Shown here piece after piece: positions 1 to 64,000 of a stretch of 64,000 nt of DNA. Origin of the DNA: Nonomuraea rubra (GTDB lineage: Bacteria; Actinomycetota; Actinomycetes; Streptosporangiales; Streptosporangiaceae); the NCBI RefSeq assembly GCF_014207985.1, contig NZ_JACHMI010000001.1, positions 8,601,001 to 8,665,000 of the forward strand, read 5' to 3'. Under the pieces are notes generated by a model. That model did not search any database, had not been told where the DNA came from, and worked only from the letters and a program-made list of their open reading frames with translations. A program made the position numbers and the translations under genes. Position 1 is the stretch's first letter, and each line of letters starts with the position of its first letter.

Positions 1-598
1 CGGGAACGGCCAGAGTGACCCGGGCGTCACCGGCCAGGTCGAGGCCCCGCGCGCACACCTCGCGCACCGCGTCCACGCCGACGTGCTGGAGGGGCGCCTC
101 CTGCTCGTACGACACCACGTCATCAGCGATGGCGGCCATCATGCCGTCGAGGTCCCTGGCGGCGGTGCCCGCGTACCACCGCTCGTGCACCCGCCGCACC
201 TCCGCCTCCCCCGCCGCCTGGTCGGCGATGGGGAACGAGTGGTGCTCATGCGCGACGACCCACCGCCCGCCCTCCTTCCGCAGCCCGAACGTGATCCGCA
301 GCCGCCTGTCCGGCTCTTCGGCGGCGGGCCCGCAGCGGAGCAGGGTGTGCGCGAAGGCGACGTCGGCGCCGGCCGTGACCTCCAGCGACTCGATGTCGAA
401 CGGGACGCCCATGGCCAGCCACTCGAAGAACGGCGGCCAGGCCTTGCGGTACGCCTCGATGCCGCGCAGGTTCTCCGGCACGTCGTGCATGACGATGTCG
501 TCGGCGTGACCGGCGACGACCGCGTCCAGGTCCCCGGCGCGCACGGCGGCGGCCCAGCTCTCGATCAGCGTGCGAACGCTCTGCTCGTCGGTGGTCAT
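1..598 (-). CDS. Tandem NTF2/SnoaL-like protein, C-terminus cut by window edge
   Basis: The reading frame opens with ATG at 598 and stays open to base 1, so the C-terminus lies outside the window. About 199 residues are visible. Two similar NTF2-like halves can be seen: residues 5-125 begin with a helix and the pattern AAAVRAGDLDAVV, and the second half from about residue 130 repeats it as HERWYAGTAARDLDGMM. This is the DUF4440/SgcJ-like fold, a cone-shaped alpha+beta barrel found in small-molecule isomerases, hydrolases and stress proteins. The substrate cannot be told. It lies 107 bp downstream of the sigma factor on the same strand, and that sigma factor carries the same fold at its C-terminus, so co-regulation is plausible. 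A GGAGAA element precedes the start. Confidence 0.75.
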   Translation of the reverse strand, partial: MTTDEQSVRTLIESWAAAVRAGDLDAVVAGHADDIVMHDVPENLRGIEAYRKAWPPFFEWLAMGVPFDIESLEVTAGADVAFAHTLLRCGPAAEEPDRRLRITFGLRKEGGRWVVAHEHHSFPIADQAAGEAEVRRVHERWYAGTAARDLDGMMAAIADDVVSYEQEAPLQHVGVDAVREVCARGLDLAGDARVTLAVP

Positions 599-705
599 GA
601 GGTTCTCCTCCTGAGGGTTGCTTCCGCGGTTACAACCCGCGCCACGCCGCGAACTCATCGCCGCCCGCGGAAGTCATCGCAACCAGGAGTCCTCGCCCGC
701 AGAAG

Positions 706-1821
706 TCAGCACCCGCCGCCGAAGTCAGCTCCGGCCGCCGAACCGAGCTCGTCACCGTCCGGCAGGCCGAACGAGGCGAAGTCCGTCTCCAGGAACGACA
801 CGACCTCGGCGACCCGCGTGCCCCGTACCACGAGCAGGTCCAGCCCGGCCGGGACGTAACGGCCTCGCTCCCCGTCCCACATGTACGTCCCGAACGCCAG
901 CTGCCCGTTCGCCCGCGCCGCCACGAACCGCCACCTCCGCCTCAGCGCCCCCTCCTCCAGGAACGCGCGGATGCCCGCGTGCCCCTGGTACCAGGCGGTC
1001 AGCGGCGGCATCGAGTACCTGGCGTCCTCGGTCAGCATGGCCACGACGGCCTCGACGTCCCCGGCCTCCCAGGCGTCCGCGTACCGCTGGGCCAGCTCGC
1101 GCCGGCCCTCCTCGCCCAGCTCGCGCAGGGTCTGCTGCTGGGTGGCGCCGGGGAGCAGGTCCCGCAGCGTGCCGCGGGCCCGTTGCAGGGCGCTGTTCAC
1201 GGCCGCGACCGTCGTGCCGAGGAGGTCGGCGACCTCGCGGGCGGCGTACCCGAGCACGTCGCGCAGCAGCAGGACGGCCCGCTGGAGGGCCGGCAGGTGC
1301 TGCAGCGCCGCCACGAACGCCAGCTCCACGCTCTCGCGCGCCAGCACCCGCGCCTCGGGGTCCAGCCCGTCCGTCCAGCTCATCAGCCGGTCCGGGTACG
1401 GCTCCAGCCACGCCACCTCGCTCGCGCCGCCGGGGCCGAGGTCGGCGGGCAGCTCGCGGCGGGTCCGGCGTTCGATGAGGGTCAGGGCCCGGTTCGTCGC
1501 GATCTTGTACAGCCAGGGTCTGATCGAGCCCCTGTCCTCGTACCGTCCCAGGCTTCGCCACGCCCGGTCCAGGGTCTCCTGCACGGCGTCCTCGGCGTCG
1601 TGCAGGGAGCCCAGCATCCGGTAGCAGTGCGCCCGCAGCTCGTCCCGCAGCGGCCCCACCAGCCGCCCGAACGCCTCCTCGTCCCCGCCCCGGGCCGCCG
1701 CCACCAGCTCGCGCTCCTCCCCGCCCCGGGCCGCCGCCGGCTCGCGGTCTTCTCCGCCCCGCAACGGGGGCGGCGGCTCTCCCGCCTCGCCGTCGGGCTC
1801 CTCGATCCAGGTCCGCGCCAT
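706..1821 (-). CDS. ECF-type RNA polymerase sigma factor with C-terminal SnoaL-like domain
   Basis: A 371-residue sigma-70 family protein is read from ATG 1821; a longer frame exists but its extra N-terminus is low-complexity. Region 2 spans about residues 50-120 ([19 protein letters not shown] is typical) and region 4 about 165-220, ending in a helix-turn-helix ([22 protein letters not shown]). A SnoaL/NTF2 domain follows at about 240-360. This matches the long ECF group (ECF41/SigJ or TIGR02960-like) in which the C-terminal domain, rather than a separate anti-sigma factor, modulates activity. No anti-sigma gene is adjacent. Residues 19-52 contain a threefold imperfect repeat built on the pattern RGG-E/D-E/D-x-E. 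It is divergent from the broken phosphatase gene. Confidence 0.9.
1678..1764. repeat. Coding tandem repeat in the sigma factor N-terminus
   Basis: Three adjacent imperfect copies (36, 33 and about 18 nt) share the core CCCCGCCCCGGGCCGCCGCC in the plus strand. The copies keep the sigma factor frame and encode the repeated ARGGEE-type peptide ahead of region 2. Confidence 0.75.
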
Positions 1822-1893
1822 CCGCCGGTCCACCCCACTCGTGTCGCGTCCTGCCACGCTACCGCCGCCGGAATCTGGGACGATCGTGAGGCC

Positions 1894-2594
1894 ATGACGG
1901 AAATGACACGCTGTGTCTCGTGCGGCGGCGGCACCGTGGCCCCCGACGGCCACTGCTGGGATTGCGGGACGGCGCAGCCGGCGTTCCGTTCCCACGTCGA
2001 GCTCACGACGGACGGTGGCGCCGCCGGGATCCGCAGGCCGGCCCCCGAGATCCGCTGACCCACGCCCGGGGCCCACTGACTCGCGCCCGGGTTCCGCTGG
2101 CGCCCGCCGGGGACCCGATGGCGCACGGGGCGCCTGCCTGCACGTACGTCGCCGGCGTCGCGGGCAGGGACGGCGTGTGGGCATGCTGGGTCGGCGACAG
2201 CCGCGCGTACTGGCTCCCCGGCGAGGGCGTCGCGACGGCCATGACGGAGGACGACACCGGCGAGCACGAGGCCCTGTCCGCCTGGCTCGGCGCCGACGCC
2301 GGCCGCCCCGAGCCGCACCTCCGCAGCTTCCGCCCCAGCACCCCGGGCCTCCTGCTGCTGTGCACGGACGGCCTGTGGCGCCACTTCCCCACCGCCACCG
2401 CCACCGCCCTGCGCGACCGCACCCACGTCGGCGCCGTGCGCGGCCGAGCCCGCACCGACGCCCTGCGAGACCGGACCCGCACCAGAGGCTTGGACGCTGC
2501 CCGCGCCCTCGTCGATCACGCCCTGGCGGCGGGCGGCCAGGACAACATCACCGCCCTGCTCCTGCCAGCCGGCCCTCGATCCCATCCAGGATGA
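1894..2594 (+). pseudogene. Broken PP2C-type protein phosphatase
   Basis: Two pieces in different frames make one gene. The first, from ATG 1894, encodes a zinc-ribbon start (CVSCGGG then CWDCGTAQP) and stops at 2056-2058. The second, in another frame from about 2046 to 2594, encodes the C-terminal half of a PPM/PP2C phosphatase: [19 protein letters not shown] and [11 protein letters not shown] supply two metal-site Asp positions and the terminal GGxDN motif. The N-terminal catalytic half with the first metal-binding Asp and the NED motif is missing. In its place lie four 21-nt tandem repeats. The two pieces cannot form an active phosphatase, so I call it a pseudogene; a sequencing error alone would not restore the missing half. 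Its 3' end overlaps the convergent TetR gene. Confidence 0.75.
2046..2129 (+). repeat. Four 21-nt tandem repeats at the phosphatase lesion
   Basis: Units at 2046-2066, 2067-2087, 2088-2108 and 2109-2129 encode [21 protein letters not shown] and GDPMAHG in the frame of the C-terminal piece. The stop codon ending the N-terminal piece sits inside the first unit. A second, less regular repeat (LRDRT motif twice) occurs at about 2410-2490. Confidence 0.8.
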
Positions 2595-3219
2595 GCCCCA
2601 GCCCGAGCAGGAACTGCCGGTCGAAGTCCCCATCCTCCACCTGGCTGAGCCGGGCGAGCTCCCCGTCCAGATGCCCGGCCACCTTGGCCCGGATCTCGGC
2701 GTCGGCGGCAGGGCTGCGAACCTTCTGCCACCAGATGTTCTCCGCCGCGACGAACCCGTTGACGTAGGACGACAGCGTCCCCACCGCGGCGGTGAGCTCG
2801 GCCCCCTCCAGCCCTTCCGCGGCCAGCGCCGAGTAGAACAGCCGGGACCGGGCCACGGCCTGGGGCCCCAGCAGCGGGCGGGTGGCGGTGAGCGCGGGCA
2901 CCCAGGGGTGGCGGCGCATGACGTCCCGGCTCTGCGTGAGCTGCGCGGTCAGGAACTCGCGCCACGGCCCCGTCTCCCCGGGCGCCTCGATCTCGCCGAT
3001 CACCTCGTCCAGGGCCAGGTCGAGGACGTCCTCCTTGCTCTGGACGTACTCGTACAGCGACATCGTCCCGGCACCCAGCCGCGCGGCGAGCGCCCGCATG
3101 GAGAAGCCGGCCACGCCCTCCGCGTCGAGGAGCGCGACGGCGGCCTCGACGATGCGCTCGCGTGACAGCCGGGGCCTGCGCGGCCCGGAGTCCTCACGGA
3201 ACCAGATCGTCTCCGGCAT
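2548..3219 (-). CDS. TetR/AcrR-family regulator (TetR C-terminal type)
   Basis: This 223-residue DNA-binding repressor is read from ATG 3219. The HTH lies at about residues 20-68 (RERIVEAAVALLDAEGVAG then GTMSLYEYVQSKEDVLDLAL). The C-terminal ligand-binding domain resembles the TetR_C (tetracycline repressor-like) class, including a WREFL segment and the LLGLGLILDGIE helix near the end. It is divergent from the metallopeptidase gene with a perfect 16-bp palindrome between them, so it probably represses both itself and that gene. The 3' end overlaps the convergent phosphatase remnant by 47 bp. The effector is unknown. Confidence 0.9.
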   Translation of the reverse strand: MPETIWFREDSGPRRPRLSRERIVEAAVALLDAEGVAGFSMRALAARLGAGTMSLYEYVQSKEDVLDLALDEVIGEIEAPGETGPWREFLTAQLTQSRDVMRRHPWVPALTATRPLLGPQAVARSRLFYSALAAEGLEGAELTAAVGTLSSYVNGFVAAENIWWQKVRSPAADAEIRAKVAGHLDGELARLSQVEDGDFDRQFLLGLGLILDGIEGRLAGAGR

Positions 3220-3239
3220 GCTCCAGCCTTCCGTGCATT

Positions 3240-3255
3240 GTACGGAAATCCGTAC
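3240..3255. promoter_or_regulatory. Probable TetR operator
   Basis: A perfect palindrome, GTACGGA-AA-TCCGTAC, lies in the 75-bp gap between the divergent TetR (start 3219) and metallopeptidase (start 3295) genes. This is the expected place and size for a TetR-family operator. Confidence 0.65.
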
Positions 3256-3294
3256 GGCTAGCTTAGGCGCCCCCGACGACCCGAGGAGGACGAG

Positions 3295-4446
3295 ATGGAG
3301 CAGTGGCACCGGGATCACGCGATGCTGGCGTTGCGGATCAACCGGCTGGCGACGGGCGGCGCGAGCGGCACCGCGCTGATCTACCGGGGACCGGCCGAGT
3401 GGGCCGCGGCGGTGGAGGCGGAGCCGCCGGCCGTGGCGGGGGCGCTGGCGGAGGAGGCGGAGCGGCTGATGGAGTGCGCGCCGACCGCCTATCTCGCCGC
3501 CCACGTACGCGCCGTCCGCGCCATGGCCCGCCACCTGGACGGCGAGCGGCCGCCGCTGGCCGAGTACGGGCGGGAGTGCCTGGGGCTGGAGCCGCGATGG
3601 GTGCCGGAGGAGGTGTTCGAGCAGGCGCACGCCGAGCTGGACGCGGCCCTGCCGGGGCACTCCGGCACGCTGGCCGACCGGCTCAGGGCGTGGCAGGAGG
3701 CGCACACGCTGCGGGACATCGGGCGGCTGCCCGGGCTGGTGGACCGGGCGGTGGCGGAGACGCGGGCGCGGACGGGCACGATCGTCCCGCTGCCGCCCGG
3801 CGAGGTGGTGGAGTGCCGGCTGGTGGAGGGCGTGGGGTTCCACGGGGCGGGTCACTACGAGGGTGATCTGAAGTCCACGATCCACATCAACCGGGCGATC
3901 CCGTTCAACGTCGCCGATCTGCTGTATCTGGTGGCGCACGAGGGGCATCCCGGGCACATCGCCGAGTCGATGCTCAAGGAGCTGCGGCTCGGGGACGGGC
4001 AGCGGGTGCGGTTCATGTTGTCGCCGTCGTTCGTGCTCAGCGAGGGGCTGGGGCTGGTGGCCGAGGAGCTGGTGTTCCCCGGGGACGAGGCGCAGGCGTG
4101 GCTGAACGCGAACGTCCTGCCCGAGCTGGGCATGCGGCCTGACGGCAGCGACTTCGCGGCCGTGCACCGGGCCAGGAACGTGTTGTGGGGCGTCTGGGGG
4201 AACGCGGCGTTCCTGGCGGACCAGGGGCGGGACGAGGCGGAGCTGGCCGCGTACCTGGGGCGGTGGTCGCTCTACGGTGACGACGAGGTGGCGGCGGCGC
4301 TCGGGCTGCTCAAGCCGTCGCCGATGAGTCCGTACATCTTCGGATATTTCCATGGATGGGAGCTGGTGCGCCGGTGGGCGACCGGCCCCGACCGGGTACG
4401 ACGGCTACTGACCGAGCAGCTACTGCCCGCCGACGTGGCCGCCTGA
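3295..4446 (+). CDS. DUF885-like putative zinc metallopeptidase
   Basis: The 383-residue soluble protein starts at ATG 3295 after a GAGGA ribosome site. Residues 213-221 read VAHEGHPGH, a variant of the HExxH zinc motif close to the HEAYPGH of DUF885 proteins, followed about 30 residues later by SEGLGLVAEELV, whose Glu residues could supply the third ligand. This resembles the gluzincin arrangement, but no substrate can be named. No signal peptide is visible, so it probably acts in the cytoplasm. The divergent TetR and the intergenic palindrome suggest it is induced by a small ligand. The protein is shorter than typical DUF885 members (about 550), and could be a truncated or separate subfamily. 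Confidence 0.7.
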   Translation: MEQWHRDHAMLALRINRLATGGASGTALIYRGPAEWAAAVEAEPPAVAGALAEEAERLMECAPTAYLAAHVRAVRAMARHLDGERPPLAEYGRECLGLEPRWVPEEVFEQAHAELDAALPGHSGTLADRLRAWQEAHTLRDIGRLPGLVDRAVAETRARTGTIVPLPPGEVVECRLVEGVGFHGAGHYEGDLKSTIHINRAIPFNVADLLYLVAHEGHPGHIAESMLKELRLGDGQRVRFMLSPSFVLSEGLGLVAEELVFPGDEAQAWLNANVLPELGMRPDGSDFAAVHRARNVLWGVWGNAAFLADQGRDEAELAAYLGRWSLYGDDEVAAALGLLKPSPMSPYIFGYFHGWELVRRWATGPDRVRRLLTEQLLPADVAA

Positions 4447-4485
4447 CGCGCACCGCGCCACGAGCCGCTGCCCGCCTGACGCGCG

Positions 4486-5247
4486 CTACCCGCCGCCGTG
4501 ACTGCCTGACGCGCGCCGTGCGATGAGCTGTTCCACGCCGTCGAGCAGCAGGTCGAGGCCGAAGCGGAAGTCGTCGTCGTGGATCCAGCCCTCGGCGCCG
4601 CGGAAGGCGCCGCCGCGCACGGCGGCCGACGCGGCGGGGTAGCGCTCGGGGTCGAGCAGCTCCACCAGCAGCTCGCCGTAGTCGGCCGCGCTCTCGATCC
4701 CGGCCTCCGTGAACTCCTGGACGCCGGTGCCGGCCGCCTCGACGATCGCGGCGTCGGTCAGCGCGTACCCGGTCAGGGCGCTGGCCACGTTGATCTTCTC
4801 CCCGTCGTCGAGCCCCGTGCCGTCGAGCGCGGCCAGCGCCCGGTCCAGCCAGAGCAGCCGCCGCGGGCCGAGCGGCGGGGCGAACTTCGTGATCTGCAGC
4901 ACCCAGGAGTGCTTCAGCACGAGGTCGCGCTGGAGCCTGGTCCACTCTGCGAGGTAGTCGCGCCAGGGCCGGCCCGACGGATCAGGCGGGTCGGCGGCGA
5001 TGGCGTCGGACATCAGCATGAGCAGGTCGTCCTTGCTGCCGATGTACCGGTACAGCGCCGTCGCGGCCACCCCGACCTTCGTGGCCACGCTGTTCATCGA
5101 CACCCCGGCCAGTCCTTCCGCGTCGGCCAGCTCGATGGCGGCGGCGGTGATCGTGACCAGGTCGAGCCGCGGCCGCGGCCCTCTGCGCGGCGCCGGCTCG
5201 CGCCCCCACAGCCGCTGCAGCATGGGGGGCAACCGGTCCTGCGCCAT
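4486..5247 (-). CDS. TetR-family regulator of the adjacent ABC exporter
   Basis: This is a 253-residue regulator from ATG 5247, preceded by a strong AAGGAGGAG. The HTH lies at about residues 30-80 (TITAAAIELADAEGLAGVS then TALYRYIGSKDDLLMLM). The C-terminal domain fits the TetR_C class seen in regulators next to drug exporters. It is divergent from the ABC ATPase gene with only 48 bp between starts, so the two promoters must overlap and repression of the exporter is the likely role. The weak inverted TGAATG/CATTCA pair at 5297-5323 is too loose to call an operator. Confidence 0.88.
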   Translation of the reverse strand: MAQDRLPPMLQRLWGREPAPRRGPRPRLDLVTITAAAIELADAEGLAGVSMNSVATKVGVAATALYRYIGSKDDLLMLMSDAIAADPPDPSGRPWRDYLAEWTRLQRDLVLKHSWVLQITKFAPPLGPRRLLWLDRALAALDGTGLDDGEKINVASALTGYALTDAAIVEAAGTGVQEFTEAGIESAADYGELLVELLDPERYPAASAAVRGGAFRGAEGWIHDDDFRFGLDLLLDGVEQLIARRASGSHGGG

Positions 5248-5295
5248 CGAACTCCTCCTTGACTCGCTCCTAGGATTCTGCATTATCGTGAAACT

Positions 5296-6246
5296 ATGAA
5301 TGTCATACACAGTAAGCCATTCACAGATTCCATCGTGGCCCGGGGGCTCACCAAGTCGTTCGGCGGGACCAGGGTGCTGGCCGGGATCGACCTGACCGTG
5401 CCCACCGGCTCGCTGCTGGCACTGCTCGGGCCCAACGGCTCGGGGAAGACGACGACCGTACGGATCCTGACCACGCTGCTGGCCCCGGACGGCGGCACCG
5501 CCACCGTGGCCGGGCACGACGTGACGCGCGACGGCCCACGGGTGCGCCGCGCCATCGGGCTGACCTCCCAGCAGGCCACGGTGGACGCGTTGCTGACCGG
5601 GAGAGAGAACCTGGAGCTGTTCGCCGGCCTCTACCATCTGGGCCGCCGCCAGGCCAGGCGGCGGGCGGAGGAGCTGCTCGAACGCTTCGACCTGACCGCC
5701 GCCGCCGACCGCCGGGCCGGCACGTACTCGGGCGGCATGCGCCGGCGCCTGGACCTGGCGGCCAGCATGGTGTCGGCGCCGCCGATCCTGTTCCTGGACG
5801 AGCCCACGACCGGCCTCGACCCGCGCAGCAGGGCCGAGCTGTGGTCGGTGATCCGCGAGCTGCTCGGCTCGGGCACCACCATCCTGCTGACCACCCAGTA
5901 CCTGGAGGAGGCCGACCAGCTCGCCGACCGCGTCGTGGTGATCAACGACGGTCGCGTCGTCGCCGACGACTCCCCCGCCGCGCTGAAGCGCCAGGTCGGC
6001 AGGGAACGCCTGGCCCTGCGCCCGGCACGCCCGGCCGACCTGCCCCGCGCGGGCGCCGCGCTGCGGGGTGCCCACGTCGACCCCGAGGCCGGAGAGCTGA
6101 CGCTGGCCCTCCACGGCCCCGACCACCTGCGTCACACGCTGGACGTTCTGCACGGCGCGGGCATCCCGGTCGAACGCGTGGAGCTGCGCACCCCCACCAT
6201 GGACGACGTCTTCTTCGAGCTCACCGCGACAGGAGCCGCGGCATGA
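5296..6246 (+). CDS. ABC transporter ATPase, DrrA-like drug exporter
   Basis: The 316-residue protein has Walker A GPNGSGKTT at residues 45-53, a signature YSGGM at 144-148 and Walker B ILFLDEP at 164-170, followed by the DrrA-type extension after about residue 220 that ends in TPTMDDVFFELT. Such ATPases pair with ABC-2 permeases to export hydrophobic compounds such as anthracyclines. ATG 5296 is the first start in frame after the divergent promoter. The stop codon overlaps the permease start (ATGA), so the two are translated together. The exported compound is unknown. Confidence 0.92.
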   Translation: MNVIHSKPFTDSIVARGLTKSFGGTRVLAGIDLTVPTGSLLALLGPNGSGKTTTVRILTTLLAPDGGTATVAGHDVTRDGPRVRRAIGLTSQQATVDALLTGRENLELFAGLYHLGRRQARRRAEELLERFDLTAAADRRAGTYSGGMRRRLDLAASMVSAPPILFLDEPTTGLDPRSRAELWSVIRELLGSGTTILLTTQYLEEADQLADRVVVINDGRVVADDSPAALKRQVGRERLALRPARPADLPRAGAALRGAHVDPEAGELTLALHGPDHLRHTLDVLHGAGIPVERVELRTPTMDDVFFELTATGAAA

Positions 6247-7022
6247 GCGCCTCCCTCACCGCACCCGGCGACCTGCGCCGCCTGGTCGTCCGCGACCTGC
6301 GCCGCGACCTGCGGGTCCTGGACGGCCTCATCGTGAACACGGCACTGCCTGTGATGATCATGGTCCTGTTCGTGTACGTGTTCGGCGGCGCGATCACGAC
6401 CGGCTCCAGCGGGCTGGACTACATCGACTTCGTCGTGCCCGCCGTCCTGCTCATGTCCGGCGGGTACGGCGCCGCGCTCACCGCGGTGACGATCGCCGAG
6501 GACATGACAGGCGGCATGATCGACCGCTTCCGCACCCTGCCGATCAGCGGCTGGGTCGTGCCCGCCGGGCACGTCGTGGCCTCGGTGATCCGCAACGTGG
6601 GCTCCTCGGCCATCGCCCTGGCCGCCGCGCTGCTGCTCGGCTTCCGTCCCGACGCCTCGCTCGCCGACTGGGCGCTGGTGCTGGCCCTGGTGACCGGGTA
6701 CGTGCTGGCGATGTCCGCGCTGGCGGCGGTCTGGGGGCTGCTGGTCAGCTCGTCGCAGGCGGCCGGGGCGTTCAGCTTCTTCGTGCTCTTCCTGCCGTAC
6801 GTGTCGGACGGCATCGTCCCGGCCCAGACCATGCCCGGCGTGCTGCGGGACTTCGCCTACAACCAGCCGCTGACGCCGATCATCGAGACCATGCGGTCGC
6901 TGCTGCTCGGCCTGCCCATGGGGTCGTCGGGGGCTGTGGCCACCGCGTGGCTCGCGGCCACGGTGGTGGTCTGCGTGCCGGTGGCGGCGGTGCTGTTCCG
7001 CCGCAGGACGGCCTCACGCTAG
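6243..7022 (+). CDS. ABC-2 type permease, DrrB-like
   Basis: This 259-residue integral membrane protein has about six hydrophobic segments and the ABC-2 signature region PISGWVVPAGHVVASVIRN-like between the second and third helices. It is the membrane partner of the upstream ATPase, with which it shares a 4-bp ATGA overlap. Its 3' end overlaps the convergent membrane-protein gene by 9 bp, so there is no room for a terminator between them. Confidence 0.9.
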   Translation: MSASLTAPGDLRRLVVRDLRRDLRVLDGLIVNTALPVMIMVLFVYVFGGAITTGSSGLDYIDFVVPAVLLMSGGYGAALTAVTIAEDMTGGMIDRFRTLPISGWVVPAGHVVASVIRNVGSSAIALAAALLLGFRPDASLADWALVLALVTGYVLAMSALAAVWGLLVSSSQAAGAFSFFVLFLPYVSDGIVPAQTMPGVLRDFAYNQPLTPIIETMRSLLLGLPMGSSGAVATAWLAATVVVCVPVAAVLFRRRTASR

Positions 7023-8369
7023 CAGGAGCGTCAGCCCGCCGGTCGTGTAGCAGACCATCAGCACGAACAGCGGGATCTGGCCCGCCACCGCCCTGGCCGG
7101 CGGCAGCAGCCGGACCGAGCGGTCGTGGGCGGCCACCACGCCCGCGACGTGGCCGATCACGATGGCCAGCACCTGCACGGTGGCGATCGTGCCGGGCGCC
7201 ACGGCGTTCCGGTCCACCTCGGCGTCCAGGCCCAGCGCCAGGATGATCGCGTGCCGGCCCTCGATGACCAGCAGCGAGAAGTAGTGCGCGATCAGGTAGC
7301 CGACGGCGATCGGCAGCAGCGAGTGGGCGAAGCGGCCTGACAGCCCCCTCGTGCCGCCGATCAGGCCGGCCGCCCCGAGGCACGCGGCGTACAGCGCGGC
7401 CACCCCGGCGACGGCCGCCAGCAGACCGAGCGTACCCAGGCCGGCGCGGCCGCCGAACGGGGCGGACTGCAGGGCGTTCACCCAGGCCGGGCTGGTGGAC
7501 AGGCCGTCGTAGGCGGTGCTGCCGAGCAGCACGCAGACGGTGGCGACCAGGCCGGGGGCCGGGGCGATGGCGTCCAGGCCGTCGAACGGGTTGCGCAGCA
7601 CGCGCCTGCCGTCCGCGCGCCGGCCCAGCGGGGACAGGTGGCCGATCAGGGTCGAGTACACCTCGAACGGGTCGCCGCGCTCCAGCCAGGCGTGGCCGTA
7701 GGCGAGGGTGCCGGTGAGCTGGGCGGCGGCGTACAGGGTGAGGAAGATCAGCAGGGTGGGGGGTGCGGCGGGCTCGGGGGCGACCAGCTCCATCCAGGTG
7801 AACGCGAGCAGCCCCGCCGCCGCGGGCCGGTAGCCGAGCCCGGACGGGTACGGGCGGCGCGGGCGGTCCGGCAGCAGCCGGAACGGGTTCAGCACCCGCC
7901 ACACCGGGCCGAGCAGCAGCGACGCGGGCACCAGGCCGACCCAGAAGAGCACGTACACCAGGTACGGGCCCGCGTTCTCCACCTCCGGGCCGAGGACCAG
8001 CCAGCCGAGGGTGTAGGCGGCGGCCAGCAGCGTCAGGACGCGCGCGGCCAGGCGCACCCGGGCCGGACGGGCCAGACGGCGAGACTCCGGAGGGGCGGCG
8101 GGATCGCCAGGCGGGGCCGGTCCGGCGTGGCGCCGAGCCAGGCCGGGGAGGCGTAGCGTGATCGGGCGGCCGGCCAGGTCGCCGCGGAAGCGGGAATCGG
8201 CCCAGAGCAGGCCGAGCGCCAGGAACGAGACGACGAGCGCGGCGAACGCGCCCGCGTAGGCGTAGAAGATCGGGATCGGCAGATCGGCCCGCTCCCCGAC
8301 ACCGTGCGCGAGCACGCCCGCCGCGACCATGCCTGCCGCGACCATGCCCGCCGCGACCATGCCCGTCAC
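7014..8369 (-). CDS. Polytopic membrane protein of unknown function, third gene of a beta-helix/cupredoxin operon
   Basis: The protein is 451 residues if read from GTG 8369, whose first bases overlap the stop of the upstream lipoprotein gene (GTGA), the same coupling as the previous junction. Roughly ten hydrophobic segments are visible, for example LLIFLTLYAAAQLTGTLAYG and LPIAVGYLIAHYFSLLVIEG. His residues lie within or at the ends of helices (YLIAHYFS, VIGHVAGVVAAHD). I recall that related actinobacterial proteins are sometimes labelled fenitrothion hydrolase, but I cannot verify this and would not transfer the function. The first 15 residues are a MVAAG triplication. The likely role is an integral membrane partner of the two exported proteins encoded upstream. 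Confidence 0.75.
   Translation of the reverse strand: MTGMVAAGMVAAGMVAAGVLAHGVGERADLPIPIFYAYAGAFAALVVSFLALGLLWADSRFRGDLAGRPITLRLPGLARRHAGPAPPGDPAAPPESRRLARPARVRLAARVLTLLAAAYTLGWLVLGPEVENAGPYLVYVLFWVGLVPASLLLGPVWRVLNPFRLLPDRPRRPYPSGLGYRPAAAGLLAFTWMELVAPEPAAPPTLLIFLTLYAAAQLTGTLAYGHAWLERGDPFEVYSTLIGHLSPLGRRADGRRVLRNPFDGLDAIAPAPGLVATVCVLLGSTAYDGLSTSPAWVNALQSAPFGGRAGLGTLGLLAAVAGVAALYAACLGAAGLIGGTRGLSGRFAHSLLPIAVGYLIAHYFSLLVIEGRHAIILALGLDAEVDRNAVAPGTIATVQVLAIVIGHVAGVVAAHDRSVRLLPPARAVAGQIPLFVLMVCYTTGGLTLLLA
8316..8360. repeat. Three 15-nt tandem repeats at the start of the membrane protein gene
   Basis: Units at 8316-8330, 8331-8345 and 8346-8360 differ by one base and encode MVAAG three times, each with an in-frame ATG, so three alternative starts are created. 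Confidence 0.85.
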
Positions 8370-8800
8370 CGGACCGCGAGCTGGGTCAGGACCAGCTTGC
8401 TGCCATGGGTCTCCACCTGGAACACCCCGGTCAGGTCCGCCGTGAACCGGACGGTCGCGGGCACCCCGGGCCGCAGCTCGGCCGCGAGGTCGTAGCCGTG
8501 CACGTGCACCTCGTCGGCCACGTCGCTGGTGACGGTGATGCTGACCTGCCGCCCCTTGGCCACCTCCAGCCACCCGGGAGGCGGGTGGACCCGGCCGCCC
8601 GCGATCGTGATCTCGGCGTCCGCCCGCCCGCTCGGCGCCCCGGTCGCCACCTCGTGGCTGTTGCCGGGATCGCGGTGCGTCCGCGACAACGGCCCGCACC
8701 CCGCGGCTCCCGCGGCGAGCGCCACCATCAGCACGACACGGCACCCGCGCGCGAAGGCGAGCCTCGCGACACGGCACCCACGCGAGTAGGCGAGCCTCAC
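8366..8800 (-). CDS. Small cupredoxin-like lipoprotein
   Basis: A 144-residue exported protein is read from GTG 8800, which overlaps the stop of the beta-helix gene (GTGA). A lipobox ending AAGC puts the lipidated Cys at residue 35. The mature part (about 55-144) is a single beta-rich domain with VHVHGYD at 98-104 and FQVETHGSKL at about 127-136, a pattern like the plastocyanin/cupredoxin fold. The Cys and Met ligands of a blue-copper site are absent and only His residues remain, so metal binding is possible but not assured. It probably sits on the outer face of the membrane beside the polytopic partner. The signal peptide carries a 33-nt duplication. Confidence 0.75.
   Translation of the reverse strand: MRLAYSRGCRVARLAFARGCRVVLMVALAAGAAGCGPLSRTHRDPGNSHEVATGAPSGRADAEITIAGGRVHPPPGWLEVAKGRQVSITVTSDVADEVHVHGYDLAAELRPGVPATVRFTADLTGVFQVETHGSKLVLTQLAVR
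8735..8800. repeat. 33-nt tandem duplication in the lipoprotein signal peptide
   Basis: The copies starting GACACGGCACCC at 8735 and 8768 are 33 bases apart and encode RLAYSRGCRVA and RLAFARGCRVV. The duplication lengthens the positively charged n-region of the signal peptide in frame. Confidence 0.8.
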
Positions 8801-10917
8801 GTGGGCACCTCGGCCTCGGCGGGCCGCTCGGCCGCCGCGCGGGCCCGCCGGGGCGCCAGCACGACGACCGCGCACAACACCCAGAACCCGGTGACCAGCC
8901 CCCGCACCCACCCCGGCCCCAGCGGGATGACCGGAATCAGGTACACGAGCCGGTCGAAGGCGTCCGCGCAGGCCAGCACACCCACCACGATCGTGAACCA
9001 GCCGAACACCGGCCGCCCCGCCCGCAGCGCCGACCCCAGGCACAACCACCACGCCCCCATGAGCAGCAACGCCGCCCCGGCCTGCGCCGAGCTGCCGAGT
9101 GCCGCGGCCACGACGTCGAGCACCAGCCCGAGCCCGCCCGCCACGGTCCCCGCCACCACCAGCCGATACCCGCGCCGGCTGATCGCCCCCGGACCGGGCG
9201 TGACCCCGCGCCGGCTGATCACCGCCGGACCGGGCGTGGCCTTGCGCCGGCTGATCGCCTGCCGCGACCGCCACCAGAACAGCCCCGCCAGCAGCCCCAG
9301 CACCACCGAGCCGCCCAGCGCGAGCTGCGCCTCCACCTTGCCCAGCCCCGACGCCCCGAACCAGTCGCACCCGGCGGGCAGCCGCGCCTCGGCGGCGCTG
9401 AAGTCCGCGCACAGATACAGCTTGACGAGCTTGACCGGCTCGGCCAGCAGCCGCCGCGTCCCGCCCGTCAGCTCGGGCGCCGCCGCCGCGCACACGGGCA
9501 GCACCGTGGGCGAGGACGCGCCCGCGTCCCCCTGCCAGCAGTTGCCGGTGCCCTGGCCGTCCCACCAGACGTCCAGCCCGTTCGGCCGCCGCTCCCCCGT
9601 CGGGCTGACGCCGAACACGTTGCCCTCGTACCGGTTGAAGTCGGACGTGTCGGCCTGCTTGGCGAGGTCGTTCTCGCCCCTGATGAACGCGGGCACGCCG
9701 AAGAGCTGGAAGCCCGCCCGCTTGTGTCCCCAGACCTGGTTGTTCTTGAAGACGTTGTAGTTGCCGCCCGCCACGATCACGCCGGTGCCCGGTGGCACCC
9801 CCACCTGCGAGCACACCACGCCCCGCTCGTAGCCGCGTTCGGCGGGCGGCTTGGCGCAGGTGCCGTCGCGGGTGTGGTGGTAGTAGTCGCGGTTGTTGTC
9901 GTAGATCTTGTTGTTCTCGAACTTCGCGTGGTTCTGCGGCAGGCCGGGGTGGGAGGGCCAGAGGCTGTCCATCGTGGCGCCGACCATGTTGTCGTAGAAC
10001 TCGTTGTCGTGCACCCAGAGGGAGTCGCCCGCGGTGCCCGAGTAGCCGAGCGCGTTGTCGTGGCTCTTGCAGCGGCGGATCTCGATGGCGTAGCGGGGGA
10101 CGTCGTGGCCGCGGCCCTCGTTCAGGTTGGAGGCGCTGCCCGGGTAGAGGCCGCCGTCGCCGTTGCCGTACGACTCGCAGTCGGTGTAGAGGCCGTGGTC
10201 GCTGGCGAAGGTGAGGAAGCCGTACTCGTCGTTCCAGCGGGTCAGGACGCGGTCGATGACGAAGCCGTCGGTCTCCAGCACGTACAGGGAGTTGAACGTG
10301 GTGCGCTGCGCGGTGAGGTTCCTGAAGTAGACGCCGTCGGCCCGGTCCGCGCGGACGGCGTTCAGCTTGCGGTACTCGGCGTCGATGACGACGTCCAGCG
10401 GGCCGGCGCCGGTGCCCTCGATCTGGAGGTCCTGCTTGCCGAGGATGGCGACGAGGTTCTGGTTGTGCGGGCACTGGACCTGCTGCTCGTAGCTGAGGAT
10501 CTGGTAGCCCCAGTCCGACCAGCGGGCGGGCAGGCGGGCGCAGGCGCCGGTGGGGGCGGGGCGGCTGGGCTCCTCGCGGTAGAGGCCGGGCAGGATGGCG
10601 ATGGTCATTCCGGGGCGGTTCACCCGGTCCACGGCCTCCTGGAGATGCCGCACCCCGTTTTCCTGACATTTCGCGAATAAGTCGACGTTGCGGGTTTTAA
10701 GGTCGGCCGGAAAATTCGCGATTCGGCGTTCGAAATCGGCTTTGTCGGTTTTGCAGACGAGCAGATCGGGTTCGCCCTGCCGCAGGACCGGCACAGAGCC
10801 CGTACCGTCGGGGAACGAGACCGGGCGTTCCTCGTGGGCCAGGGCCGCGCCGCCGCCGGCCACCAGCAGGCCCGACGCGAGTGCGACGATGGACGCGAGC
10901 TTTCGCAGGAGGCCCAT
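8797..10917 (-). CDS. Exported right-handed parallel beta-helix protein with C-terminal membrane anchor
   Basis: This 706-residue protein has an N-terminal signal peptide (RKLASIVALASGLLVAGGGAALA, cut near residue 27). The central part, about 150-420, is rich in Asn/Asp-Gly turns typical of PbH1/NosD-type beta-helix repeats (GNGDGGLYPGSASNLNEG, NALGYSGTAGDSLWVHDNEF, NNKIYDNNRDYYHH). Several transmembrane helices follow from about residue 530 to the end. NosD-like helices help load copper in nitrous oxide reductase and others bind polysaccharide; which applies is unknown. It is the first gene of a three-gene operon with coupled starts. Residues about 555-585 carry an in-frame ISRR-x-TPGP triplication. 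Confidence 0.85.
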   Translation of the reverse strand: MGLLRKLASIVALASGLLVAGGGAALAHEERPVSFPDGTGSVPVLRQGEPDLLVCKTDKADFERRIANFPADLKTRNVDLFAKCQENGVRHLQEAVDRVNRPGMTIAILPGLYREEPSRPAPTGACARLPARWSDWGYQILSYEQQVQCPHNQNLVAILGKQDLQIEGTGAGPLDVVIDAEYRKLNAVRADRADGVYFRNLTAQRTTFNSLYVLETDGFVIDRVLTRWNDEYGFLTFASDHGLYTDCESYGNGDGGLYPGSASNLNEGRGHDVPRYAIEIRRCKSHDNALGYSGTAGDSLWVHDNEFYDNMVGATMDSLWPSHPGLPQNHAKFENNKIYDNNRDYYHHTRDGTCAKPPAERGYERGVVCSQVGVPPGTGVIVAGGNYNVFKNNQVWGHKRAGFQLFGVPAFIRGENDLAKQADTSDFNRYEGNVFGVSPTGERRPNGLDVWWDGQGTGNCWQGDAGASSPTVLPVCAAAAPELTGGTRRLLAEPVKLVKLYLCADFSAAEARLPAGCDWFGASGLGKVEAQLALGGSVVLGLLAGLFWWRSRQAISRRKATPGPAVISRRGVTPGPGAISRRGYRLVVAGTVAGGLGLVLDVVAAALGSSAQAGAALLLMGAWWLCLGSALRAGRPVFGWFTIVVGVLACADAFDRLVYLIPVIPLGPGWVRGLVTGFWVLCAVVVLAPRRARAAAERPAEAEVPT
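9170..9256. repeat. 36-nt tandem repeat inside the beta-helix protein gene
   Basis: The block CGCCGGCTGATC recurs with a 36-nt period (GATC at 9181, 9217 and 9253), encoding repeated ISRR(x)xTPGP. It lies in the cytoplasmic loop after the first C-terminal membrane helix. Confidence 0.8.
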
Positions 10918-11059
10918 GGCCGCGAGACTAGAACAAGGCTCACGTTCTGCCTAGGCGGAAGATCCGGAAAAAATGGCGCCCCGCGAAGTCGGCCATCCGT
11001 GCAACTCCGTGGGGCGAACCAGAACGCTAGCCCGCCCGCCTACATTTCTTCTCAAGACC

Positions 11060-11662
11060 TCATGGAGCCATGCCGGCCAGGGCCGCGTCGACGACGCGCT
11101 CGGCCAGATCGAGCGAGAGGTCGCCGGCCGGGCCCCACTTGGTGTGCCACAACATGGTGCCGGAGATCATGGCCTGGGCCATGTCCACGTCGAGGCCGGC
11201 CCGGAGCTCGCCGGTGGCGATGCCGCGCTCGATCACCTGCCGCATCGCCGCCCTGCGCGGCTCCACGGCCCGCTGGAGGAAGCGCTCGAACAGTTGCGGG
11301 TAGCGGTCGGCCTCGCTCATCGCGATGTTCATCACGCAACGGCTGCGGGCCTGGCCGTGCTCCCTGCGCATGGCGTCGACCAGGGCGATCAGGTCGTCGC
11401 GCACCGACGTGCCGGACAGCGGCGGCAGCGGCGCCTTGAGCGTGGAGAGCGCGTCGACGACCAGGTCCTCCTTGTTGGACCAGCGGCGGTAGATCGTCGT
11501 CTTGCCGACGCCCGCCCGCGAGGCGATCGCCTCGATGGTCAGCTCGGACACGCCCATGCCCTCGCCGATCAGGTCGAGGGTCGCCTCGACGATCGCCTTC
11601 TCGGCCTTCTCGCTGCGCGGACGGCCCGCGGGGCGGGCGGTTCCGGATTCCTGGATCGACAT
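11060..11662 (-). CDS. TetR-family regulator
   Basis: This 200-residue protein is read from ATG 11662 (an upstream ATG at 11722 would add 20 residues without homology-like content). The HTH lies at about residues 15-65 (EKAIVEATLDLIGEGMGVSELT then VGKTTIYRRWSNKEDLVVDAL), and the C-terminal domain resembles TetR_C_11/16 drug-exporter regulators. It follows the DHA2 transporter gene on the same strand with a 103-bp gap, so it is likely co-transcribed and acts on the palindrome before that transporter. Confidence 0.88.
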   Translation of the reverse strand: MSIQESGTARPAGRPRSEKAEKAIVEATLDLIGEGMGVSELTIEAIASRAGVGKTTIYRRWSNKEDLVVDALSTLKAPLPPLSGTSVRDDLIALVDAMRREHGQARSRCVMNIAMSEADRYPQLFERFLQRAVEPRRAAMRQVIERGIATGELRAGLDVDMAQAMISGTMLWHTKWGPAGDLSLDLAERVVDAALAGMAP

Positions 11663-11765
11663 CGCGGCCTCACCATACCTCGCCGGCGCGCTCGCGCCGG
11701 TCTTCAGGGCGCCCGGCCGCACACGCGCCGCCGCCCGCTGCTCGCTCCATCGGCCGGCCCGCCTC

Positions 11766-13328
11766 TCATCCGCGGGAGGACGTCAGCACCGGCTCGGACT
11801 GCTCCGCGTGCTTGGCGGAGCGGGGCTTGCCGGGCATCCACCGGGCCACCACCGCGATGCCGAGCAGCCCGATCACCGCCGACACCAGCGCCGTGACGTG
11901 CATGCCGTCCACGAACGCGGTGAACGCCGGCTGCACCAGCGCCCGCCCCTGGGCGCCGAGCTCCTGCACCACGGACATGGTCGCCATGATCGACTCACCG
12001 GCCGCGTGCCGCACGCCCTCGGGCAGGGCGGACAGCGCGGGCTCCATCTGGCCGCGGTAGCTGGACGACAGCACCGAGCCGAGCACGGCCACGCCGAGCG
12101 CGCCGGACACCTGGCGGACGGTGTTGCTCATGGCCGAGCCGACACCGGCCTTCTCCCTGGGCAGCGACTCCATGATGGCCGTGGTCGCGGGCGGCATGAT
12201 GTTCGCCATCGCGGCACCTTGGACGAAGAAGATGACCTCGATGAGCAGGATCGGCGTGTTCTGGTCCATGAGCGCGTAGCTGCCGAGGGCCAGCGTGACC
12301 ACGACCATGCTGACGCTGGCCGACAGCTTGGCGCCGAACCGTTCGTTGATGCGCTGGCTGAGCGGCGCGAAGATGAGCTGCGCGGCGGCGAACGGGATCA
12401 TCAGCGCGCCCGCCTGGATCGGCGTGAACCCCAGCACGATCTGCAGGTAGAACGTGAGGAAGAACATCCCGCCCATCATCGCGAAGAAGACGATGCCCAT
12501 CATGCCGATGGCCGAGCTGAAGCGCACGTTGCCGAAGCTGCGCACATCGAACACCGGGTGGTCGATGCGCCGCTCCCACCACACGAACAGGCCCAGCACC
12601 GCCACCCCGGCCAGCGTCGGGATCAGCACCTCCGCGCTCGCCACGGTGCCCAGCTCGCCGCCGCGGATGATGCCGTAGACCAGGGCCACCAGGCCGATGA
12701 TGGACAGCACCACGCCGACCGGGTCCAGCTTGGACGGCTTCGGGTCACGCGACTCGGGCACGACGGCCGCGATGAGGATCATGCTGATGATCACGATCGG
12801 CACGTTGATCAGGAAGACCGAGCCCCACCAGAAGTGCTCGATCAGCAGGCCGCCCGTGATGGGGCCGATCGCCACCGCGAGGCCCACGCCACCGGCCCAC
12901 ACGCCGATCGCCTTGCCCCGCTCGGCCGGCGGGAACACGTTGGAGATGATCGCCAGCGTGGCCGGCATGATGGCCGCGCCGCCGATGCCCATCGCCGCCC
13001 TGGCCAGGATCAGTTGCATCGGGTCCTGTGAGTAGGCGCTGGCCAGCGAGGCCAGGCCGAACAGCAACATGCCGATGAACAACATCCGCTTGCGTCCCGT
13101 CCGGTCGCCGATCACGCCGAACGTGAACAACAGGCCGGCGAACACGAGCGTGTAGGAGTTGATCGCCCACTCCAGCTCGCTCTGGGTGGCGCCCAAGCCG
13201 ACCGTCTCGTCGGCGATGGTCTTCATCGCCACGTTCAGGATCGTGTTGTCGAGCACCACGGCCAGCAGGCTGAACACCAGCACGCCGAGGATCCCCCAGC
13301 GGCGTGGGTGCCCTGTGTTCGGGTCCAT
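11766..13328 (-). CDS. MFS drug transporter, DHA2 (EmrB/QacA) family
   Basis: A 520-residue, 14-helix major facilitator transporter from ATG 13328 with a short AAGGAT site upstream. Motif A appears as GVIGDRTGRKRMLFIG (about 72-87), motif C-like sequence as GPITGGLLIEHFWWGSVFLINVP (about 155-178). DHA2 proteins export cationic and lipophilic drugs by proton antiport. An operator-like palindrome lies just upstream and a TetR gene just downstream, which is the usual layout of an autoregulated multidrug pump. Confidence 0.92.
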   Translation of the reverse strand: MDPNTGHPRRWGILGVLVFSLLAVVLDNTILNVAMKTIADETVGLGATQSELEWAINSYTLVFAGLLFTFGVIGDRTGRKRMLFIGMLLFGLASLASAYSQDPMQLILARAAMGIGGAAIMPATLAIISNVFPPAERGKAIGVWAGGVGLAVAIGPITGGLLIEHFWWGSVFLINVPIVIISMILIAAVVPESRDPKPSKLDPVGVVLSIIGLVALVYGIIRGGELGTVASAEVLIPTLAGVAVLGLFVWWERRIDHPVFDVRSFGNVRFSSAIGMMGIVFFAMMGGMFFLTFYLQIVLGFTPIQAGALMIPFAAAQLIFAPLSQRINERFGAKLSASVSMVVVTLALGSYALMDQNTPILLIEVIFFVQGAAMANIMPPATTAIMESLPREKAGVGSAMSNTVRQVSGALGVAVLGSVLSSSYRGQMEPALSALPEGVRHAAGESIMATMSVVQELGAQGRALVQPAFTAFVDGMHVTALVSAVIGLLGIAVVARWMPGKPRSAKHAEQSEPVLTSSRG

Positions 13329-13372
13329 GGAAACATCCTTAATTTCGATACGTCTGAGTTTCGCAACGTCAC

Positions 13373-13396
13373 CGTATCGCAAGGTATTCCGATACG
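13373..13396. promoter_or_regulatory. Probable TetR operator before the DHA2 transporter
   Basis: CGTATCG, a 10-nt spacer and CGATACG form a perfect 7-bp inverted repeat 45 bp upstream of the transporter start. A further half site CGATACG lies at 13346-13352, between it and the start codon. The natural binding candidate is the TetR encoded downstream. Confidence 0.6.
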
Positions 13397-13522
13397 CAAC
13401 GGTCCCGTTTCGTAAACCTGAGGTAAACAGGCGAGGACGCGGTGGGGCCCGGGAGCAGCCCCCGCGCGCCCCCGGACCCCGTTCACCCGTCCGTCACGAC
13501 GCCTCCGTCATGACGGGCTGTG

Positions 13523-14770
13523 TCAGGACGACGCGGCGGTGGCAGGCTCGGCCTGCTCGGTGGCCCCCTTCTCCAGCAGCGTCCCCGAACCACCGCCGGG
13601 CGGGCGGCGCCGCCAGAACGGCAGGGCGACCACCACCATGGCCACCCCGACCACCCCGGCCAGCACGAACGCCCACTCCGGCCCCGCCCCGTCGATGACG
13701 GCGCCCGCGATGGGCGCCGAGGCGGCCCCGCCGATCAGCAGGGCCGTGCCGTGGAAGCCCATCGCCTCGCCCCGCGCCGCGCTGGGCACCCACCGGCTGA
13801 GCGCGTCGACCGTGGACGACAGCGCCGGCGCGCACAGCAGCCCGGCAGGCAGCAGCGCCAGCACCAGCCAGTGCCAGCCGCCCTCCACCAGCCCCACCGG
13901 GATGGTCAGCACGCCCATGCCCGCGATCAGGGCCAGCGGCGAGAAGCCCCGCGACAGCCCGCCGTACACGAACCCGCCGACCAGCGAGAACACGCACCAG
14001 ATGGCCACCGCCAGCCCCACCCACGCGGTCTGCTTCGCCTCGGTCATGGTGGCGACCAGGGAGAGCTCGGTCGCGGTGAGCACGAACGTGGCCGCCGCGG
14101 CCGTGCCGAGCAGCGCCACGAACGCCGGCGTGAGCCACTGCCGCCTGGGCACCTTCACGGCCTCCGCCTCCAGCTCGGCGACCGAGCGGACCGGCGGGTT
14201 GAGCAGGATCAGCCCCAGCCCCGCCGCCGTCAGGCCGGCCCCGATGGCCGTCAGCGTCACGCCGCTGCCGAGCGTCGTGATGCCCGCCACCGCGAGCGCG
14301 GGCCCTACCATGTACGAGATCTCGACCAGCATCGAGTCGAGCGCGAACCCGCTGCGCCGCTGCTCGACCGGCACCATGGCCGCCAGGCACTGCCTGGTCA
14401 CGCTGAACACCGGCAGCGCCAGCAGCCCCGCCACCGCCGCTGCCACGAGCAGGACGGGGAACGGCAGCGCCCAGGCGCTCGCCCAGAACGCCGCCTGCGC
14501 CACGGTGGTGACGGTGAGCACCGGACGCAGCCCGTGCCTGTCGACGAACCTGCCCGCCAGCGGCGAGCCGATGGCCATGCCGATCGTGCTGGCCATGGAG
14601 ACCAGCCCGGCCGGGCCGTACTCGAGCCCCATCACCTCGGCCACGTGCAGGGTCAGCGCCATGCCCACGGCCGTGGCGGGCACGCGGGCCAGCAGCCCCA
14701 CCAGGAGCAGCGTGGGGACGCCCGGGATTCTGAGCAGGCGCCGGTAAGGGTCGAGAGCCATGGTGTTCAT
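13523..14770 (-). CDS. MFS transporter, 12-helix type
   Basis: A 415-residue major facilitator protein, read from ATG 14770; ATG 14761 fits the GGAGG ribosome site equally well. About twelve hydrophobic segments are present, with a motif A-like loop GSPLAGRFVDRHGLRPVLTV between helices 2 and 3 and a central Arg-rich loop around residue 205. The substrate is unknown. It is divergent from panB, with an inverted repeat in the shared intergenic region. Its C-terminus is charged and low in complexity. Confidence 0.88.
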   Translation of the reverse strand: MNTMALDPYRRLLRIPGVPTLLLVGLLARVPATAVGMALTLHVAEVMGLEYGPAGLVSMASTIGMAIGSPLAGRFVDRHGLRPVLTVTTVAQAAFWASAWALPFPVLLVAAAVAGLLALPVFSVTRQCLAAMVPVEQRRSGFALDSMLVEISYMVGPALAVAGITTLGSGVTLTAIGAGLTAAGLGLILLNPPVRSVAELEAEAVKVPRRQWLTPAFVALLGTAAAATFVLTATELSLVATMTEAKQTAWVGLAVAIWCVFSLVGGFVYGGLSRGFSPLALIAGMGVLTIPVGLVEGGWHWLVLALLPAGLLCAPALSSTVDALSRWVPSAARGEAMGFHGTALLIGGAASAPIAGAVIDGAGPEWAFVLAGVVGVAMVVVALPFWRRRPPGGGSGTLLEKGATEQAEPATAASS

Positions 14771-14787
14771 TACCTCCGACGTCGATT

Positions 14788-14816
14788 GTGGCAAGAGGCA
14801 CCGACAGTTTTGCCAC
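14788..14816. promoter_or_regulatory. Inverted repeat in the MFS/panB divergent region
   Basis: GTGGCAA and TTGCCAC are separated by 15 nt, 18 bp upstream of the MFS start. The size suits a dimeric regulator, but no adjacent regulator gene suggests which. Confidence 0.4.
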
Positions 14817-14909
14817 TGGTTTTCCGCGTATGAGAGCGCGTGACATCATCGGAGTGAGTCCGGGGACGCCACTGGGGCGCCTCGAGACGTTGTCCTGGAG
14901 GGTTCGCAC

Positions 14910-15740
14910 ATGTCCTCTTCAACCACGTTGTACGGCGGCGTGTCCGGGCGCCGCGTCACCGTCCGCGACCTCACCGCCGCCAAGGAGCGCGGAGAGCGGT
15001 GGCCGATGGTCACCGCCTACGACGCGATGACGGCGCGGGTGTTCGACGCGGCGGGCATCCCGGTCCTGCTCGTGGGCGACTCGGCGGCCATGGTCGTCTA
15101 CGGCTACGACTCCACGCTGCCGGTCACGGTCGACGACCTCCTGCCGCTCACGGCCGCCGTCGTGCGCGGCTCCCAGCGCGCTCTGGTGGTCGCCGACCTG
15201 CCGTTCGGCTCGTACCAGTCCTCGCCCCAGCAGGCGCTGGAGTCGGCGGCGAGGTTCATGAAGGAGGCCGGGGCGCACGCGGTCAAGCTGGAGGGCGGGC
15301 GGCGGGTCCTGCCGCAGGTCGAGGCGCTGGTCTCGGCCGGGGTGCCGGTCATGGCGCACCTCGGGCTGACCCCGCAGTCGGTCAACGTCATGGGCGGTTA
15401 CCGCGTACAGGGGCGGGGGCAGTCGGGCGACGAGCTCATGTCGGACGCCAAGGACCTGGAGCGGGCCGGGGCGTTCTCAGTGGTGCTGGAGTGCGTGCCG
15501 GCCGATCTGGCGCAGCGGGTGACGACGTCGCTGGCGATCCCGACCATCGGCATCGGGGCGGGAGCCGCGACGGACGCCCAGGTCCTGGTGTGGCAGGACC
15601 TCATGGGGCTCACGCCGCGGCCGGCCAGGTTCGTCAAGCGGTATGCCGACCTCGCCGGCGAGATGGACCGCGCCGCCCGCGCCTTCGCCGACGACGTGGT
15701 GTCCGGGGCGTTCCCGGCGGCGGAGCACACCTACAGCTGA
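14910..15740 (+). CDS. panB: 3-methyl-2-oxobutanoate hydroxymethyltransferase (PanB)
   Basis: This 276-residue TIM-barrel enzyme transfers a hydroxymethyl group from 5,10-methylene-tetrahydrofolate to alpha-ketoisovalerate, giving ketopantoate for pantothenate and CoA synthesis in the cytoplasm. Family features are VTAYDAMTARVFDAAGIPVLLVGDS-like segment near residue 35-58 (metal-binding Asp), HLGLTPQSVN (about 151-160) and the TIGIGAG loop (about 212-218). The length matches the family. GGAGG stands eight bases before ATG 14910. No other pantothenate gene is adjacent, so it stands alone here. Confidence 0.97.
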   Translation: MSSSTTLYGGVSGRRVTVRDLTAAKERGERWPMVTAYDAMTARVFDAAGIPVLLVGDSAAMVVYGYDSTLPVTVDDLLPLTAAVVRGSQRALVVADLPFGSYQSSPQQALESAARFMKEAGAHAVKLEGGRRVLPQVEALVSAGVPVMAHLGLTPQSVNVMGGYRVQGRGQSGDELMSDAKDLERAGAFSVVLECVPADLAQRVTTSLAIPTIGIGAGAATDAQVLVWQDLMGLTPRPARFVKRYADLAGEMDRAARAFADDVVSGAFPAAEHTYS

Positions 15741-15794
15741 CCACGCGCCCGGCAGCCGTCCGAGCATGGCCCGGTGACTCGCGTGGCCGTCCGC

Positions 15795-15816
15795 GCCAGG
15801 CGGGTACCCGCCTGGC
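15795..15816. terminator. 22-bp perfect palindrome after panB
   Basis: GCCAGGCGGGT is followed directly by its reverse complement with no loop. It lies 55 bp beyond the panB stop, between convergent genes, and is likely part of a bidirectional terminator region. Direct repeats GGC(C/T)GTCCGCGC flank it. Confidence 0.5.
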
Positions 15817-15848
15817 CGGGTGGCTGTCCGCGCGGGCCTGTCAGGTGC

Positions 15849-15883
15849 CCGGTGGCCGGCCGTTCCGTCGGGGCGGCCACCGG
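15849..15883. terminator. Hairpin between convergent panB and dehydratase-like gene
   Basis: CCGGTGGCC (15849-15857) pairs with GGCCACCGG (15875-15883) across a 17-nt loop, 29 bp beyond the stop of the minus-strand dehydratase gene. Like most actinobacterial terminators it has no U-tract. Confidence 0.55.
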
Positions 15884-15911
15884 GGTTCGGCGTGGTCGTG
15901 CGGGTGGCGGG

Positions 15912-16898
15912 TCAGGCGGTGGTGAGTGTGGCGGGGTCGGTGTTCGAGCCGCACACCACCACGGCGACCCGCTCGCCCGGAGCCGGCCGGTAGACGCCCG
16001 ACAGCAACGCCGCGTAGGCGGCCGCGCCCGCGTGCTCGGCCGCCACCCGGTGCCGCTCCCAGAGCGTACGCCGCGCCGACACGATCGCCTCGTCCGTCAC
16101 CAGCACGCTCTCCACCCGGGGCCCGGACAGCACCTCGAACGCCAGCCCGCCGAGCTTGCTGGCCCCGAGCGCGTCGGCCGCCACGCCGCCGACCTCGACC
16201 TGCACAGGCTCGCCCGCCCGGAGCGCCGCGTGCAGGGTCGGGATCCGCTCGGGCTCGACACACACGATCCTCGGCCCACCCGCCCCGGAACCGGCCGAGG
16301 ACCCGGCGGCATCCGCCGGACCGGCACCGGCCGCGGCCGCGGCGGCGGCTGTGCCGAGCGTGATGCCGGCCGCGAAGCCGCCCCCGCCGACGGCCACCAG
16401 CACCGTGTCCACCCCGCCGGTCTGCTCGACGAGCTCCAGCCCCGTGGTCCCCTGCCCGGCCACCACCTCGGCCTGCTCGTACGCGTGCACCGCCAGCGCC
16501 CCGGTCTCCACGGCCCGCTTGGCGGCGGCATCGGCGGCGTCGGAGTAGAAGGCCCCGGTCTGCGTGATGTGCGCGCCCAGCGCCCGCAGCCCCGCCACCT
16601 TGACCGGGCTGGTCACCTCGGGCACGAAGATCTCCGCCCGCACGCCCAGGGCCCGCGCGGCGAACGCCACCGCCAACCCGTGGTTGCCCCCGCTGGCGGC
16701 GATCACGCCGCTCCCGGGCAGCTCACCGGCGGACAGCATGCGGTTGAACGCCCCGCGTACCTTGAAGGACCCCGTGTGCTGCAGCAGCTCCAGCTTCAGC
16801 CACAACCCGGGAGAGACCTCGATCACGGGCGTGCGGAGCACGTGCCCGGCGATCCGCCGAGCGGCCGCCGGAACGTGCTCATGGTTAACAGTCGTCAC
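15912..16898 (-). CDS. PLP-dependent threonine/serine dehydratase-like enzyme
   Basis: This 328-residue fold-type II PLP enzyme is read from GTG 16898. The Schiff-base Lys is K46 in GSFKVRGAFN; SGGNHG (69-74) binds the substrate carboxylate and GGGGFAAG (171-178) holds the PLP phosphate. These are features of threonine dehydratase/serine racemase proteins; there is no ACT domain, so it is the short, non-allosteric type. An Ala/Gly-rich insertion (about 182-212) breaks the usual spacing. It starts 11 bp after the stop of the Cys/Met enzyme gene, so the two probably form an operon in amino acid breakdown. Confidence 0.85.
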   Translation of the reverse strand: MTTVNHEHVPAAARRIAGHVLRTPVIEVSPGLWLKLELLQHTGSFKVRGAFNRMLSAGELPGSGVIAASGGNHGLAVAFAARALGVRAEIFVPEVTSPVKVAGLRALGAHITQTGAFYSDAADAAAKRAVETGALAVHAYEQAEVVAGQGTTGLELVEQTGGVDTVLVAVGGGGFAAGITLGTAAAAAAAGAGPADAAGSSAGSGAGGPRIVCVEPERIPTLHAALRAGEPVQVEVGGVAADALGASKLGGLAFEVLSGPRVESVLVTDEAIVSARRTLWERHRVAAEHAGAAAYAALLSGVYRPAPGERVAVVVCGSNTDPATLTTA

Positions 16899-16909
16899 GG
16901 TCTTCAAGG

Positions 16910-18106
16910 CTATGCCAGGGCCTGGGACACATCGGCCCACAGGTCCTCGGGGTGCTCGATGCCGACCGCGATGCGTACGGTGCCCTCGCCGATGCCGCTG
17001 CGCCGCAGTTCGTCAGGGCCGAGGGCGCGGTGGGAGGTGGTGGCGGGGTGCAGGACGAGCGTCTCGACGCCGCCGAGCGACGGGGCGAGCAGCGCCAGGC
17101 GTACGGAGCTCATGAACCGCTCCCCCGCCGCCCGCCCGCCGGCCAGGTCGAACGAGAACACCCCGCCGAACCCGGGCAGCAGCTTGGCCGCCAGCTCGTA
17201 CGAGGGATGCGTGGCCAGCCCCGGCCAGTGCACGGCCTCGACGGCGGGGTGCCCGGCCAGCCGGGTGGCCAGGTACTCGGCGTTGGCGCAGTGGCGCTCC
17301 ATGCGCAGCGCGAGCGTCTGCAGCCCGCGTACCGTCAGCCAGCTCGCGAACGGGTCGGGCGAGGCCCCCAGCTCGATCGCGAAGTGCCACAGCCGGTCGT
17401 AGAGCCCGCGGTCGGCGAAGACGGCGAGCCCGCCCACCACGTCGGTGTGCCCGGACAGGTACTTCGTGGTGGAGTGCAGGACGATGTCCGCCTCGTGCTC
17501 GAACGGGCGGCACAGCAGGGGCGTGGCGAACGTGTTGTCCACCACGGACAGGATCCCCAGGTCGCGGGCGACCTCGCACATCCCGGGCAGGTCGGCCACC
17601 AGCGTCATCGGGTTGCTGATCGTCTCCAGGTAGACCAGCCGGGTCTCGGGGCGGACGGCTGCGCGCAGGGCGGCCGGGTCGTTCTCCGGCACGTACGTGA
17701 CGGTGACGCCGAACCTGGCGACCAGCTCGTTGATCATGGCGGCGGTGCCCCCGTACAGGGAACGCTGGGCCACGAAGTGGTCGCCGGGCTTGAGCAGGCC
17801 GAGCAGGACGACGTTGATGGCGCCCATGCCCGAGCCCGTGGCGATGGCGTGCTCGCCGCCCTCCAGCCCGGCCACGGCGAGCTCCAGCGAGCGCACGGTC
17901 GGGTTGCTGTACCGCCCGTAGACGAACGCCCCGTCGGGGCGCCCCATCGATTCGGCCATCACGGCGGGGTCGTCGAAGACGAAGCCGGAGGTCTGGTAGA
18001 TCGGCATGCTGATCGGGCGGCTGCCCTCGATGGGCGGCTGCGGAACGTGCACGGCTCGCGTCTCAGGCCGGAAAACCGGGCGGGAATCAGGGCGGAATTC
18101 GTTCAT
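16910..18106 (-). CDS. Cys/Met metabolism PLP enzyme (cystathionine gamma-lyase/methionine gamma-lyase type)
   Basis: This 398-residue fold-type I PLP enzyme has K215 in HSTTKYLSGH as the Schiff-base Lys, the YGRYSNPT motif (63-70) that contacts the neighbouring subunit's PLP, and Asp190 in VVDNTFATP for the pyridine ring. Members act on cystathionine, O-acyl-homoserine or methionine; the exact reaction cannot be fixed from sequence alone. It is divergent from a MocR-type regulator and followed by the dehydratase-like gene, so the three probably form a regulated amino acid catabolic unit. Confidence 0.88.
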   Translation of the reverse strand: MNEFRPDSRPVFRPETRAVHVPQPPIEGSRPISMPIYQTSGFVFDDPAVMAESMGRPDGAFVYGRYSNPTVRSLELAVAGLEGGEHAIATGSGMGAINVVLLGLLKPGDHFVAQRSLYGGTAAMINELVARFGVTVTYVPENDPAALRAAVRPETRLVYLETISNPMTLVADLPGMCEVARDLGILSVVDNTFATPLLCRPFEHEADIVLHSTTKYLSGHTDVVGGLAVFADRGLYDRLWHFAIELGASPDPFASWLTVRGLQTLALRMERHCANAEYLATRLAGHPAVEAVHWPGLATHPSYELAAKLLPGFGGVFSFDLAGGRAAGERFMSSVRLALLAPSLGGVETLVLHPATTSHRALGPDELRRSGIGEGTVRIAVGIEHPEDLWADVSQALA

Positions 18107-18144
18107 GGCTCCAGGATCCATCCGCCTGGGATCCGATGTCAGAG

Positions 18145-18180
18145 CCAATGCGGCAGAATTGGTCCATGAATGGGGCCAAT
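18145..18180. promoter_or_regulatory. CCAAT/ATTGG repeats, probable MocR operator
   Basis: CCAAT (18145-18149), ATTGG (18158-18162) and CCAAT (18176-18180) form alternating inverted half sites at the divergent start region, overlapping the first codons of the MocR gene. MocR/PdxR-type proteins usually bind such sites between themselves and a divergent target. Confidence 0.5.
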
Positions 18181-19587
18181 CTCGATGATCTCGTCGATCT
18201 GCTCGGCCGCTGGGCGTCCGGGCGCGGGCCGCTGTACCTGCTGCTCGCCGCCCGCCTGCGGGCGCTGATCGACGACGGCGTGCTCGCGCCGGACGAGCCG
18301 CTGCCCCCTGACCGGGTGCTGGCCAGGCGGCTGGCGGTGGGCCGGGGCACGGTGGTGGCCGCGTACGACCTGCTCCAGCAGGAGGGCCGGCTGGTGCGCC
18401 GCCAGGGCAGCGGCACCAGGGTGGCCGCGCTCGACCTGCCGGCCACGCGCACGGCCGACGGCGTGGCCGCCAACCCGCTGCTCCTGCACATCCTGCACCC
18501 GCCGGACAACGTGCAGCTCCTGACGTGCGCCGCCCCGCACGACCCGCCACCCGCCCTGTGCGAGGCGTACGCCGAGGCCGCGCACCGCCTGGCCGGGCTG
18601 CACGAGATGGGCTACCAGCCGGCGGGCGACCCGGAGCTGCGGGCGGTGCTGGCCGCGTACTACACGGGCCGCGGCCTGCCCACGACGCCCGACGAGATCA
18701 TCGTGACGACGGGCGCCCAGCAGGCGCTCACCCTGCTCACCAGCCTGCTGGTGGCGCCGGGCGACACGGTGCTCACCGAGACGCCCACCTATCCGGGCGC
18801 GCTGGAGGCGTTCAGGCACGCGGCGGCGGTCGTGCGGCCCGCCACGAGCATCGAGGACCTGCGCGAGCGCCCGGCGCTGGCGTACTTCGTGCCCTCGGTC
18901 CGCAACCCGGACGGCGCGATCATGGACAATCCGTCCCGCCGGCGGCTGGCCACGCTGGCCGCCGAGCACGACGTACCGCTGATCGACGACGAGGTCCGCG
19001 CCGAGCTGTGCTTCTCCGGCGAGACGCCGGCGCCGCTGGCCGGCTTCCACCGGGGCGAGCAGATCATCACGATCGGCTCGCTGAGCAAGCTCGTCTGGGG
19101 CGGGCTGCGGGTGGGCTGGATCCGCGCGGCGGCGCCGCTGGTCTCGCGGCTGGCCAGGCTGCGGGCCGTACAGGATCTCGGTGGCGAGGTGGTCAGCCAG
19201 CTCGCCGCCGCCGCGCTGGTGCGGCGCCTGGACGAGGTTCGCGCCGCCCAGCTCGCCACGCTGCGCCGCCGCCACGACCATCTGTGCGCCGAGCTGCGGG
19301 CACGGCTGCCGTCCTGGACGTTCGAGCCCGCGCTCGGTGGCCAGACCATCTGGGTACGCCTCCCGCACGGTGACGCCGACTCCTTCGCCCAGGTGGCGCT
19401 CAGGCACGGCGTCGCGGTGCCGCCCGGCCGCTCCTTCGACCCGCTGGGCGCCCACGCCGACCGCATGCGGCTGCACTTCCTCTTCCCCGAGGACGAGCTC
19501 TCGCGAGCGGTGAACAACCTGGCCGCGGCCTGGGCCTCGTACGACGGAGCCGGTCGCACGGTCTCCCGCCACCCCCTCGTCGTCTGA
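18166..19587 (+). CDS. MocR/PdxR-type regulator (GntR HTH fused to aminotransferase domain)
   Basis: This 473-residue protein has a winged helix at about residues 20-88 (GPLYLLLAARLRALIDDG then LAVGRGTVVAAYDLLQQEG) joined to a fold-type I aminotransferase domain from about 115. K308 in SLSKLVWGGLRVGW is the PLP Lys. Such proteins sense PLP or an aldimine and regulate neighbouring metabolic genes. I prefer ATG 18166 because the half sites lie on it and no ribosome site is visible, suggesting a leaderless mRNA; ATG 18136 is possible. The divergent Cys/Met enzyme gene is the probable target. Confidence 0.88.
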   Translation: MNGANLDDLVDLLGRWASGRGPLYLLLAARLRALIDDGVLAPDEPLPPDRVLARRLAVGRGTVVAAYDLLQQEGRLVRRQGSGTRVAALDLPATRTADGVAANPLLLHILHPPDNVQLLTCAAPHDPPPALCEAYAEAAHRLAGLHEMGYQPAGDPELRAVLAAYYTGRGLPTTPDEIIVTTGAQQALTLLTSLLVAPGDTVLTETPTYPGALEAFRHAAAVVRPATSIEDLRERPALAYFVPSVRNPDGAIMDNPSRRRLATLAAEHDVPLIDDEVRAELCFSGETPAPLAGFHRGEQIITIGSLSKLVWGGLRVGWIRAAAPLVSRLARLRAVQDLGGEVVSQLAAAALVRRLDEVRAAQLATLRRRHDHLCAELRARLPSWTFEPALGGQTIWVRLPHGDADSFAQVALRHGVAVPPGRSFDPLGAHADRMRLHFLFPEDELSRAVNNLAAAWASYDGAGRTVSRHPLVV

Positions 19588-19599
19588 AAAGCTGGATGC

Positions 19600-20289
19600 A
19601 TGCAGACGACGTTCGTACTCGTGCACAGCCCCTCCGTCGGGCCCTCGACGTGGGCTCCGGTGGCCGAGTCGCTGGAGCGCCGCGGGCATGCCGCCGTGGT
19701 GCCCGACCTGACCGGCGTGTCGGCGGGCGGGCCACCGTACTGGCACAAGGTGGTGGCCGCGGTGCGGGCCGCGGCGCCCTCCGACGGCCCCCTCGTGCTG
19801 GTCGCGCACAGCAACGCCGGGTTCTTCGTGCCGGCGATCAAGGAAGGGCTGGGCGAGCGGGTGGTGGCCTGTGTGTTCGCCGACGCGCACATCCCGCCCG
19901 GCGAGGGGATGGTCACGACGGCGGAGGAGGCGTTCCTGCCGTTCCTGCACGACCTGGCGGGCCCCGACGGCGTGCTGCCGCGCTGGACCGACTGGTGGGA
20001 CGAGGAGGACGTGGTGGCCATGCTGCCCGATCCGGCCGTCAGGATCCGGGTGGCGGCCGAGCAGCCGCGGCTGCCGCTCGACTACTACACGCAGCCGATA
20101 CCCGTGCCCGCCGGATGGGACACCGTCCGGTGCTCGCTCCTGTGGTACGGCCCGCCGTACGACGCGGTCGCCGAGGAGGCGGCCCGCCGGGGCTGGCCGG
20201 TGACCCGGCTGCCCGGCACCCACCTGCACCAGCTCGTCGATCCCGAGGGCGTCACCGACGCGCTGCTCAAGCTCTCCCGGAAGTCGTGA
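19600..20289 (+). CDS. Small alpha/beta hydrolase
   Basis: A 229-residue alpha/beta-hydrolase fold protein. FVLVHSPSVGPSTW (5-18) forms the oxyanion region and the nucleophile is Ser71 in AHSNAG, a degenerate G-x-S-x-G with Ala at the first position. Late in the sequence GTHLHQLVDPEGV supplies a candidate catalytic His. The lid is short. The protein has no signal peptide and is probably a cytoplasmic esterase of unknown substrate. It begins 12 bp after the MocR gene and may be co-transcribed. Confidence 0.8.
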   Translation: MQTTFVLVHSPSVGPSTWAPVAESLERRGHAAVVPDLTGVSAGGPPYWHKVVAAVRAAAPSDGPLVLVAHSNAGFFVPAIKEGLGERVVACVFADAHIPPGEGMVTTAEEAFLPFLHDLAGPDGVLPRWTDWWDEEDVVAMLPDPAVRIRVAAEQPRLPLDYYTQPIPVPAGWDTVRCSLLWYGPPYDAVAEEAARRGWPVTRLPGTHLHQLVDPEGVTDALLKLSRKS

Positions 20290-20295
20290 ATTCTT

Positions 20296-20328
20296 CACTG
20301 TCGCCCGCCTCCGCCCCCGGCGACAGTG
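20296..20328. promoter_or_regulatory. Perfect 10-bp inverted repeat before the ABC/two-component operon
   Basis: CACTGTCGCC (20296-20305) and GGCGACAGTG (20319-20328) are exact reverse complements across 13 nt and end 6 bp before the ABC ATPase ATG. The position suits an operator for the response regulator encoded at the end of the same operon; a terminator for the hydrolase gene is the alternative. Confidence 0.6.
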
Positions 20329-20334
20329 GGACGC

Positions 20335-21216
20335 ATGACAGCGATCGACGTGAGCGGGCTCCGCAAGAGCCATCAGGGATTCGAGGCGGTGAAGGGCATC
20401 TCGTTCGAGGTGGCCGAGGGAGAGATCTTCGCGCTGCTCGGCAGGAACGGCGCGGGCAAGACCACCACGATCGAGGTGCTGGCGGGCTTCCAGCGGGCCG
20501 ACGGCGGCACGGTGCGGGTGCTCGGCCTCGACCCGCACGGCGACCGCGCCGCCGTACGCCGGCGCACCGGCGTCATGCTGCAGGAGGCCGGGTTCTTCCC
20601 CGACCTGACGGTCGCCCAGACCGTCGACACCTGGCGCGACTTCACCTCCTCGCCCCGGCCCCGTGACGAGGCGCTGGAGCTGGCCGGGCTGCGGGCCAGG
20701 TCGGGCACCAGGGTGCGGCAGCTGTCCGGCGGCGAGAAGCGCAGGCTGGACCTGGCGCTGGCCCTGCTGGGCCGCCCCGACCTGCTCTTCCTCGACGAGC
20801 CGACCGCCGGCATGGACCCGGAGGCACGCGCCGCCACCTGGCAGGTCATCCGCGACCTGGCCGGTGAGGGCACCACGATCCTGCTGACCACGCACTACCT
20901 GGAGGAGGCGCAGCGCCTGGCCGCCTCGATGGCGATCATGGACGAGGGCCGCATCGTGGCCTCCGGCGGCATGGCCGAGACGCTCGCGGCCCGCGGCGGG
21001 CGGGTGGCGTTCCGGCTGCCCGCGCACGTGGACCCCGCTTCCCTGCCGCTGCCGGTCACGGTCGAGCAGGGGGTCGCCGTGTGCCGCGCCGAGGACCCCG
21101 ACCTGGCCGCGCAGACGCTGCTGACCTGGGCGGCCGAACGCGGGCTGCGCCTGGCGGGCCTGGAGGTCCGCGCCGCCACTCTGGAAGACCTGTTCATGGA
21201 GATGAGCGCCCGATGA
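20335..21216 (+). CDS. ABC transporter ATPase of a TCS-linked exporter
   Basis: A 293-residue ATPase from ATG 20335. Walker A GRNGAGKTTT lies at about residues 36-45, the signature LSGGEKRRLDLA at about 123-134 and Walker B LLFLDEPTAGMDP at about 144-156. The C-terminal extension ends with ATLEDLFMEM, typical of ABC-2 export ATPases. Its stop overlaps the permease start (ATGA). The four-gene order ATPase, permease, histidine kinase, response regulator is the arrangement known for DesK/DesR-type and other exporter-linked systems that sense envelope or lipid state. Confidence 0.92.
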   Translation: MTAIDVSGLRKSHQGFEAVKGISFEVAEGEIFALLGRNGAGKTTTIEVLAGFQRADGGTVRVLGLDPHGDRAAVRRRTGVMLQEAGFFPDLTVAQTVDTWRDFTSSPRPRDEALELAGLRARSGTRVRQLSGGEKRRLDLALALLGRPDLLFLDEPTAGMDPEARAATWQVIRDLAGEGTTILLTTHYLEEAQRLAASMAIMDEGRIVASGGMAETLAARGGRVAFRLPAHVDPASLPLPVTVEQGVAVCRAEDPDLAAQTLLTWAAERGLRLAGLEVRAATLEDLFMEMSAR

Positions 21217-21932
21217 GCCTCACCGCCACCTACCGGCTCGGCACCCGCCTGTTCTGGCGGGACAAGGCCATGCTGTTCGCCTCGGTCGTCACGCCCGTCG
21301 GCCTGGCCGTGGGCCTGCCGACGCTGATGCGGCACGTCACCGCGGGCGGCGTCGCGGGGGCCGCCGCCCTCGCCCAGAGCTCGATCTCGATCCTGCTGGC
21401 GATCACCGCGTTCATGAACATCACGGTGGCCCTGACCGCCCGCCGCGACCAGCTCGTGCTCAAGCGGCTGCGCTCCACAAGACTGACGGACGGCCAGCTC
21501 CTGCTGGGCCAGATCGCCAGCACGGCCACGCAGACCGTGGCCCTGATCGTGCTGTGCGCGGTGGCCGTACGCTACGCCGCGGGCGTCCCGCTCCCCGCGG
21601 ACCCCGTGGCCTTCGCCGCCGTCACGATCGCGGGCTCGGTGGTGATGTCCCTGCTCGGGGCCGCGTACACGGCGGCGATCCCGCGGGCCGAGCTGGCCGC
21701 CGCCTACACCATGCCGGTCTTCCTCGTCGCCGCGGTGTCGGCGGGCGCGATGGGGCCCATCCCGGTGCCCTCCTGGCTGCGTCCGGCCCTGGACCTGCTG
21801 CCCACCACGGCCGTGGTGGACGCGGTCAGGACCGGCGAGCTCGTGGTGCCGTTCCTCGTGCTGGCGGGCTGGGCCGTCGTGGGGCTCGTGGCGCTGCGGC
21901 TGTGGTTCCGCTGGGAACCGCGCAGGTCATAA
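21213..21932 (+). CDS. ABC-2 type permease
   Basis: This 239-residue membrane protein has six hydrophobic segments (for example SSISILLAITAFMNITVAL and AAYTMPVFLVAAVSAGAMG) and the ABC-2 pattern with RRDQLVLKRLRSTRL between helices 2 and 3. It is translationally coupled to the ATPase and forms the channel of the exporter. Confidence 0.9.
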   Translation: MSLTATYRLGTRLFWRDKAMLFASVVTPVGLAVGLPTLMRHVTAGGVAGAAALAQSSISILLAITAFMNITVALTARRDQLVLKRLRSTRLTDGQLLLGQIASTATQTVALIVLCAVAVRYAAGVPLPADPVAFAAVTIAGSVVMSLLGAAYTAAIPRAELAAAYTMPVFLVAAVSAGAMGPIPVPSWLRPALDLLPTTAVVDAVRTGELVVPFLVLAGWAVVGLVALRLWFRWEPRRS

Positions 21933-21943
21933 TCGTCATCGTG

Positions 21944-23080
21944 ATGTCCTCCCCCGCGGCCCGCAGGCTGGCCGGCGTGCTCATCACGGCCGTCTCGTGC
22001 GCGTACACGGCGATCACGCTCGTGTACTTCCGGCAGGGCGCCTACTACGGCCTGCTGGCCCTGCTGTCCATGGCCGCCGTCATCACCACCCATCACGTGA
22101 ACATGCGGGCCGGCCTGCGCGGCGTGCGGCCGCCCTGGTTCCCCGTGACGCTGGTGCTGCAGGCGGTGGCCACCTACCTGCCCGACTTCCTGCTGCCCGG
22201 CGGCATGTCGGCGCTGACCGCGCCGCTGCTCGCCGGGTCGCTGCTGGTGCTCCTGCCGCTGGGCTGGGGCGGGGCGCTGGTCGGGCTGATGATGCTGAGC
22301 GAGGCCACGCGGATGTGGTGGGGCCTGGCGGGGGCGCACATCACGTTCTTCTACGTGGCCACCATCGCGACGACAGGCGCGATGATCTACTTGCTGGTGC
22401 GGTTCGTCCGGGTGACGGTCGAGCTGGAGCAGGCCAGGGCCGAGCTGGCGGAGGCCGCGGTGCTCAGGGAGCGGCTGCGGATCTCCCGCGACCTGCACGA
22501 CGGCCTGGGCCGCAGCCTCACGGCGATCGCGCTCAAGGGCGATCTGGCCGGCCGGCTCATCGAGCGCGACCCCGGCGCGGCGCGTACGGAGGTGGGCGAG
22601 CTGGTGCAGGTGGCCAGGGAGGCGGCCCACGACGTACGGCACGTCGCCAGGGGATACCGGGAGCTGTCGCTGGCGGGCGAGGTGGACCGGGCCGTCGCGC
22701 TGCTGGAGTCGTCAGGCGTGGGCGTGCAGGCGAACCTGGCCGACGTCCGGCTGCCGAAGCGCTCGGAGGAGGCGCTGGCCTGGGCCGTACGCGAGGGCGT
22801 CACCAACGTCCTGCGCCACAGCAGGGCCACGACCTGCACCATCACCACGTCGCTGCACGGCGGCGCGGTGCGGCTGGAGGTGGCCAACGACGGCGCGCCC
22901 ACCGGCCTCACCCCCGGTGCCGCGGGCGGCGGGCCGGCTGGGCTCGCCCCCGCTGCCCACGGCGCCGCGGGCGGCGGGCTGACGGGGCTGGCCGAGCGGG
23001 CGGCGCAGGCGGGCGGCTCCTGCACCACCACCCCGACGGGCGAGGGCGGCTTCCTCCTGGCGGTCGAGGTCGCGACGTGA
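21944..23080 (+). CDS. Sensor histidine kinase, DesK/NarX-like (HisKA_3)
   Basis: This 378-residue kinase has four to five N-terminal membrane helices up to about residue 153 with almost no extracellular domain, the usual layout for intramembrane sensing. The phosphorylated His is H185 in SRDLHDGLGRSL. The HATPase_c domain follows, with an N-box (EGVTNVLRHSRA) and GGGLTGLAERAAQAGG. GTG 21941 and ATG 21944 are adjacent starts. A 12-15 residue duplication sits between the N-box and the final G-box, in the ATP-lid region, which could affect catalysis. Its partner is the response regulator 46 bp downstream. Confidence 0.92.
   Translation: MSSPAARRLAGVLITAVSCAYTAITLVYFRQGAYYGLLALLSMAAVITTHHVNMRAGLRGVRPPWFPVTLVLQAVATYLPDFLLPGGMSALTAPLLAGSLLVLLPLGWGGALVGLMMLSEATRMWWGLAGAHITFFYVATIATTGAMIYLLVRFVRVTVELEQARAELAEAAVLRERLRISRDLHDGLGRSLTAIALKGDLAGRLIERDPGAARTEVGELVQVAREAAHDVRHVARGYRELSLAGEVDRAVALLESSGVGVQANLADVRLPKRSEEALAWAVREGVTNVLRHSRATTCTITTSLHGGAVRLEVANDGAPTGLTPGAAGGGPAGLAPAAHGAAGGGLTGLAERAAQAGGSCTTTPTGEGGFLLAVEVAT
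22901..22990. repeat. Coding duplication in the kinase ATP-lid region
   Basis: Bases 22901-22936 and 22937-22981 encode TGLTPGAAGGGP and AGLAPAAHGAAGGGL, followed by TGLAERAAQAGG, so one G-box-like unit appears three times where relatives are expected to have one. Confidence 0.65.
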
Positions 23081-23126
23081 CCCGTGCTTCGCAAGGCCGT
23101 GACAGCGGCACCACGGGAGCCGCTCG

Positions 23127-23732
23127 ATGATCAAGGTGCTGCTCGCCGAGGACATGCACATGATCCGCGCCGCCCTCACCGCCCTGCTCCGCCTGGAGCC
23201 CGACATCGAGGTGGTCGCGGAGGTCACCCGGGGCGACGAGATCGTCCCCGAGGCGCTGCGCGTCCGGCCGGACGTCGCGGTCCTGGACATCGACCTGCCG
23301 GTCGTGGACGGCATCACCGCCGCCGCCACGCTCCGCGAACGCCTGCCGTCCTGCCGGGTCCTGGTGCTCACGGCGATGGGCCAGCCCGGTCACGTACGCA
23401 GGGCGCTGGCCGCCGGCATCGAGGCGTTCCTGGTCAAGGACGCCCCCGGCGACCGGCTGGCGGACTCGATCAGGCGCACCGCCGCCGGGCTGCGCGTGCT
23501 GGACGCGGAGCTGGTGTCGTCGGCGATGGAGTACGGCGAGAGCCCGCTGACGCCCAGGGAGTCGACCGTGCTCAGGGAGGCGGCCAGGGGCACCTCGGCC
23601 GAGGAGATCGCCGCCCGCCTCCACCTCTCCCCCGGCACCGTGCGCAACTACCTGACCGGGGCGATCACGAAGACGGGCGCCCGCAACAAGATCGACGCCA
23701 TCCGGATCGCCCAAGACGCCGGCTGGCTCTGA
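23127..23732 (+). CDS. NarL/LuxR-family response regulator, DesR-like
   Basis: This 201-residue two-domain regulator has acidic pocket residues E8/D9, the phosphoacceptor D54 in VLDIDLP, and Lys in FLVKDAP. The LuxR-type HTH at about 135-195 reads LTPRESTVLREAARGTSAEEIAARL then GTVRNYLTGAITKTGARN. It is the last gene of the exporter/two-component operon and probably binds the inverted repeat in front of that operon. Confidence 0.93.
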   Translation: MIKVLLAEDMHMIRAALTALLRLEPDIEVVAEVTRGDEIVPEALRVRPDVAVLDIDLPVVDGITAAATLRERLPSCRVLVLTAMGQPGHVRRALAAGIEAFLVKDAPGDRLADSIRRTAAGLRVLDAELVSSAMEYGESPLTPRESTVLREAARGTSAEEIAARLHLSPGTVRNYLTGAITKTGARNKIDAIRIAQDAGWL

Positions 23733-23794
23733 CCCCGGCCACCCGCCAACCGCCCCCAGCCGCACCCGGAGACCGCACGCCTGGCAGTCACGCC

Positions 23795-23859
23795 GGGCAG
23801 GCGTGCCGGGCAGGCGCGGCGGGCAGGCGCGGCGGGCAGGCGCGGCGGGCAGGCGCGGC
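23795..23859. repeat. Five 13-nt tandem repeats in a gene-free gap
   Basis: GGGCAGGCGCGGC is repeated in four exact copies (23808-23859) after one variant copy (23795-23807), and a decayed copy follows. It lies between the convergent response regulator and F420 reductase genes. Function is unknown; with its GC content it may mark transcript ends or simply be slippage. Confidence 0.9.
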
Positions 23860-23875
23860 GGGCGGGCTGCGGTGG

Positions 23876-24529
23876 TCAGATGTCGGTGATGCGCAGCCCG
23901 GCGTGGGCCTTGTAGCGGCGGTTCACCGAGATGATGTTGGCGGTGAGCGCCTCGATCTGGTGAGCGTTGCGCAGCCGCCCCCCGTACACCCCGCGCACCC
24001 CCGGAATCACCTCCGCCAGCGCCTGCACGGTGTCGGTCGCCTCGCGGTCGTCCCCCAGCACCAGCACGTCGAGATCCACCTTGTCCACGGCCGGATCCAT
24101 CAGCACCACGGCCGACACGTGATGGAACGCGGCCACCACCCGGCTGTCGGTCAGCACGGCCGCCGCCTGCTGCGCGGCGCTGCCCTCCTCGACCTGCAAC
24201 GCGTACGCGCCCTGCTTGTCGAACCCGAGCGGGTTGACGCAGTCGACGACGATCTTGCCGGCCAGCTCCCCCCTCAGCGACTCCAGCAACGCCTTGTGCC
24301 CCTCGTACGGCACCGCCACGATCACGATGTCGCCCCGCGCGGCCACGACCGCGTTCTCGTCCCCCGTCGCGCCGGCCCCGATGGACTCGGCGGCTTCCTG
24401 GGCCCGCTGGGCGCTGCGCGAGCCGATCAGCACCGGATGCCCCGCCAGCGCGAACCGCCGCGCCAGCCCCTTCCCCTGGTCACCGGTGCCGCCGAGGATG
24501 GCGATGGAAAGTCCGTTCACGTCTGTCAT
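23876..24529 (-). CDS. npdG: NADPH-dependent F420 reductase
   Basis: This 217-residue Rossmann protein transfers hydride between NADPH and coenzyme F420 in the cytoplasm, keeping reduced F420 available for F420-dependent enzymes. The nucleotide-binding loop is ILGGTGDQGKG (11-21), with SRSAQRA (about 37-43) as the NADP phosphate site. The end, INRRYK-type VNRRYKAHAGLRITDI, is characteristic of the family. ATG 24529 is the natural start. It is convergent with the two-component operon and followed upstream by the lipase gene on the same strand. Confidence 0.9.
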   Translation of the reverse strand: MTDVNGLSIAILGGTGDQGKGLARRFALAGHPVLIGSRSAQRAQEAAESIGAGATGDENAVVAARGDIVIVAVPYEGHKALLESLRGELAGKIVVDCVNPLGFDKQGAYALQVEEGSAAQQAAAVLTDSRVVAAFHHVSAVVLMDPAVDKVDLDVLVLGDDREATDTVQALAEVIPGVRGVYGGRLRNAHQIEALTANIISVNRRYKAHAGLRITDI

Positions 24530-24585
24530 AACCAGATCATGCCAAACCCACCCGGCACCAGGGCCGGGTGGGTGGGTCGCGGGTC

Positions 24586-25731
24586 TCAGCAGTTGCTGGA
24601 GGCGGGCAGCCCCAGGATCCGCAGGGCCAGCCATTCGATGGCGAGCGGCCCGCCCTCGATGGCCCCCGTGACGTGGTCGGGCGCGGGCAGCGAGAGCCAG
24701 CGCGCCCGCACCCCTGCTCTGCAGTACTCGGTGCGCAGCGTGGACCCGACCGCGAGCGGGATGATCTGGTCGCCGCGCGCGTGGTACAGGAACATCGGCA
24801 CCCGCGGCGGGGTCGCGCCGAGCCGGTTCTCCGCCAGGCGGGTCAGCCACTTGGGCTGGTTGAGCAGGTCGATCGGGCTCAGGTCGGCGAAGCGCAGCCC
24901 GGCCAGCTTGCTCAGGTCGCCCACGCAGTCGTCGGCGGCGTCGGCGAGCAGCGCGCGGCCGCGGTCGTTGAGGTCGGCCTCCAGGTCGAGCTCGGGGTAG
25001 GCGGCGTCGAGCCCGACCCCGGCGGCCGCCGCCAGGCCGAAGTCGGCGCTGCCGTCCAGGTGCTGGGCGACCGCGTGCAGGTCGGCGGGCACGCCACCGG
25101 CCGCCACGCCGCGCAGCCGCAGCTCGGGCGCGTACGAGGGCTGGAGCTGGGCGGCCCACGCGGCGGAGGCGCCGCCCTGGGAGTACCCCATGATGCCGAC
25201 GGGCGCGGTGGCCGACAGCCCGGCGCCGGACACACGGGTGGCGGCCCTGATCGCGTCGAGCACGGCGTGCCCCTGCGAGATCCCCGCCATGTACGTGTGC
25301 GGCCCCGGCGTGCCGAGCCCCTCGTAGTCGGTCATCGCGACCGCGTACCCCTTGAGCAGGAACAGGCTGACCAGCGCGAGCTCGGCCTCCCTGCCCTGGC
25401 TCATGCTGACGGAGGGCGCGCACTGGTCGCCGAGCCCGTGGGTGCCGAAGGCGTAGCCGATGATCGGGCGCGTGCCGAGCGGGTAGCCGGCCCTGGGCAC
25501 GAGCAGGGTGCCGGAAACGGTGTTGACGGCGCCGGTGGCGGACGTGGAGTTGTAGCGCAGGTGCCAGGCGTTGACCGGGACCTCCAGGAGCCGGCCCGGC
25601 AGGAGGTAGACCGTGGTGGGCTGGGCGGAGACGACGTCTCCCGGTGCCGCGGCGCGGGCGGGGCCCGCGGTGAGAAGCGACATGATCGATAACAGGATCA
25701 TGGACATGCTGACGCGCACACGTAAGGTCAT
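24586..25731 (-). CDS. Secreted lipase (LIP family)
   Basis: This 381-residue exported protein has a signal peptide of about 28 residues ending AGPARAAA. The alpha/beta-hydrolase core has the nucleophile Ser184 in GYSQGG, with Asp321 (HARGDQIIP) and His353 (PAPDHVTG) as likely triad partners. Full-length similarity is to the secretory lipase (LIP) family, which splits triacylglycerols or long-chain esters outside the cell. ATG 25731 follows a GGAGAGG site; an in-frame start at 25812 would bury the signal peptide. A perfect palindrome lies 56 bp upstream. Confidence 0.88.
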   Translation of the reverse strand: MTLRVRVSMSMILLSIMSLLTAGPARAAAPGDVVSAQPTTVYLLPGRLLEVPVNAWHLRYNSTSATGAVNTVSGTLLVPRAGYPLGTRPIIGYAFGTHGLGDQCAPSVSMSQGREAELALVSLFLLKGYAVAMTDYEGLGTPGPHTYMAGISQGHAVLDAIRAATRVSGAGLSATAPVGIMGYSQGGASAAWAAQLQPSYAPELRLRGVAAGGVPADLHAVAQHLDGSADFGLAAAAGVGLDAAYPELDLEADLNDRGRALLADAADDCVGDLSKLAGLRFADLSPIDLLNQPKWLTRLAENRLGATPPRVPMFLYHARGDQIIPLAVGSTLRTEYCRAGVRARWLSLPAPDHVTGAIEGGPLAIEWLALRILGLPASSNC

Positions 25732-25786
25732 GTGCCGCCCCTCTCCGTGAGGATCACCACTGGGACGGCGGCGCCGCGAGCCGATC

Positions 25787-25802
25787 GTTACCCGAGGGTA
25801 AC
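25787..25802. promoter_or_regulatory. Perfect palindrome before the lipase gene
   Basis: GTTACCC-GA-GGGTAAC is a perfect 16-bp palindrome in the 170-bp divergent region between the lipase and the SIS-like gene. It looks like a TetR-type operator. No TetR gene is adjacent, so a distant regulator, perhaps of lipid metabolism, is likely. Confidence 0.55.
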
Positions 25803-25901
25803 TCAATGTCAAGGCCCGAAATGACGGATACGCACGCTTCGTGTCAATACATCACTCGCGAATCAACCTCCCCGCTCACCCCCGTGGGGCACCATGGGGA
25901 C

Positions 25902-26480
25902 ATGGACTCAGGATCGGTGGCCTTCCTGCGCGAGCTCCTCGCCGAGACCGGCTGGCTCGAACGCGCCCGCGAGCTGGGCCTGGCCCTGCGCGCCACGCGC
26001 TCGCCAGGCGGCCTGCTGCTGGTCGGCACGCCGGACGAGGAGCCCTGGCACCTGACCGCGCACCTCGCCGACGAGGCCCGCCTGTCCGGCCTGTCCCAGC
26101 TCACGCCCACCCTGGTGCGCTGGGACCCGCCTCCGGGCGCCCCCGCCCACCTGAGCGTCGGCCTCGACCGGCTGGAGCGGGCGGCCCGCGGGGAGACCCT
26201 GTTCGTACTGTCGGAGCAGCAGGCGCCGGTCCCCCTGCTGGAACGCGTGGACGACGCCCGGCGCACGGGGGCGACCATCCTGGCGATCGAGGGCGGCGAC
26301 CGGGAGCTGGCCGGGCTGGCGCACGACGCGATCGCGGTGCCGCGCGACGGGCTGGTGACGTTCGACGGGGCCCAGCACCTGGTGAGCGCGGCGGCGGGCG
26401 AGCTGGAGCAGCGCCCGCGCCTGCGCGACCGCCTGGCCCGCCTCCTGGACAAGGTCAGCGGCCCCCAGATCACCGACTGA
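25902..26480 (+). CDS. SIS-like single-domain protein
   Basis: A 192-residue protein from ATG 25902 (an in-frame start at 25806 adds 32 unlikely residues). The order GETLFVLSEQQAPVPLLERVDDARRTGATILAIEGGDRELAGLAHDAIAVP follows the SIS fold pattern in which a Ser-rich loop, a helix and an A-x-I-x-A-I strand precede a DxxLA motif; only short portions match. The usual sugar-phosphate binding Ser/Thr residues are degenerate (SEQQAP in place of S-x-S-G-x-T). It may bind a phosphosugar without isomerising it, or may have another role. Function is not known. Confidence 0.55.
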   Translation: MDSGSVAFLRELLAETGWLERARELGLALRATRSPGGLLLVGTPDEEPWHLTAHLADEARLSGLSQLTPTLVRWDPPPGAPAHLSVGLDRLERAARGETLFVLSEQQAPVPLLERVDDARRTGATILAIEGGDRELAGLAHDAIAVPRDGLVTFDGAQHLVSAAAGELEQRPRLRDRLARLLDKVSGPQITD

Positions 26481-26503
26481 CTCCAGGCGGATCTCCAGGC
26501 GGG

Positions 26504-27463
26504 CTACCGGCCGGCGACCGGCTTCTCCTCGCCGAGCCGCCCCCGCAGGGACGCCTCCAGCGCCGCGGTGGCCTCCTCGATCGCCTCGATCACCACGGCC
26601 TGCACCGGATCGGGCTCCCCCGACCGGGTACGGCCGACCCGCGTGATGACGTCCACCCTGCGCGCCCCCACCTCGCGGATGTCGCTCACCAGCACCTCAC
26701 CCTCCGGCACGTCCAGCAGCGCCAGCGTGGGCACGATCGCCACCCCGTGCCCGTCGGCCACCAGCGCCAGCGCCGAGTCGAACTCCGTGACGAGGTGCAC
26801 CTTGCGCGGCTCGAACCCGTGCAGCCCCGCCAGCCGGTCCAGCGCCTGCCCGGTCGCGTGCGACGGCAGGCTCGCCACCCACGGGCACCGCATGAGGTCG
26901 GTCACCGTGGCCGCCGGCTCGGCCCAGCCGGGTGGCAGCACGATGCGGTACTCGTCCACGTACAGCAGCCGCGTGCTCAGCGACGGCTGCGACAGGGCGG
27001 GCAGGCCCATGTCCTGCTCGGTGATGAGCACGTCCACCGACCCCAGCCGTAACTCCTGCAGCGCGGGCGGCCCGTAGATCTCGTGGATGACCGGCGTGAT
27101 CCTGGGATGGCGGACGGCCAGCTCCCGCAGGGCGGGCACCAGGATGTGCTTGATCACGGTGGCGAACGCGGCGATGCGCACCGGCCCCGCCAGCCGTTCG
27201 GTGAACCGGGTGAGCTCCCGCTTCGCCTCGGCCAGCTCCTCCTCCACCCGCTCGGCGTACCCGGCCAGCACCCGCCCCGCCGGGGTGAGCGAGACGCTGC
27301 GCTGGGAGCGGTCGATGAGGGGCAGCCCGACCTCGCGTTCGAGCTGGGCGAGCTGCTGGGAGACGGCGGAGGACGTCAGGTGCAGCGCCTCGGCGGCGCG
27401 CAGCACGCCGCCGCGGCGGGCGACCTCGTACAGGATGCGCAGCCGCCGAGGATCGATCTCCAC
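26504..27463 (-). CDS. LysR-family regulator
   Basis: This 319-residue regulator starts at GTG 27463. The winged HTH at about residues 4-62 contains GVLRAAEALHLTSSAVSQQLAQLEREVG, and the substrate-binding domain spans about 90-300 with two periplasmic-binding-like lobes (GPVRIAAFATVIKHILVPAL begins the first). LysR proteins usually control a neighbouring divergent gene, but here the divergent side holds a small conserved protein on the same strand, so the target is not evident. Confidence 0.9.
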   Translation of the reverse strand: MEIDPRRLRILYEVARRGGVLRAAEALHLTSSAVSQQLAQLEREVGLPLIDRSQRSVSLTPAGRVLAGYAERVEEELAEAKRELTRFTERLAGPVRIAAFATVIKHILVPALRELAVRHPRITPVIHEIYGPPALQELRLGSVDVLITEQDMGLPALSQPSLSTRLLYVDEYRIVLPPGWAEPAATVTDLMRCPWVASLPSHATGQALDRLAGLHGFEPRKVHLVTEFDSALALVADGHGVAIVPTLALLDVPEGEVLVSDIREVGARRVDVITRVGRTRSGEPDPVQAVVIEAIEEATAALEASLRGRLGEEKPVAGR

Positions 27464-27490
27464 GCGGCTCAGCCTACTCGGGCACGCTGA

Positions 27491-27667
27491 TCAGTCGTCG
27501 TCCTGGTCCGCCTCGTCCCATGCCTTGTTGCGGTCGGCGGCGCGCTGCAGCGCCCCGGCCGCCTCCTGCTCGGACGCGTACGGACCCATCCGGTCCTTGT
27601 TGGGGCAGCCCTGGTCGGGCTCGACCCGCATGTGCTTGAGACAGAACCACCACTGGCCTTCGCTCAC
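27491..27667 (-). CDS. Small conserved actinobacterial protein next to map
   Basis: A 58-residue protein from GTG 27667. It starts [12 protein letters not shown], has [18 protein letters not shown] in the middle and an acidic tail ending DQDDD. The two Cys and two His residues (FCLKH, GCP) might bind a metal, but spacing is not a classic zinc knuckle. Similar short proteins occur next to methionine aminopeptidase genes in actinomycetes, as I recall. It is divergent from map with 32 bp between the starts. Confidence 0.75.
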
Positions 27668-27699
27668 ATGGTCAATTCTGCCCCGTAGACTCAGGTTTC

Positions 27700-28548
27700 A
27701 TGACGACACTGCTCCAGCCCGGGCGAGTTTCGCCCATGCGAAAGGTTCCCGCCCACATCGAGCGGCCGGAGTACGTCGGCAAGAAGCGCCCCAGGACCGG
27801 CGAGTCCGACGTGAAGACCCCCGAGATCATCGAGCGGATGCGGGTGGCCGGCCGGATCGCCGGCCAGGCTCTCGAGGAGGTCGGCAGGCACGTCCGGCCG
27901 GGCGTCACCACCGACGAGCTCGACAGGATCGGCCACGAGTTCCTCCTCGACCACCACGCCTACCCCAGCACGCTCGGCTACAAGGGCTACCCGAAGTCGC
28001 TGTGCACCTCGATCAACGAGGTCATCTGCCACGGCATCCCCGACGACACCGTGCTGCGCGACGGCGACATCGTCAACGTCGACATCACCGCCTACATCGG
28101 CGGCGTGCACGGCGACACGGACGCGACGTTCCTGGTGGGAGAGGTCGACGAGGAGTCACGGCTGCTGGTGGAGCGCACCCGCGAGGCGATGATGCGCGCC
28201 ATCAGGGCGGTCGCGCCAGGCCGGCAGCTCAACGTGGTGGGCCGCGTCATCGAGGCGTACGCCAAGCGCTTCGGCTACGGCGTGGTGCGCGACTTCACCG
28301 GCCACGGGATCGGCACGAGCTTCCACTCCGGGCTGATGGTGCCGCACTACGACGACCCGTCGCTGCGGGTGGAGCTGGTGCCGGGGATGACGTTCACGAT
28401 CGAGCCGATGCTGACGCTGGGCACGATCGAGTACGAGATCTGGCCCGACAAGTGGACGGCCGTGACGAAGGACCGCAAGCGCACGGCCCAGTTCGAGCAC
28501 ACGATCGTCGTCACCGAATCCGGCAGCGAGATCCTCACCCTGCCCTGA
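27700..28548 (+). CDS. map: Methionine aminopeptidase, type I
   Basis: This 282-residue enzyme removes the initiator Met from nascent proteins in the cytoplasm. The dinuclear metal ligands are visible as Asp in NVDITAYI and HGDTDATF, His in GHGIGTSFH, and Glu in [10 protein letters not shown] and QFEHTIVV. The N-terminal extension of about 40 residues ([16 protein letters not shown]) is the form seen in actinobacterial MetAP1c. A TAGACT -10-like element ends about 15 bp before ATG 27700, so the mRNA may be nearly leaderless. Confidence 0.95.
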
Positions 28549-28577
28549 CCCGCACGCCTGCCCGGGGCGCGCCCCCG

Positions 28578-29069
28578 TCAACGCCGCCTGGGCACCACCC
28601 CCGTCACCGTGGTGCCCTCGCCGTGCACGCTGTTCACCGACAGGGTCCCGCCCAGCTCGGCGAAGGCCGCCCGCATCCTGGCGATCCCCCGCCCTGCCCC
28701 CGACGTGGGAAACCCCTGGCCGTTGTCGCTGACGGTCATCCGCAGCCCGCTCTTGCCGACCGTCACGGCGATGGACACGGTCCGGGCCCGGCTGTGCAGC
28801 TCGACGTTGGACAGCGCTTCACGCATGGTGGTCATGACGCCGCTCGACACGCGGGACGGCACGTCGGTCGCGGGCAGCGCCCACGTCTCGACCGTGATTC
28901 CCGTGCGCTCCGACCATTCGGCCAGATAACTCTCGAGGGCCTCGGCCAGGCTCTGCCCCCCGCGCATCCGAGTCTCTTCCGACAATTGGTCTCTCGCCTT
29001 CTTTGGCACCGGGCGCAGCGCCGGTCCCCACTCCGGCGCTCCCAAGCTGCGGTGCGTATCCCCCCTCAA
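28578..29069 (-). CDS. HATPase-only protein, NarX/DesK kinase-like
   Basis: A 163-residue protein from TTG 29069, although GTG within the first 25 residues is also possible. Only the ATP-binding half of a histidine kinase is present: MREALSNVELHSRA is an N-box, VSDNGQGF a G1 box and GRGIARMRAAFAELGG a G2 box. No DHp domain with a phosphorylated His and no membrane helix are present. Proteins of this form may act as anti-sigma-like kinases or as remnants of a kinase. No response regulator is adjacent. Confidence 0.7.
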   Translation of the reverse strand: MRGDTHRSLGAPEWGPALRPVPKKARDQLSEETRMRGGQSLAEALESYLAEWSERTGITVETWALPATDVPSRVSSGVMTTMREALSNVELHSRARTVSIAVTVGKSGLRMTVSDNGQGFPTSGAGRGIARMRAAFAELGGTLSVNSVHGEGTTVTGVVPRRR

Positions 29070-29176
29070 GGCCTGCGCACTCTAGCTGATGGGGTTATGC
29101 CCGTCTCCCCTGTAAGAAAGGCTACCTGCCGGTCCAGAGACATGTAGTCGGAAGGTAGAAGGCCATGTCCGAACCG

Positions 29177-31153
29177 CTACTCGCCCTTGTCGGCACGGTT
29201 GAGGCGGGCGAGGTAGGCGTTGTAGGAATCAAGCTCGGGATCGCCGCCGGCGCCGCGTTCGGCCCTGCGGTCGGCGCGCCGGGCCTGCCTGTCGTCGTCC
29301 TTGTACCACTGCACGGCGATGGCCAGCAGGACGATGAGCGTGGGGATCTCGCCGAAGCCCCACGCGATGGCGCCGCCGTCGCGCTGCGTCTGCAGCAGCG
29401 TGTCGCCCCACGTACGGCCGAGCTGCTCGTACCAGCCCGAGGCGATCACGGAGCCCATCATCATCAGCGCGATCCCGAAGAAGGCGTGGAACGGCATGGT
29501 GACGAAGAGCATCAGCAGCCGCCAGACGTACGGGAGCCGGTTCGGCCCGGGGTCGACGCCGATGATCACCCAGAAGAACAGGCAGCCGCTGATCAGGAAG
29601 TGCAGGGTCATCCAGATGTGGCCGAGGTGCTCGTTCATCGCCGACTCGAACAGCGGCGTGAAGTACAGCGCGTATGTCGAGGCCACGAAGATGGCGGTGG
29701 CGACCACGGGATGGGTGACGACCTTGGTGAACCGGCTGTGCAGGATCGTGGTGATCCACTCCCGCGGCCCCCTGTCGCCCCGCCTGGCGGCGGGCTTGAG
29801 CGCGCGCAGGGCCAGCGTGACGGGCCCGCCGAGGACGAGGAAGATCGGCACGACCATGGACAGCGTCATGTGCTCGATCATGTGCACGTCGAACATGACC
29901 TTGGCGTACCTGGCCAGGCCGCTCTGCGTGCAGAAGACGAGCAGCGCGACGCCGATGTACCAGGAGGCGGTGCGGCCCCACGACCACCGGTCGCCGCGCC
30001 GGCGCAGGCGCAGCAGGCCGGCACCGTAGAGCCCGGCCAGCACGGCCGCCACCACGGCGAAGAACAGGTCGAGCCACCACAGCGAGAAGATGTTGCCAAG
30101 GGTGAGCGGCGGCGGGAGGGGGAAGCCGAGCAGGTCGAAGGCCCGGTCCGCGGGGACGCTGTACTCGGGCGGCGGGGTGCGCGACAGCGCCACGGCGACG
30201 CCGATGGTGGCGAACATGAGCACCATCTCGCCGCCGGCCAGCCGGGTGAACGCGCGGGGCTTGCGGGCCTCCAGGTCCGCCAGCGTGCGCTGGCGGTGCC
30301 AGTAGCCGATGTAGCCGAGCAGCACGAACAGCACGATCTTGGCCACGGCGAGGAGGCCGTACTCGGTGGTCCACAGGTCGGAGACGGCGCCCAGGCGGGC
30401 GACCAGCGCGAAGACCCCGGACAGGCCCACCCCGGCGTAGCACCACAGCGCCATCCGGGAGAACCGGGCCGCGGCCACGTCGAGCTGCGGCTGCTTGCGC
30501 AGCGCGTGCAGGGCCAGCACGCCGAGCCCGCCCGTCCACAGCGCGAGCGAGAGCAGGTGCAGCGACACCGACGAGGTGGCCAGGTCGTGGTTGGGCGAGG
30601 AGGAGGTGTGCCCGGTCAGCGGCGCGGGCAGCAGCGTCGCCATCGCGAACACCAGCAGCCCCGCCGCCGCCCCGGCGGTGATGGCGCCGCGCGAGAACAG
30701 CGCGATGGCCACGCCGAACAGCACGACGAGCGTGAGCGCGACGCCCTGGGTGGTCTGGGTGGCGTAGCTGGTCAGGAAGGCCCGGTCGAGGATCTGCGGC
30801 ACGCTCCTGCCCATGGAGTCGGCGACGCCGAACACGATGGACAGGAACGCGGCGCCGGCCCACGCGAGGGCGGCCCACGAGGCGGCCTTGACGTACTCGA
30901 CGGCGCTCTTGCCGAGCACGCCCTTGTCGTTGGGCAGCAGCGCGGCGGCCATCAGCAGCAGGCCCACGGTGATCACGCCGGCGGCGTCCATGAGCAGCTT
31001 GGACAGCGGCAGCCCCCACCGCACGACGGCGCCGGCGTCGGGCAGCCCCGGGATGATCCTGGGGAACGCCCTGCCTCCGGCGATCATGCCGAGGACCAGC
31101 GCGGCGATCGCGGCCGCCGCCGTCACGAGCGCGAGGCGCGCCGCCCGGGTCAT
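29177..31153 (-). CDS. Fused CopD-like and CtaG-like copper membrane protein
   Basis: This 658-residue polytopic protein joins two parts. Residues up to about 330 form a CopD-type copper import domain with eight helices (SLHLLSLALWTGGLGVLALHAL contains paired His in a helix). Residues about 350-640 form a CtaG-like cytochrome c oxidase assembly domain (FDVHMIEHMTLSMVVPIFLVLGGPVTLALRAL). His and Met residues inside helices fit copper handling. It starts at ATG 31153, overlapping the stop of the CopC gene (ATGA). The pair probably moves copper across the membrane for cuproenzymes such as cytochrome oxidase. Confidence 0.9.
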   Translation of the reverse strand: MTRAARLALVTAAAAIAALVLGMIAGGRAFPRIIPGLPDAGAVVRWGLPLSKLLMDAAGVITVGLLLMAAALLPNDKGVLGKSAVEYVKAASWAALAWAGAAFLSIVFGVADSMGRSVPQILDRAFLTSYATQTTQGVALTLVVLFGVAIALFSRGAITAGAAAGLLVFAMATLLPAPLTGHTSSSPNHDLATSSVSLHLLSLALWTGGLGVLALHALRKQPQLDVAAARFSRMALWCYAGVGLSGVFALVARLGAVSDLWTTEYGLLAVAKIVLFVLLGYIGYWHRQRTLADLEARKPRAFTRLAGGEMVLMFATIGVAVALSRTPPPEYSVPADRAFDLLGFPLPPPLTLGNIFSLWWLDLFFAVVAAVLAGLYGAGLLRLRRRGDRWSWGRTASWYIGVALLVFCTQSGLARYAKVMFDVHMIEHMTLSMVVPIFLVLGGPVTLALRALKPAARRGDRGPREWITTILHSRFTKVVTHPVVATAIFVASTYALYFTPLFESAMNEHLGHIWMTLHFLISGCLFFWVIIGVDPGPNRLPYVWRLLMLFVTMPFHAFFGIALMMMGSVIASGWYEQLGRTWGDTLLQTQRDGGAIAWGFGEIPTLIVLLAIAVQWYKDDDRQARRADRRAERGAGGDPELDSYNAYLARLNRADKGE

Positions 31154-31809
31154 GGCTGCTTCTTCCGCGCGCTCAGCAGGAACCCGATGCCGATGCCGAC
31201 GAGCGCGCCGATGACGATGATCAGCCAGACGGGGAACGTCGCCCCCTGCTCGACGGCCGCCTGATCGGTGGCGGTCACCTCGGTGGCCGCGGGAGCCGGG
31301 GCGCTCGAGGCGGGCGCGCCGGTGGCGGCCGGCTCCCCCGACGCTGACACGGACGCCGACGCGGACGCCGACCCGGACGCCGACCCGGACGCCGACGGGG
31401 AGGGTGACGGGCTGGGGGCAGGCGTCTCGGCGCCCTTCACCCGGAACGGGATCTCTCCCTCGATCGGGTGCCCGTCGGAGGACACGACGCGGTAGGCGAT
31501 CGTGTACTTCCCGTCGGGCAGCGGCCCCTTGACCGCCTGCGTCACCACGGCGCCGTCCACCTCGGGCTTGCCGTTCTGGTGCTGGGCGTCTCCGTCGCCC
31601 CGCACGATGACGAACGGCATGCGCACCTTGGCGCTGAACTCCAGCTTGACCTCGTCGAGGGACTTGACCTCGGCGTTCTTGGCCGGAGAGCTGCTCTTGA
31701 GCGTGTCGTGCGCCAGTGCGGGCGCGGCGGAGCCGAACACGACGAGCCCGGACGCGAGCAGGGCGGAGGCGAGAATCGCGGTGAGGGCCGCGAGCGGGGA
31801 TCTCTTCAT
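31150..31809 (-). CDS. CopC-type copper-binding protein with membrane anchor
   Basis: A 219-residue exported protein. The signal peptide ends ALA, so His34 becomes the first mature residue, as required for the CopC copper(II) site; a second site is at SDGHP (112-115). The CopC beta-barrel covers about 34-127, followed by a Ser/Pro/Ala-rich linker with SAS repeats, and one C-terminal helix (VWLIIVIGALVGIGIGFLL). It delivers copper to the CopD domain of the protein encoded by the overlapping downstream gene. Confidence 0.92.
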   Translation of the reverse strand: MKRSPLAALTAILASALLASGLVVFGSAAPALAHDTLKSSSPAKNAEVKSLDEVKLEFSAKVRMPFVIVRGDGDAQHQNGKPEVDGAVVTQAVKGPLPDGKYTIAYRVVSSDGHPIEGEIPFRVKGAETPAPSPSPSPSASGSASGSASASASVSASGEPAATGAPASSAPAPAATEVTATDQAAVEQGATFPVWLIIVIGALVGIGIGFLLSARKKQP

Positions 31810-31869
31810 GGCACCCCCAAGGCTACCGACGCCACCGCCCGGTCCGGACGTCGCTCTACGAACCGGGCT

Positions 31870-33153
31870 CTACAATCCCGCGCAGGCCAGCGCGCGCCGG
31901 TAGGCGTCGACCGCGCCGCCGGCGTCGCCGAGCTGCTCCATGGTCTCGGCCGTGGCGTACCAGTGGGAGGCCGAGCGGCGGGTGTCGGGCAGCGGCGAGA
32001 GCCAGCCCTCGACGCCGGCGGCGATCTCACGCCCCTCCTCCGTACGGCCGACGGCACCGTAGATGCGGGCGAGGAGCAGGTCGGCCTCGGCGCCCGCGAC
32101 GTGGCCGAAGCTGGGGAGCAGGCTCCTGCTGGCCCTGGCGTGCTCGGCGGCGCTGTCGAGGTCGTGACTCATGTATTCGGCGCAGGCCAGCTCCAGGTAG
32201 AGGGTGGCCTGGTCGATCGTGCTGGTCGAGGTCTGCTCGAACTCCGTGACGGCCGCCCGCAGGGCCTCGCGCGCGTTCACGGGGTCCTGCGCGCCGCTCC
32301 TGAGCCGCGTCCGCGTGGCCTGGAGCCGCATCCGGGCGGTGTTGCGCGGCTGGCCGTGCTCCATCTGCACCGCCAGGGCCCGCTCGATGAAGGTCACCGC
32401 CTCGTCGGTGTGCCCGGTGACGCGCGCGATGATCGAGGCGTTCCAGTTGGCCGCCACGATGGAGCGCGGGGTGCCCAGCGCGTCGGCCGCGTTGAGCAGC
32501 TCGGCCGCGAACTGCCTGGCGCGCAGCATGTCGCCGCGCTCGTAGTAGGCCATGAGGAGCGTGGCGGCCAGCTCGACCAGCAGGTCGTTCCAGGGCTGGC
32601 GGGCGTTGCCGCTGAGGAACTGCTCCCCCGCCTCGACGGCCTCGCTCAGCCGCTCGCTCTCCCGGTAGGCGCGGCACAGCGCGACGGCCACCTCGATGGC
32701 GCGGTCGGGCGAGAGCTCTTCCGCGCGGAGCTTGAGCAGGATCGAGATGGCCTGGTCGAGATCGCCGGCCGCCTCCGTCGCCAGGGCCAGGCCGAACTCG
32801 GCTTCTTGACGAAGCGATGTCAGACCTGCCAAGTTACTGTTCCCCAGCAGTTCCGCGAAGCGGGTGCGGGCCTCGGCGACCTCGCCGTTCTCGAGTGCCA
32901 GCCGCGCGTAGCCGAGAGCGAGCTCGATGTCCTCCATCTGCTCGGCGGTGACACCGTTGATCAGGTAGGACAGCGAGCAGTCGAGCTTGTTGGCCAGGAG
33001 CTCCAAGACTGCGGGAGTGGGGGTACGCTTGCCGCTCTCGATCAGCGAGACGTAACTGTCCGACAGCTCGGGATGGGCCAGCTGTGCCTGCGACAAGCCG
33101 CGTTGCCGCCGAACCGTCTTGATGCGGAGTCCGACTAGGTCAGATGTGGTCAC
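31870..33153 (-). CDS. HTH-TPR regulator, RRNPP-like architecture
   Basis: This 427-residue cytoplasmic protein is read from GTG 33153 after AGGGAG. An XRE/Cro-type HTH covers about residues 8-65 (RGLSQAQLAHPELSDSYVSLIESGKRTP). The rest consists of TPR-like helix pairs (for example AIEVAVALCRAYRESERLSEAVEAGEQFL and ATLYLELACAEYMSHDLDSAAEHARASRSLL). A DNA-binding head joined to a long TPR receptor is the layout of NprR, PlcR and Rgg, which bind re-imported signal peptides. A divergent gene 60 bp away encodes a short secreted peptide, which strengthens this reading. Binding of a peptide is inference; many actinobacterial XRE-TPR proteins have no known ligand. Confidence 0.85.
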   Translation of the reverse strand: MTTSDLVGLRIKTVRRQRGLSQAQLAHPELSDSYVSLIESGKRTPTPAVLELLANKLDCSLSYLINGVTAEQMEDIELALGYARLALENGEVAEARTRFAELLGNSNLAGLTSLRQEAEFGLALATEAAGDLDQAISILLKLRAEELSPDRAIEVAVALCRAYRESERLSEAVEAGEQFLSGNARQPWNDLLVELAATLLMAYYERGDMLRARQFAAELLNAADALGTPRSIVAANWNASIIARVTGHTDEAVTFIERALAVQMEHGQPRNTARMRLQATRTRLRSGAQDPVNAREALRAAVTEFEQTSTSTIDQATLYLELACAEYMSHDLDSAAEHARASRSLLPSFGHVAGAEADLLLARIYGAVGRTEEGREIAAGVEGWLSPLPDTRRSASHWYATAETMEQLGDAGGAVDAYRRALACAGL

Positions 33154-33213
33154 AGCTACCGCTCCCTGAGAAGATGAAATCCGAGCAACTCACAAAGGCG
33201 AGGGAGAACCCCC

Positions 33214-33348
33214 ATGCGCATGCGCATTGCCCTGTCGATCCTGGCTGTCGCGGTCGGCGCCGCGACAGTCCTAGGAGGTCATGTTACGGCCGCGAATGCC
33301 ACGGCGTCTTCCCTCTCGAGCGCCACAGCGGAGATCGGTTGCTGCTGA
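33214..33348 (+). CDS. 44-residue secreted peptide, candidate signal pre-peptide
   Basis: ATG 33214 is preceded by AGGGAG seven bases away, a strong ribosome site. The product begins MRMRIALSILAVAV, a clear n- and h-region, continues with GAATVLGGHVTAANA as a probable signal peptidase I site (AANA), and ends in the short mature part TASSLSSATAEIGCC. It contains no recognisable domain. It lies divergently from the HTH-TPR regulator with 60 bp between starts. By analogy with Phr, NprX and PapR, the C-terminal 5-8 residues (ending EIGCC) could be the active signal. The double Cys at the end is unusual. A two-Cys peptide of another kind, such as a modified peptide, is possible but no modification enzyme is adjacent. 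Confidence 0.65.
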   Translation: MRMRIALSILAVAVGAATVLGGHVTAANATASSLSSATAEIGCC

Positions 33349-33453
33349 GCCGAGCGAGAAGAGGCGAACGACGGGCACGAACCGCACTTCGCGCTCGTCG
33401 GCACCAGTGGTCTGGCAGGAAAGGGAGCCGTCAGGCCTGAGCCGCTGATCAGT

Positions 33454-33496
33454 CTGAGCCCACGTGACCGACCGCACCTCGGGCACGTGGGCTCAG
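33454..33496. terminator. Long hairpin after the peptide gene
   Basis: CTGAGCCCACGTG (33454-33466) pairs perfectly with CACGTGGGCTCAG (33484-33496) over a 17-nt loop. It lies 105 bp beyond the peptide stop and before the AfsR-like gene, and most likely ends the peptide transcript. Each arm also holds CACGTG, so a protein-binding site is possible. Confidence 0.6.
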
Positions 33497-33509
33497 CCTA
33501 GCCGCCCCG

Positions 33510-33527
33510 TCTACATTCCCTCTACAT
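33510..33527 (+). promoter_or_regulatory. 11-bp spaced direct repeat, SARP-type site
   Basis: TCTACAT occurs at 33510-33516 and 33521-33527, separated by four bases. Heptamer direct repeats with an 11-bp period are the known arrangement for SARP/AfsR binding. A possible promoter (TTTACG at 33543, 16 bp, TAAGCT at 33565) lies downstream, giving a nearly leaderless GTG start at 33577. Confidence 0.4.
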
Positions 33528-33576
33528 GACGGATTCGGCCTCTTTACGCTGCGGCCATCGGGACTAAGCTCCCTAC

Positions 33577-36417
33577 GTGGACGAGACTCGCGATCATGAG
33601 CGCCCCCCGGCCGATCTGACCGTAGGTCTCCTGGGCCCCGTCGTGGGCGTGCTCGGTGACAGGGAGATCGACCTGGGGCCGCCGCTCCAGCAGGCGATCG
33701 TAGCGATGCTCGCGATGAGTTCCAACCGCGTGGTCACCGTGAGCCAGCTGATCGAGGGTCTGTGGGGAGACGATCCTCCCCCCAGCGCCACCCAGAGCAT
33801 CTACACCTACATCGCGGGGTTACGGCGGGCGCTCGAGCCCGGCCGCCGCAGGCGACAGCCTCCGGGCAGGGTGTCCCGCGCTTCGGGCGGCTACCTGTTA
33901 CAGCTCGACCCCCTCCAGGTCGACGCCCACCTCTTCGCCGCGCGGCTCGACGCGGCGGCGCAGGCCAGGAAGTCCGGTGACTTCGCCGGCGCGTTGCGCG
34001 CCATCGACGAGGCGCTGGACTTGTGGCGCGGCCCGGCGCTGAGCGGCGTGCCGGGGCCCTTCGCCGATGGTGAGCGCGCCCGCCTCGACCAGCTCCAGGT
34101 GACGGCCGTGGAGACCCGGGCCGACGCGCTGCTGCGGCTCGGCCGCCCCGAGGAGGCGCTCGGGGAGCTGTACGAGCTGGTCCACCGCCACCCCCTCAGG
34201 GAGCGCCCGGGCGAGCTGCTCATGCTGGCCCTGCACGGGTGCGGGCGCCAGGCCGAGGCGCTGGCGGTGTTCGAGGAGGCCCGGCGTGCTCTGTCGGATG
34301 AGCTCGGCATCCTTCCCGGCGAGGGCCTGCGCCGCGCGCATCGCGTCGTCCTGTCGGGTGCCGGCGAGCCCGCGGCCCCTGATCACGTCAAACCACGCCA
34401 GCTTCCCGGCGACCTGCTCGTCTTCGTCGGCCGCACGCGGGAGACCGTCCGGCTCAGATCCCTGCTGGATCCCTGGGGTGACGAGCCTCCGCACCCGTTC
34501 GTCGTGATCTGCGGCCCGCCCGGTGTCGGGAAGTCGGCGCTGGCCGTCCACGTCGCCCACATGGTGCGCGAACGGTTCCCCGACGGGCAGCTCTACGTCA
34601 ACCTGCGCGGGGGCACGCCGAACGTCCCCCGGCCGTCCACCCACGAGATCTTCAGCCGCCTGCTGCGCGGCCTCGGCACGCCGGACAGCGCCATTCCCGA
34701 GGACGAGGACGAGGCCGCCGCCCTGTGGCGGAGCAAGCTGCAGAGCGGGCGGCTGCTCCTCGTCCTGGACAACGCCGCCGACCTGGCGCAGGTCAAGCCG
34801 TTCATCTCGGCACCCCGCGGCACCGCGGTGCTGGTCACGAGCCGCGAGTCCCTGACAGCCGGGGACGACTGCGCCCAGGTCCGCCTGCACCCCCTCTCGG
34901 ACGCCGAGGCCACGGCCATGCTGGCCAAGCTGGTCGGAGCGGACCGGGTATCGGCCGACCTCGACCAGACCACTCACCTGGTGCGGCTCTGCGACGGTTT
35001 CCCCCTCGCCCTCCGGGTCGCCGGGGCGCGGCTGATCGACCGTCCCGACTGGAGCGTAGGCGCGCTGACGATGCGGCTCACCGACGAGCGGCGCCGCCTG
35101 CGCGAGCTGGAGGCGGGCGACCTCGCCGTACGGTCGAGCCTGGCGGCGAGCTGGAACGCGCTGAACGGCAGCACCCGCGAGCTCGACGGCGAGGCGGCGC
35201 ACCTGCTGGCCCTGCTGGGCCTGCTGCACGTGCCCGACGTCACCGTGGAGGCGGCCGCGGCGCTGTCCGAGTCCTCCCCGGTCGACGTCGAGCGAGCCCT
35301 GGAACGGCTCTGTGACGCCCACCTGCTGGAGGCCGGCGAGCCGGGCCGCTACCACCCGCACGACCTCGTCCGGCTCTTCGCGGGCGACCTGCTGCCCGCC
35401 GGCGAGCGGATCGCGCCGCTCAAGCGGGCGATCGGCTACTACGCCGAGTCCGCGCGGGCCGCGGCGCGGACCAGCGACCCGCACCGGGTCCACTGCCTGT
35501 ATCCGCCGCTGGACGTCCGCGGCCGCGGCTTCGACAGCGCGGACGAGGCGCGCGCCTGGCTCAGGAGGGAGGAGACCATCCTGCTCGCCGCCGCCTTCCA
35601 GGCGATGGCGGATCCGGACGACGACATCGCGCGGGCCGGCGCGGGGATCGCCCTCGCCCTGTGGTGGTACCAGCAGGCCGCGTACCGGGTGCCCGGCCTG
35701 ATCTCGCTGGGCGAGCAGTTGCTCGCGACGGGGGAGCGCCTCGACGACCGGGTCATCACGATGGAGGGGCATGCCCACATCGCCACGGGGCTGTACCTCA
35801 AGGGCGACTGGGCCGCGTGCATCCAGCACCACGAGTGGCACCTCCGGCTGGCGCGGCTGCTCGGTGACCGCTTCAACGAGCAGCGAGCGCACGGCAACCT
35901 GGCCGGCACGCTCATGAAATGGGACCGGTGCTCCGATGCGCTGGAGCACGCGCTCGCCCAGCGCGTGATCGCCCGCGACATCGCGTCCGGGCCGGGAGAA
36001 CGCTACGCCCTGCTCGTGGCGGGGCGGGCCTACACGGGCCTCGGCCGGTTCAAGGAGGCCGCGATCACGCTGGACGAGGGCGCGGCGCTGGCGGACCAGG
36101 CGGGCGACTCCCTCCGGCAGGTGGAATTCACCGTGGCGCGCGGGCTGGTCCTGATCGAGCTCGGCGAGCGGGAGTCCGCGCTGGCCCTGCTCTCCGAGGT
36201 GCTCGAGCCGGCCCGCGCTACCGGGATGAAGATGACCGAGGTCAACTGCGTCGTGCTGCTGGCGCGGGCCCACCGCCTGCTCGGCCGGACCCGCGAGGCC
36301 ATGAGGTACAGCATCGAAGCGCTCGTGCTCGCCGAGCAGATGGGCAGCCCGTACTGGATCCGGGAGGCGACCAGGGAACGCGAGGCGGCGACGGGCCAGC
36401 GCTCGGTCACCGCGTGA
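33577..36417 (+). CDS. AfsR-like SARP regulator (BTAD, NB-ARC, TPR)
   Basis: This 946-residue protein starts at GTG 33577. A winged-helix OmpR-like DNA-binding domain (about 15-110) and bacterial transcriptional activation domain (about 115-262) are followed by an NB-ARC ATPase with Walker A GPPGVGKS (313-320) and Walker B LLLVLDN, then TPR repeats from about 680 to the end. AfsR-type proteins integrate signals, often through phosphorylation, to switch on secondary metabolism or development. No biosynthetic cluster is in the window. The nearby HTH-TPR/peptide pair may act upstream of it, which is inference. Confidence 0.93.
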   Translation: MDETRDHERPPADLTVGLLGPVVGVLGDREIDLGPPLQQAIVAMLAMSSNRVVTVSQLIEGLWGDDPPPSATQSIYTYIAGLRRALEPGRRRRQPPGRVSRASGGYLLQLDPLQVDAHLFAARLDAAAQARKSGDFAGALRAIDEALDLWRGPALSGVPGPFADGERARLDQLQVTAVETRADALLRLGRPEEALGELYELVHRHPLRERPGELLMLALHGCGRQAEALAVFEEARRALSDELGILPGEGLRRAHRVVLSGAGEPAAPDHVKPRQLPGDLLVFVGRTRETVRLRSLLDPWGDEPPHPFVVICGPPGVGKSALAVHVAHMVRERFPDGQLYVNLRGGTPNVPRPSTHEIFSRLLRGLGTPDSAIPEDEDEAAALWRSKLQSGRLLLVLDNAADLAQVKPFISAPRGTAVLVTSRESLTAGDDCAQVRLHPLSDAEATAMLAKLVGADRVSADLDQTTHLVRLCDGFPLALRVAGARLIDRPDWSVGALTMRLTDERRRLRELEAGDLAVRSSLAASWNALNGSTRELDGEAAHLLALLGLLHVPDVTVEAAAALSESSPVDVERALERLCDAHLLEAGEPGRYHPHDLVRLFAGDLLPAGERIAPLKRAIGYYAESARAAARTSDPHRVHCLYPPLDVRGRGFDSADEARAWLRREETILLAAAFQAMADPDDDIARAGAGIALALWWYQQAAYRVPGLISLGEQLLATGERLDDRVITMEGHAHIATGLYLKGDWAACIQHHEWHLRLARLLGDRFNEQRAHGNLAGTLMKWDRCSDALEHALAQRVIARDIASGPGERYALLVAGRAYTGLGRFKEAAITLDEGAALADQAGDSLRQVEFTVARGLVLIELGERESALALLSEVLEPARATGMKMTEVNCVVLLARAHRLLGRTREAMRYSIEALVLAEQMGSPYWIREATREREAATGQRSVTA

Positions 36418-36427
36418 GACCCGGGCC

Positions 36428-37921
36428 TCAGCGTGGCGGCGCCGTGTCCCTGAGCGCCAGGAAGAAGTCGACCCGGTCGGCCATCGTGGACAGGTCCCTG
36501 CCGGTCAGCTCCTCGATCCTGCGCACGCGGTACCGCACGGTGTTGACGTGCACGTGGAGCTGCTCGGCGCAGGCGTTCCACGAGCCGGCGCAGTCGAGGA
36601 AGATGCCGAGCGTGCGTACCAGCTCCGACTGGTGCCTGCGGTCGTAGTCGAGCAGCGGCGACAGCAGCCGGGAGGAGAACGAGCGGCGCACGTCGCCCGG
36701 CACCGTGGCCAGCAGCAGCGCGTGCGTGTAGATCTCGTCGCTGATCACCACCCCGCCGCCGCGGGCCTCGGCCAGCCGGCGGGCGTGCCCGGCCTCCTCC
36801 ACGCCGCCCTTGACGGCGGCGGCGCCCGTCAGCGCGCCGCTGAGCCCCACGCACAGGCGGGTGCCGGGCAGCGCGGCCAGCACGCCGGCTCCGGCGCGCA
36901 GCCGGTCGGCCAGCTCGGCGGTGGTGCGCTCGCGCAGCGGCACCACGGCGACCGCGCCGTCGGCGCCGGCCGCCGCCACGACCTCGCGGCCGAGCAGCTC
37001 CTCGACGGCCTGGCCGCCGAGCGTGGCGGGGTCGGGCCCGCGGGTGGCGCCGGGCCGGGGCGCGGTGACGTTCACGATCGTGTACGGCTCCGCCGCTCCC
37101 ACCCCGCACGTCCGCAGCCTGGCGTCGAGCTCCGCCACCCCGGCCTCGTCCAGCGCGGCCACGACGAGCTGCTCGGTCAGGCGGCGCTCGACCCTGCGCC
37201 CCTCCTCCATCCGGCTGCGTTCGAGCCCGACGCAGGCGGCCAGCTCGTAGCCGAGGTCGGCCCGGTCCATCAGGTCGCCGTCGCAGGCCAGCGCCCACCC
37301 GGCGGCGCGGTGGCCGCGGCCGACGGCGAAGATCGTGTGCTCGCCGACCCTGACCGGCAGGCGCGGCGCCGTCAGGTACGCCTTGGCCAGCCGTACCGGG
37401 TCGCCGGCCGCGCCGACGATCACCTCCCCGGAGGCGGACACCACCGCCCCGGTGACGCCCAGCTCGGCGGCGGTCAGCTCGAACAGCTCGCGCAGGTCGG
37501 CGCCCTCGGCGATGGCCGCGACGAGCCGGCGGTGGCGGCCGAGCGCGTCGCGCACGTCGCCCGCCAGCCGGTGCCCGGCCGTCTCGGCCAGCGTGCGGAA
37601 CGAGACCTCGACCGGCACCTTCAGCAGCGGCAGCCCGGCCTGCTCGCAGGCGGCCACCAGGTCGTCGGGCACGTGGCCCAGCCACGCCTCGCCGGCGCCG
37701 AGTGCGGCGACCCCCGCCTCGGCCAGCGCGGCCACGAACCGGGCGGAGTCCTCCGGCGCGTGCCACCACATCAGCCCGGTCAGCACCAGTTCGCCGCCGC
37801 TCAGGTAGCGGCCGGGCTCGGGCAGGTCCGTGATGTGCACGGTGCCGAACTCGCGGGCCGGGTCGCCGGCGAGCAGCCGCAGGCGCAGGTCGTCGATGGC
37901 CAGCAGGTCGGAGATGCGCAC
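36428..37921 (-). CDS. PucR-family purine catabolism regulator
   Basis: A 497-residue regulator from GTG 37921. An N-terminal PucR sensor domain (about 1-130, DDLRLRLLAGDPAREFGTVHITDL-like) leads into a GGDEF-like middle domain, and the C-terminal HTH_30 (about 440-490, CAEQLHVHVNTVRYRVRRIEELTGRD) is the DNA-binding part. PucR proteins regulate purine degradation genes, and the divergent xanthine dehydrogenase gene agrees. A loose inverted pair TTGC/GCAA lies at 37946-37964 in the 94-bp intergenic region. Confidence 0.9.
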   Translation of the reverse strand: MRISDLLAIDDLRLRLLAGDPAREFGTVHITDLPEPGRYLSGGELVLTGLMWWHAPEDSARFVAALAEAGVAALGAGEAWLGHVPDDLVAACEQAGLPLLKVPVEVSFRTLAETAGHRLAGDVRDALGRHRRLVAAIAEGADLRELFELTAAELGVTGAVVSASGEVIVGAAGDPVRLAKAYLTAPRLPVRVGEHTIFAVGRGHRAAGWALACDGDLMDRADLGYELAACVGLERSRMEEGRRVERRLTEQLVVAALDEAGVAELDARLRTCGVGAAEPYTIVNVTAPRPGATRGPDPATLGGQAVEELLGREVVAAAGADGAVAVVPLRERTTAELADRLRAGAGVLAALPGTRLCVGLSGALTGAAAVKGGVEEAGHARRLAEARGGGVVISDEIYTHALLLATVPGDVRRSFSSRLLSPLLDYDRRHQSELVRTLGIFLDCAGSWNACAEQLHVHVNTVRYRVRRIEELTGRDLSTMADRVDFFLALRDTAPPR

Positions 37922-38015
37922 CTGTAGGAATGTACAAGCCGGATGTTGCAACCGATGACCGCAATTTGACTTCGGGCATATTTGTCCGGTGCGGGCGCGG
38001 TGCTCTACTCGGAGG

Positions 38016-40199
38016 ATGACGCAGACGTCTGACGCGATCCTCCCCGGCGCCGGCACCGGATTCGGTGTCGGGACGAGCGCGCGGCGGCCGGACGCGACGC
38101 TGAAGGTGACCGGCGAGTTCGCCTACGCCTCCGATTTGTGGCTGGACGGCATGGTGTGGGGCGCGACGCTGCGCAGCCCGCACCCGTCGGCGTGGCTGCG
38201 CTCGATCGACGTGGCTCCGGCCCTGCGCATCCCCGGCGTACGGGCGGTGCTGACACACGAGGACGTGCCCGGGGCGAAGTACTACGGCCTGGAGCACAAG
38301 GACCAGCCGGTGCTGGCCATCGACCAGGTGCGTTACCAGGGCGAGCCGGTCGCGCTGGTGGCGGCCGACCACCCGGAGACGGCCCGCAGGGCGGCGGCGG
38401 CCATCGCCGTCGAGTACGAGCCCCGCCCGGCCATCACCGACCCCCGCCGGTCCCAGCACTTCGTGCGCCACCAGCCGGTACGCCGCGGCGACACCTTCGA
38501 GGCCGAGGTCGTCGTGACGGGCGAGTACGAGGTCGGCATGCAGGACCAGGCGTTCCTCGGCCCCGAGTCCGGCCTGGCGGTGCCCGCCGAGGACGGCGGC
38601 GTGGACCTGTTCATCGCCACCCAGTGGCTGCACGTGGACCGCGACCAGCTCGCCCCCTGCCTGGGCCTGCCCGCGGACAAGGTGCGCCTGACGCTGTCGG
38701 GCGTCGGCGGCGCGTTCGGCGCCCGCGAGGACCTGTCGATGCAGATCCACGCCTGCATGCTGGCGCTGCGGCTGAACCGCCCCGTCAAGATCGTGTACGG
38801 CCGCGAGGAGTCGTTCTTCGGCCACGTGCACCGCCACCCGGCCCGCATGCGGTACGAGCACGGCGCCACCCGCGACGGCAGGCTCGTCTACGTCAAGGCC
38901 GACATCCTGCTCGACGGCGGCGCGTACTGCTCCTCCTCCCCCGCCGTGGTCGGCAACGCGGCGTCGCTGGGCGTGGGCCCGTACGAGGTGCCGAACGTGC
39001 GCGTGGACGCCACCGGCGTCTACACCAACAACCCGCCGTGCGGCGCGATGCGCGGCTTCGGCGCGGTGCAGGCGTGTTACGCCTACGAGTCGCAGATGGA
39101 CCGGCTGGCCGAGGCGTGCGGCCTGTCGCCGGTGGAGATCCGGGTGCGCAACGCCGTCTCCCAGGGCTCCCACCTGATCACCGGGCAGGTGATCGACTCG
39201 CCGGCCCCGCTCGCCGACATGCTGCGCGACCTGGAGACGATGCCCCTGCCCGGCCCCGGGGACGGGGACCTGCGGGGGCTGCCCGGCGGCGTCTCCCAGA
39301 CCACGCACGGCGAGTCCGTGCGCCGCGGCGTCGGCTACGGCGTCGGGATCAAGAACATCTGCTTCTCCGAGGGCTTCGACGACTACTCCACCGCCCGGGT
39401 GCGGGCCGAGCTGGTCGGCGGCGAGCCGCACGTCACCGTGCAGACGGCGGCCGCCGAGGTGGGGCAGGGCCTGGTGACCGTGCAGGCCCAGATCGCCCGC
39501 ACCGAGCTGGGCATCCCGAACGTCACCGTGGCCACCGCCGACACCTCGGTCGGCTCGGCGGGCTCGTCGTCGGCGTCGCGGCAGTCGTACGTGACGGGCG
39601 GCGCGGTCAAGGCCGCCTGCGAGGCGGTGCGCAAGCGGTTCGACGGGCTGACGCCGAAGGAGGCGCTGGAGCGGTTCGGGCCGATCGAGGAGACGCGGGA
39701 GTACCGGCACCGGCCGACGTACCCGATGGACCCGCTCACCGGGCAGGGCGACTCGCACACGCAGCTCGCGCTGTGCGTGCACCGGGCGGTCGTGGACGTG
39801 GACGTGGAGCTGGGCCTGGTGAAGGTGGTCGAGCTGGCGGCGGTCCAGGACGTCGGGCGGATGCTGAACCCGCAGGCCCTGGAGGGCCAGATCCACGGCG
39901 GCTCCGCGCAGGGGCTCGGGCTGGCGCTGATGGAGGAGATCCAGGTCCGCGACGGCCAGGTGCTGAACCCGTCGTTCACCGACTACCTCATCCCCACCAT
40001 CCTCGACATGCCGCCCATGACGCTAAAAATCCTAGAAAATCCGGACCCGGCGGCTCCGTATGGGCTGCGCGGCGCCGGCGAGCCGCCGACCCTGTCGTCC
40101 ACCCCCGCCATCGCCGCCGCCGTCAGAGCGGCCACGGGGCTCCGGTTGACTCGCGTTCCGATCAGGCCGGAAGATATCGCCTTGTTCGACGAGAGCTAG
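38016..40199 (+). CDS. Xanthine dehydrogenase, molybdopterin-binding subunit
   Basis: This 727-residue protein is read from ATG 38016 (GTG 37989 adds 9 residues). It shows the two large-subunit domains: a hammerhead domain (about 35-145) and molybdopterin domain with GVGGAFGARED (about 227-237), RGFGAVQA (about 345-352) and the active-site Glu in GLRGAGEPPT near the end. The enzyme oxidises xanthine to urate. No FAD or [2Fe-2S] subunit gene is beside it, unlike the usual operon, so these partners must be encoded elsewhere. A calcium-binding protein gene and a purine permease follow on the same strand. Confidence 0.9.
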   Translation: MTQTSDAILPGAGTGFGVGTSARRPDATLKVTGEFAYASDLWLDGMVWGATLRSPHPSAWLRSIDVAPALRIPGVRAVLTHEDVPGAKYYGLEHKDQPVLAIDQVRYQGEPVALVAADHPETARRAAAAIAVEYEPRPAITDPRRSQHFVRHQPVRRGDTFEAEVVVTGEYEVGMQDQAFLGPESGLAVPAEDGGVDLFIATQWLHVDRDQLAPCLGLPADKVRLTLSGVGGAFGAREDLSMQIHACMLALRLNRPVKIVYGREESFFGHVHRHPARMRYEHGATRDGRLVYVKADILLDGGAYCSSSPAVVGNAASLGVGPYEVPNVRVDATGVYTNNPPCGAMRGFGAVQACYAYESQMDRLAEACGLSPVEIRVRNAVSQGSHLITGQVIDSPAPLADMLRDLETMPLPGPGDGDLRGLPGGVSQTTHGESVRRGVGYGVGIKNICFSEGFDDYSTARVRAELVGGEPHVTVQTAAAEVGQGLVTVQAQIARTELGIPNVTVATADTSVGSAGSSSASRQSYVTGGAVKAACEAVRKRFDGLTPKEALERFGPIEETREYRHRPTYPMDPLTGQGDSHTQLALCVHRAVVDVDVELGLVKVVELAAVQDVGRMLNPQALEGQIHGGSAQGLGLALMEEIQVRDGQVLNPSFTDYLIPTILDMPPMTLKILENPDPAAPYGLRGAGEPPTLSSTPAIAAAVRAATGLRLTRVPIRPEDIALFDES

Positions 40200-40215
40200 A
40201 CAAGGGGGGCATCCC

Positions 40216-40449
40216 ATGGCAACCGCGCGTGAGGCGGCAGAGGCGGAGTTCAGGCGCTTCGACACCGACGGCGACGGCCTGCTGACCGCCGACGAGATCA
40301 GGAAGGCCAACGAGGCGCTCGGCGGGCAGGGCGCGTCGGAGAGCGAGGTCGAGGCGTTCATCGGCTCGGCCGACAGCGACGGCGACGGCATGATCAAGCT
40401 GGACGAGTTCGTCGCCCTGGTGGGCCACGGCCGCCACGAGAAGGCGTGA
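40216..40449 (+). CDS. Small EF-hand calcium-binding protein
   Basis: A 77-residue cytoplasmic protein with two complete 12-residue EF-hand loops: D16-E27 (DTDGDGLLTADE) and D53-E64 (DSDGDGMIKLDE). All metal-coordinating positions are conserved. Such short two-EF-hand proteins act as calcium buffers or sensors in actinomycetes. It sits 16 bp after the xanthine dehydrogenase stop and 54 bp before the permease, with GGGG acting as ribosome site. Why it is located in a purine cluster is unknown. Confidence 0.93.
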   Translation: MATAREAAEAEFRRFDTDGDGLLTADEIRKANEALGGQGASESEVEAFIGSADSDGDGMIKLDEFVALVGHGRHEKA

Positions 40450-40456
40450 TCTCGGG

Positions 40457-40503
40457 CCCCGCGGGGTAGGCAACCCGGCATTCCCCCTGATCACAAGGGG
40501 GGA
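40457..40503 (+). promoter_or_regulatory. Hairpin-rich leader before the purine permease gene
   Basis: Three short helices can form: CCCC-GC-GGGG, GGGT-AGGCA-ACCC sharing bases with the first, and CCCCCT-GATCACA-AGGGGG directly over the ribosome site of the permease. The last would hide the start region. No known riboswitch consensus was recognised. Confidence 0.35.
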
Positions 40504-41889
40504 ATGGCGGTGCTCGACAGATTCTTCGAGCTGACGGGGCGGGGCACCACCGTCGGCCGCGAGGTGCGCGGCGGGCTCACCACCTTCATGGCCATGGCCT
40601 ACATCATCCTGCTCAACCCGATCATCCTGGCCGGGGCCAGGGACGTCACGGGCGCCCGCCTCTCGATCGGCGAGCTGACCACCTCCACCGCGCTCGCCGC
40701 GGCGATCACCACGCTGCTCATGGCGTTCGTCGGCAACGCGCCGTTCGGGCTGGCCGCCGGGCTCGGCCTGAACGCGGTCGTCGCCTACCAGGCCGCCCCG
40801 CACATGACCTGGGCGCAGGCCATGGGCCTGGTCGTGCTGGAGGGCTTCGTCATCATCCTGCTGGCCGTGACCGGCCTGCGCACCCTGATCATGAACGCGA
40901 TCCCGCTGGCGCTCAAGCACGCCATCAGCGTGGGCATCGGCCTGTTCATCGCACTGATCGGCCTGGTGGACGCGGGCTTCGTCGCGGCGGGCACGGGCAC
41001 GCCCGTGCAGCTCGGCGCGACCGGGCACCTGACGGGCTGGCCGGTCGCGGTCTTCTGCTTCGGCCTGCTCCTGATGATCCTCCTGTACGTGCGCCGCGTC
41101 CCGGCCGCCATCCTCATCAGCATCGCCGTGACCGCGGCGGTGGCCATCCTGGTCAACTCGGTCAACACCATCGACCCGGCGACCTGGGGCGTGGTCGCGC
41201 CGCGCATGCCGGAGAGGCTGGTCTCGGCGCCGGACTTCGGGCTGGTGGGACAGTTCGACCTGTTCGGCGGGTTCGTCACGGCGGGGGCGCTGACGGCCAC
41301 CGTGGTGCTGTTCACGCTGGTGCTGTCGGGCTTCTTCGACGCCATGGGGACGATCATCGGCGTCAGCGACGAGGCCGGGCTGGTGGACGAGCGGGGCCGG
41401 GTGCCGCGGCTGGGCCGCATCCTGACCGTGGACGGCGTCGGCGGCATGGTGGGCGGCGTGGCGAGCTCGTCGGCCAACACCGTCTTCGTGGAGTCGGCCG
41501 CCGGTGTCGGCGAGGGCGCGCGTACCGGTCTGGCCAGCGTGGTCACGGGCGCGCTGCTGGGGCTGACGCTGCTGTTCACGCCGCTGGCGGCGGTGGTGCC
41601 GGCCGCAGCGGCGGCCCCTGCGCTGGTGCTGGTGGGGGCGCTGATGATGATGCAGAGCAGGAACGTGCCCTGGGACGACCTGGACCTGGCCGTGCCGGCG
41701 TTCCTGACGATCGCGCTGATGCCGTTCACGTACTCGATCACGAACGGCGTGGGCGCCGGCGTGATCGTCTACACGCTGATCAAGGCGGTCAGGGGGCGCT
41801 TCTCGGAGATCCCCTGGCTGCTCTGGGTGGTCTCGCTGATCTTCCTGGCCTATTTCGCCATCGACTGGCTGGAGCAGCTGTTCGCCTAG
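40504..41889 (+). CDS. AzgA-like purine permease (NCS2 family)
   Basis: This 461-residue protein has about 13 hydrophobic segments. GLTTFMAMAYIILLNP near the N-terminus, SGFFDAMGTIIGVSDEAG in the middle and SSSANTVFVESAAGVGEGARTGLASVV are signatures of the AzgA/PbuG branch, which imports guanine, hypoxanthine or adenine with protons. With the PucR regulator and xanthine dehydrogenase it forms a purine uptake and oxidation unit. ATG 40504 lies right after a GGGGGG element inside a hairpin. Confidence 0.9.
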   Translation: MAVLDRFFELTGRGTTVGREVRGGLTTFMAMAYIILLNPIILAGARDVTGARLSIGELTTSTALAAAITTLLMAFVGNAPFGLAAGLGLNAVVAYQAAPHMTWAQAMGLVVLEGFVIILLAVTGLRTLIMNAIPLALKHAISVGIGLFIALIGLVDAGFVAAGTGTPVQLGATGHLTGWPVAVFCFGLLLMILLYVRRVPAAILISIAVTAAVAILVNSVNTIDPATWGVVAPRMPERLVSAPDFGLVGQFDLFGGFVTAGALTATVVLFTLVLSGFFDAMGTIIGVSDEAGLVDERGRVPRLGRILTVDGVGGMVGGVASSSANTVFVESAAGVGEGARTGLASVVTGALLGLTLLFTPLAAVVPAAAAAPALVLVGALMMMQSRNVPWDDLDLAVPAFLTIALMPFTYSITNGVGAGVIVYTLIKAVRGRFSEIPWLLWVVSLIFLAYFAIDWLEQLFA

Positions 41890-42860
41890 CGGATGTCGCC
41901 GCTGTTGCAGGCCACGCCGTTGTTGTCGACGTCGGTGTACCAGGCGTACTCCTCGTGCGTGCCCCTGTAGTAGGGCCCGTCGCCGGCCGCCACGGCCTCC
42001 TTGCAGCTCCCGTAGCGCTTGTCGAGGCCGCCCCGGCCGCCCGTCGCGGGCGTCGTGCCGCCGGGCCTGGACGTGCCGGTGGAACCCGTCGTACCCGTGC
42101 CGGCGGTCGGCCCGGCCGTCGTGGCGGGGCCGGTCTGCTGCCCGCCGGTGGGCCCCGTGGCGGGGCCGCCGGTGGGAGGGGTGGCCGGCTGGCCCGTGGG
42201 GGGCGTGGACTGGCCGGTGGGGGCCGGGGTGGTGCCCGTGCCGGGGGCCGGCGTGCTGCCCAGCAGGCGGGTCACCAGCGCCTCGGCGTCCTGCTTGGTG
42301 AAGCCGGCGATGCTCACGCTGTCGCCGTCCATCGGCTGGGTCACGATGGGCGCGGCCAGCACGGTCTTGGGCTGGTCGGCCTGCGAGGGCGCCAGCACGA
42401 TGGCGACCTCCTCCTGGGAGGGCGCCAGCTCGTCGATGAGCTGCACCAGCCTGTCCTTGAACGCCGGGGCGACCGCGATGCGCACGGAGTACAGGCCGTC
42501 GTCCTCGCGCAGCGGCTCGATCCGCTGCACGGCGCCGACCGTGACGCCGTCCTCCAGCAGGTAGCAGGTGGTCTGCGCCTGGTCGAGCACGGCGGGGTCG
42601 CCGGGGCACGGCGCGGGCTTGGTCTCCCTGACCGGCGCGAAGTGGATGGGCACGGACAGGTACCGCGGGGGCGCGCCCCCTAACAGCGGCGTGTCGGGGC
42701 TCTTGGTCATCAGGACCGCGACCGTGCCGAGCACGCCTGCGATGAGCACGACGAGCACCAGCGAGACGATCAGCACGATGGTGGTGAGTCTGCTGGCGGT
42801 CGGCTCCCCCGGGTCCGCGGGTGGCGGCTCTTCCGGCTTGTCCATCGATGACGATCCCAT
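41886..42860 (-). CDS. Membrane-anchored protein with SecD-P1-like and excalibur domains
   Basis: A 324-residue protein from ATG 42860; ATG 42845 would shorten it by five residues. One N-terminal helix (IVLIVSLVLVVLIAGVLGTVAVL) is followed by an extracytoplasmic domain (about 70-190) similar to the SecD P1 head (VLAAPIVTQPMDGDSVSIAGFTKQDAEALVTRL), a Thr/Pro/Gly-rich linker with repeated TG and GP motifs, and a C-terminal excalibur calcium-binding motif (YGSCKEAVAAG then DVDNNGVAC). Function is unknown; it may bind calcium and cell-wall material outside the membrane. Its 3' end overlaps the permease stop by 4 bp. Confidence 0.8.
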   Translation of the reverse strand: MGSSSMDKPEEPPPADPGEPTASRLTTIVLIVSLVLVVLIAGVLGTVAVLMTKSPDTPLLGGAPPRYLSVPIHFAPVRETKPAPCPGDPAVLDQAQTTCYLLEDGVTVGAVQRIEPLREDDGLYSVRIAVAPAFKDRLVQLIDELAPSQEEVAIVLAPSQADQPKTVLAAPIVTQPMDGDSVSIAGFTKQDAEALVTRLLGSTPAPGTGTTPAPTGQSTPPTGQPATPPTGGPATGPTGGQQTGPATTAGPTAGTGTTGSTGTSRPGGTTPATGGRGGLDKRYGSCKEAVAAGDGPYYRGTHEEYAWYTDVDNNGVACNSGDIR

Positions 42861-42955
42861 CCTGACGTTCGGGCTGCCGGTGAGCCTATCGAGGAGAAGG
42901 CACAGCGGGGTAATCCACCGGATAATCCTCATGCAACTGTGAGACCGGAGGAAGA

Positions 42956-42991
42956 ATGGAGGAGGAAACACGGGATCGCCGGGAAGAGTGA
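42956..42991 (+). other. Possible 11-codon leader ORF before ald
   Basis: ATG 42956 is preceded by GGAGGAAGA and encodes MEEETRDRREE, ending four bases before the alanine dehydrogenase ATG. The spacing would allow coupled translation. Translation is not proven. Confidence 0.3.
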
Positions 42992-42995
42992 CGGC

Positions 42996-44111
42996 ATGAA
43001 GATCGGTGTGCCGCGAGAGGTCAAGAACAGCGAGTACCGGGTGGCGCTGACCCCCGCGGGGGTGCACGAGCTGGTCCGCCACGGACATCAGGTGCTGGTC
43101 GAGCGCGACGCGGGCGCGGGCTCCGCGATTCCCGACGCCGACTTCGCCGCCGCGGGCGCCGTCCTGGTGCCCGGCGCCGACGAGCTGTGGGGCGCGGCCG
43201 ACCTGGTCATGAAGGTCAAGGAGCCGGAGGCGGAGGAGTACCACCGGCTGCGCAAGGGACTGGTGCTGTTCACGTACCTGCATCTGGCCGCGTCGCGGCC
43301 GTGCACGCGGGCGCTGCTGGAGTCGGGCTGCACCGCCGTCGCCTACGAGACGGTCCAGACGGCCGGCGGCGCGCTGCCGCTGCTGGCGCCCATGTCGGAG
43401 GTGGCGGGGCGGCTGGCGCCGCAGGTGGGCGCCTACCACCTGATGCGCTCGGCGGGCGGCAGGGGCGTGCTCATGGGCGGGGTGTCCGGGGTGCGCGCGG
43501 CGCACGTGGTGGTGATCGGGGCCGGGGTCTCCGGCATGAACGCCGCCGCGATCGCCCTCGGCATGCAGGCCGAGGTGGTGCTGCTCGACATGAACCTGGA
43601 CAAGCTGCGCCAGGCCGACCTGATCTACCAGGGCCACTGCCAGACGGTCGCCTCCAACACGCTGGAGATCGAACGCGCGGTGCTGGAGGCCGACCTGGTC
43701 ATCGGCGCGGTCCTCGTGCCGGGCGCCAAGGCGCCGACGCTGGTCGGCAACGACCTGGTCAGCCGGATGAAGCCGGGCTCGGTGCTGGTGGACATCTCGA
43801 TCGACCAGGGCGGCTGCTTCGAGGACTCGCGGCCGACCACGCACGAGGAGCCGACGTACCGGGTGCACGACTCGATCTTCTACTGCGTGGCCAACATGCC
43901 GGGCGCGGTGCCGCACACCTCGACGTTCGCGCTGACGAACGTGACGCTCCCGTACGCGCTGGCCATCGCCGACCTGGGCTGGCAGCGCGCGATGCGCGAG
44001 GACCCCGCGCTGGCGCTCGGCCTGAACACGCACGAGGGCCGGGTGACCAGCCGCCCCGTGGCCGAGGCGCACGGGCTGGAGTGGACGCCGCCGCGGGACG
44101 TGCTCGCCTGA
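42996..44111 (+). CDS. ald: Alanine dehydrogenase
   Basis: This 371-residue enzyme reversibly oxidises L-alanine to pyruvate and ammonia with NAD. Residues match the known family exactly: R15, K75 in MKVKEP and H96 in TYLHLA for substrate binding, GAGVSG (175-180) and D198 for NAD, and D270 in VDISIDQGG as catalytic Asp. ATG 42996 gives the standard length. It lies between two unrelated genes and has a leader ORF and hairpin terminator of its own. Confidence 0.97.
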
Positions 44112-44160
44112 GCGGATTCTCCGCCGCCTCTGGGCATCCCGCACCCCAAGAGTTACGCTA

Positions 44161-44177
44161 AGTAGCGATCAGCTACT
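44161..44177. promoter_or_regulatory. Small perfect inverted repeat after ald
   Basis: AGTAGC-GATCA-GCTACT forms a 17-bp dyad 50 bp downstream of the ald stop. It could be a protein-binding site or a minor hairpin; no nearby promoter is evident. Confidence 0.3.
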
Positions 44178-44240
44178 CACCGTGATGAACAGGGTGGTGA
44201 TGTCCCCCTGCGCACGCGGCGAGGGCCGACCTGGAACGTG

Positions 44241-44272
44241 CGTCAGGGCCCGGCGGGGGCCAGGCCCTGACG
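44241..44272. terminator. Bidirectional hairpin terminator between ald and DUF3105 gene
   Basis: CGTCAGGGCC (44241-44250) pairs with GGCCCTGACG (44263-44272) over 12 nt. The position between the convergent gene ends, 15 bp beyond the DUF3105 stop, supports termination on both strands. Confidence 0.7.
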
Positions 44273-44286
44273 TCCTTCCGGTTCCG

Positions 44287-45000
44287 CTACTGCTGCTGGG
44301 AGGGGCTGGCCGACGGGGAGAGCGTCTCCATCGGCGCCTGCTGCTGGTTCGTGGGCTCGGGCGGCAGCGGCGCCTGGTCGGCCGTGGTGGTGATCGCGTC
44401 CGTGCCGCCGCAGGTGGCGCCCGGCTCGGGGGTGTCAGGCCCGTTCTGGTAGCGCTTGATGAACGCGCCGAGCTTCGGGTCGGCCGGATCGGTCAGCTTG
44501 AGCTGGTGCCCCCAGGAGGAGACCACGATCGGGGACGGCAGGTTGGGGAACGGGCTCATGAGCATGTAGTCCTGCTGCCCGGTGGAGCCCGCGACCTCCT
44601 TCAGCTGGTCCACCTGCGCCTTGGGCAGGTCGGGGCGGTAGGTGATCCAGACCGCGCCGTGCTCCAGCGAGTGCACCGCGTGCTCGCTGTGAATGGGCTT
44701 GTCATAGATCGCGCACTGCTGCCAGTAGTTGTTGTGCTCACCACCCACCGGCGGCGTCTCCTTGTACGAGACCGTGTTCCAGACGTGCTGCCCGGCCTCG
44801 TACTTGACGCTGGTGACCGCGTCGAGCGAGGTCTTCCTGCTCTGGTCGATCAGGTAGAAGCCGACCAGGCCGACGAGCACCACGATGATGAGCCCGCCCG
44901 TGCCCCACATCAGCAGTGCGGCGCGGCGTTGTTTGCGCTTCTGCTCGGCGCGCAGCCTCTGCAGGTTCTCGCGCCTCGCCTGCGCCTTCTCCTTCGTCAT
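44287..45000 (-). CDS. DUF3105 membrane-anchored protein
   Basis: A 237-residue protein from ATG 45000 with a GGAGGG site. A charged N-terminal segment (AQARRENLQRLRAEQKRKQRR) precedes one membrane helix (ALLMWGTGGLIIVVLVGLVGFYLI). The extracytoplasmic part is DUF3105: TPPVGGEHNNYWQQCAIYDKPI and HSLEHGAVWITYRP contain the conserved His residues and Cys. It faces the DUF305 gene across a shared divergent promoter region, an arrangement common in actinomycetes; function is unproven, with metal or redox stress as the usual guess. The C-terminus is Gln-rich. Confidence 0.88.
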   Translation of the reverse strand: MTKEKAQARRENLQRLRAEQKRKQRRAALLMWGTGGLIIVVLVGLVGFYLIDQSRKTSLDAVTSVKYEAGQHVWNTVSYKETPPVGGEHNNYWQQCAIYDKPIHSEHAVHSLEHGAVWITYRPDLPKAQVDQLKEVAGSTGQQDYMLMSPFPNLPSPIVVSSWGHQLKLTDPADPKLGAFIKRYQNGPDTPEPGATCGGTDAITTTADQAPLPPEPTNQQQAPMETLSPSASPSQQQ

Positions 45001-45117
45001 CGTCCCTCCATCGGCGTACCAACTCCGGGTCACCCTATGCCCTGCGGGCGTATGCGGAGAATAAGCCCCGCATAAGGGTCCGATCACGGCTCCGCAGGTG
45101 GGTACGCTGGAGCCGCC

Positions 45118-45759
45118 ATGGAAAAGCCGGTGAGAAGACCCGTCCTGATCATCTGCGGCGTGCTGGTGCTCGCCGTGGCCGCGTTCCTGCTGTTCGGCAG
45201 GGGTGGCACGCCCGGCGACAGCTCGCCGGAGGCCGGGTTCGCCCGCGACATGGCCACGCACCACGCCCAGGCGGTCGACATGGCGTTCATCATCAGGGAC
45301 AAGGGCCCCGCCAAGGAGATCAGGAGCCTGGCCTTCGACATCATCAACACCCAGGCCAACCAGCGCGGCATGTTCCAGGGCTGGCTGCAGCAGTGGGAGC
45401 TGAGCCAGGCGACCGACCAGCGGCCGATGGCCTGGATGAGCGGCCACGGGCACGGCGCCACGCCGTCCGCCTCCGCCACGCCGGGGGTGATGCCGGGCAT
45501 GGCCTCGGCCGCCGAGCTGGCCGAGCTCAGGCAGGCGCAGGGCACGCAGGCCGAGGTGCTGTTCCTGCAGCTCATGATCCGCCACCATGAAGGCGGCGTG
45601 CAGATGGCCGAGGGGCTCCTCTCGCTGTCCACGCGCAGCGAGGTGGTCAGCATGGCACAGAAGATCGTCGACGGGCAGAGCGGGGAGATCAAGCTCATGA
45701 CGGAGCTGCTGGAGCAGCGGGGCGCGCGGCCCTACCCGTCGATACTCAAGAGCCAGTAG
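45118..45759 (+). CDS. DUF305 family exported protein
   Basis: A 213-residue protein with one N-terminal membrane helix (PVLIICGVLVLAVAAFLLF). Two copies of the DUF305 half-motif occur: FARDMATHHAQAVDMA (41-56) and QLMIRHHEGGVQMAEG (about 153-168). Each has a His pair and Met residues, which are plausible metal ligands on the outer face of the membrane. A Ser/Ala/Thr linker with HGHG separates the halves. It is divergent from the DUF3105 gene and only two bases before the FAD oxidoreductase start, so the latter is likely co-translated. Confidence 0.9.
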   Translation: MEKPVRRPVLIICGVLVLAVAAFLLFGRGGTPGDSSPEAGFARDMATHHAQAVDMAFIIRDKGPAKEIRSLAFDIINTQANQRGMFQGWLQQWELSQATDQRPMAWMSGHGHGATPSASATPGVMPGMASAAELAELRQAQGTQAEVLFLQLMIRHHEGGVQMAEGLLSLSTRSEVVSMAQKIVDGQSGEIKLMTELLEQRGARPYPSILKSQ

Positions 45760-45761
45760 CG

Positions 45762-47162
45762 GTGGGCGCCGACGCGGTCGTCGTGGGGTCGGGCCCCAAC
45801 GGGCTGATGGCCGCGGTCATGCTGGCCCGCGCCGGGCGCGAGGTGCTGCTGCTGGAGGCGGCCGACCGGTTCGGCGGCGGGCTGCGGTCCGGCGAGCTGA
45901 CGCTGCCGGGGCGCGTGCACGACCTGGGCGCGACCGTGATGGCGATGGCGCTGGCCTCCCCCGCGTTCCGCGCTCTGGACCTCAAGGGCGTCGAGTTCGC
46001 CCATCCGCCGGTGGCCGCCGCCCATCCGCTCGACGGGCGGCCCGCCGTGCTGGTGCACCGCGACGTGCGGCGTACCGCCGACGGGCTGGGGCCCGACCGG
46101 GCCGCCTGGACGGCCACCGTGGGGGCGGCGGTGCGGGCGGGGCTCCCGCTGGTGGACCTGCTGCTCAAGCCGCTGGGGCCGTGGCCGGCCAGTCCGGAGG
46201 TGTTCGCCAGGGCCGCCAGGTTCGGGCTGGCGGCGGCGCTGCCCGCCACGACGTTCGCCCGCGGGGCGTTCCGCACCGTGGAGGCGCGGGCGCTGATCGC
46301 GGGCATGTCCGCGCACTCCATGCTGGACCTGCGCTCCCCCATCTCGGCCGGTTACGGGTTGCTGCTGGCGGTCCTGGCCCACCTGGTGGGCTGGCCGGTG
46401 GTGCGGGGCGGGTCGCAGGTGCTGGCCGACGCGCTCGTGGCCGAGCTCAGGTCGCTGGGCGGGGAGGCGGTGAGCGGGCACCGCGTACGGCGGCTGGAGG
46501 AGCTGGACGCGCCCGTCGTCGTGCTCGACGTGACGCCCAGGCAGCTGCTCGCGATGGCCGACCTGCCGGACGGGTACCGGCGGCGGCTGGAGCGCTTCCG
46601 GTACGGGCCCGGCGTGTTCAAGCTGGACTGGGCGCTGGACGGGCCGGTGCCGTGGCGGGATCCGGCGGTGGCGTCGGCGGGCACGGTGCACCTGGGCGGG
46701 ACCCTGGAGGAGATCGCGCTCAGCGAGGCCGAGACGGTGGCCGGGCGGGTGTCCCCCCGGCCGTACGTGCTGCTGGTCCAGCCGTACGCGGCCGATCCGA
46801 CGCGGGGCGGGCACACCCTGTACGCCTACTGCCACGTCCCGCACGGCTCCCGGGCGGACATGACGGACGCCATCGAGACGCAGATCGAGCGGTACGCCCC
46901 GGGCTTCCGTGACCGGGTGCTGGCCAGGCACGCGATGGGGCCGGCGGCGCTGGAGGCGGACAATCCCAATCTGGTGGGCGGGGACCTCGGGGGCGGGCTG
47001 GCCAGCCTGACGCAGTTCCTCCGCCGGCCCGTCTGGTCGCCCGCCCCGTGGCGCACGCCGCTGCCGGGGGTGTTCCTCTGCTCGGCCTCGACGCCGCCGG
47101 GGCCGAGCGTGCACGGGATGGGCGGCTGGCAGGCCGCCCGCCTGGCCCTGCGCCACCACTGA
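45762..47162 (+). CDS. FAD-dependent NAD(P)-type oxidoreductase (phytoene desaturase-like)
   Basis: This 466-residue protein starts at GTG 45762. The FAD-binding dinucleotide motif is VVGSGPNGLMAAVMLARAG (7-25), followed by LLEAADRFGGGLRSGEL. A C-terminal GMGGWQAARLAL segment, FLCSASTPPGPSVHG, matches the carotenoid isomerase/desaturase superfamily (NAD(P)/FAD oxidoreductases annotated as phytoene dehydrogenase-like). No carotenoid gene is beside it, so the substrate is open. It is probably translated with the DUF305 gene. Confidence 0.85.
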   Translation: MGADAVVVGSGPNGLMAAVMLARAGREVLLLEAADRFGGGLRSGELTLPGRVHDLGATVMAMALASPAFRALDLKGVEFAHPPVAAAHPLDGRPAVLVHRDVRRTADGLGPDRAAWTATVGAAVRAGLPLVDLLLKPLGPWPASPEVFARAARFGLAAALPATTFARGAFRTVEARALIAGMSAHSMLDLRSPISAGYGLLLAVLAHLVGWPVVRGGSQVLADALVAELRSLGGEAVSGHRVRRLEELDAPVVVLDVTPRQLLAMADLPDGYRRRLERFRYGPGVFKLDWALDGPVPWRDPAVASAGTVHLGGTLEEIALSEAETVAGRVSPRPYVLLVQPYAADPTRGGHTLYAYCHVPHGSRADMTDAIETQIERYAPGFRDRVLARHAMGPAALEADNPNLVGGDLGGGLASLTQFLRRPVWSPAPWRTPLPGVFLCSASTPPGPSVHGMGGWQAARLALRHH

Positions 47163-47204
47163 CCGGCCTGCGGGCCCCACCGACCCTGTGCCGCCGCCAG
47201 GCCG

Positions 47205-47240
47205 CGCCCGGCCCCGCGCCATCGCCCGGCGCCGCGCCGT
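47205..47240. repeat. Two 18-nt tandem repeats between convergent genes
   Basis: Units 47205-47222 and 47223-47240 differ at two positions (CGCCCGGC-type core). They lie in the 87-bp gap between the oxidoreductase and threonine aldolase genes. Confidence 0.6.
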
Positions 47241-47249
47241 CGCCGAGTC

Positions 47250-48302
47250 TCAGCGGCGGGTGTCGGTCATCTCCTCGGCGAGGGCGGCCGCGAAGGCGTC
47301 CACGTCCTCCTCCGTCGTGTCGAACGCGCACATCCACCGCACCTCCCCGTCCGTCCAGTCGTAGAACTTGTACCGCTTGCGCAGCCGGGCGGCCACGTCC
47401 TCCGGCAGCACCGCGAACACGGCGTTGGCCTCGACCGCCCTGGCCACCCGCACGCCGGGAACCCCTTCGACCGCCTGGGCCAGCCGCCGCGCCATCTCGT
47501 TGGCCCGGCGGGCGTTGCGCAGCCACAGGTCGCCCGACAGCAGCGCCTCGAACTGCGCCGACACGAACCGCATCTTCGACGAGAGCTGCATGAACGTCTT
47601 GCGCAGGTAGTCGACCCCGGTGGCCGCGTCCGGGTCGAGCACGACGACGGCCTCGCCGTACATGAGGCCGATCTTCGTACCGCCGAAGGAGAGCACGTCC
47701 ACGCCCGCGTCGGTGGTCAGGGCGCGCATGGGGACGCCGAGCGCGGCGGCGGCGTTGGTGAGCCGGGAGCCGTCGAGGTGCACGCGCAGGCCCAGGTCGT
47801 GGGCGTGCGCGCAGATCGCGGCGATCTCGTCGGCGGTGTAGACGGTGCCGAGCTCGGTGGTGTTCGAGATCGAGACCACCTTCGGCTGGGCCCGGTGCAC
47901 GTCGCCGAAGCCCCAGGCCTGGCGGTCGATCAGCTCGGGGGTCAGCTTGCCGTCGGGCGTGGGGACGGTGAGCAGCTTGATGCCGGCCGCCACCTCGGGC
48001 GCGCCGCCCTCGTCGGTGTTGATGTGGGCGCTCTCGGCGCAGATGACCGCCTCCCACTGCGCGGTCATGGAGCGCAGGGAGACGACGTTGGCGGCGGTGC
48101 CGTTGAACACCGGCCAGGCCTGCGCCCGCTCGCCGAAGTGCCGCTGGAAGACCTCCTGCATGGCCTCGGTGTAGACGTCGTCGCCGTAGGAGGTCTGGTG
48201 GCCGCCGTTCGCGGTGACGATGGCCTGGAGGATCTCGGGGTGCACCCCGGCGTAGTTGTCGCTGGCGAAGGCCTTGAGCCGGGGGTCGTGCCGGGGGTTC
48301 AA
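47250..48302 (-). CDS. Low-specificity threonine aldolase-like PLP enzyme
   Basis: This 350-residue fold-type I PLP enzyme starts at TTG 48302, overlapping the stop of the SDR gene (TTGA). K210 in SFGGTKIG is the Schiff-base Lys; D177 in VHLDGSRL stacks on the ring; H93 in AESAHIN is the catalytic base. The fold matches threonine aldolases/beta-eliminating lyases that split L-threonine into glycine and acetaldehyde. As the last gene of a coupled three-gene operon with a DUF6421 protein it may have a special substrate. Confidence 0.85.
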   Translation of the reverse strand: MNPRHDPRLKAFASDNYAGVHPEILQAIVTANGGHQTSYGDDVYTEAMQEVFQRHFGERAQAWPVFNGTAANVVSLRSMTAQWEAVICAESAHINTDEGGAPEVAAGIKLLTVPTPDGKLTPELIDRQAWGFGDVHRAQPKVVSISNTTELGTVYTADEIAAICAHAHDLGLRVHLDGSRLTNAAAALGVPMRALTTDAGVDVLSFGGTKIGLMYGEAVVVLDPDAATGVDYLRKTFMQLSSKMRFVSAQFEALLSGDLWLRNARRANEMARRLAQAVEGVPGVRVARAVEANAVFAVLPEDVAARLRKRYKFYDWTDGEVRWMCAFDTTEEDVDAFAAALAEEMTDTRR

Positions 48303-48928
48303 GAAGTGAGGTCCAATCGTGTGCCGTTGAGCTCGGCGGCGGGGCGGTCGTAGAGGCCGCCGATGGCCGCCGCCAGGTCGTTGACGTCGGTGAAGCCGGG
48401 GAACTTGCCGTCGGGATTCTCGGCGCGCATGGCGTCGTTCACCAGGGCCTTGACGACGAGGATGGTCGCCGCGCTGGAGGTGTCCTTCAGCGCGTCGGCG
48501 AGGGAGAGCGTCCAGGCCTCCGCCGCCGCCTTGGCCGCCGCGTAGACGGCTCCGCCGGCGCTCGGCCGCTGCGCCGCGCGGGCGGAGACGATCACGAAGC
48601 GGCCGTTGTCGCTGCGGCGCAGCAGCGGCTCGAACGCCAGCGAGACGTGCTGGAGGGTGCGGATCAGCAGGTCGTGCAGGGCGTCCCAGTCGTCGAGGCT
48701 GGTCTCGGCGAACGACCTGCCGCCGCGCCAGCCGCCGACCAGGTGCACCACGCCGTCCACGCGGCCGTGCTCGCGCTCGACGCGATCGGCCAGCTCCTGG
48801 ACGGCGGCGCGGTCGAGCAGGTCCACGTCCTGCTTGTCCACACCGATCACGGTGTGCCCCCGTTTCCGGAAATATCCGGATACGGCGTCACCTGTAGGCC
48901 CTCCGGCCCCGGTAACCAGAATGATCAT
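48299..48928 (-). CDS. Short-chain dehydrogenase/reductase
   Basis: A 209-residue Rossmann protein. The cofactor loop is TGAGGPTG (6-13), DKQD near residue 31 suggests NAD preference, and Tyr129 with Lys133 in VYAAAKAAAEA forms the catalytic pair, with Ser115 in IVSARAAQ. It is a short SDR without the C-terminal extension. Its start overlaps the stop of the DUF6421 gene and its stop overlaps the aldolase start, so all three genes are translated together. The substrate is unknown. Confidence 0.88.
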   Translation of the reverse strand: MIILVTGAGGPTGDAVSGYFRKRGHTVIGVDKQDVDLLDRAAVQELADRVEREHGRVDGVVHLVGGWRGGRSFAETSLDDWDALHDLLIRTLQHVSLAFEPLLRRSDNGRFVIVSARAAQRPSAGGAVYAAAKAAAEAWTLSLADALKDTSSAATILVVKALVNDAMRAENPDGKFPGFTDVNDLAAAIGGLYDRPAAELNGTRLDLTS

Positions 48929-51048
48929 GCTCGGAGTCCCTTAGTCGATTCGACCACGTCCGTCAGCTTACGGCGCAGCGCCTCGTAGAACATGCTGAGC
49001 GGGAACTCGTCCGGCAGCACCGCGTCCACCTTGGCCTTCTGCTCCTCCGGCAGCGCCTCGACGCCCTTGGCCCAGGTCGAGCCCGGGTGCGGCGCGACGT
49101 ACGCGCTGACCAGCTCGTACGCCGCCAGCCAGTGCGCCAGCTTGGACCGGTCGATGCTGTCGCGATACAGCTTCTCGACCTCCCCGCGCAGGTCGGCCAC
49201 CCCGTCGGCGACCCGCTCCCAGTCGATCGTGAGCCGGTTGTCGGTCCACCGGACGACGTCGTTGCGGTGCAGGTAGGCGAACAGGAGCTGCCCGCCCAGC
49301 CCGTCGTAGTTCCGCACCCGCTCCCCGGTGACGGGGAACCGGAACAGCCGGTCGAACAGGATCGCCGTCTGGACGTACCGGGCGTACGGCACTCCCCGCC
49401 GCTCCAGCTCCACGGCCTCGCCGAACGCGGTCAGGTCGCAGCGCAGCTCCTCCAGCGCGTACAGCCAGTACGGCATCCGCTGCTTGATCATGAACGGGTC
49501 GAACGGCAGGTCGCCGTGGCTGTGCGTGCGGTCGTGCACCAGGTCCCAGAGCACGAACGTGTCCTGCGCCAGCCGCTGCGAGGCCAGCAGCCGCTCGGCG
49601 TCCGGCGGCAGGTCCAGCCGCAGCGTCTCGACGGCGGCCCTGGACACCCGCCTGAACCTGGCGGCCTCGCGGTCGGCGAAGATCCCGCCCCAGGTGAACC
49701 TCGCGGGCGCCTGCCGCACCGCCACCGTCTCGGGGAACAGCACGGCCGAGTGCGTGTCGTAGCCGGAGGTGAAGTCCTCGAACGCGATCGGCACGAACAT
49801 CGGGTTGTCGTAGCCGCCCGCCTCCAGCTCGGCCAGCCAGCCGGGCCAGATCGTACGGATCCAGACGGCTTCGAGGTTGCGGGACGGGTTGCCGTTCTGC
49901 GTGTACATGGGGAACACCACGACGTGCTCCAGGCCGTCCTCGCGCTGGGTGTCGGGGTGGAAGAGGTCGAGCGAGTCGAGGAAGTCGGGCACGCCGAGGT
50001 CCTGCGCGGCCCACTTGCCCAGGTCGTCCTGGACGGCCTGGAGGTAGGCGGCGTCGTGCGGGAAATGTCCTGAAATTTCGCCTACCTGCTGCGCGATCCG
50101 CTCCACCAGGACCTTGGCCCGCTCCTTGGCCTCCGCCGGCACGGAGCCGTCCTTGACCTGCAGCGGCCGCAGCTCCTCCACGGTCTCCTTCAGCCGGGCG
50201 AACAGCGTGGCCTTGCCCTCGCCGGCGGCCCTGCCGATCACCTCACCGCGAGCCTCACCGGCGAGCTCGCCGGTGGTCTCGTGGCGAGCCGCGCCCGCGG
50301 GTTCGCCACCGGGGAGCCTGGCGGCCCAGGTGATCACGTTCTGCCAGAGCACGCGGTGGTCGTGGTCCTCGATGGAGTCGTCGCCGAACAGGTCGGAGTC
50401 GGCGAACACCACGACCCGCCCGCGCCCGTGCCGCAGCGCCACGGCCAGCGGCTCCCCGGCCGGGTCGGCCGCCGCCGAGGTGGCGAAGAGCACTTCCGCC
50501 CCCTCCGCCACCAGCGTGCCCGCGCGGTAGAAGCAGGCCGTCCGCACCCCGGCCAGCAGGCCGGAGCCGCTGGAACGTTCCCCCAGCACCCAGGTGGCCA
50601 CGTCCCGGTAGGCGTGCCGGGGGTCGCGCACGGTGGTGTGCCGGACGTCCACGCCGAACCGGGCGAGCAGCTCGCGCAGGTTGTTGCCGTACTTGTCCTG
50701 CTCCTCCTCGGCCAGCACGACCAGCCCGCCGCCCGCCGCCACGAAGGACTCGACGGCGTCGAGCTCGGCGGCGGTCAGGACGGGGCTGCCCTCACCGGTC
50801 GTGCGCTCCCACGTGCCGCTCGACGGGTGAGCGATCACCAGGACGTCCTGGTCCGCCAGCGCCTCGGGACCGAGCGGCCCCGTCGTGTGCACGCCGACCG
50901 TGTGCCCCAGGTGCCGCAGCAGCCCGGCCGCGCGGGCGTAGCTGGTGTCGTCGGGATGGGCGGGGTTGACGGACTCGGCCAGCTCGCGCCGGATGGTCCA
51001 CGACTCGCTGTGAGCCTCGTCGAACAGCACCTTGGGGAACGATCGCAT
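48925..51048 (-). CDS. DUF6421-type protein with N-terminal DUF4350/ThuA-like domain
   Basis: A 707-residue protein from ATG 51048 with an AGGAG site. Residues 1-255 have a flavodoxin/glutamine amidotransferase-like fold (KVLFDEAHSESWTI, DVLVIAHPSSGTWER, GGGLVVLAEEEQDKYGNN, GRVVVFADSDLFGDD), as in DUF4350 proteins. A low-complexity linker with repeated E/A/G blocks (about 255-285) leads to a large C-terminal domain (about 290-700) that I match to DUF6421 (HVVVFPMYTQNGNPSRNLEAVW, LWDLVHDRTHSHGDLPFDPFM). DUF6421 is usually found without this N-terminal domain, as I recall, so this may be a fusion. HDRTHSH suggests a metal site. Function is unknown; operon partners are an SDR and an aldolase-like enzyme. 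Confidence 0.75.
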   Translation of the reverse strand: MRSFPKVLFDEAHSESWTIRRELAESVNPAHPDDTSYARAAGLLRHLGHTVGVHTTGPLGPEALADQDVLVIAHPSSGTWERTTGEGSPVLTAAELDAVESFVAAGGGLVVLAEEEQDKYGNNLRELLARFGVDVRHTTVRDPRHAYRDVATWVLGERSSGSGLLAGVRTACFYRAGTLVAEGAEVLFATSAAADPAGEPLAVALRHGRGRVVVFADSDLFGDDSIEDHDHRVLWQNVITWAARLPGGEPAGAARHETTGELAGEARGEVIGRAAGEGKATLFARLKETVEELRPLQVKDGSVPAEAKERAKVLVERIAQQVGEISGHFPHDAAYLQAVQDDLGKWAAQDLGVPDFLDSLDLFHPDTQREDGLEHVVVFPMYTQNGNPSRNLEAVWIRTIWPGWLAELEAGGYDNPMFVPIAFEDFTSGYDTHSAVLFPETVAVRQAPARFTWGGIFADREAARFRRVSRAAVETLRLDLPPDAERLLASQRLAQDTFVLWDLVHDRTHSHGDLPFDPFMIKQRMPYWLYALEELRCDLTAFGEAVELERRGVPYARYVQTAILFDRLFRFPVTGERVRNYDGLGGQLLFAYLHRNDVVRWTDNRLTIDWERVADGVADLRGEVEKLYRDSIDRSKLAHWLAAYELVSAYVAPHPGSTWAKGVEALPEEQKAKVDAVLPDEFPLSMFYEALRRKLTDVVESTKGLRA

Positions 51049-51125
51049 GAAATATCTCCTGCATCTGCCACCTGATACAGGAAAATATACACATATTCAC
51101 GCCTTTGCCCGCTAGTCCCTCCCGG

Positions 51126-51782
51126 CTAGGCAGCCCCGGGCCGCACGACGCCCGTCTCGTACGCGAACACGACGGCCTGCGCCCGGTCGCGCAGGGACAG
51201 CTTCATCAGCACCCGGGCCACGTGCGTCTTGACCGTGGCCTCCCCGACGTACAGGTCCCCGGCGATCTCCGCGTTGGTGAGGCCGCGCGCCAGCAGCCGC
51301 AGCACCTCCAGCTCGCGCGGCGTCAGCTCGGCCAGCGCGGGCGACGGCACGGGCTCGGCGCGGCCCGCGAACGTGGCGATCACCCGGCTCGTCACGGCCG
51401 GGTCGAGCAGCGCGTCGCCGGAGTACACCACCCTGATCGCCTCCAGGAGCTGCTCCGGCGGCGACACCTTCAGCAGGAAGCCGCTGGTGCCGGCGCGCAG
51501 CGCGGCGTAGAGGTTCTCGTCGGTGTCGAACGTGGTCAGCGTGATGACCTTGGGCGGCGAGGGGGTGTCGAGCAGTTCCCTGGCCGCCGCCAGCCCGTCG
51601 AGCCGGGGCATCGAGATGTCCATGAGGACGATGTCCGGCCGCGTACGCCTGGCCACGGCGACGGCCTCACGCCCGTCGGCCGCCTCCCCGACGACTTCCA
51701 TGCCGGGGTCGCTCTCGACGACCATGCGCAGCCCGGCCCTGACCATCGCCTGATCGTCGGCGATGACTATGCGAATGCCCAC
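51126..51782 (-). CDS. NarL/LuxR-family response regulator
   Basis: This 218-residue regulator has D9/D10 in IADDQAM, the phosphoacceptor D55 in VLMDISMP and Lys in FLLKVSP. The C-terminal LuxR HTH (about 148-205) reads LTPRELEVLRLLARGLTNAEIAGDL then ATVKTHVARVLMKL. No histidine kinase is encoded next to it in the window, so it is an orphan here. It lies between the DUF6421 gene and the Ser/Thr kinase gene, all on the minus strand. Confidence 0.92.
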   Translation of the reverse strand: MGIRIVIADDQAMVRAGLRMVVESDPGMEVVGEAADGREAVAVARRTRPDIVLMDISMPRLDGLAAARELLDTPSPPKVITLTTFDTDENLYAALRAGTSGFLLKVSPPEQLLEAIRVVYSGDALLDPAVTSRVIATFAGRAEPVPSPALAELTPRELEVLRLLARGLTNAEIAGDLYVGEATVKTHVARVLMKLSLRDRAQAVVFAYETGVVRPGAA

Positions 51783-51861
51783 ACGCGGAGGTTAGACGCC
51801 GGGTGCCTCCTTGAACACCGGGAGAACACCCGTGCCAAGCCGTACGCAAGTGAGTTCCAAG

Positions 51862-53697
51862 TCAGGACAGCCGGACACTCTGCCTGATCCTCGTCTGGGT
51901 GGCGTCGTCGCAGGTGGTCTTGCCGCAGAAGTACATGATCAGCATGGTCTTGGGCTCGCGGTCGATCACGTAGCTGACGAAGCCGATCCTGGTGCCGCTG
52001 GCCGGGTCGTGCAGCGAGCCGTCGAAGCGGGTGGCGGGGCTGCTGCCCGCCTGGTCCTGCACGGGTTTGTCGAGGTCGACCTGGCCGGGGAGCAGGGCCT
52101 CCATCTTGGGTTTCATCATCTCGGCGGTGCCGCTGGCGTCGAGGGTGTCGGAGACCTGGACGTACACCCCGGCGACGCCCTCGGGGTCGTTGCCGACGAT
52201 CTCCTTGACCTTCGACCAGTCGGCGCCGGGACCGGCCACGAACAGGTCCTCGAACTCCGTGGCGTGCGAGGACGCCACGGCGAACAGGTCCTGGTGGGTG
52301 CGTACCGTCCAGTCGCCCGGATAGTCGAACGTGAGCGGCGCGGCGGCGCTGGTCTTGTAGTTCATCCAGGTATCGCCGCGATTGTTCATGATCACGAACG
52401 CCACCAGGGCGAGCGCGGCCACGGCGGCCACCAGCGTGGCGGCCACGATCGGGACCCGGCCGGGCCGCCTGCCCGCCGGCTGCGTGGGCTGCCCGGCCGT
52501 ACCCTGAGGCCGCGCGAGCGGGGCGGCGAACGGCGGCACGGAACCCGGCCCCGATCCCGGCCCTGAACCCAGCCCAGCACCCGGCCCCGCACCCGGCCCG
52601 GCACCCGGTACGGAGTGCGGCCCGGAGCCCGGCCCTGAACCCGGTACCGAGTGCGGCCCCGAGCCGGGGCCCGGGCCGAGGTCCGGCTGCGGCATGGCGT
52701 GATGCGGCCCGGACGAGGGCGCGGCGTGCGCTCCTCCCTGGCGCTGCACGGGATAGGGCCCGGAATGCGGGCTCTGCCCCGGCGGCGGCACGAGGTGCCG
52801 TCCCGGCCCGAGAGGGGAGCCGAGCGCGCCGAACGGGTCCGCGAAGGGGTCGTGGTGGTGCCCGCTGATCGCATCGCGCAGCGCGGTCACGAACTCGGTG
52901 CAGGTCGCGTACCGCTGCTCGGGCGACTTGGCCAGCGCGCGCATGATCACGCCGTCCACCTGCGCGGGCAGTTCGGGCCGCAGCTGCGACAGAGGGGGCG
53001 GCTGCTCGGCCAGGTGGGCCCAGAGCAGCGCGATGTCGTTCTCGCGCTGGAACGGCAGCCGCGCCGACAGCGCCTCGTAGACCACGCAGGCCAGCGCGTA
53101 CTGGTCGCAGCGGCCGTCGATGTGCTCCTTGTTGATCTGCTCGGGCGACATGTAGCGGGGCGTGCCGATGAACTGGTCGGTCTGCGTCAGCCCGGAGATC
53201 GACGAGCGGTGCTTGGTGATGCCGAAGTCGGTCAGGTAGACGTGGTCACCGGCCAGCAGGATGTTGGCCGGCTTGACGTCGCGGTGGATCAGGTCGTGCG
53301 CGTGGGCGGCGTCGAGTGCCGCGGCCACCTGCGAGAAGATCTGGTTCGCCTGGCCGAGGGGCAGCGGCCCGCGGTCGTAGATGAGCCGGCGCAGGTCGAG
53401 ACCGTCCACGTACCGCATGGCGATGTACAGGACGCCGTCCACGTCGGCGTTGGCCTCGTAGATCGGGATGATGTTGGGGTGCTCGATGCTGGCGACCGTC
53501 CTGGACTCCAGGATGAACCGCTGCCTGAACCTGTCGTCGACGCTGAGCACCGGGTTGAGGATCTTCAGCGCCACCCTGCGGCTCAACCTCGGGTCGAGCG
53601 CCAGGTAGACGACGGCCATGCCGCCCTTGCCGACGATGTCCTCGATGTAGTACCCGGCCACCTCCTGGCCGATGAGCGATCTTTCGTTCAATGGCAT
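51862..53697 (-). CDS. Membrane Ser/Thr protein kinase, PknB type
   Basis: A 611-residue kinase from ATG 53697, which overlaps the stop of the upstream gene by one base. The N-terminal kinase domain has the Gly loop VGKGGMAVVY (22-31), Lys45 in VALK, HRDVKPAN (138-145) and DFGITKH (157-163), so it should be active. The Pro/Gly/Ser-rich linker with GPGSGPHSVPGSG-type repeats leads to one membrane helix (VAALALVAFVIM), then an extracytoplasmic domain of about 170 residues (FDYPGDWTV, MYFCGKTTCDD) that may sense a ligand. It is co-translated with the protease-like protein. Confidence 0.93.
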   Translation of the reverse strand: MPLNERSLIGQEVAGYYIEDIVGKGGMAVVYLALDPRLSRRVALKILNPVLSVDDRFRQRFILESRTVASIEHPNIIPIYEANADVDGVLYIAMRYVDGLDLRRLIYDRGPLPLGQANQIFSQVAAALDAAHAHDLIHRDVKPANILLAGDHVYLTDFGITKHRSSISGLTQTDQFIGTPRYMSPEQINKEHIDGRCDQYALACVVYEALSARLPFQRENDIALLWAHLAEQPPPLSQLRPELPAQVDGVIMRALAKSPEQRYATCTEFVTALRDAISGHHHDPFADPFGALGSPLGPGRHLVPPPGQSPHSGPYPVQRQGGAHAAPSSGPHHAMPQPDLGPGPGSGPHSVPGSGPGSGPHSVPGAGPGAGPGAGLGSGPGSGPGSVPPFAAPLARPQGTAGQPTQPAGRRPGRVPIVAATLVAAVAALALVAFVIMNNRGDTWMNYKTSAAAPLTFDYPGDWTVRTHQDLFAVASSHATEFEDLFVAGPGADWSKVKEIVGNDPEGVAGVYVQVSDTLDASGTAEMMKPKMEALLPGQVDLDKPVQDQAGSSPATRFDGSLHDPASGTRIGFVSYVIDREPKTMLIMYFCGKTTCDDATQTRIRQSVRLS

Positions 53698-55160
53698 CAC
53701 GTCTCGATGGGGTGGCCGCAGTAGCCGCAGAAGCGGTGCGCCGGTCCGAGCCTCATGCCGCACGAGGTGCAGTACTTGATCGCCGGGTCTGGCGCGGTCA
53801 TCACCTGCTGCTGCTGCGGGACCACTTGGAACGACTGGGACCGCCGCACGACCACGGTCTGGTTCGCGCCGTCGTCGAACGGTGGACTGGCCGCCAGCGG
53901 CTGTGGCAGTTCTGTCTGTCTTTCAGGAGTGCGGCGGCGCCACAGCAGATACGCGCCACCCCCGGCCGCTATGAAAAGAATTCCCGCCGCCGCGATGAAC
54001 GGCCACAGCGGCGTGGGCGCCTCGGTCTCGGCCGCGGCCTTCTTCGTGCCCTGGTCCTCCGGGCCGCCCCGCTTGGCCAGCGAGGTCTTCAGCAGCGCCG
54101 CGGCCACCACGTTGCCCGGGTAGAGCTCCAGCACGCGCTGGAAGCCCGGCGCGGCCTCGGTGTAGTACTTCGTGTGATAGCGGGTCAGCGCCGCCTCGAA
54201 GGCGGTGTCGATCGCGCCCCTGCGCGGCACGACCTTGGCGGCGGCCAGGACGGCGGTGACCTCCTTGACCCCGATCATCTTGCCGTCCTTGCCGCCTCCG
54301 ACCAGCAGGCCGATGACGTGGCCGTCCTTGTCGCCGATCACCGGCGCGCCGACGAGGCCCTTGTCGGCGAGGCCGCCCAGCTTGACCGGCTCGTCGACCT
54401 TCTTCTCCGGGTCGGCGAACGGCCTGCCGGCGCCGCCCTGCACGCCGCCCTTGCCCAGGTGGGCGATCTCGACGGTGTGCGCCACGTTCGGGCCCGGCCT
54501 GCCGAGGAAGCCGGCCACGTTCGTCGGGGAGCCCTCCTGGTCGGGCACCTTGTCGGCGAGCGGCGCGGTCGGCATGCCGACGCCGCCGGCGGCCGGGGTC
54601 AGCGGCACCAGCACGGCCGGATCGTCGGGCTGGGGGCCGGCCTTGATGCACTTGACCTTGTAGCCGTCGGGGCTGGCCGGTGACACGTTGGGGAAGGCGG
54701 TGATGTCGGTGGTGACGCTGACGATGCAGGTCGCGGTGTCGCTGCCGAGGTTGTAGCACTGCTGGAGGTGGCGGTTGAGCACGGGGTCGGAGAGCTTGTG
54801 CTTGTCGTAGTCGGCCGGGATCTTCACCTTGTGGTGCTCGGCGAAGATCTTGTTGGCGGCGTAGATGGCGACGTCGTTCGGGTTCACGGCCAGGCGCCTG
54901 AGCGCCACGATGGTGCCGTCGGGGTTGACGACCGTGCCCGTGCCCGCGGCGAACGGCAGGCTGTAGGAACGGTCCACGTGTTTCAGCTCGCCCACGTGGT
55001 CGAGCAGGGTGATCTTCACATTGGACACGGCTTCCAGCCGCACCACGGCCGGGCTCACCAGGTCGGTGATCCCGCTCGGGTGCTCGTGGGCCGCGACCGG
55101 TGTCGCGATGAGCGCCAGTGCCACCGCGGCGCCACCGGCAAGAGCTGTGAGGCGCGCCAT
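53697..55160 (-). CDS. Trypsin-like membrane protein with non-catalytic protease domain and zinc ribbon
   Basis: A 487-residue protein from ATG 55160. A signal peptide (ALIATPVAAHEH) is followed by a trypsin-like fold in which GTGTVVNPDGTIVALRRLAV (73-92) replaces the GTAAHVV pattern, so the catalytic His is Arg, and KGLVGAPVIG (267-276) replaces GDSGGPV, so the Ser is Val. It is therefore probably not a peptidase. One membrane helix (WPFIAAAGILFIAAGGGAYLLW) follows, then a cytoplasmic C-terminus with zinc-ribbon CTSCGMRL and CGYCGHP. This could be a sensor that pairs with the kinase encoded by the overlapping next gene. Confidence 0.8.
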   Translation of the reverse strand: MARLTALAGGAAVALALIATPVAAHEHPSGITDLVSPAVVRLEAVSNVKITLLDHVGELKHVDRSYSLPFAAGTGTVVNPDGTIVALRRLAVNPNDVAIYAANKIFAEHHKVKIPADYDKHKLSDPVLNRHLQQCYNLGSDTATCIVSVTTDITAFPNVSPASPDGYKVKCIKAGPQPDDPAVLVPLTPAAGGVGMPTAPLADKVPDQEGSPTNVAGFLGRPGPNVAHTVEIAHLGKGGVQGGAGRPFADPEKKVDEPVKLGGLADKGLVGAPVIGDKDGHVIGLLVGGGKDGKMIGVKEVTAVLAAAKVVPRRGAIDTAFEAALTRYHTKYYTEAAPGFQRVLELYPGNVVAAALLKTSLAKRGGPEDQGTKKAAAETEAPTPLWPFIAAAGILFIAAGGGAYLLWRRRTPERQTELPQPLAASPPFDDGANQTVVVRRSQSFQVVPQQQQVMTAPDPAIKYCTSCGMRLGPAHRFCGYCGHPIET

Positions 55161-55231
55161 CTCCGCTCCAAACACTGGAATAGGACCAGGTTCCCAATCA
55201 CATGGCGTAAGTCAATAGACCACCACATAGA

Positions 55232-55241
55232 CAAGCGCTTG
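55232..55241. promoter_or_regulatory. Short palindrome CAAGCGCTTG before hydantoinase A
   Basis: A 10-bp perfect palindrome lies 22 bp before the hydantoinase start, inside the divergent promoter region. Its core AAGCGCTT resembles centres of LacI- and TetR-type operators, but the arms do not extend. Confidence 0.35.
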
Positions 55242-55263
55242 CTCGGGGACATAACGTGCCTGA

Positions 55264-57351
55264 ATGGGTTACGCGATCGGCGTCGATGTCGGCGGCACCT
55301 TCACCGACGTGGTCCTGAGCGGCACGTCCGGAGCGATATCCGTGGCCAAATGTTTGAGCACCCACTACGACCCCATCGCGGGCATCGTCTCCGGCGTTAC
55401 GCGGGTGCTCGGCGACCGGGACCCGGCGCAGGTCACAAGGGTGGTGCACGCGACCACCCTGGCGACCAACGCGGTGCTCGAACGCAAGGGGGCGCGGGTC
55501 GCCTTCGTCACGACGCGGGGCTTCCGCGCGGCCGTCCCGCTCGGCCGGTACGCCCGCGTCGAGGAGGACCGCTACGACCTGCGCTTCACCCCGCCGCCTC
55601 CCCCGGTCGCGCCGGGCGACTGCTTCGAAGTGGTCGAGCGCGTCTCGGCCCGGGGTGCCGTACTGATCCCGCTCGACCCCGGTTCTGTACGCCGGGTGGC
55701 CGCCGCGATCGCGGCCCGCGGGATCGGGTCGGCTGCGGTGTGCCTGCTGCACGCGTACGCCAACCCCGCGCACGAACGCCGGGTGGCGGAGATCCTGCGC
55801 GAGACCGTCCCCGTCGTGGTCACCTCGTCGGAGGTGTGGCCCGAGATCCGCGAGTACGAGCGGGCCACCACCACCATCATGTCCGCCTACATCGGCCCGC
55901 TGATGGCCTCCTACCTCTCGCGGCTGCGGGAGCGGCTGGCGGAGATCGGGATCCGCGCGCCCGTGCACGTGATGGAGTCCAGCGGCGGGGTGATCTCCGC
56001 CGACCTCGCCGCCAGGCGGGCCGTGGCCACGATCGAGTCGGGCCCCGCGGCGGGGGTGCTGGCGGCGGCGGGGGCCGGGTTCGCGGACGCGATCTCGTTC
56101 GACATGGGCGGCACCACCGCCAAGACGTGCGTGGTGCGCGGGGGGCGGCCGGAGATCACGCACGAGTTCCACGTGGGCGGCAAGGGCAGCTTCGGCGGGC
56201 GGCGGGCCGGCACCGGCGTGCCCATCAAGACCCCCGCCATCGACCTGGCCGAGGTGGGGGCGGGCGGGGGCAGCGTCGCCTGGCTGGACCCGGCGGGCGC
56301 GCTGCGCGTCGGCCCGCGCTCGGCCGGCTCCTCCCCGGGGCCCGCCTGCTACGGCCTCGGCGGCTCCGAGCCGACCGTCACGGACGCGAACCTCGTGCTC
56401 GGCTACCTGTCCTCGGCCTCCATCCCGCTGTCGCCCCCGCTGGCGGACAAGGCGCTGGACCGGCTGGCCTCGCCGCTGGGGGTGTCGCGGGCGGAGGCCG
56501 CGTACGCGGTGCACGAGATCGTCAGCGCCTCGATGGCGTCGGCGGTGCACGTGGTCACCGTCCAGCGCGGCATCGACCCGCGCGGCTTCGCCCTGGTCGC
56601 GTTCGGCGGCGCGGGGCCCATGCACGCGGCCCGGATCGCCGGACGGTTCGGCATCGGAACGGTCGTGGTGCCCGATCACTGCGGGGTGGCCTCGGCGGCG
56701 GGCCTGCTGTCGGGCGCCCTGTCCACCGAACGCGTCCTGTCCCGCCTCGACGCCCCCGACCCCGAGGCCCTCTTCACCTCCCTGGCCTCGGACGCCGCCA
56801 ACGACCTCGACCTCGACCTCACGGCGCCCGGGGTGCGGGTGCTGCGCTCGGTGGACGTGCGCTTCAAGGGCCAGTCGCACGACCTGACGGTGGACTGGTC
56901 CGCCGACCGCGCCGCCCTGGAGTCGCGCTTCTTCCGCCGGTACGCGGAGGTGTACGGGATCACGCAGCGGGGCGAGATCGAGCTGGTCAGCTACCGCGTC
57001 CGCGTCACCACCCCACCCGGAGCCGCCCCACCGAGCGACGCGCTCGCGGACGATGCGTCCCACCCGGCCCCGCCCCCTCCCAGCGCCGGTGCGGCGAGGA
57101 GTCGTGCGGCGGAGACCGGCGCAACGCGAACGGCGAGCACCGGCACCCGGAGGGCGTACTTCCCGGAGTGCGGCGGGTACACCGGCGTCCCCGTCCACAC
57201 CAGGGGCACCCTGGCCACCGAGCCGGCCGCCACGCTCCAGGGCCCGGCCATCATCGAGGACCCCGAGTCCACGACCGTCGTCCCGCCCGCCTGGACCGCC
57301 ACCCTCACCCCGGCCCACGCCATCCACCTCACCAGGAGAACCACCGCATGA
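55264..57351 (+). CDS. hyuA: Hydantoinase A/5-oxoprolinase-like subunit
   Basis: This 695-residue ATP-dependent hydrolase subunit starts at ATG 55264. The N-terminal IGVDVGGTFTDVVL (5-18) and DMGGTTAKTC (about 279-288) are actin-like ATPase motifs of HyuA; GAGGGSVAWLD (about 336-346) and SAGSSPGPACYGLGG are also typical. With the B subunit it opens hydantoin, 5-oxoproline or acetophenone-like rings at ATP cost. A Pro/Ala/Thr-rich insertion (about 585-625) sits near the C-terminus. The stop overlaps the hyuB start (ATGA). Confidence 0.92.
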   Translation: MGYAIGVDVGGTFTDVVLSGTSGAISVAKCLSTHYDPIAGIVSGVTRVLGDRDPAQVTRVVHATTLATNAVLERKGARVAFVTTRGFRAAVPLGRYARVEEDRYDLRFTPPPPPVAPGDCFEVVERVSARGAVLIPLDPGSVRRVAAAIAARGIGSAAVCLLHAYANPAHERRVAEILRETVPVVVTSSEVWPEIREYERATTTIMSAYIGPLMASYLSRLRERLAEIGIRAPVHVMESSGGVISADLAARRAVATIESGPAAGVLAAAGAGFADAISFDMGGTTAKTCVVRGGRPEITHEFHVGGKGSFGGRRAGTGVPIKTPAIDLAEVGAGGGSVAWLDPAGALRVGPRSAGSSPGPACYGLGGSEPTVTDANLVLGYLSSASIPLSPPLADKALDRLASPLGVSRAEAAYAVHEIVSASMASAVHVVTVQRGIDPRGFALVAFGGAGPMHAARIAGRFGIGTVVVPDHCGVASAAGLLSGALSTERVLSRLDAPDPEALFTSLASDAANDLDLDLTAPGVRVLRSVDVRFKGQSHDLTVDWSADRAALESRFFRRYAEVYGITQRGEIELVSYRVRVTTPPGAAPPSDALADDASHPAPPPPSAGAARSRAAETGATRTASTGTRRAYFPECGGYTGVPVHTRGTLATEPAATLQGPAIIEDPESTTVVPPAWTATLTPAHAIHLTRRTTA

Positions 57352-59012
57352 CCCCGGACCCCCTGACCGCCGAGGTGCTCAGGAACGCCCTGGTCGTGGC
57401 CGCGGAGGAGGCCGGCATCGTGGTGGTGCGCTCGGCGTACTCGACGTTCATCGTCGAGGGCTCCGACGCCTCGGCGGCCGTCCTGGACGCCGGCGGCCGC
57501 CTGATCGCCCACTCCATGGCCACCACGCTGATGAACAGCATGGCGCTCAAGCTCGCCCTCCCCGAGCTGCTCGCCGACATCCCCCCGGACACGATGCGCC
57601 CCGGCGACGTGTACGCGCTCAACGACGCCTACCGCGGCGGCGTGCACACCAACGACCTGCTCGTCTACCGCCCCGTCTTCGTCCGGGACACCCCCGCCTA
57701 CTTCACCGCCACCATGATCCACGTCTCCGACCTGGGCGGCCTCTCGGCAGGCGGGATGGCCCCGTTGGCCACGGACATCTTCCTGGAGGGCCTCCAGCTC
57801 CCCCCGGTCCGCCTGGCCACCGCCTCGGGCCTGGAGCCGGCGGTCGAGGCGATACTGAAAGCCAACAGCCGCACCCCGGACAAGGTCATGGGCGACGTCC
57901 GCGCCCTCGTGGCCGGCACGGCGGTGGCCGCCGCCCGCATGGAGTCCCTGATCGCGGAGTACGGCGAGGACGGCCTGGCCGCGGGCGTGGCCGGCTACCT
58001 CGACCACACGGAGGCCAGGACCAGGGCGGCGCTGGCGGAGCTGCCCGAGGGCCGGTTCGAGGCGTCGTACCCGATCGACGACGACGGGATCGACCCGGAC
58101 CGTCCCCACCACGTCCGGGTGGCCGTCACGCTCGCCCGCCGTACGGCGGCGCTGGACTTCGCCGGCACGGACCCGCAGGTGCCGGCGGCGATCAACGCCT
58201 CGGCGTCGCAGTCGCTGGCCGCCGCCGTGTTCGCGATCCGCTGCTTCCTGGACCCCGCCATCCCCATGAACGACGGCTGCCTGCGCGCCATCGACGTGCA
58301 TCTCCCGGAGGGCTCGCTGCTCAACGCCCGCTCTCCGCACCCCTGCGGCGGCCGGTACGTCCCGATCTACGCCGCCATGGAGGCCGTCTTCCAGGCGCTG
58401 TCGGACGCGGTGCCCGAGCGGGCCATCGCGGCCAGCGGGATCCTGCAGCCGTTCTCGATCTCGGCGGTGGGGGCGCCGTACTGGATCCACCTGTCGTACG
58501 ACTTCGGCGGCGTGGGCGCGCGCCGCGGCCTGGACGGGCCGGACGCGACGGGCGTGCACTTCGGCGTCGGACGGAACTCGGTGCCGCAGGCGGAGCCCGT
58601 GGAGAGCCGCTGCCCGCTGATCGTGGAGTCGATCGAGACGATCCCCGACTCGGGCGGCCCCGGACGGCACCGGGGCGGGCTGGGATCGCGCACCGTCTAC
58701 CGCTTCCTGGAGGACTGCCACGTCACGACGCGCGGCGACCGGCTACGGCTGGCGCCTCCGGGACGGGAGGGCGGGCTGCCGGGGCGGCTGGGCGGGTTCT
58801 ACCGGCGGCGGCTGGACGGGACGGTGGAGCGGCTGGCGTCCAAGGTGAACAACGTGCGGTTCGCGGCCGGGGAGGCGTTCATCGTGGAGACGACGGGCGG
58901 GGGCGGGCTGGGGGTCGCGTCGGAGCGGGACCGGGAGGCGGTGCTGGCGGACCTCGACGCGGGGCGCGTCTCGGCGCGAGGCGCGGCCGAGGACTACGGG
59001 CTGGGAAATTAG
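57348..59012 (+). CDS. hyuB: Hydantoinase B/5-oxoprolinase-like subunit
   Basis: This 554-residue partner subunit is preceded by AGGAG nine bases upstream and overlaps hyuA. The conserved N-terminus (AEVLRNALVVAAEEAGIVVVRSAYSTFI), GDVYALNDAYRGGVHTNDLLVY and the C-terminal SRTVYRFLEDCHVTTRGDR regions match HyuB. Together with HyuA it forms the ring-opening enzyme; the specific ring is not determined. No permease is adjacent. The 3' end overlaps the convergent Uma2 gene by 4 bp. Confidence 0.92.
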   Translation: MTPDPLTAEVLRNALVVAAEEAGIVVVRSAYSTFIVEGSDASAAVLDAGGRLIAHSMATTLMNSMALKLALPELLADIPPDTMRPGDVYALNDAYRGGVHTNDLLVYRPVFVRDTPAYFTATMIHVSDLGGLSAGGMAPLATDIFLEGLQLPPVRLATASGLEPAVEAILKANSRTPDKVMGDVRALVAGTAVAAARMESLIAEYGEDGLAAGVAGYLDHTEARTRAALAELPEGRFEASYPIDDDGIDPDRPHHVRVAVTLARRTAALDFAGTDPQVPAAINASASQSLAAAVFAIRCFLDPAIPMNDGCLRAIDVHLPEGSLLNARSPHPCGGRYVPIYAAMEAVFQALSDAVPERAIAASGILQPFSISAVGAPYWIHLSYDFGGVGARRGLDGPDATGVHFGVGRNSVPQAEPVESRCPLIVESIETIPDSGGPGRHRGGLGSRTVYRFLEDCHVTTRGDRLRLAPPGREGGLPGRLGGFYRRRLDGTVERLASKVNNVRFAAGEAFIVETTGGGGLGVASERDREAVLADLDAGRVSARGAAEDYGLGN

Positions 59013-59581
59013 TCGATCAGGTCAGCGGGGTCGAAACTGATCGGGTAGGGCCGCGTGAGGGAGGCCATGGTTTGCGGCTTGTGGGCGGCAGGTCCTCGAT
59101 AACACTCTCCGTCGAGCTCGTAGACGTAGAGCGTTGGCCCTTCGGTGGGTTCGACCCGCCAATACGTGGGGATGCCGGCCTCTGCGTATGCCCCCACCTT
59201 GGTCGCCCGGTCACGTGTCTTGGTGCTCGGACTGACCACCTCGACAGCGAGAAGCACATCCTCAGGCGGAAACATGAGCCTCACCGACTTGAACCGCTCC
59301 CGGGGTACCACGACCAGATCGGGAATGTAGAGGTCCTTGTCGGAACTCCGCACGTTGACTGTGGAGAGCACCTTCAGATGCGATGGCACCGTTCGGTGGA
59401 GAATCATCTGCAGCCTGAAGATCACGTCTTGGTGCACCGGGCTGGGGGCAGGACTCACTAGTAGGCTCCCGTTGAAGAGCTCGTAGCGGTTCCCATCGTC
59501 GGGGAACTTGAGCAGGTCATCGACAGTGAACGGCGGCACGCCCGGAATGCCGGCCTGCCTGGTCGGTTCGATCGTCGCCAT
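59009..59581 (-). CDS. Uma2-family putative nuclease
   Basis: A 190-residue protein from ATG 59581. The Uma2 pattern of a restriction-endonuclease-like fold is visible: NRYELFNGSLLVSP (31-44, Glu34), LYIPDLVVVPRE (84-95, Asp88), LLAVEVVSPST (110-120, Glu114) and Lys128 in ATKVGAYAEAG. All PD-(D/E)xK positions are kept, so activity is possible. Uma2 proteins are abundant in actinomycetes and cyanobacteria, often in many copies, with unknown biological roles. It stands alone here. Confidence 0.88.
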   Translation of the reverse strand: MATIEPTRQAGIPGVPPFTVDDLLKFPDDGNRYELFNGSLLVSPAPSPVHQDVIFRLQMILHRTVPSHLKVLSTVNVRSSDKDLYIPDLVVVPRERFKSVRLMFPPEDVLLAVEVVSPSTKTRDRATKVGAYAEAGIPTYWRVEPTEGPTLYVYELDGECYRGPAAHKPQTMASLTRPYPISFDPADLID

Positions 59582-59644
59582 TGCGGTCACCTGCTCAGTA
59601 TCGGGAACCTCGCCCTCGCCCACATGCTACTTCCCCAGATCTCC

Positions 59645-60286
59645 TCACTTTGAGTGACGAGGCCGCCACGCCTCGGCCCCCCGCCGCACCGCCGCATGCA
59701 CGGCCCGAGCCGCCCGAGCCCCCCACTCCGACCGAGGCCCCCCGAACACCTCCTCCTCCCCCGCGACACGCACGGCCACGCACACGGCGTCGGAAGCCGT
59801 CCCCGTCCCCGCGAAGCCGGTCTCGACGAGGGCCTGTGTCTTGGCCTCCGTGACCGTCATCACCGCGTTCACCAGCGCCGCGTCCGTCATCGCCACCGGC
59901 AGCACGACCACGAGGTTGATGGTCCCCACCCGCATCGGCGCCAGCTCGGGATCCACGTGCCCCTCCGGCGCCGCAGCCCAGGTGGGAACCCGCAGCCCCA
60001 CGGTCGCGTACGCCTCCACACCCCCATCGGCGGCCCGCACGTACCGGTCCACGGACGCCGCGGTCATCATCCCGACCCCGGCCCCGTCCCGGGGCCCCAG
60101 CGAAGCCAGGTGATCGACCGGGTCCATCCGCGCGTACCCGGCCACGACCTGCGCGTTCAGCACCCACTCCCGGGGCCCGATCCCGCCGCCGAGCATGGCA
60201 GAGGAGATCATCCGCCAGCCGGGCCCGAACTCCCAGAGCAACGCCCCGAGCCGGGCCCCGTCCTCCACGCGATAGCTGAGCTTCAC
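59645..60286 (-). CDS. cbiZ: Adenosylcobinamide amidohydrolase (CbiZ)
   Basis: A 213-residue enzyme from GTG 60286, overlapping the ABC ATPase stop (GTGA). CbiZ removes the aminopropanol side chain of adenosylcobinamide or cobamides, giving adenosylcobyric acid for remodelling to the cell's own cobamide. ISSAMLGGGIGPREWVLNAQV (near residues 27-47) and TINLVVVLPVAMTDAALVNAVMTVTEAKTQAL (about 122-153) match the family. It is the last gene of the B12 operon under the riboswitch, so imported corrinoids are presumably remodelled. Confidence 0.9.
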   Translation of the reverse strand: MKLSYRVEDGARLGALLWEFGPGWRMISSAMLGGGIGPREWVLNAQVVAGYARMDPVDHLASLGPRDGAGVGMMTAASVDRYVRAADGGVEAYATVGLRVPTWAAAPEGHVDPELAPMRVGTINLVVVLPVAMTDAALVNAVMTVTEAKTQALVETGFAGTGTASDAVCVAVRVAGEEEVFGGPRSEWGARAARAVHAAVRRGAEAWRPRHSK

Positions 60287-61056
60287 GGCCCTCCCCGCAC
60301 CAGGTGCACGACGGGCCGCCCGTCGGGCCCTGGCTCGATCTTGACATGCGCGTCGAAGTGCCGCCCGACGAGTTCCTCGGTGAGCACCTGGGCGGGCTCC
60401 CCGGAGGCGACGGCGCGGCCGCCGGTGAGGAGCAGGAGGGAGTCGGCGTAGAGGCCGGCGACGGTCAGGTCGTGCAGGGTGGTGACGACGGTGAGCCCGT
60501 CGGTGCGCCGCAGCCGGTCCACCAGCTCCAGCACCTGCTGCTGGTGGCCGAGGTCGAGGGCGGTGGTGGGCTCGTCCAGCAGCAGCGCGGGGGCCTGCTG
60601 GGCGAGCGCCCTGGCGAGCACGACGCGCTGCCGCTCCCCGCCGGACAGCTCCCCGACGTGCCGGCCGGCCAGCGCCGTCAGGTCCAGCCGCTCGATGACG
60701 GACGCCGTCACCTCGCGGTCGTGCCGGCTCTCGCGCCCCAGGTAGGGGATGTACGGCGTGCGCCCCAGCAGCGCGTAGTCGAAGACCGTCATCTCCGGCG
60801 GCAGGGCGGGCGTCTGCGGCGCGTACGCCAGCAGCCTGGCCCGCTCGCGCGGCTTGAGCCCGCCGGACGGCCGGGAGTCGAGCAGCACCTCGCCCCGGTG
60901 CCCGACCAGCCCCATGAGGGCCTTGAGCAGGGTGGACTTGCCGGCCCCGTTGGGCCCGATGACGCCGACCCACTCGCCGCGCCGTACCTCCAGGTCGACG
61001 CCGTCGAGCACGTCGCGCTCCCCGAGCCGCACCGACAGGCCGCGTGCGCCGATCAT
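60283..61056 (-). CDS. btuD: Corrinoid ABC transporter ATPase (BtuD-like)
   Basis: This 257-residue ATPase has Walker A GPNGAGKST (34-42), the signature LSGGERQRVVLARAL (about 135-149) and Walker B ALLLDEPTTALD (about 154-165). It is the FecE/BtuD type. ATG 61056 overlaps the permease stop (ATGA), and the stop overlaps the cbiZ start. It powers import of cobalamin or cobinamide with the permease and binding protein upstream. Confidence 0.9.
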   Translation of the reverse strand: MIGARGLSVRLGERDVLDGVDLEVRRGEWVGVIGPNGAGKSTLLKALMGLVGHRGEVLLDSRPSGGLKPRERARLLAYAPQTPALPPEMTVFDYALLGRTPYIPYLGRESRHDREVTASVIERLDLTALAGRHVGELSGGERQRVVLARALAQQAPALLLDEPTTALDLGHQQQVLELVDRLRRTDGLTVVTTLHDLTVAGLYADSLLLLTGGRAVASGEPAQVLTEELVGRHFDAHVKIEPGPDGRPVVHLVRGGP

Positions 61057-62087
61057 GTGCCGGCCCGCCTGGTCATGCGCAGGACCGCCACGAAGAACGG
61101 CGCGCCGACGAACATGGTCACGACGCCGATCGGCAGCTCGGCCGGCGCGATCACGGTGCGGGCCACGAGGTCGGCCAGCACCAGGAACGCCGCCCCGCCG
61201 ATGAGCGAGAGCGGCAGCACGATCCGGTACGAGCCGCCCGCGATCCGCCGTACGACGTGCGGCACCACGATCCCGACGAACCCGATCAGCCCGCTCACCG
61301 CCACGGCCGCCGCGGTGGCCAGGGACGCGGCGATCAGCACCATGAGGCGCACCCTGGCGGCCCGCAGGCCCAGGCTGGTGGCCTCCTCGTCGCCGACGGA
61401 CAGCACGTCCAGCATGCGCCCGTGCAGCAGGAGCAGCACGGCGGACACGGCGGCGTACGGCAGGACGAGCCAGAGCTGGTCCCACCCGCCGCCGACGTCG
61501 CCGAGGATCCACGAGTAGATGCGCTGCAGCTCCTCGACCTTGAACTGCTGCACGAACGTCTGGATCGCGGTCAGGAACGAGGTGACCGCCACCCCGGCCA
61601 GCACCAGCGTGGCGGTGCCGCCGGCCCGCCCGGCGGTGTTGCCCAGCGTGTACGCCAGGAACACCCCGCCCACGGCCCCCAGGAAGGCCGCCACCGGGAT
61701 GCTCCCGGCCACGGACGGCAGCAGCACGATCGCCGCGGTCGCCGCGAGCCCGGCGCCGGCGGCGGCCCCCAGCAGGTACGGGTCGGCGAGCGGGTTGCGG
61801 AACACGCCCTGGTACCCGGCGCCGGCCATCGCCAGCAGCCCGCCGACCACGGCGGCGACCAGCACCCGCGGCAGCCGCAGCTCGAACAGCAGCCCCTGCT
61901 CGACGGGCGCCAGCCCCGAGTCCACCTCGGTGAACGGCAGCCAGTCCACGACCTGCAGCACGACCTGCCACGGCGAGATGTCGGCGGCCCCGTCGAGCAG
62001 GGCCGCGATCATGGACACGGCCAGCACGCCCAGCGCGCACGCCACCCACAGGGGCCGGGCCCTGGACGGGCCCGCCTGTGTCACCAC
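61053..62087 (-). CDS. btuC: Corrinoid ABC transporter permease (BtuC-like, FecCD family)
   Basis: This 344-residue permease has about ten helices. FRNPLADPYLLGAAAGAGL (about 97-115) and LIGFVGIVVPHVVRRIAG near residue 275 are FecCD signatures. GTG 62087 lies one base after the binding-protein stop. It forms the membrane channel of the transporter. Iron-siderophore permeases share this fold, but the riboswitch and cbiZ favour corrinoids. Confidence 0.9.
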   Translation of the reverse strand: MVTQAGPSRARPLWVACALGVLAVSMIAALLDGAADISPWQVVLQVVDWLPFTEVDSGLAPVEQGLLFELRLPRVLVAAVVGGLLAMAGAGYQGVFRNPLADPYLLGAAAGAGLAATAAIVLLPSVAGSIPVAAFLGAVGGVFLAYTLGNTAGRAGGTATLVLAGVAVTSFLTAIQTFVQQFKVEELQRIYSWILGDVGGGWDQLWLVLPYAAVSAVLLLLHGRMLDVLSVGDEEATSLGLRAARVRLMVLIAASLATAAAVAVSGLIGFVGIVVPHVVRRIAGGSYRIVLPLSLIGGAAFLVLADLVARTVIAPAELPIGVVTMFVGAPFFVAVLRMTRRAGT

Positions 62088-62088
62088 G

Positions 62089-63039
62089 TCAGCTCGTGCC
62101 CGCCTTCGAGACCGCGGCGCCGATGGCCTCGGCCAGATCGACCACCCGCGGCCCCCACCGGGAGGCGATGTCGTCGTCGAGCTGGACCACCTGGTCGTTC
62201 TTGATCGCGGACAGGTTCTGCCATCCCGGCCGTTCGGCCAGGGTGTCCTTGCTCTGCCGGCAGCACTTGACGTCGGCCAGGAAGATCAGGTCGGGGTCGG
62301 CCTGGGCGACGAACTCGGCGGACAGCTTGGGGTAGCCGCCGGCCGCGTCGGGGGCCTTGTCGGCGATGTTGGTCAGGCCGAAGAGGCCGTAGATCTGGCC
62401 GAGGAAGGTCTTGGACGTGGCGGCGTACGGCGTGGTGTCGAGCTCGTGGTAGTACGTGAGCCGCTTGTCCTTGGGCGCCTTGGCGGCCAGCTCGTCGATG
62501 GCCGCCTTCATGCCGGCGACGACCTCGTCGGCCTTGGCCTGGTTGCCGGTGGCGGCGCCGAGCTCGGCGATCTCCTCGTACGCCTCGTCGAGCTTGGTGG
62601 CGGCCGGCTGGAGCAGGACGGGCACGTTCACCTTGCCCAGCTCGGCCACGACCTTGTCGAGGTCGTCGGAGACGATGACGAGGTCGGGCTTCTGGGCGAC
62701 GATGGCCTCGACGTTCGGCTTGAAGCCGGACAGGTCGGTCTTGGGGGCCTCGGGCGGGTAGTTGGACTGTTCGTCGACCGCGATGACCTGGGGGCCGGCG
62801 CCGATGGCGAACAGCGTCTCGGTGTGGGTGGCCGACAGCGAGACGATCCGCTCGGGCTTCTTGGTGATGGTGACCTTGCCGTTGCCCGCCTCGATGGTGA
62901 CGGGGAAGGCACCGGGGGACGAGGCGGGAGCCGTGGTGGTGGGGGCGGACGCTGTGGTGGTGGTGCCGCCCTGGCCGCATCCGGCCAGGAGGAGCGTTCC
63001 CAGCAGCGCGCCCGCGAAGGCCGTGCGTACGGGCCTCAC
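62089..63039 (-). CDS. btuF: Corrinoid-binding lipoprotein (BtuF-like)
   Basis: A 316-residue protein from GTG 63039 with an AAAGGA site. The lipobox LLLAGC puts the lipidated Cys at residue 21, followed by a Thr/Ala/Pro linker and a cluster A-2/BtuF-type binding domain (ERIVSLSATHTETLFAIGAG, KPDLVIVSDDLDK). It captures corrinoid outside the membrane and passes it to the permease. The gene is the first after the cobalamin riboswitch. Confidence 0.9.
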   Translation of the reverse strand: MRPVRTAFAGALLGTLLLAGCGQGGTTTTASAPTTTAPASSPGAFPVTIEAGNGKVTITKKPERIVSLSATHTETLFAIGAGPQVIAVDEQSNYPPEAPKTDLSGFKPNVEAIVAQKPDLVIVSDDLDKVVAELGKVNVPVLLQPAATKLDEAYEEIAELGAATGNQAKADEVVAGMKAAIDELAAKAPKDKRLTYYHELDTTPYAATSKTFLGQIYGLFGLTNIADKAPDAAGGYPKLSAEFVAQADPDLIFLADVKCCRQSKDTLAERPGWQNLSAIKNDQVVQLDDDIASRWGPRVVDLAEAIGAAVSKAGTS

Positions 63040-63104
63040 GAGAAGTCCTTTCACACTGTTCGGAACCGAGAGACCCGCGTAGAGCGACGGATCACCCTTT
63101 TCCA

Positions 63105-63225
63105 CGAGGGTTGATGACGTCAGCGCGGAGGCAGGCGACCTGGCTATGACAGTTGCGGGACAGCGCCGGACTCGCACCGGACTTCGCTGCGCTCTGCGCA
63201 TCGGACAAACGTTATCAATGCCCCA
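63105..63225 (-). promoter_or_regulatory. Cobalamin riboswitch
   Basis: On the minus strand GTCCGGTGCGAGTCCGG (63166-63182), then CCCGCAACTGT (63149-63159) and the B12 box AGCCAGGTCGCCTGCC (63130-63145) follow in the canonical order of the cobalamin aptamer. It lies between the dehydrogenase and BtuF genes. A hairpin with AGGGTGAT and its partner (63088-63112) follows and could act as expression platform. B12 binding should switch off the transporter operon. Confidence 0.92.
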
Positions 63226-63238
63226 GATGCCGCCCGCG

Positions 63239-64000
63239 TCAAGGGGCGAGTTGAGCCTGCGCCTCGGCGATGATCCGCTGCAGCCGCAGGCCGTGGGCGG
63301 CGTCGAGCGGATGCCCGCCGCCGGCGCGCACGGTCCTGGCGAACTCCTCGGCGACCGTCTCCAGCGGGTCGTCGTCGAAGTGGGGCAGGACGGCGCTGCC
63401 CGCGCGGCCGTACACGGCGAACGTGGGCGGGGGCGGGTCGCCGGCGGCGGTCATGCACAGGGACACCTCGCTGACGGCGCCGCCCTCGTGGTCGAGCAGC
63501 AGGCCCGTCCAGCCGAGCGGGTCGCCGTGCGCGCGTACGCCGGTGACGCGGCCCAGGGCGGCGTCCAGGAGGTCGATCACGTGCGGGCCGACGTCCAGGA
63601 GCGGGCCGTGCGCGTGCCGCCACGGGGTGGCGAAGGGGTGGTCGCCGAGGAGGAGGCCGGAGATGTTCGCGGCGTGGCCGCCGAGGGCGTCGATCTCGGC
63701 GCAGCGGGCGAGGAACGCGCGGGTCTGCGGGGCGTACCGGAGGGTGAGCACGAGCTGGGACGCCACGCCCGCCTCGGCGACGGCCGCCGCCACCCGCTCG
63801 GCGCTCTCCAGGGTGTCGGCCAGCGGCTTCTCCAGCAGCAGCGCCTTGCCCGCGCGGGCCGCCCGCACGGCGTACTCGGCCTGTACGGCGGGCGGCACGC
63901 AGAACGCCACGGCCTCGCAGTGCTCGAACAGCTCCTCGACCGTCGCGAAGACGGGCGCCCCCAGCTCGGCGGCGGCCTCCGGCCTGCGTGCCCACACCCC
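63239..64000 (-). CDS. Gfo/Idh/MocA-family dehydrogenase, N-terminus cut by window edge
   Basis: About 254 residues are visible; the start lies beyond base 64000, since the frame is open to the edge and the visible part begins mid-Rossmann fold (ARRPEAAAELGAPVF). The EKPLA motif about 55 residues into the visible part holds the catalytic Lys of the family, and HGPLLDVGPHVIDLLDAALG gives the usual His and Asp. Such enzymes oxidise sugars or related alcohols with NAD(P). It is transcribed toward the B12 riboswitch, but no link to B12 is evident. Confidence 0.88.
   Translation of the reverse strand, partial: GVWARRPEAAAELGAPVFATVEELFEHCEAVAFCVPPAVQAEYAVRAARAGKALLLEKPLADTLESAERVAAAVAEAGVASQLVLTLRYAPQTRAFLARCAEIDALGGHAANISGLLLGDHPFATPWRHAHGPLLDVGPHVIDLLDAALGRVTGVRAHGDPLGWTGLLLDHEGGAVSEVSLCMTAAGDPPPPTFAVYGRAGSAVLPHFDDDPLETVAEEFARTVRAGGGHPLDAAHGLRLQRIIAEAQAQLAP

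Follow-up and report, generated by a model that had tools for sequence, protein, structure and literature searches.

Does a regulator of Nonomuraea rubra respond to a peptide encoded next to it? In the window (the whole stretch of 64,000 nucleotides that was analysed), a gene for a regulator with HTH and TPR domains and a 44-residue ORF are divergent, with starts 60 bp apart (Table 1). A sequence-only reading had interpreted the two as an actinobacterial counterpart of the RRNPP peptide-signalling pairs. Passages of one source describe the known actinobacterial signals as typically enzyme-made small molecules (PMC10075063), and a review from 2016 adds, in one section, peptides that are cyclic or modified (PMC4748050). 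The actinobacterial small-molecule signals that are named are chiefly butyrolactones.

Table 1. Features of the regulator/peptide locus, in window coordinates.
Feature	Position	Strand	Basis
CopD / Caa3_CtaG gene	29177..31153	-	domain match
CopC-domain gene, downstream of the regulator, same strand	31150..31809	-	Pfam
Regulator with HTH and TPR domains (427 aa, GTG start), proposed cytosolic receptor	31870..33153	-	ORF call + Pfam
Regulator codon of interest, N238	32440-32442	-	
Regulator codon of interest, W237	32443-32445	-	
Regulator codon of interest, A234	32452-32454	-	
Regulator codon of interest, T198	32560-32562	-	
Regulator codon of interest, R161	32671-32673	-	
Regulator codon of interest, E127	32773-32775	-	
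60-bp intergenic region common to both divergent genes	33154..33213	.	
-10-like AAGATG in the intergenic region	33171-33176		sequence
GAGGGAG, ribosome-binding site for the small ORF	33200..33206	+	sequence
Pre-peptide gene, 44 aa, proposed signal precursor, MRMRIALSILAVAVGAATVLGGHVTAANATASSLSSATAEIGCC	33214..33348	+	ORF translation
Putative signal peptide MRMRIALSILAVAVGAATVLGGHVTAANA, A-N-A signal-peptidase I motif	33214..33300	+	motif scan; cleavage point inferred
C-terminal tail EIGCC of the precursor	33331..33345	+	sequence + homologue comparison
Cys-Cys codons, conserved end of the precursor	33340-33345	+	
Candidate C-terminal peptides: EIGCC, AEIGCC, TASSLSSATAEIGCC			
Terminator-like inverted repeat 3' of the peptide gene	33451..33499	+	arms 33451-33471/33479-33499
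SARP-type regulator gene, domains BTAD, Trans_reg_C, NB-ARC	33577..36417	+	Pfam

The regulator has an RRNPP-like architecture

The regulator matched HTH_3 (E 3.2e-11) and TPR_12 (E 1.1e-8) in Pfam, the HTH is followed by 9 helix pairs in its AlphaFold (AF2) model (pLDDT 90), and the first natural protein in its PDB profile search was PlcR. The RRNPP-like architecture that had been proposed is therefore borne out. Rap and NprR were among the best structural matches of the model. The translation has no apparent signal peptide; the domains and the model agree with the cytosolic receptor of RRNPP(A) systems, in which an HTH is joined to a TPR superhelix or the TPR stands alone. We identified a match to the regulator in all 54 genomes of the genus, with the best hit per genome 58-100% identical.

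A small secreted-type ORF accompanies the regulator across the family

A divergent signal-peptide ORF with predicted export lies 50-67 bp upstream of the regulator in 80/80 orthologous Streptosporangiaceae loci (78 detected by the ORF rule, plus L090 and L094, which were identified separately). Cys-Cys ends the precursor in 72 of the 80 (70/78 by the rule, plus L090 and L094), so the dicysteine of the EIGCC tail, pointed out from the window's letters, is widely kept. In an alignment of 43 sequences all gaps preserve the frame, lengths range from 40 to 53 aa and CC is always last. Conservation centres on the signal peptide and the CC end, and the residues preceding CC are highly variable. Based on these 43 sequences, and using only pairs that are at most 30% divergent, dN/dS was 0.66 in frame, and the other frames gave 0.77 and 1.18, which suggests a modest coding-level constraint, with the +1 frame not far off. 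Among 5.8 billion proteins, a search with the peptide had 2 hits, the query itself being one of them.

Both genes named by the sequence-only reading are real; the small ORF is preceded by a ribosome-binding site and followed by a terminator-like inverted repeat (arms of 21 nt, 90% complementary). Two of the outcomes by which that reading would have been refuted, namely no conserved short ORF beside homologous regulators and no codon-level selection, did not occur: the ORF is kept throughout the family and then in other families, and the frame has the modest constraint given above. In other genera, a -35-like TTGAC falls within the first codons of the regulator, and thus the two divergent promoters probably overlap. 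A GGTCAC is also conserved between the genes; given that the start codons of the regulator can explain it, we claim no operator.

The neighbouring genes tell a different story from the one first suggested, in which the AfsR-like (SARP) regulator gene nearby pointed to secondary metabolism as a possible target. SARP matches over 80 bits occur in just 31/80 loci, with some loci truncated at contig edges, vs 79/80 each for CopC and CopD, and we rejected SARP as a conserved target of the pair. CopC and CopD, which follow the regulator, appear to be conserved partners in Streptosporangiaceae only. Within L128-L211, leaving aside the locus of the window, we detected no CopC match in the remaining 83 loci (flanks of ~1.5-2 kb), and a CopD match only in L130. 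These flanks leave a general copper link unsupported outside the family; within it, such a link is kept as a rival explanation below.

The pairing extends to distant receptors

Distant receptors, 28-35% identical, occur in other actinobacterial families. An adjacent secreted-type ORF ending in CC, either divergent or convergent, was present in 34/51 class-level loci, and one lies nearby in 2 of the 5 Streptomyces plasmid loci that were opened. Beside receptors, the density of such ORFs (110 in 138 kb) is ~250-fold that of the rest of these loci (3 in 954 kb), and the pairing persists through changes of neighbourhood and orientation. Sequence comparison confirms the regulator/peptide pair and suggests that it is more general than could be told from the window. 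One receptor (L255) consists of the TPR alone, with no HTH. No CC ORF was found at L128-L130, where receptors carry E238, and our guess that these receptors pair with HCC peptides failed.

The CC tail is replaced in one receptor clade

One receptor clade has W-x-x-P in place of the CC tail, and these tails have no Cys. Its receptors lost 6 of 87 conserved positions, including T198, A234 and N238, which are on neighbouring inner TPR helices. A link between the loss of these positions and the tail switch is suggestive, not significant. The clustering of the lost positions had a p of 0.09, their overlap between the two CC-less groups a p of 0.34, and a tree-based test of receptor-peptide co-change was not significant. 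A signature test in a further family gave p 0.007 as drawn, but stricter definitions raised the value to 0.39 or 0.60. These results hint weakly at receptor-peptide covariation. H or D at position -3 accompanies M/I238 with N241 in 7/7 such Nonomuraea, which are related species; a link between -3 and position 238 was not confirmed, with N238 ranked 338 of 389 for -3.

Proposed mechanism and alternatives

The gene pair, the C-terminus of the precursor and its signal-peptide-like character are conserved, and the fold of the regulator is established, all by computation. We propose, with a probability of roughly two in three, that the pair is a two-gene peptide-signalling unit of Actinomycetota that works like the Firmicute RRNPP systems and has a dicysteine-ended signal. 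We infer secretion, cleavage, import, binding, autoregulation and a cell-density function. The 44-aa precursor would be exported by Sec and cleaved after its signal peptide (A-x-A), giving a short extracellular peptide that ends in Cys-Cys and is perhaps trimmed further. An oligopeptide permease would take this peptide up again. The genome has candidate parts for export and import, with 32 SBP_bac_5 and 6 Peptidase_S26 matches. The concave groove of the TPR superhelix would then receive the C-terminus of the peptide, the likeliest docking site being close to T198, A234 and N238, as their loss in the W-x-x-P clade weakly suggests. Binding would alter the action of the regulator on DNA, first at the pair's own overlapping divergent promoters. 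An action of the peptide on the regulator is our proposal, for which the receptor-side evidence is no more than suggestive.

The genomic data fit equally a pair that monitors export: precursor that has not been cut or exported, or a fragment of it, would be sensed by the regulator in the same cell, and re-import is unneeded. The pair would then be a reporter of the load on Sec or signal peptidase, or of the redox state of the cytosol, with the free Cys-Cys as the part that is sensed. In favour are the conservation of the signal peptide and of the CC end and the mostly reduced state of cytosolic thiols. However, one clade has dropped CC for W-x-x-P and therefore does without thiol chemistry, and the wide variation before CC resembles a specificity code more, which makes export monitoring unlikely. 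We consider it improbable that the peptide is an output and not a ligand, namely a secreted dicysteine mini-protein controlled by the divergent regulator, e.g., one that handles copper or zinc or has a role in the envelope. The CopC and CopD neighbours and the lack of significant receptor-peptide covariation speak for this, and Cys-Cys can bind soft metals; against it are the near absence of both genes from the flanks of the other 83 loci of L128-L211 and the Cys-free W-x-x-P tails.

A short precursor with a conserved C-terminal CC could also encode a RiPP-like modified peptide, cysteines being common modification sites, or else a membrane micro-protein that has no role in signalling and is co-inherited with the regulator. 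This is very improbable: on inspection of the flanking ORFs listed we noticed no common modifying enzyme, and the pairing persists where neighbours or orientation differ. High-GC DNA is rich in short ORFs, the window contains many, and the in-frame dN/dS is just modestly below that of the other frames, but a chance or mis-annotated frame is effectively refuted by the 80/80 conservation and the ~250-fold enrichment, and the indels preserve the frame.

A broader form of the signalling proposal is more tentative, and we put it at somewhat less than an even chance. Here the pairs would form a widespread peptide language of Actinomycetota, with species-specific secreted peptides, HTH-TPR (sometimes HTH-less, Rap-like) receptors and a common C-terminal dicysteine recognition head. 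This head may be redox-switched (an oxidised vicinal disulfide outside, reduced inside), and some clades would have exchanged it for a Trp-x-x-Pro end while the groove of their receptors changed too.

In combination, the results describe a tiny, apparently secreted peptide of soil actinobacteria, usually with a two-cysteine end, that adjoins a gene-control protein, and they suggest a cell-to-cell signalling system so far undescribed in the phylum. If this is true, a gene-encoded peptide code beside its receptor would give simple ways to test how these antibiotic producers regulate their development and metabolism, and the natural switch from CC to W-x-x-P would be a ready-made specificity experiment.

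Comparison with known systems

We identified no paper describing such a system in actinobacteria, in a literature search that was thin on subscription papers and bioRxiv preprints. The passages concerned in three sources place the RRNPP family in Firmicutes/Bacillota (PMC10075063, PMC9765709, PMC12700828). The RRNPP(A) systems of Bacillota (PlcR-PapR, NprR-NprX, Rap-Phr, AimR-AimP) share with the pair an XRE-type HTH with a TPR superhelix and an adjacent short Sec-type precursor with a variable tail. Unlike them, the pair reported here is in Actinomycetota, has a tail mostly ended by Cys-Cys and is predicted from sequence and models; any homology beyond the shared domains is putative. Rgg-SHP of streptococci likewise has a short hydrophobic precursor adjoining an HTH receptor, and these gene pairs are often divergent. 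SHP precursors are shorter and not known to be CC-ended, whereas the precursor here usually has an A-x-A motif of the signal-peptidase I type. The TPR-like regulators of the NsdA family (NF053720) show weak profile similarity to the regulator (E 6.3e-6); at 25.9 bits vs a curated cut-off of 75, we rejected membership. Gamma-butyrolactone signalling of actinomycetes, as outlined in part of a review, combines a diffusible signal and a cytosolic receptor (PMC4748050). The pair proposed here would share both of these elements, and the phylum as well. Gamma-butyrolactones are enzyme-made small molecules with a receptor family that differs from the regulator here, whereas the signal that we propose would be a gene-encoded peptide.

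The gene pair and its conservation in Streptosporangiaceae

The genome containing the window is 12.88 Mb in size. The HTH-TPR regulator and the short ORF divergent from it (Table) are followed, downstream of the ORF, by a terminator-like inverted repeat. By identity, the nearest regulator among the named loci returned is, among Nonomuraea, that of [Actinomadura] parvosata subsp. kistnae (94%).

Table. Positions of the candidate receptor and pre-peptide genes in the window.
Feature	Position	Strand	Description
Regulator	31870-33153	minus	HTH_3 domain and TPRs
44-aa ORF	33214-33348	plus	start 60 bp from regulator; good ribosome site; signal-peptide-like; ends EIGCC

A match to the regulator occurs in all 54 genus genomes (best hit per genome 58-100% identical). 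Our family set comprises the best 80 of 122 related loci in Streptosporangiaceae, and all 80 have a divergent ORF with signal-peptide features upstream of the regulator, so the association proposed by the sequence-only reading is conserved. Of these, 78 were recovered by an ORF rule, at a spacing of 50-67 bp, and L090 and L094 were found separately; the 18 loci in which an initial hydrophobicity screen missed the ORF were afterwards read frame by frame. Comparison of the C-termini, as that reading had suggested, revealed Cys-Cys (CC) as the peptide end in 72 of the 80 loci. Seven of the other eight (L075, L076, L083, L095, L098, L101 and L108) end in W-x-x-P-(D/G), and the peptide of L087 ends in GPLNNAE. 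Length differences fall between signal peptide and tail, with the reading frame kept. The expected codon-level selection was borne out in part: dN/dS is lowest in frame (0.66, vs 0.77 and 1.18 in shifted frames; 0.57 in frame for the signal part), which is modest evidence for the predicted peptide frame.

Pairs beyond the family

With the regulator alignment as query, at least 61 of the 394 genomes of the class gave a match with an E-value of 1e-25 or better; this is a lower bound, as four candidates were scored per genome. The loci examined from this search are the 30 it returned plus 40 further places; the listed places left out include three of family f19, genome G199 and several further paralogue copies. 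One fixed rule was then applied: an ORF of ≤120 aa with a CC end and a hydrophobic stretch, its stop no more than 400 bp from the receptor. Such ORFs accompany 68 of the 80 named family loci and 5 of a further 12 (the other seven belong to the clade with W-x-x-P tails). The counts are 34 of 51 at class level (L131-L181), 2 of 29 at phylum level and none of three for L128-L130. Among the 17 class-level misses, seven belong to a paralogue group, three (L131, L154 and L156) sit where a contig ends, and at L181 and L160 a CC ORF is present that falls outside the rule. In total, 110 rule-passing ORFs occur in 138 kb beside receptors vs 3 in 954 kb elsewhere in the same loci, a ratio that is descriptive because the rule was set after the pattern was first seen, the loci are related and some species appear twice, from two sources (the 15 W-x-x-P receptors, for example, are 13 distinct sequences).

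At class level, receptors share 28-35% identity with the window regulator (44 loci, paralogues left out). As ORF orientation varies by family (divergent upstream in some, convergent downstream in others) and the neighbouring genes differ, the unit is the receptor plus its peptide.

Some loci carry additional copies. At L079 the pair is duplicated in tandem, with diverged tails (KDIFCC and APRCC). At L152, two CC pre-peptides flank one receptor (upstream ...PTASPGDFCC, downstream ...PDGGSDFCC) and share the last four residues, DFCC. The window genome encodes a second HTH-TPR regulator, 32% identical (L002, G000:C1:12534619-12535896), and the ORFs listed for that locus include no CC ORF next to it; similar second matches occur in other genus genomes, among the matches listed.

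In other phylum families, hydrophobic ORFs of 28-40 aa lie divergently upstream of distant HTH-TPR receptors (L183-L186, L190, L195, L197, L199 and L200) and end in SGYPWPK, AGFPWPK, SFPWGGT, SFPGP, NWPHH, TWPHC, PWPHCC, PWPPCC or FPGCCG. The same peptide family may be represented here in an older form. In family f18 (6-10 Mb genomes), divergent hydrophobic ORFs of 37-58 aa beside HTH-TPR receptors (L203, L208, L209 and L211) resemble one another and lack the CC end.

Plasmid and phage records

Six plasmid loci were opened (L212-L217; five Streptomyces and one Streptosporangium). Two of the five Streptomyces loci have a CC ORF, at 167 bp (L213) and 1.9 kb (L215), both ending PLCC and annotated as hypothetical proteins. 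In the plasmid collection, NZ_LT559118.1 (L218), labelled plasmid I of Nonomuraea gerenzanensis, carries the pair (tail TGDAGCC); judging from its 11.85 Mb, it is more likely a chromosome. The edge of the 11.9-kb faecal contig MT836207.1 (L219), which is labelled as phage, encodes a relative (81%) of a CC receptor; the label may be wrong and the DNA bacterial.

Possible targets

From the AfsR/SARP-like neighbour, secondary metabolism had been suggested as a possible target, but that gene is not conserved beside the pair, adjoining it in 31 of 80 family loci. In 79 of 80 loci each, CopC and CopD/Caa3_CtaG (29177-31809 in the window) come after the regulator, and they are conserved in this family; this synteny is strong and unexplained. 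In sister genera the peptide gene has its -35-like TTGAC inside the first codons of the regulator, which makes autoregulation of the pair the safest guess.

Receptor structure and the change of tail

An AF2 model of the regulator (57 sequences, pLDDT 90.2, pTM 0.80) has the HTH and nine helix pairs. From an alignment of 175 receptors, four sets were compared: 78 family CC, 34 other-family CC, 15 W-x-x-P and 7 CC-less paralogue sequences; 28 phylum-level receptors, 10 class-level receptors without a rule-passing CC ORF and L128-L130 were left out of position selection. Both CC groups agree at 87 positions (thresholds ≥85% and ≥60%). At six of them, fewer than half of the W-x-x-P receptors keep the shared residue: L87 (6/15), G176 (0), T198 (2), A234 (0), N238 (0) and L361 (1). 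The paralogues likewise lack T198, A234 and N238 (0/7 each). These three residues fall in helix A of repeats 4 and 5, at positions 6, 2 and 6 counted from the G-D turn of the repeat. Such positions line the ligand groove in TPR proteins.

The overlap in lost positions between clade and paralogues does not exceed chance expectation (p = 0.34), since the latter are below half at 27 further positions of the 87, and clustering of three of the six on helices A4-A5 gave p = 0.09. The W-x-x-P clade is monophyletic (support 1.0) and nests inside the CC receptors (0.951), with deeper nodes of the family at 0.30-0.38, so the tail switch is one event. Receptors at L087 and L116, whose peptides have neither ending, lost E127 and R161 too; L123 likewise lost both, yet its peptide still ends PWGYPI. 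Some CC receptors, too, depart from the pattern. A finer tree-based test of receptor-peptide co-change was not significant. Given these null results, the single event and L123, we treat a tail-binding pocket in the receptor as a hypothesis.

Receptor signature in a further family

From 100 genomes searched in a further family, 21 receptors were taken, all from genomes new to the analysis, with each receptor counted once and HTH-less copies excluded; one of the 21, the first copy at L244, overlaps a match with two stops. An adjacent CC ORF accompanies 9 of the 14 receptors with E127, R161, T/S198, W237 and N238 and none of the seven lacking this signature (p = 0.007), the positions coming from the earlier receptor comparisons, with S198 admitted and A234 omitted after these loci were read. 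Stricter versions fail, with T198 only (6/11 vs 3/10) or T198, A234 and N238 (1/4 vs 8/17), and E127 and R161 alone give 9/15 vs 0/6.

Tandem receptors also occur in this family. At L258 (G806:C23), each of two has a CC ORF of its own downstream, in convergent orientation, with related tails (RWGCC and KYGCC). At L255 (G849:C11:1500-13000), tandem TPR receptors without an HTH hit surround a CC pre-peptide ending ADPKLCC; these receptors recall the Rap side of RRNPP.
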